Below, in pieces: positions 1-12,425 of a stretch of 12,425 bases of DNA. The stretch comes from Bacteroidota bacterium. GTDB taxonomy: Bacteria; Bacteroidota; Bacteroidia; JACCXN01. The notes below the pieces were generated by a model. It had not been told where the DNA came from. It ran no database searches and was given only the letters and a program-made list of their open reading frames with translations. Each line of letters starts with the position of its first letter. The stretch's first letter is position 1. Where the stretch lies: the NCBI GenBank assembly GCA_013696965.1, contig JACCXN010000045.1, positions 1 through 12,425 on the forward strand, given 5' to 3'. Made by a program: the position numbers and the translations under genes.

Positions 1-93
1 TTCAATGCAAAAATAAAAGCTTTTAGGTCTGCTTTTAGAGGAGTTAGAAATGTAAGTTTTTTCTTGTTCAGATTAGCAAATATTTATGCTTAG
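1..93 (+). CDS. ISAon1-type (ISL3-like) transposase, C-terminal fragment
   Basis: Frame 1 is open from the window edge and encodes 30 residues before TAG at 91-93. The peptide begins FNAKIKAFRS, continues FRGVRNVSFF and ends LFRLANIYA. This matches from memory the conserved C-terminal tail of Bacteroidota ISAon1-type transposases, a DDE group related to ISL3. The catalytic domain lies outside the window, so whether the element is intact cannot be told. The stop is followed within 10 bases by a C-rich segment that looks like the element's terminus. Family assignment rests on the short tail only and was not checked by a search. Confidence 0.8.
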   Translation, partial: FNAKIKAFRSAFRGVRNVSFFLFRLANIYA

Positions 94-127
94 AAATTTG
101 CAGCCCCCAACTTTTCCGCTTGATCCC
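1..127 (+). mobile_element. Right end of an ISAon1-type insertion sequence
   Basis: The segment holds the transposase tail (1-93) followed by cagcccccaacttttccgct at 101-120 and tgatccc at 121-127. This is strikingly C-rich against the AT-rich surroundings and sits where the terminal inverted repeat should be. The other end is not in the window, so the exact boundary, inverted-repeat length and any target duplication are inferred. radC begins about 64 bases further on, so the insertion may have replaced the region normally upstream of radC. Confidence 0.6.
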
Positions 128-190
128 TTTTTTATTACTTAAACTTTTTATCTTTATGTTAAGAATTAATAGTATAAAAAATCATAGAAA

Positions 191-892
191 ATGGAAGAAT
201 TTGTTTCAAATAGAATACCCATTACTGCCTGGGCAGAAGCAGATAGACCACGGGAAAAACTATTACTTAGAGGTAGGGCCTGCCTTTCTGATGCTGAATT
301 AGTGGCTATTTTAATTGGTTCTGGCAACAAAGAGCTTTCTGCTGTTGAACTGGCCAAGGTAATTCTTCAAAAAACAGGAAATAATTTGAATGAACTTGGA
401 AAATTATCTGTTAAGGAATTAACAAAAACAAAAGGAATAGGTGAGGCCAAGGCAATCTCTATTGTAGCCGCAATGGAACTTGGCAGAAGAAGAAAGGATG
501 AGGAAATTTCTAAAAAAATTAAAGTTACCTCAAGCCAACAAGCCTACAATTACTTTAAACCTATGCTGCTGGATCTTCCCCATGAAGAATTTTGGGTAAT
601 TATGTTAAACCGTGCAAATGTTATTATTAAATCAGAAAAAATAAGTCATGGTGGTGTTTCAGGAACAGTTGCTGATGCAAAGCTTATTTTTAATAAATCT
701 TTGGAGGTTCTTGCCAGTTCCGTTATTCTTTGTCACAATCATCCCTCTGGCAACACAAAGCCAAGCGATGCAGATATTAGCCTCACAAAAAGGCTTAAAG
801 AAGCGGGTAAGTTTTTAGAAATCCCGGTTATTGATCATCTTATTTTTACTGATACTGGTTATTTTAGTTTTGCAGACGAGGGGATTTTATAA
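191..892 (+). CDS. radC: RadC family JAB-domain protein
   Basis: This 233-residue protein has the usual RadC length and layout. An N-terminal UPF0758 region (about 8-60, with the family signature ADRPREKLLLRG) leads into a helix-hairpin-helix segment around 70-98 (KGIGEAKA, then AAMELGRR). A C-terminal JAB/MPN domain follows. The zinc-ligand motif reads HNHPSGN from H182 to N188 and continues to D195, giving the JAMM pattern His-x-His-x10-Asp. The old DNA-repair role of RadC in E. coli was not upheld, and the biochemical function of chromosomal RadC proteins is unsettled; JAMM folds often act as metalloproteases. No clear Shine-Dalgarno site precedes the start, as is usual in Bacteroidota. 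The ATG at 191 gives the standard N-terminus. An IS end lies immediately upstream. Confidence 0.93.
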   Translation: MEEFVSNRIPITAWAEADRPREKLLLRGRACLSDAELVAILIGSGNKELSAVELAKVILQKTGNNLNELGKLSVKELTKTKGIGEAKAISIVAAMELGRRRKDEEISKKIKVTSSQQAYNYFKPMLLDLPHEEFWVIMLNRANVIIKSEKISHGGVSGTVADAKLIFNKSLEVLASSVILCHNHPSGNTKPSDADISLTKRLKEAGKFLEIPVIDHLIFTDTGYFSFADEGIL

Positions 893-897
893 TTTTG
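869..897 (+). promoter_or_regulatory. Candidate Bacteroidota-type promoter for wecB
   Basis: TAATTTTG at 890-897 is a perfect match to the -7 element TAnnTTTG and overlaps the radC stop codon. TTTG at 869-872 lies 17 bases upstream, at the short edge of the spacing reported for the -33 TTG element. Transcription would start near 904, leaving a leader of about 30 bases before the wecB ATG at 935. The call is by pattern match only. Confidence 0.42.
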
Positions 898-934
898 TGC
901 CAGGCACTATAATTTTTAATACGTAAATTAATTA

Positions 935-2080
935 ATGATTAAAATTATAACTATAATAGGAGCAAGGCCCCAAATAATAAAAGCTGCAGCATTAAGCAGG
1001 GCTATTAGCAAGGCTTCCAATAAAATAACTGAAATAATTGTGCATACCGGCCAGCATTACGATCAAAACATGTCTGCTGTTTTTTTTGAGGAGCTTGGTA
1101 TTCCCCAGCCAAAATACAATTTGAATTCCGGATCAGGCATGCATGGAGAACAAACTGCAAAAATGATTGCAGATATTGAGAGTATATTGATTAAAGAAAA
1201 ACCTTCTTGTATTGTGCTTTACGGGGATACAAATTCAACACTTGCCGGTGCCATTGCAGCCTCTAAAATATTAGTTCCAGTGGTTCATATTGAAGCTGGC
1301 CTGAGGTCTTTTAACAAGAAAATGCCTGAGGAAATAAACAGAATTACCTGCGATCATGTTTCCACATTGCTTTTTTCACCTACCAAAGCAGGAATCAAAA
1401 ATTTAACTAAAGAAGGTTTTGATCCTAAAAACAATCCTCCTTATACAGTTGACAATCCTGGTGTTTTTCATTGTGGGGACATTATGTATGATAATAGCAT
1501 TTATTTTTCAATGCGTGCAAATGAAAAAACGAATGTAATAAGTGAAAATAAATTAAAGCCAAACAAGTATATATTGGCAACCATTCACAGGAACAACAAT
1601 ACGGATGAACCTGAAAATTTAAATGCATTGTTTGCTGCTTTAAATACCATTTCAACAAGCAAAAAACAACAGATAATTCTTCCATTGCATCCGCGTACTG
1701 CATCCCTGCTTGAAAAACACCTGGATAAAGACCTATATAAAAGCATCAAAAACAATAAAGATTTTAAATTAATATCACCTGTTTCATTTTTGGAAATGAT
1801 TGCCCTGGAAAAAAACGCTTTACTGGTTATAACTGATTCCGGTGGAGTACAAAAGGAAGCTTACTTTTTCAAAAAACCCTGTATTATATTGCGGGAAGAA
1901 ACAGAATGGACAGAATTGGTTGAAAATGGTTGTGCTATTTTATCCGGAACTGATACAGAAAAAATAATTAATGCTTACGATTATTTGGTAGAACAAAATA
2001 ATTTTGAATTTCCTGAAATTTTCGGAGATGGAAATGCAGCTGAATTTATAAGTGAAACATTAATAAGCAATTTTTCATAA
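935..2080 (+). CDS. wecB: UDP-N-acetylglucosamine 2-epimerase (non-hydrolysing)
   Basis: The enzyme interconverts UDP-GlcNAc and UDP-ManNAc in the cytoplasm, supplying ManNAc-type sugars for surface polysaccharides or glycans. The 381-residue length is normal for the family, which has a GT-B fold. The N-terminal nucleotide-binding start reads TIIGARPQIIKAA. Residues matching the catalytic and substrate-binding set of bacterial WecB are D98 (in YGDTNSTL), E120 (HIEAGLRS), E132-E133 (MPEEINR) and H218 (TIHRNNN). The C-terminal UDP-binding part shows PLHPRT and TDSGGVQKEA, then the RxxTExxE-like stretch REETEWTELVE. Only 8 bases separate it from the following deacetylase-like gene, so the two are almost certainly cotranscribed. 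A candidate promoter overlaps the end of radC. Whether its ManNAc goes to capsule, O-antigen or another glycan is not visible here. Confidence 0.95.
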   Translation: MIKIITIIGARPQIIKAAALSRAISKASNKITEIIVHTGQHYDQNMSAVFFEELGIPQPKYNLNSGSGMHGEQTAKMIADIESILIKEKPSCIVLYGDTNSTLAGAIAASKILVPVVHIEAGLRSFNKKMPEEINRITCDHVSTLLFSPTKAGIKNLTKEGFDPKNNPPYTVDNPGVFHCGDIMYDNSIYFSMRANEKTNVISENKLKPNKYILATIHRNNNTDEPENLNALFAALNTISTSKKQQIILPLHPRTASLLEKHLDKDLYKSIKNNKDFKLISPVSFLEMIALEKNALLVITDSGGVQKEAYFFKKPCIILREETEWTELVENGCAILSGTDTEKIINAYDYLVEQNNFEFPEIFGDGNAAEFISETLISNFS

Positions 2081-2088
2081 ACATAAAA

Positions 2089-3399
2089 ATGATACTTATT
2101 TATTGCCCAAAAATCACCAACAGGATTCGTTATATTTTCAATTTGATTTTAAAGGATGTTATTGGAGTTGAAGCCATTGAATTTACTACCAATGAGCAAA
2201 AATTTGAAAGCTATCAAGGAGTTAAAATAAGTTATCATTCTCATCCAATTTCTGATGAATTGTTTTTTTTATCAAAATCTTTGCTTTTTGAAAACGACAT
2301 TCGGGATTATGACATTGAAGTATCAGAATGGGAAGGGCATAAAATATTTTTTCAAACCAATAAAACATCGGCCCTTCCTTTTGATCCATTTTCTTCTGCC
2401 TTTTTTCTTCTGAGTCGTTATGAAGAATATTTGCCTCATATAAAAGATGATTTTCAACGTTACACAGCTGAGGAAAGCCTTGCATTTCAAAAAGGATTTC
2501 TTGAAAAACCTGTAATTAATCATTGGTGCGAAAAAATTAAAATGCTGCTAAAAAGCAAATATCCCCAATTGCATTTTCTTCCAAGAGAATTCAAATTTAT
2601 TTCTACAATTGATATTGATAATGCCTATGCCTATAAAGAAAAGGGATTTGTGAGAACAATGGCAGGGCTAATAAGAGCAGCATTTAATTTACGAATGGAT
2701 GAAGTGTTTCAAATTTTAAAAGTGATATCAGGAAACCAACCCGATCCTTTCGATACTTATGATTATCAACTTTCCGTTCAAAAAAAATATAAGCTGGATG
2801 TAATTTATTTTATTTTATTGGCAGATTATGGTATAAATGATAAGAATGTACTCGTACAAAGCAGGAAATTCCAATCCTTAATTAAATCCCTTGCGGATTA
2901 TTCGGAAGTTGGAATTCATCCGGGTTTTAATTCAAATAAAAGCGTTAAGAAATTAAAGGAGGAACTTAACCGTTTAGAAATTATCCTGAATAGGGAGGTG
3001 TTTAAAAGCAGGCAACACTTTTTAAAATTAATACTTCCTGAAACCTATAGAGGTTTAATTGATCTTGATATTACCGATGATTATACAATGGGTTATACTT
3101 CCAAAATAGGTTTTAGGGCAGGTATATGTTCCTCTTTTAATTTTTATGACCTGGATCTTGATATTGAAACAAAACTTAAAATTCATCCCTTTTCAATTAT
3201 GGATGCTACATTAAAATATTATATGAAATTAAGGCCAGAAATAGCCATGGATTACATTATCCCGATAATAAATGAGGTGAAAGCTGTAAATGGTACATTC
3301 ATAAGCATCTGGCACAATGATTCCTTAAGTAACGATAAAAACTGGAAGGGTTGGCAATATGTTTATGAAGAAATGGTTAAATACGCAAGTTCTAAATGA
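2089..3399 (+). CDS. DUF7033 / polysaccharide-deacetylase-like protein
   Basis: This 436-residue protein has no signal peptide, so it is probably cytoplasmic. The first 160 or so residues (PFDPFSSAFFLLSRYEEY, then the FLEKPVINHW region) look like the DUF7033 module that precedes NodB-like deacetylase domains in Bacteroidota. The second half carries a deacetylase-type barrel. Motif 1 is STIDIDNAYAYK with D175 and D177, motif 2 is GIHPGFNSN with H277, and a late motif ISIWHNDSLS carries H409. Canonical NodB enzymes have HxxxH in motif 2; here the second His position is N281, so metal binding or activity may differ. The gene lies 8 bases after wecB and overlaps the acyltransferase gene by ATGA. 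This suggests a role in deacetylating an acetamido sugar or glycan precursor, but the substrate is inference. Confidence 0.82.
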   Translation: MILIYCPKITNRIRYIFNLILKDVIGVEAIEFTTNEQKFESYQGVKISYHSHPISDELFFLSKSLLFENDIRDYDIEVSEWEGHKIFFQTNKTSALPFDPFSSAFFLLSRYEEYLPHIKDDFQRYTAEESLAFQKGFLEKPVINHWCEKIKMLLKSKYPQLHFLPREFKFISTIDIDNAYAYKEKGFVRTMAGLIRAAFNLRMDEVFQILKVISGNQPDPFDTYDYQLSVQKKYKLDVIYFILLADYGINDKNVLVQSRKFQSLIKSLADYSEVGIHPGFNSNKSVKKLKEELNRLEIILNREVFKSRQHFLKLILPETYRGLIDLDITDDYTMGYTSKIGFRAGICSSFNFYDLDLDIETKLKIHPFSIMDATLKYYMKLRPEIAMDYIIPIINEVKAVNGTFISIWHNDSLSNDKNWKGWQYVYEEMVKYASSK

Positions 3400-4307
3400 T
3401 CCATTTCCTTGAACACAATCAAATTGATAAGACAAAATGGAATGAGCTTATTTACAATGCTCATAATGGTTTAATTTACGCTTACTCCTGGTATCTTGAT
3501 TTGGTTTGTCCTAACTGGGCAGCCTTGGTAAATGAGGATTTCACAACAGTTATGCCCTTACCGAATAATAAAAAATTTGGAATTGATTATTTATTTCCTC
3601 CTTTTTTTGTTCAACAGCTAGGGGTATTTTGCTTATCTAATTTTAAATCTCAAGAAGTGGATAGTTTTATTAGGGCTATTCCCGAAAAATACAAATACAT
3701 TGAAATTCTGTTAAATTCAGAAAATGTTTCCTTAGAGAAAAAAAAAGGCATTAATTTGAATAATAACCTCGAATTACAGCTCCATAGCAACTATGAATTC
3801 CACTATAAGGAATTTTCAGAAAATACCCGCCGCTCAATTGTAAAAGCTGCTAAATATAATTTGCAGGAGGTTTATTTGGAATCCCCTGTTCCTATTATTG
3901 ATTTATTTAGAAAAAACCGTGGAAAAGGGATCAATAATTTAAAAGACAAACATTATGCATTATTCAAAAAATTATGCACTGCTTGTAGTGAAAATGCAAG
4001 CATAGAATTAATTGGGATTAAGGAACAGGATCAACTTATTGCCGGAGCGGTATATTTCATAAAAAAAAACAGAGCTATTTTCATTTTTTCTGGCACTTCA
4101 AATCAGGCAAAGCAAACAAGAGCTATGTTTTTTTTAATCGATAATTTCATTAAACGAAATGCTGGTTCTGGGATGATATTGGATTTCGAGGGGTCCAACA
4201 ATGAAAATTTAGCCAGATTTTATAAGGGTTTTGGTGCCTCAGAAAAACCTTATCCTGGCTTGAAAATCAATCGTTTACCCTTGCTGTTGAAAAACTTCAA
4301 AAAATGA
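3396..4307 (+). CDS. FemAB/GNAT-like acyltransferase
   Basis: This 303-residue protein resembles the tandem-GNAT FemAB/CelD-like group found beside polysaccharide genes. The N-terminal half has the usual opening (DKTKWNELI, then GLIYAYSWYLD). The segment SENTRRSIVKAAK (with N143, R145, R146) is the arginine/lysine-rich helix typical of this group. The C-terminal GNAT half includes LIGIKEQDQLIAGAVYF and the DFEGSNNENLARFYKGFGA block from D263. No signal peptide or membrane segment is seen. Its start codon overlaps the deacetylase stop (ATGA), implying translational coupling. A plausible job is to add an acyl or aminoacyl group to the amino sugar exposed by the deacetylase, but donor and acceptor are unknown. 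Other GNAT-type roles remain possible. Confidence 0.72.
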   Translation: MIHFLEHNQIDKTKWNELIYNAHNGLIYAYSWYLDLVCPNWAALVNEDFTTVMPLPNNKKFGIDYLFPPFFVQQLGVFCLSNFKSQEVDSFIRAIPEKYKYIEILLNSENVSLEKKKGINLNNNLELQLHSNYEFHYKEFSENTRRSIVKAAKYNLQEVYLESPVPIIDLFRKNRGKGINNLKDKHYALFKKLCTACSENASIELIGIKEQDQLIAGAVYFIKKNRAIFIFSGTSNQAKQTRAMFFLIDNFIKRNAGSGMILDFEGSNNENLARFYKGFGASEKPYPGLKINRLPLLLKNFKK

Positions 4308-4370
4308 TATTTTATATTGATTTAATAATGTTTAATTTAGAATCAAATTTAATTAAAAGAAAGATTTGTA

Positions 4371-5018
4371 ATGGTTCATATTTTAGGAAAGAATAACTCT
4401 ATATTTAATCAATTCATTGCAGAATTACGTGATGTAAATGTTCAACAAGATTCCATGCGATTTAGGAGAAACCTTGAAAGAATAGGAGAGATTTTCGCCT
4501 ACGAAATAAGTAAGTCTCTCTCCTATAAATCCACTGAAATTACTACACCTCTTGGAATTGCCCAGGCAAATCTCGCAACTGATCAGCCTGTAATTGGATC
4601 AATTTTGCGTGCGGGCCTTCCTTTGCATCAAGGAATTCTAAATTATTTTGATCGTGCCGAGAATGCATTTGTTTCTGCATACCGTAAACCTCATAAAGAC
4701 GGGACTTTTGATATACAAGTAGAATATGTTTCAAGCCCTGATCTTACCGACAGAATACTTATTCTTGCTGATCCAATGTTGGCAACTGGAGCATCCATGG
4801 TGCTTACATATAAGGCATTATTAATTAAAGGAATTCCAAAGCATACCCACTTTGTTGCCGCCATTGCAAGTGCTGAAGGCCTTGAATATGCAAAACGAAA
4901 TCTTCCACCAGAAACAACAATCTGGATAGGGGAGGTAGATGATGAACTTACCGCTCAATCCTATATTGTTCCTGGTTTGGGTGATGCCGGGGATCTTGCT
5001 TTCGGAACAAAAGTATGA
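4371..5018 (+). CDS. upp: Uracil phosphoribosyltransferase
   Basis: The enzyme makes UMP from uracil and PRPP in the cytoplasm (pyrimidine salvage). The 215-residue protein is close to the usual length of about 208. It shows the family's characteristic segments: GSILRAGLPL (about 76-85), the PRPP-binding loop DPMLATGAS starting at D134, and the uracil-binding C-terminal motif PGLGDAGD from P201 followed by FGTK. A 63-base gap separates it from the preceding acyltransferase gene, so it probably has its own promoter, though I could not find a well-matched one. The stop overlaps the next start as ATGA, coupling it to a pyrimidine nucleotidase. ATG at 4371 is the only start that keeps the normal N-terminal helix. 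Confidence 0.95.
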   Translation: MVHILGKNNSIFNQFIAELRDVNVQQDSMRFRRNLERIGEIFAYEISKSLSYKSTEITTPLGIAQANLATDQPVIGSILRAGLPLHQGILNYFDRAENAFVSAYRKPHKDGTFDIQVEYVSSPDLTDRILILADPMLATGASMVLTYKALLIKGIPKHTHFVAAIASAEGLEYAKRNLPPETTIWIGEVDDELTAQSYIVPGLGDAGDLAFGTKV

Positions 5019-5707
5019 AGTACAAGCATGTTTTTTTTGACCTTGACCTTACACTTTGGGATTTTGATAAAAACTCCACTGAAGCTCTTTTTGAAATTTT
5101 CAACGAACTTGAATTAACAAACTCTGGAGTAACTAATTTTGATGAATTTGTTGCTGGATATAAAATCCACAATGAAGCAATGTGGGAGGGATACAGAAAA
5201 GGAATAGTAACAAAGGAACAATTAAGAACAGAACGCTTTGATAAAGCATTACTGGATTTTGGCATTCAGGATAAGAAATTAGCACAAAAGATCGGAGATG
5301 CCTACCTTGAAAAAAGCCCTTTTAAAACTCATTTGTTACCCTATACCATTGAAGTTCTGGAATACCTGTCACAAAAATATACCCTCCATATTATCACAAA
5401 TGGTTTTAAAGAGGTTCAATTTTTGAAATTAGAGAATACAGGCATAAGGAAATTTTTTGACCAAGTTATTACTTCCGAATCTGCCGGGTTTAAAAAACCG
5501 GACAAAAGGATTTTCCATTATTCCTTATACCGTGCTAAAGCCAAAACCAAACAAAGTATTATGATTGGAGACCATCTTGATATTGATGTAGTTGGAGCCA
5601 GAAATGCAGGCCTTGACCAGGTTTATTTTAATCCAGGCTGTAAAGTGCATAAGCAAAAGGTTACTTATGAGGTATCTAGCTTAAAAACATTGATAGAAAT
5701 TTTTTAG
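5015..5707 (+). CDS. yjjG: YjjG-type HAD pyrimidine 5'-nucleotidase
   Basis: This is a 230-residue haloacid-dehalogenase phosphatase. Motif I is FFDLDLTLWDF with nucleophile D9, acid/base D11 and T13. Motif II is LHIITNGF. Motif III is FKKPDKRIF with K161. Motif IV is IGDHLDIDVVGA with D186 and D191. The helical cap lies between motif I and motif II (about 15-110). The sequence and length fit the YjjG subgroup, which in E. coli dephosphorylates pyrimidine nucleotides, including non-canonical ones, as a house-cleaning activity. Translation overlaps upp by ATGA, so uracil salvage and nucleotide dephosphorylation are produced together. The gene ends ahead of a strong terminator. The exact substrate is inferred from the subgroup. 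Confidence 0.88.
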   Translation: MKYKHVFFDLDLTLWDFDKNSTEALFEIFNELELTNSGVTNFDEFVAGYKIHNEAMWEGYRKGIVTKEQLRTERFDKALLDFGIQDKKLAQKIGDAYLEKSPFKTHLLPYTIEVLEYLSQKYTLHIITNGFKEVQFLKLENTGIRKFFDQVITSESAGFKKPDKRIFHYSLYRAKAKTKQSIMIGDHLDIDVVGARNAGLDQVYFNPGCKVHKQKVTYEVSSLKTLIEIF

Positions 5708-5775
5708 TAATAAAGGTTTTTAAGTATTCCCATTCATTTAAACTTGTTTTTTATTTCCTTTTGTTTTTATTATGC

Positions 5776-5814
5776 AAAAAAAAAGCTCTTCAGAAATTCT
5801 GAAGAGCTTTTTTT
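5776..5814. terminator. Bidirectional rho-independent terminator
   Basis: agctcttcag at 5784-5793 pairs perfectly with ctgaagagct at 5799-5808, around AAATT. Nine A residues (5776-5784) precede it and seven T residues (5808-5814) follow it, so a U-tract is present on both strands. It lies between the convergent yjjG (plus) and the repeat-bearing gene (minus), 15-70 bases from each stop, and should end transcription from both sides. Confidence 0.92.
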
Positions 5815-5830
5815 GAATTTTTATTAATGC

Positions 5831-6139
5831 TTATTCAACTGCATCATTAGATCTGATAGTTTCAGTTTTTGTAGCATCAGTCTTTGTAGCATCAGTCTTT
5901 GTAGCATCGGTTTTTGTAGCATCCGCTTTTTTTGCGCAGCATGGTTTAGTTGCTCCTTTATCACAACTCTTTGCTTCAGTTTCTGTTTTAGCACATGACT
6001 TAGCATCTTTTTTCTTTTTATCTTTTTTTCCTTTTTCTTCGTGAAAGCAAATTGCATTCTCGTTAGATAATACTACTGAAGAAGCAGTTGTTGCTCCGAT
6101 GTATCCTACAAGTGCTAATGCTAAAAATAAATTTTTCAT
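5831..6139 (-). CDS. Small exported Cys/Lys-rich protein with KTDAT repeats
   Basis: I do not recognise this 102-residue protein. Residues 1-20 form a hydrophobic signal-like segment after MKN (LFLALALVGYIGATTAS), so export to the periplasm or beyond is likely. There is no lipobox cysteine within it. The mature part has five cysteines (31, 49, 59, 67, 68), a lysine-rich stretch at 36-48 (KGKKDKKKKDAK) and a C-terminal tandem repeat at 72-93 of about four KTDAT units. The sequence is low in complexity, so homology methods may mislead. The cysteines and CxHxE-like start (C31, H33) could bind metal or form disulfides, which is speculation. It is convergent with yjjG across a shared terminator and has a -7-type box upstream. 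Signal peptide, start context and promoter support a real gene. Confidence 0.72.
   Translation of the reverse strand: MKNLFLALALVGYIGATTASSVVLSNENAICFHEEKGKKDKKKKDAKSCAKTETEAKSCDKGATKPCCAKKADATKTDATKTDATKTDATKTETIRSNDAVE
5871..5924 (-). repeat. 15-bp tandem repeat encoding KTDAT units
   Basis: On the plus strand gtagcatcagtcttt occurs twice without change (5871-5885, 5886-5900), followed by a copy with two changes (5901-5915) and a partial copy (5916-5924), about 3.6 units. A unit of 15 is a multiple of three, so copy-number change by slippage would keep the reading frame. It lies within the small exported protein gene. Confidence 0.93.
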
Positions 6140-6174
6140 AAGTTTCTTGGTTTTTGGGTTTAATTATTATTGTA

Positions 6175-6182
6175 CAAATATA
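6175..6182 (-). promoter_or_regulatory. Candidate -7 element for the small exported protein gene
   Basis: On the minus strand this reads TATATTTG, a perfect TAnnTTTG match 36 bases before the ATG at 6139. A TTTTG at 6212-6208 lies 25 bases further upstream, slightly too far for a normal -33 element. Transcription would start near 6168. Confidence 0.4.
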
Positions 6183-6234
6183 ACTTTTTTATATTAAATA
6201 TATAATTCAAAACGAAAATAATAAAATTTAAGTA

Positions 6235-6894
6235 TTAATCTATTGTTCCTAAAATTGTTTCACCACCTTTTACTTTCTGATTTAAAGTAACTTCTATTTT
6301 TGCATTTAGTGGAAAAAACACATCCACCCTTGATCCGAATTTAATAAAACCCAGTTCTGTTCCTTGTTTTACTTGTTGTTCAGGTTTGCAGTAATAAACT
6401 ATTCTCCTTGCAAGAGCTCCTGCAATTTGTCTTATAAGTAGTTCTTTTCCTGATTTTGTTTCAAGAACAATTGAGGATCTCTCATTTTCGGTGGATGATT
6501 TTGGATGCCATGCAACCAAGTATTTTCCCGGATGGTATTTTACATATTTAACAACACCGCTTACAGGATAACGGTTGATATGCACATTTACCGGGGACAT
6601 AAAAACAGAAACCTGAATTCTTTTATCCTGAAAATATTCATTCTCCAAAACCTCTTCAATAACTACAACCTTACCATCTGCAGGACAAATAACTTTTGCA
6701 TCATCATTTGTAAAGTTTCTTTTAGGGTTTCTGAAAAATTGTAAAACAGTAATCAAAAGGATTGCAGAAATTACATAAATAAAATACCTGAATAAGGTCA
6801 AATCATTTAATAAATAATGTGAAATAAAAATCAGAACTGCTATGAAAAGGATAGCAGCAATTAATGTGGGATAACCCTCTTTGTGAAATTTCAT
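6235..6894 (-). CDS. psd: Phosphatidylserine decarboxylase proenzyme (short form)
   Basis: The enzyme decarboxylates phosphatidylserine to phosphatidylethanolamine at the inner membrane. The 219-residue protein is the compact form. It has two predicted N-terminal membrane segments (about 9-28 and 34-53), then FFRNPKR (53-59), CPADGK with D73, and the conserved FMSPVNVHINR block (98-108). The pyruvoyl processing site is FGS at 186-188. Self-cleavage between G187 and S188 would give the small alpha subunit starting with the pyruvoyl group made from S188. All expected key residues are visible. A terminator separates it from the upstream dehydrogenase gene, so psd should have its own promoter, though none is obvious in the 62-base leader region. 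cdsA, an earlier step of the same pathway, is about 1.7 kb upstream on the same strand. Confidence 0.95.
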   Translation of the reverse strand: MKFHKEGYPTLIAAILFIAVLIFISHYLLNDLTLFRYFIYVISAILLITVLQFFRNPKRNFTNDDAKVICPADGKVVVIEEVLENEYFQDKRIQVSVFMSPVNVHINRYPVSGVVKYVKYHPGKYLVAWHPKSSTENERSSIVLETKSGKELLIRQIAGALARRIVYYCKPEQQVKQGTELGFIKFGSRVDVFFPLNAKIEVTLNQKVKGGETILGTID

Positions 6895-6950
6895 GGTTCC
6901 AGTTGATAAATTAGCTTGATTAATGCTGAAATTTGGTTAAAGTTAAAAAA

Positions 6951-6987
6951 AGAAAAACGTAAAGCTTTTAAGCTTTACGTTTTTTGA
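6951..6987 (-). terminator. Rho-independent terminator after the glutamate dehydrogenase gene
   Basis: acgtaaagctt at 6957-6967 pairs perfectly with aagctttacgt at 6970-6980; the true loop is probably TTTA, giving about 10 pairs. On the minus strand the stem is followed by a T-rich run (ttttt, then ct, then more t) down to about 6944. It sits 27 bases beyond the dehydrogenase stop. A T-tract on the plus side also makes it symmetric. Confidence 0.85.
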
Positions 6988-7006
6988 AAAATAATCTAAA
7001 TAAGGA

Positions 7007-8455
7007 TTAATAATTACCTCTGTATCGAATTGCTTTTTCTATTTTTTTAAGAGCAGTAATATAAGAACCTGTTCTCATTGAAGTTTTATACTGCTTGGCA
7101 TTAAACCAAACATTTTCAAAAGCTTGTATCATGTTAATATCATGCTTGGTATTAACTTCTTCCTCTGTCCAGTATATTCCTGAACGGTTTTGAACCCATT
7201 CGAAATAAGAAACTGTAACACCTCCAGCATTCGCTAATATATCAGGTACAACTATAATTCCTTTATGGTGAAGAATTTCATCTGCCTCAGCAGTTGTTGG
7301 TCCGTTAGCACCCTCTACAATTAATTTTGCTTTAATGTCTTTTGCATTATCCTTAGTAATCTGATTTTGGATTGCTGCAGGTACAAGTACATCAACTGGA
7401 AGAGTTAATAATTCTGCATTTGTAATTTCATTTCCACCGTTAAATCCTCTTAATACTCCATTGTTTGCTTGTACATAAGCAATTGCTTTTGAAATATCAA
7501 TTCCTTTTGGATTGTAAAAAGCAGCTGTATGATCAGAAATTGCTAGAATTTTAATTTTTTGATCCTCAAGTAACCTGGCAGCATGTGAACCTACATTTCC
7601 AAAACCCTGAACTGCCGCAGTAGCATGTTTTCTATTCATACCCATCACTTTCATTGCTTCAAGTGTAGTAATCATAACACCTCTACCTGTTGCAGCCTCC
7701 CGACCTTTTGACCCACCAAGAGTAATTGGTTTACCTGTAACAACTCCAGGCTCATTAAATCTTTTTACTTTTGAATAAGCATCTACTATCCATGCCATTT
7801 CTCTTTTTCCTGTTCCCATATCCGGTGCAGGAATATCTTTGTCAACTCCAAAAACATCAGCCATAGAAATAGCATATGCCCTTGTTAATCTTTCAAGTTC
7901 TCCTGTAGACATATGTCTTGGATTACAACGAATACCACCTTTTGCACCTCCATAAGGCAAGTTTGCTACCGCACACTTAAAGCTCATCCAGGCAGCAAGT
8001 GCATTTACTTCATCCAAATCAACATCCATAGCATAACGGATACCTCCTTTTGATGGACCTAGAAAAGTAGTATGAATTACACGGTAACCCATAAAAACCT
8101 GAATTGTTCCATTGTCCATGGTTACAGGCAAACTTACAAGATTTTGTTTTTCAGCTGATTTCAATATTTTTTGAATATCCTCTGCCAAATCGATTTTTTT
8201 TGCTGCAATATCCAATCGTGCCAATACTGCATCAAACATATGTTGGGAAGTATCCGACAATACGTTTACAGCTGTTGCAGATGTTTTTTCATCCAATGTT
8301 TTTTTCTGTGCAGTTTTTTTAACTGGCGATACAGCTGGTTTCTTTGCAGATTTTGCAATTGGTGAAGAATTTGTTTTTTTCACAGTTTTTATAACTGGTG
8401 AAGAACCTGTTTTAATAACAGGTCGTTTTCTTGCTGGTTTGTTTTTTATAGCCAT
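7007..8455 (-). CDS. gdhA: Glutamate dehydrogenase with a basic N-terminal tail
   Basis: This is a Glu/Leu/Phe/Val dehydrogenase of 482 residues that should interconvert glutamate and 2-oxoglutarate plus ammonia. The catalytic domain starts near residue 70. Its residues align by spacing with the clostridial enzyme: K136 (GPSKGGIR), K160 (SFKCAV), catalytic K172 (GGAKGGI) and D212 (PAPDMGT). The dinucleotide fold shows GFGNVG at 284-289. S416 (GGVTVSYFEW) together with K136 favours glutamate over branched-chain substrates. Residues 1-68 are extra: very rich in Lys, Ser, Pro, Thr and Ala, with 12-residue SPxxKxxKK repeats like histone H1 tails. Translation could instead begin at M73 (ATG at 8239), but the open, patterned tail and upstream promoter candidates favour the long form. 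It lies between cdsA and psd with its own terminator. Cofactor preference is not clear. Confidence 0.93.
   Translation of the reverse strand: MAIKNKPARKRPVIKTGSSPVIKTVKKTNSSPIAKSAKKPAVSPVKKTAQKKTLDEKTSATAVNVLSDTSQHMFDAVLARLDIAAKKIDLAEDIQKILKSAEKQNLVSLPVTMDNGTIQVFMGYRVIHTTFLGPSKGGIRYAMDVDLDEVNALAAWMSFKCAVANLPYGGAKGGIRCNPRHMSTGELERLTRAYAISMADVFGVDKDIPAPDMGTGKREMAWIVDAYSKVKRFNEPGVVTGKPITLGGSKGREAATGRGVMITTLEAMKVMGMNRKHATAAVQGFGNVGSHAARLLEDQKIKILAISDHTAAFYNPKGIDISKAIAYVQANNGVLRGFNGGNEITNAELLTLPVDVLVPAAIQNQITKDNAKDIKAKLIVEGANGPTTAEADEILHHKGIIVVPDILANAGGVTVSYFEWVQNRSGIYWTEEEVNTKHDINMIQAFENVWFNAKQYKTSMRTGSYITALKKIEKAIRYRGNY
8297..8425 (-). repeat. 36-bp degenerate repeats encoding SPxxKxxKK units
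   Basis: Residues 11-53 of the dehydrogenase tail consist of a short unit (RPVIKTGS, 11-18) and three 12-residue units: SPVIKTVKKTNS (19-30), SPIAKSAKKPAV (31-42) and SPVKKTAQKKT (43-53). At the DNA level the codons for Ser-Ser-Pro are the same in two units (tcttcacca on the minus strand) while other positions have drifted. This suggests old duplication with selection to keep the Ser-Pro and Lys pattern. Confidence 0.75.
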
Positions 8456-8479
8456 TTTGAAATGATTTTTAAAAGTGCG

Positions 8480-8510
8480 CGAATTTAGGAATTATTAATG
8501 CTACGCAAAA
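8480..8510 (-). promoter_or_regulatory. Candidate promoter for the glutamate dehydrogenase gene (proximal)
   Basis: On the minus strand TTTTG (8510-8506) and TAAATTCG (8487-8480) are 18 bases apart. The second is one mismatch from TAnnTTTG. Transcription would start about 18-20 bases before the ATG at 8455. The spacing is good but the -7 match is imperfect. Confidence 0.35.
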
Positions 8511-8540
8511 GCTTTATAAATAAATTAATGTTTTTTTTTT

Positions 8541-8548
8541 CAAAGTTA
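8541..8548 (-). promoter_or_regulatory. Candidate -7 element for the glutamate dehydrogenase gene (distal)
   Basis: On the minus strand this reads TAACTTTG, a perfect TAnnTTTG match, but no TTG lies 17-23 bases upstream. Transcription from it would start near 8534 and give a leader of about 80 bases. It lies between the cdsA stop and gdhA, so with the proximal candidate it suggests independent control. Confidence 0.3.
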
Positions 8549-8569
8549 CCTCCCAGGAATTTAAAATTA

Positions 8570-9388
8570 TCAGTTAATTAGAGTTAAAAAGATCCAAACA
8601 AATGGTGCTGAGATAAGAATTGCATCAAACCTATCTAGAATTCCTCCGTGACCTGGAAGTAAATTTCCCGAATCCTTTATACCAACTTGCCTTTTAAACA
8701 TGGACTCTGTTAAATCCCCTAAATTGCCTGTGATTGCCAGGATAGCTGCCATTATTAACCAATTTCGAACTGAAAGTTCCGTATAAAATAAAGAAAGAAC
8801 ATAGGCAATAGCAAGTGCTAAAATAAATCCACCTGCAGCTCCTTCCCAGGTTTTTTTTGGCGAAATTCTTTCGAATAATTTTCTTTTACCCATGCTTCTA
8901 CCAGCAAGATATGCGCCCGTGTCATTTGTCCAAATAATTAAAAAATACCCTAATAGTATATTTGAATTAAATATTCCTCCAAATTTTGTTTCAGTATTAA
9001 TAATTAAGAAAGAGAGTAAAGCAAATGGTACTGCTACGTATATTATACCCATTAAACTTACTGCAATGTTTGCAAGGGGAGTTTTTGATTTTCTATATAA
9101 TTCAACAATAAACAGTGAAAATGGAACAAAAAGGGCTAATGAAAGAAACTTAAATTCAATTACCTCAAAAAGAGAAAAAGAGCATATTAGTATGAAAACA
9201 ATTAAGCCAGCAAGTGTTCCAGTGGTTTTCTGAACCTCAAAGCCTGCCTTTGAAGCAATAGAATAAAACTCCTGTAACCCAATAAAAGTTATTATCAAAA
9301 ACAGGATGAAAAACAATACCGGATGAACTATTATTGCACCTATTAGTACTGCAATAAAAATTGCTCCTGTTATACTTCTTGTCAGCAT
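8570..9388 (-). CDS. cdsA: Phosphatidate cytidylyltransferase (CDP-diacylglycerol synthase)
   Basis: This integral membrane enzyme makes CDP-diacylglycerol from phosphatidate and CTP, the precursor of all bacterial phospholipids. The 272-residue protein is almost wholly hydrophobic, with about seven or eight membrane segments. Upstream conserved blocks include WTNDTGAYLAGRSMGKRKL (153-171) and SPKKTWEG (176-183). The family signature is complete near the C-terminus: S229, K232-R233, K238-D239, P245, H247-G248-G249, D252-R253 and D255, in SMFKRQ, KDSGNLLPGHGG and LDRFD. One base separates it from the upstream DUF2007 gene, so they form an operon. The stop is TGA at 8572-8570. psd, which acts later in the same pathway, is on the same strand beyond gdhA; no phosphatidylserine synthase is in the window. 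Confidence 0.96.
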   Translation of the reverse strand: MLTRSITGAIFIAVLIGAIIVHPVLFFILFLIITFIGLQEFYSIASKAGFEVQKTTGTLAGLIVFILICSFSLFEVIEFKFLSLALFVPFSLFIVELYRKSKTPLANIAVSLMGIIYVAVPFALLSFLIINTETKFGGIFNSNILLGYFLIIWTNDTGAYLAGRSMGKRKLFERISPKKTWEGAAGGFILALAIAYVLSLFYTELSVRNWLIMAAILAITGNLGDLTESMFKRQVGIKDSGNLLPGHGGILDRFDAILISAPFVWIFLTLIN

Positions 9389-9389
9389 A

Positions 9390-9590
9390 TTAAAAATCTT
9401 TAAGTAACTGCATTGCCTTTAAAACATCAGCAGTATTAACATATAATTCTATTTCACCAAAGGAAAGATAGGACGAATCTTTTTTATTTAATGAAACACT
9501 TTGAATATCATTTTTTTTAAGGACAGCTTTAATAAGTTCTGTTTTATGAATGTCATCAGTTTGATAAATTTTTACCCATTCTTTTTCCAT
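9390..9590 (-). CDS. DUF2007 domain protein
   Basis: This is a 66-residue cytoplasmic protein. The pattern VKIYQTDDIHKTELIKAVL, then NDIQSVSLNKKD, then GEIELYVNTADVLKAMQLL matches the small DUF2007 domain (annotated 'putative signal transducing protein'), a beta-alpha-beta-beta-alpha fold resembling PII-like or ACT-like modules. No enzymatic function is established. It is translated directly ahead of cdsA with one base between stop and start, a pairing seen in Bacteroidota, which hints at a link to lipid synthesis or simply a shared transcript. The start at 9590 gives the standard N-terminus. On the minus strand TAATTTTA (9604-9597) lies just upstream but is an imperfect -7 box. Confidence 0.8.
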   Translation of the reverse strand: MEKEWVKIYQTDDIHKTELIKAVLKKNDIQSVSLNKKDSSYLSFGEIELYVNTADVLKAMQLLKDF

Positions 9591-9635
9591 TGGCGGTAAA
9601 ATTAGGATTTTTACTTATTCAATATGGTTTTTTCA

Positions 9636-9643
9636 TACTTTTG
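9636..9643 (+). promoter_or_regulatory. Candidate -7 element for the Nudix gene
   Basis: TACTTTTG matches TAnnTTTG perfectly and ends only 5 bases before the ATG at 9649. Transcription would begin at or next to the start codon. No good TTG is found at the expected -33 distance. Confidence 0.3.
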
Positions 9644-9648
9644 CTTAA

Positions 9649-10098
9649 ATGATAAACAAATTTAATGTAAGAGTTTATGGATTATTCATCAATAAAAAGA
9701 AAGAGATATTGATTATTGATGAATATAGAAATGGTTTTAAATTCACAAAATTTCCCGGGGGAGGGCTTGAGTTCGGTGAAGGTACTATTGAATGCCTTGA
9801 GCGAGAATGCATGGAAGAACTAAACCAGGAAGTTCGAATTCTAAGTCATTTTTATACGACAGATTTTTTTCAACAATCCGCATTCAATAAAAAAGAACAA
9901 CTAATTAGTATTTATTATTTAATGGACATTGAAGATCCTTATAATTTTAAAATTGCTGAAAAAGAATTTGATTTTAAAGAATTGAAAGAAGGAGCTGAAT
10001 CTTTTCGTATTAAATCCCTGGAAAAAATACAAACGGATGAGCTCATGTTTCCGATTGATAAAAAGGTTCTGCTAATGCTTAAAGAAAAAATGCTTTAG
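9649..10098 (+). CDS. Nudix hydrolase
   Basis: This is a 149-residue protein with a complete Nudix box GX5EX7REXXEEL at 38-58: G38, E44, R52-E53, E56-E57 and L58, within PGGGLEFGEG and ERECMEEL. The glutamates bind the divalent metal used to cleave a nucleoside diphosphate linked to another group. The N-terminal strand NKFNVRVYGLFIN and the central ISIYYLMDI fit the alpha/beta/alpha Nudix fold. The motif does not fix the substrate; nucleotide sugars, dinucleotides and oxidised nucleotides are all possible. It is divergent from the DUF2007–cdsA operon with 58 bases between start codons. A -7-type box sits so close to the ATG that the message may have almost no leader. Confidence 0.9.
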   Translation: MINKFNVRVYGLFINKKKEILIIDEYRNGFKFTKFPGGGLEFGEGTIECLERECMEELNQEVRILSHFYTTDFFQQSAFNKKEQLISIYYLMDIEDPYNFKIAEKEFDFKELKEGAESFRIKSLEKIQTDELMFPIDKKVLLMLKEKML

Positions 10099-10144
10099 TT
10101 TTTATTTGAAATAATTCTAAAATTTAAAAAAGGTAATAATCAAA

Positions 10145-10837
10145 ATGAAAAATAACAATTTACTAATAAAGTATACAATTGGTATATTTTTAATTTTAAT
10201 AACCCTTGGTTCCTGCGCACCAACCCGCTTTGTTAAACCTTTGGAAAAAGATCAAAAAGCAGTTGCCTTTAATCTTGGAGGTCCTTTAATTGGTTTTGCA
10301 GGCACAACTATTCCAATTCCCTTTACGGCTTTAACATACGGACAAGGATTAAACGCTAAAACAACTGCATTTGGAAGTATTCATACCACTTCGCTTTTAT
10401 ATGGAAACATCCAAAGTGATATAGGTGTATTGAGAGAAATTAAAGCTTATGATACTACAAATGCCTTAATTCCGGGAATATCAATGGTATTGGCAGGGAA
10501 TTTTATTTATGGCACATTTGAAAAAAAAGCAAAATTATGGCCACAAGGTGATTTGAATTTTTACTGGGACATTAATAAAAAAAGGCATTTCATTTATTTA
10601 GGCATATCCAATTGGTTTGAATTTGCCACAAAAAAAGCGCATGAACAAGCTCAAACAAAAAATTGGTTTATTAATCCACATTTTGGAATTAGCGGTCAAG
10701 GAAAAAAATGGAACAGTCAATTGGAAATGAAGTATTTGGCACCAGGAATAAGCAATCAAAACATAGTTGTGGATTACGCATCATTTGGAAATACTGGTGC
10801 AATTGGAGTTTATTATAGTATTACACGTAAATTTTAG
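10145..10837 (+). CDS. Uncharacterised lipoprotein
   Basis: I do not recognise a family for this 230-residue protein. It begins with a lysine-containing n-region and hydrophobic segment ending in the lipobox LGSC (21-24), so it should be lipidated at C24. The mature protein has alternating polar and aromatic stretches (LNFYWDI, HFIYLGISNWFEF, WFINPHFGISGQ) and ends in Phe after the strand GAIGVYYSITRKF, which is reminiscent of small outer-membrane beta structures. The residues after the cysteine (APTRF) lack the acidic surface-export signal known from some Bacteroidota. It lies 4 bases before the next gene, also a lipoprotein, so the two are likely cotranscribed. AAAGG about 11 bases before the ATG is a weak ribosome-binding site. 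Confidence 0.75.
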   Translation: MKNNNLLIKYTIGIFLILITLGSCAPTRFVKPLEKDQKAVAFNLGGPLIGFAGTTIPIPFTALTYGQGLNAKTTAFGSIHTTSLLYGNIQSDIGVLREIKAYDTTNALIPGISMVLAGNFIYGTFEKKAKLWPQGDLNFYWDINKKRHFIYLGISNWFEFATKKAHEQAQTKNWFINPHFGISGQGKKWNSQLEMKYLAPGISNQNIVVDYASFGNTGAIGVYYSITRKF

Positions 10838-10841
10838 TAAG

Positions 10842-11717
10842 ATGTATAAAAATATATGTATTGCAGCTATTCTTCTTTTTCTAACATCTTGTCTTAGAGT
10901 GGATGAAAACCTGTTTAACCCGGATACAACCATAACAGCATATAAAATGGATGAATTTGAGGGTGAAGTCGATTTTATTCTTGATAACAACTATAAAATT
11001 CCTGAAAATTTAGTCCATGTATTTACGCTTGATTCTGAAGGGAAAACGATTCATGGCATATATATAGGAGATACTGCTAAAATAAAAACAGATACAGTAA
11101 TAATGTATTGCCATGGAAATAAATGGCATATGGATTTCTACTGGCAACGTGCAAAACTTTTGGCTCATTCAGGTCATAAAAACAGGTTTGGAGTTCTTAT
11201 GATTGATTATACAGGATTTGGATTGTCAAAAGGAGATCCCACAGAGCAGGCCTTATATGAGAATACCAGTTCAGCAATTGAATGGTTAAAACTAAAGGGT
11301 TTAACAAGTGAACGTCTTGTAATATATGGCTTTAGTCTTGGCTCGGCACCTGCAATCAACCTTACGGCAAATCCTAAAGCCTTAATTCCTGCAAAGCTAA
11401 TTGTTGAAGCACCTTTTGCCTCCTCTGCTGTTATGGTTCAGGATGCCGCACTTCTTGCAATGCCTGTTTCCTATTTTGTAAATGTTAAAATTAACAATGC
11501 CGAGGAAATTAAAAAAGTGAATCAACCTTTCATGTGGATACATGGAACAGATGATGATTTTTTAAGCATTAAAACCCATGGTGAACTGGTATATAGTAAC
11601 TATTCAGGAAAAAACAGCCAGGCACATCGGATATCAGGTGCAAACCATGGTGATGTGCCTATAGTTTGGGAATTTGAAAATTACTCCAAGGCTATTGCTG
11701 AATTCATTGAAAATTGA
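10842..11717 (+). CDS. Alpha/beta-hydrolase lipoprotein
   Basis: I place the start at ATG 10842, giving 291 residues, although the frame stays open to 10767. The shorter form begins MYKNICIAAILLFLTSC, a textbook lipoprotein signal with the lipid-attachment cysteine at C17, and avoids a 71-base overlap with the previous gene. The hydrolase core shows the oxyanion region YCHGNKWH, then IDYTGFGLSKG, the nucleophile elbow GFSLGS with S165, the acid in HGTDDD (D238 by the HGxxD pattern) and the base H269 in GANHGD. This is a complete Ser-Asp-His triad on an alpha/beta-hydrolase of the type that also includes dipeptidyl-peptidase-like esterases. It is probably anchored in the outer or inner membrane facing the periplasm. 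The substrate is not apparent. Four bases separate it from the upstream lipoprotein gene. Confidence 0.85.
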   Translation: MYKNICIAAILLFLTSCLRVDENLFNPDTTITAYKMDEFEGEVDFILDNNYKIPENLVHVFTLDSEGKTIHGIYIGDTAKIKTDTVIMYCHGNKWHMDFYWQRAKLLAHSGHKNRFGVLMIDYTGFGLSKGDPTEQALYENTSSAIEWLKLKGLTSERLVIYGFSLGSAPAINLTANPKALIPAKLIVEAPFASSAVMVQDAALLAMPVSYFVNVKINNAEEIKKVNQPFMWIHGTDDDFLSIKTHGELVYSNYSGKNSQAHRISGANHGDVPIVWEFENYSKAIAEFIEN

Positions 11718-11753
11718 AAGTGTTTCTGATTAATAATTTTTTTTTAAAGTCGT

Positions 11754-12287
11754 ATGAAAAAATCTCAAATTACAGTAATTCCTGAGTATTTTAATTATTA
11801 TCTCAGTTTAATTCAAGATGTTGATTTAAACATTTCCCTAGAAAATCATTTGACTGAAATAAATGAAATTGATATTAAGGAATTTGAAGCATTAAAAGAT
11901 ATTGTTTATGCTGCCAATAAGTGGACAGTAAAAGATATTTTGCAACACATAATAGATACAGAAAGGATTATGACATTCAGAGCTTTACTCTTTGCCAGGG
12001 GCGATAAAAACACCTTGGCAGGATTTGATGAAAATTCCTTTGCTGTAAATACCACAGTGCAAAATAGAAGTGTAATGGGTTTAATAAATGAATTTGTTCA
12101 GGTTAGAAAAAGCACGCTTCTTTTGTTTGAAAATTTTAATGATAAAATGTTAAATGCAACAGGAATGGCAAATGGAAAAGAAATTTCTGTATTAGCAATT
12201 GGTTTCATAATATGTGCCCATCAAAAACACCATTTAAATGTAATTAAGGAAAGATACCTTCCTTTACTCATGAAACTCGAAAATTAG
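11754..12287 (+). CDS. DinB-family (DfsB/YfiT-like) putative metal-dependent protein
   Basis: This is a 177-residue cytoplasmic protein with the DinB-like four-helix arrangement. The conserved helix-2 stretch reads NKWTVKDILQHIIDTERI with metal-ligand candidate H65, then FRALLFARGD, and the last helix HQKHHLNVIKERYLP supplies H156 and H160. Three histidines in this arrangement bind a metal ion in characterised members, some of which act as thiol-dependent transferases such as bacillithiol S-transferase. The present protein cannot be assigned a substrate. It has nothing to do with the DNA polymerase also called DinB. It lies 36 bases after the hydrolase gene on the same strand and may belong to that transcript. 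The IS5-type element ends about 20 bases downstream, so the gene's own terminator may have been lost; I see none. Confidence 0.86.
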   Translation: MKKSQITVIPEYFNYYLSLIQDVDLNISLENHLTEINEIDIKEFEALKDIVYAANKWTVKDILQHIIDTERIMTFRALLFARGDKNTLAGFDENSFAVNTTVQNRSVMGLINEFVQVRKSTLLLFENFNDKMLNATGMANGKEISVLAIGFIICAHQKHHLNVIKERYLPLLMKLEN

Positions 12288-12303
12288 GGGATGAATACAT
12301 TAA

Positions 12304-12425
12304 GAAACTGTTTTGAATTTAATTTTTAATTCTATTAAGCATTAGTCGAATCATTGCTAATTGTATCATAGTTTCACTTGTATCAGTATGATATTCAAAA
12401 TCTTTACTTAACCTTCTGTAACTTT
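12304..12425 (-). mobile_element. End of an IS5-family insertion sequence
   Basis: The segment gaaactgttttgaattt at 12304-12320 lies at and just beyond the transposase stop, where an IS5-type terminal inverted repeat is expected. It is preceded by TAA at 12301-12303, which could be a short target duplication. The other end is outside the window, so the boundary is tentative. Confidence 0.55.
12319..12425 (-). CDS. IS5-family transposase, C-terminal fragment
   Basis: On the minus strand one frame is open from the window edge to TAA (12321-12319), encoding 34 residues. The peptide reads YRRLSKDFEYHTDTSETM and then IQLAMIRLMLNRIKN. This closely matches the well-known C-terminal block of IS5-family transposases (YRRLSKDYE, then TSEtMI, then AMIxLMLRR), just after the catalytic Glu region. 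The catalytic residues lie beyond the edge, so intactness is unknown. Confidence 0.87.
   Translation of the reverse strand, partial: SYRRLSKDFEYHTDTSETMIQLAMIRLMLNRIKN

Follow-up and report, generated by a model that had tools for sequence, protein, structure and literature searches.

A disordered, lysine-rich arm on a Bacteroidota glutamate dehydrogenase: probable origin by repeat expansion and possible function as a polyanion tether

Introduction

Why should an enzyme of core metabolism begin with a long, lysine-rich tail? This question is raised by a gene on the reverse strand (positions 7007-8455) of a 12,425-nucleotide stretch of Bacteroidota DNA, in the following called the window. By translation, the open reading frame encodes a glutamate dehydrogenase (GDH) of 482 amino acids. 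An earlier note on this DNA had likened the extension ahead of the catalytic domain to the tails of histone H1. In the open-access literature, we found no report of lysine-rich arms on bacterial GDH. Here, we ask whether the arm is translated, how it arose, where else comparable arms occur and what they may do.

Results

Catalytic core and gene neighbourhood

Residues 73-482 together with the stop codon (7007-8239, reverse strand) form a catalytic GDH core of 410 residues, as judged from Pfam, matches to solved chains and the AlphaFold2 fold. Pfam reports the dimerisation domain PF02812 at residues 106-229 (176 bits, cut-off 25.3) and the NAD(P)-binding dehydrogenase domain PF00208 at residues 247-480 (267 bits, cut-off 23.4), while 75 solved GDH-related chains match the protein with a best E-value of 8e-125. 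The substrate-site motifs GPxKGGIRY, KxxxAxxPxGGAKGGI and PAPDxxT are all present. Within an alignment of 34 sequences, K136, K160, K172, P209-D212 and T215 are invariant, and I208 nearly so. The protein is a member of the ELFV dehydrogenase family outside the curated equivalogs: it stays below every NCBIfam equivalog cut-off (best NF040817, 472 bits against 750). We infer the hexameric state and dehydrogenase activity from solved relatives and the family. AlphaFold2 predicts the core fold with confidence from residue 73 on, with a first helix at residues 73-87; the earlier note had placed the start of the catalytic domain near residue 70, in good agreement with this position.

The gene lies between a cdsA-type phosphatidate cytidylyltransferase upstream (8570-9388, reverse strand; PF01148, E 1.5e-60) and a phosphatidylserine decarboxylase, psd, downstream (6235-6894, reverse strand; PF02666, E 3e-47). 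The order cdsA-gdh-psd is also found in two family members whose GDH has no arm, so that the phospholipid neighbours do not explain it. Since the window is a complete contig (G000:C45, 12425 bp), assembly breaks limit the view of the gene context at either end. Beyond psd, the window encodes a protein of 102 amino acids (5831-6139, reverse strand) with a signal-peptide-like start, several cysteines and no Pfam match; its DATKT repeats stem from a 15-bp tandem repeat (5862-5923). Another tandem repeat of the same genome, of 180 bp in about five copies with 88% matches, is located on contig C57 (L113, 11566-12479).

Probable translation of the arm

Several sequence features make M1 the very probable start of translation of the GDH frame. 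M1 is the only ATG before M73. The frame upstream of M73 is open for 84 codons, with several stops in both other frames, and measured against the codon usage of the genome the arm scores 0.35 bits per codon, compared with 0.41 for the body of the gene. The M1 start codon has an A at position -3, a base that favours initiation in Bacteroidetes (PMC6847099). Almost all relatives with 65-77% identity open with a corresponding leader of 14-34 residues (for example MATQTK, MATKTK or MTTKTN). In four of five groups of close relatives this leader shows a pN/pS of about 0.4 or lower, with the core at about 0.15 or lower; the fifth group (L065/L066/L011) gives 0.8 for leaders that differ in length and were compared without gaps.

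An untranslated arm, with synthesis beginning at M73, would fit the observation that M73 sits exactly at the first core helix. This reading is barely credible in view of an upstream frame that is open and coding-like and of relatives that start further upstream with conserved leaders. Moreover, homologues at greater distance have F, L or Y in place of M73, which shows that M73 is not a conserved start.

Composition and repeat structure of the arm

The enzyme thus read starts with an arm of 72 residues that is disordered by prediction, with AlphaFold2 giving residues 1-70 a pLDDT below 50 (mean about 33). Residues 1-53 contain 16 Lys/Arg and no Asp/Glu; their composition is 30% K+R, 11% A, 11% P, 21% S+T and 0% D+E. 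Given no prior hint, Tandem Repeats Finder reports a 36-bp tandem repeat at 8311-8413 (2.9 copies, 70% matches), which corresponds to a period of 12 residues in the protein. At lag 12 the protein has 14 matches, a value that shuffles of the same composition reach at this lag in 0.005% of cases and at any lag from 5 to 24 in 0.28%. On the DNA level, the match fraction at lag 36 is 0.565 and exceeds the maximum over all lags in 5000 codon shuffles (0.545).

All parts of the arm are encoded on the reverse strand. The start codon and basic leader, residues 1-12 (MAIKNKPARKRP, 8420-8455), are preceded by A at -1, -2 and -3 and are the counterpart of the MATKTK/MATQTK leaders of the relatives. Three full repeat units follow: unit 1 with residues 13-24 (VIKTGSSPVIKT, 8384-8419), unit 2 with residues 25-36 (VKKTNSSPIAKS, 8348-8383) and unit 3 with residues 37-48 (AKKPAVSPVKKT, 8312-8347). 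According to the repeat analysis, a partial fourth unit comprises residues 49-53 (AQKKT, 8297-8311). The remaining residues 54-72 (LDEKTSATAVNVLSDTSQH, 8240-8296) form a linker, delimited by repeat analysis and AlphaFold2, that is non-repetitive and near neutral; in relatives the linker is short and ends in a similar H-x-S/K ahead of MFxAVLxRL. Among the repeat copies the pooled pN/pS is about 1.1, based on few sites, and there is no sign of purifying selection on the exact repeat sequence.

The serine-proline pairs S19-P20, S31-P32 and S43-P44, which the earlier note had described as spaced by 12 residues, are exact in the translation, and the repeat was also recovered from the DNA. The SPxxKxxKK formula given there holds for units 1 and 2 and is off by one in unit 3, where SPVKKTAQKK corresponds to SPxxKxxxKK. 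The likeness to histone H1 stands with respect to composition: the arm is rich in Lys, Ala, Pro, Ser and Thr, free of acidic residues and predicted to be disordered. It does not extend to motif or profile. The canonical S/T-P-K/R-K/R motif is absent from the arm, whose units read SPVI, SPIA and SPVK, and the arm alone obtains no Pfam and no NCBIfam match at E up to 1, including linker-histone, Hc1 and Hc2 types. The arm has an H1-like composition and is no member of the histone or AlgP-type families; if it functions at all, it would do so in the manner of their tails.

Origin and rarity among close relatives

In the FastTree phylogeny the window GDH adjoins its nearest relative, L007 (77% identity, support 0.989). 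The leader of L007, MATQTKSSPKNTKKTGDSASQENNNGHQK, holds a single SSPxxTKKT unit, MATQTKSSPKNTKKT (SSPKNTKKT). The simplest account, drawn from these two sequences, is that the arm probably arose by tandem duplication of one ancestral unit. The two family members compared have leaders of only 29-34 amino acids, leaving the window arm without a close ortholog. The earlier note had stated that its reading would fall if close relatives did not conserve the upstream codons as protein; the outcome is mixed. What these relatives conserve as protein is a short lysine-rich leader, while the repeat expansion appears private to the window genome among the genomes compared. The extension itself, which the note had described as seen directly, is real as a coding, basic and disordered sequence that close relatives do not have.

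In a class-wide sample of 395 genomes, a GDH was found in 152 at an E-value of 1e-140 or below. Given a core of 410 residues, an arm of 50 residues needs an open frame of at least about 460, and every such listed entry was read. None of them showed an arm of this kind behind a credible start. Within this set of about 150 homologues from the class, the window arm is the longest. The 528-amino-acid open frame of L081 was rejected as a long tail, with an upstream part that is not lysine-rich and a leader that reads MDTTMNKK... Several matches from the phylum have very long open frames (L154, L159-L162) that seem to stem from chance read-through ahead of normal start codons. Plasmid-borne enterobacterial GDHs that align from residue 5 have annotated starts downstream of the aligned stretch, which indicates chance similarity of upstream DNA.

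Within its own genome the arm is also singular. Searched against the rest of the genome, it matches only itself, and the DNA pattern for SPxxK-x7-SPxxK yields 10 matches genome-wide against 7 in a reversed control, without a second array. Among 295 ORFs in 400 kb of this genome, none has an N-terminus as basic as the arm (net +16 or more). The next most basic one in this sample, at +14, belongs to a ribosomal-protein-like ORF (L122), which from its sequence we take to be L20. The second GDH of the genome (L002) has a short leader only.

An armed GDH clade in another class

A search of the phylum with the arm-plus-core segment of the window GDH returned several GDHs from another class that align into the arm. 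They led to a single family (f97), in which 16 of 22 genomes carry an armed GDH with an arm of 46-75 residues and a net charge of +12 to +30 (the loci of this clade are L173-L180, L182 and L208-L223). The start of these arms is hardly in doubt, since a Shine-Dalgarno-like motif, mostly GAAAGG, directly precedes the arm ATG in all 16. Pooled over the 15 arms longer than 50 residues, the composition is 34% K+R, 12% A, 11% P, 17% S+T and 1% D+E, nearly the same as that of residues 1-53 in the window. The earlier note, which does not mention this parallel, had considered such tails foreign to glutamate dehydrogenases; their recurrence in a separate GDH clade speaks against this.

In a FastTree phylogeny of 89 cores, the nine armed f97 sequences included form one clade with a support of 0.998. 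Its sisters, L181 and L183, are both without such an arm, and the window GDH is placed elsewhere in the tree. Basic arms have thus been gained on GDH at least twice. The f97 arms show a pN/pS of 0.37-0.65, compared with 0.07-0.17 for the core, which argues for an arm that is translated and under loose purifying selection: as far as the sequences tell, their exact order is loose and the basic protein character is retained. Most of the armed genomes also hold an arm-less GDH paralogue. Four outgroup or paralogous GDHs of the family were read as well (L224-L227); their N-termini comprise 6-24 residues and carry a net charge of -1 to -3.

The f97 proteins thus share with the window GDH the enzyme, the place of the arm and a near-identical composition. 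They differ in being more basic, in their Shine-Dalgarno start and in the absence of a tandem repeat of the 36-bp type from the three arms scanned, whereas the window arm has one. Their gene neighbourhood is unrelated to that of the window. In four of the genomes, a similar small protein of about 138-167 amino acids, with no function assigned, is encoded directly upstream of the armed GDH (L204, 6738-7160; L205, 8909-9325; L206, 7813-8316; L207, 7596-8012). The f97 clade is perhaps a better test system than the window gene.

Basic arms on other proteins

In Bacteroidia, the leader of RsfS, a protein that acts on the ribosome, normally measures about 6-24 residues. Among approximately 19 Bacteroidia genomes in which the RsfS start could be read, four carry lysine-rich arms of 56-105 residues instead (L143, L144, L147 and L149); locus L135 was left out, as its start is unclear. 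The situation resembles that of GDH, with a short basic leader in most genomes and a long one in few, although the RsfS arms are richer in Ala/Thr than the window arm. A 400-kb sample of another genome (G485) contained two N-termini whose net charge reaches +16 or above. One of them (L238, 174 amino acids, near 4739) has a Lys/Ala-rich basic N-terminal arm and is presumably a DksA-like protein, by our reading of its sequence; the ORF behind the other (L240) seems to be spurious. These small numbers are suggestive of a tendency of basic arms in the sample towards proteins of the ribosome or RNA polymerase, with GDH as an outlier.

Discussion

Implementing these observations, the joint reading we prefer, at a probability of just under one half, is that of an ordinary GDH whose leader has grown into a disordered cationic arm serving as an electrostatic tether to polyanions. 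Its parts differ in strength. From the sequences, translation, disorder and basic character of the arm are likely, as is its derivation from repeat expansion of the leader; that it binds polyanions, which ligand it binds and whether activity is affected are matters of inference. The proposed course is that a short lysine-rich leader was extended by 36-bp tandem duplication to the present 72 residues. The hexamer expected from the family would then display six arms of about +14 each, which could bind polyanions electrostatically and with avidity. RNA, as such or in ribosomes, or nucleoid DNA would be the most likely ligands, because they are present in every cell concerned. Such binding may place GDH at the polyanion or tune its activity. 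Precedents exist: the H1-like tail of AlgP positions polyphosphate granules (PMC9239181), a lysine-rich tail of the histidine ammonia lyase of Trypanosoma cruzi binds polyphosphate (PMC8561398), lysine-rich peptides coacervate with RNA (PMC6606616), and RNA binding has been reported for bovine GDH, according to a citation in PMC10380284. The tether gains weight from the independent GDH clade with the same kind of arm. What speaks against it is that the window arm is without a close ortholog, that its repeat copies show no constraint on their exact sequence, that the sporadic RsfS arms demonstrate how such extensions can arise without a GDH-specific reason, and that the neighbouring genes give no functional hint.

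The main rival is neutral lengthening. Here, slippage or unequal duplication would have extended the A-rich, structure-poor start region of a Bacteroidota gene, and the product would merely be tolerated. Lysine-rich leaders are indeed common in the GDH clade, and in the own genome the first ten codons after the ATG contain more A (0.384) than those further in (about 0.335), and also more lysine (11.9% against about 7.5%). The repeat is an in-frame minisatellite, like the 15-bp one in the DATKT gene of the window, its copies diverge as relaxed sequence does, and RsfS lengthens sporadically in the same way. Neutral lengthening explains the window repeat and its relaxed copies well. It does poorly with the parallel clade, which keeps its arm across 16 genomes under purifying selection, and it has to accommodate 53 positions without an acidic residue as well as the rarity of such arms among the ORFs sampled. 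On balance we consider it a possible but rather doubtful explanation.

Two further functions were weighed against the tether to RNA or DNA. As a specific polyphosphate sensor, the arm would bind polyphosphate on its lysines, which would couple inhibition or localisation of the enzyme to the state of storage or starvation. This idea has a close precedent in another ammonia-releasing amino-acid enzyme, the histidine ammonia lyase of Trypanosoma cruzi, which binds polyphosphate via a lysine-rich tail (PMC8561398), and the window genome has the polyphosphate kinase PPK1, which makes polyphosphate a possible ligand in that organism. Five f97 genomes tested gave no PPK1 match, so that PPK1-made polyphosphate is not a common ligand there, and we regard the sensor as unlikely. 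Still less probable is an arm that aids assembly, solubility or membrane contact, for example with acidic phospholipids, instead of meeting nucleic acid. The position of the gene between two phospholipid genes would suit it, but the same gene order occurs in arm-less relatives, the neighbourhood of the armed f97 clade is unrelated, and the arm is predicted to be unstructured and has no hydrophobic or amphipathic element.

Taken further, the tether reading would imply that GDH has been armed repeatedly and independently in Bacteroidota to station the enzyme on RNA or the nucleoid, with one of two paralogues regulated spatially or electrostatically; we put this forward tentatively and would not be surprised to see it fail. 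If the arm does tether the enzyme, this would be an uncommon instance in which an enzyme of core metabolism bears a dedicated cationic arm; such an arm evolved at least twice, and one lineage retains it on one of two GDH paralogues. Armed and arm-less versions would then make the debated purposeful binding of metabolic enzymes to RNA or the nucleoid directly testable. A neutral arm, in turn, would illustrate cleanly how H1-like tails are built from nothing when repeats expand in an A-rich start region.

Comparison with known systems

With bacterial Glu/Leu/Phe/Val dehydrogenases (PF00208/PF02812; PDB 4xgi, 3k92, 1b26), the window protein shares the same complete and conserved core from residue 73. 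Solved relatives align from about residue 71 on; their chain before that point is mostly short, and none is described with a lysine-rich repeat arm, unlike the window GDH. The tails of AlgP (PMC9239181) and chlamydial Hc2 (PMC2848022) and the C-terminal tail of histone H1 are Lys/Ala/Pro/Ser/Thr-rich and repetitive, as is the window arm, and the length of the Hc2 tail varies with its repeat number (PMC2848022). There is no kinship in sequence or profile, the window protein has neither a globular histone domain nor canonical SPKK, and its tail, unlike those of H1, AlgP and Hc2, sits on a metabolic enzyme. The T. cruzi histidine ammonia lyase (PMC8561398) is an unrelated enzyme whose C-terminal region interacts with polyphosphate by experiment, whereas the window arm is N-terminal and only a putative polyanion binder; both are, likewise, amino-acid-degrading enzymes with a lysine-rich terminal region.
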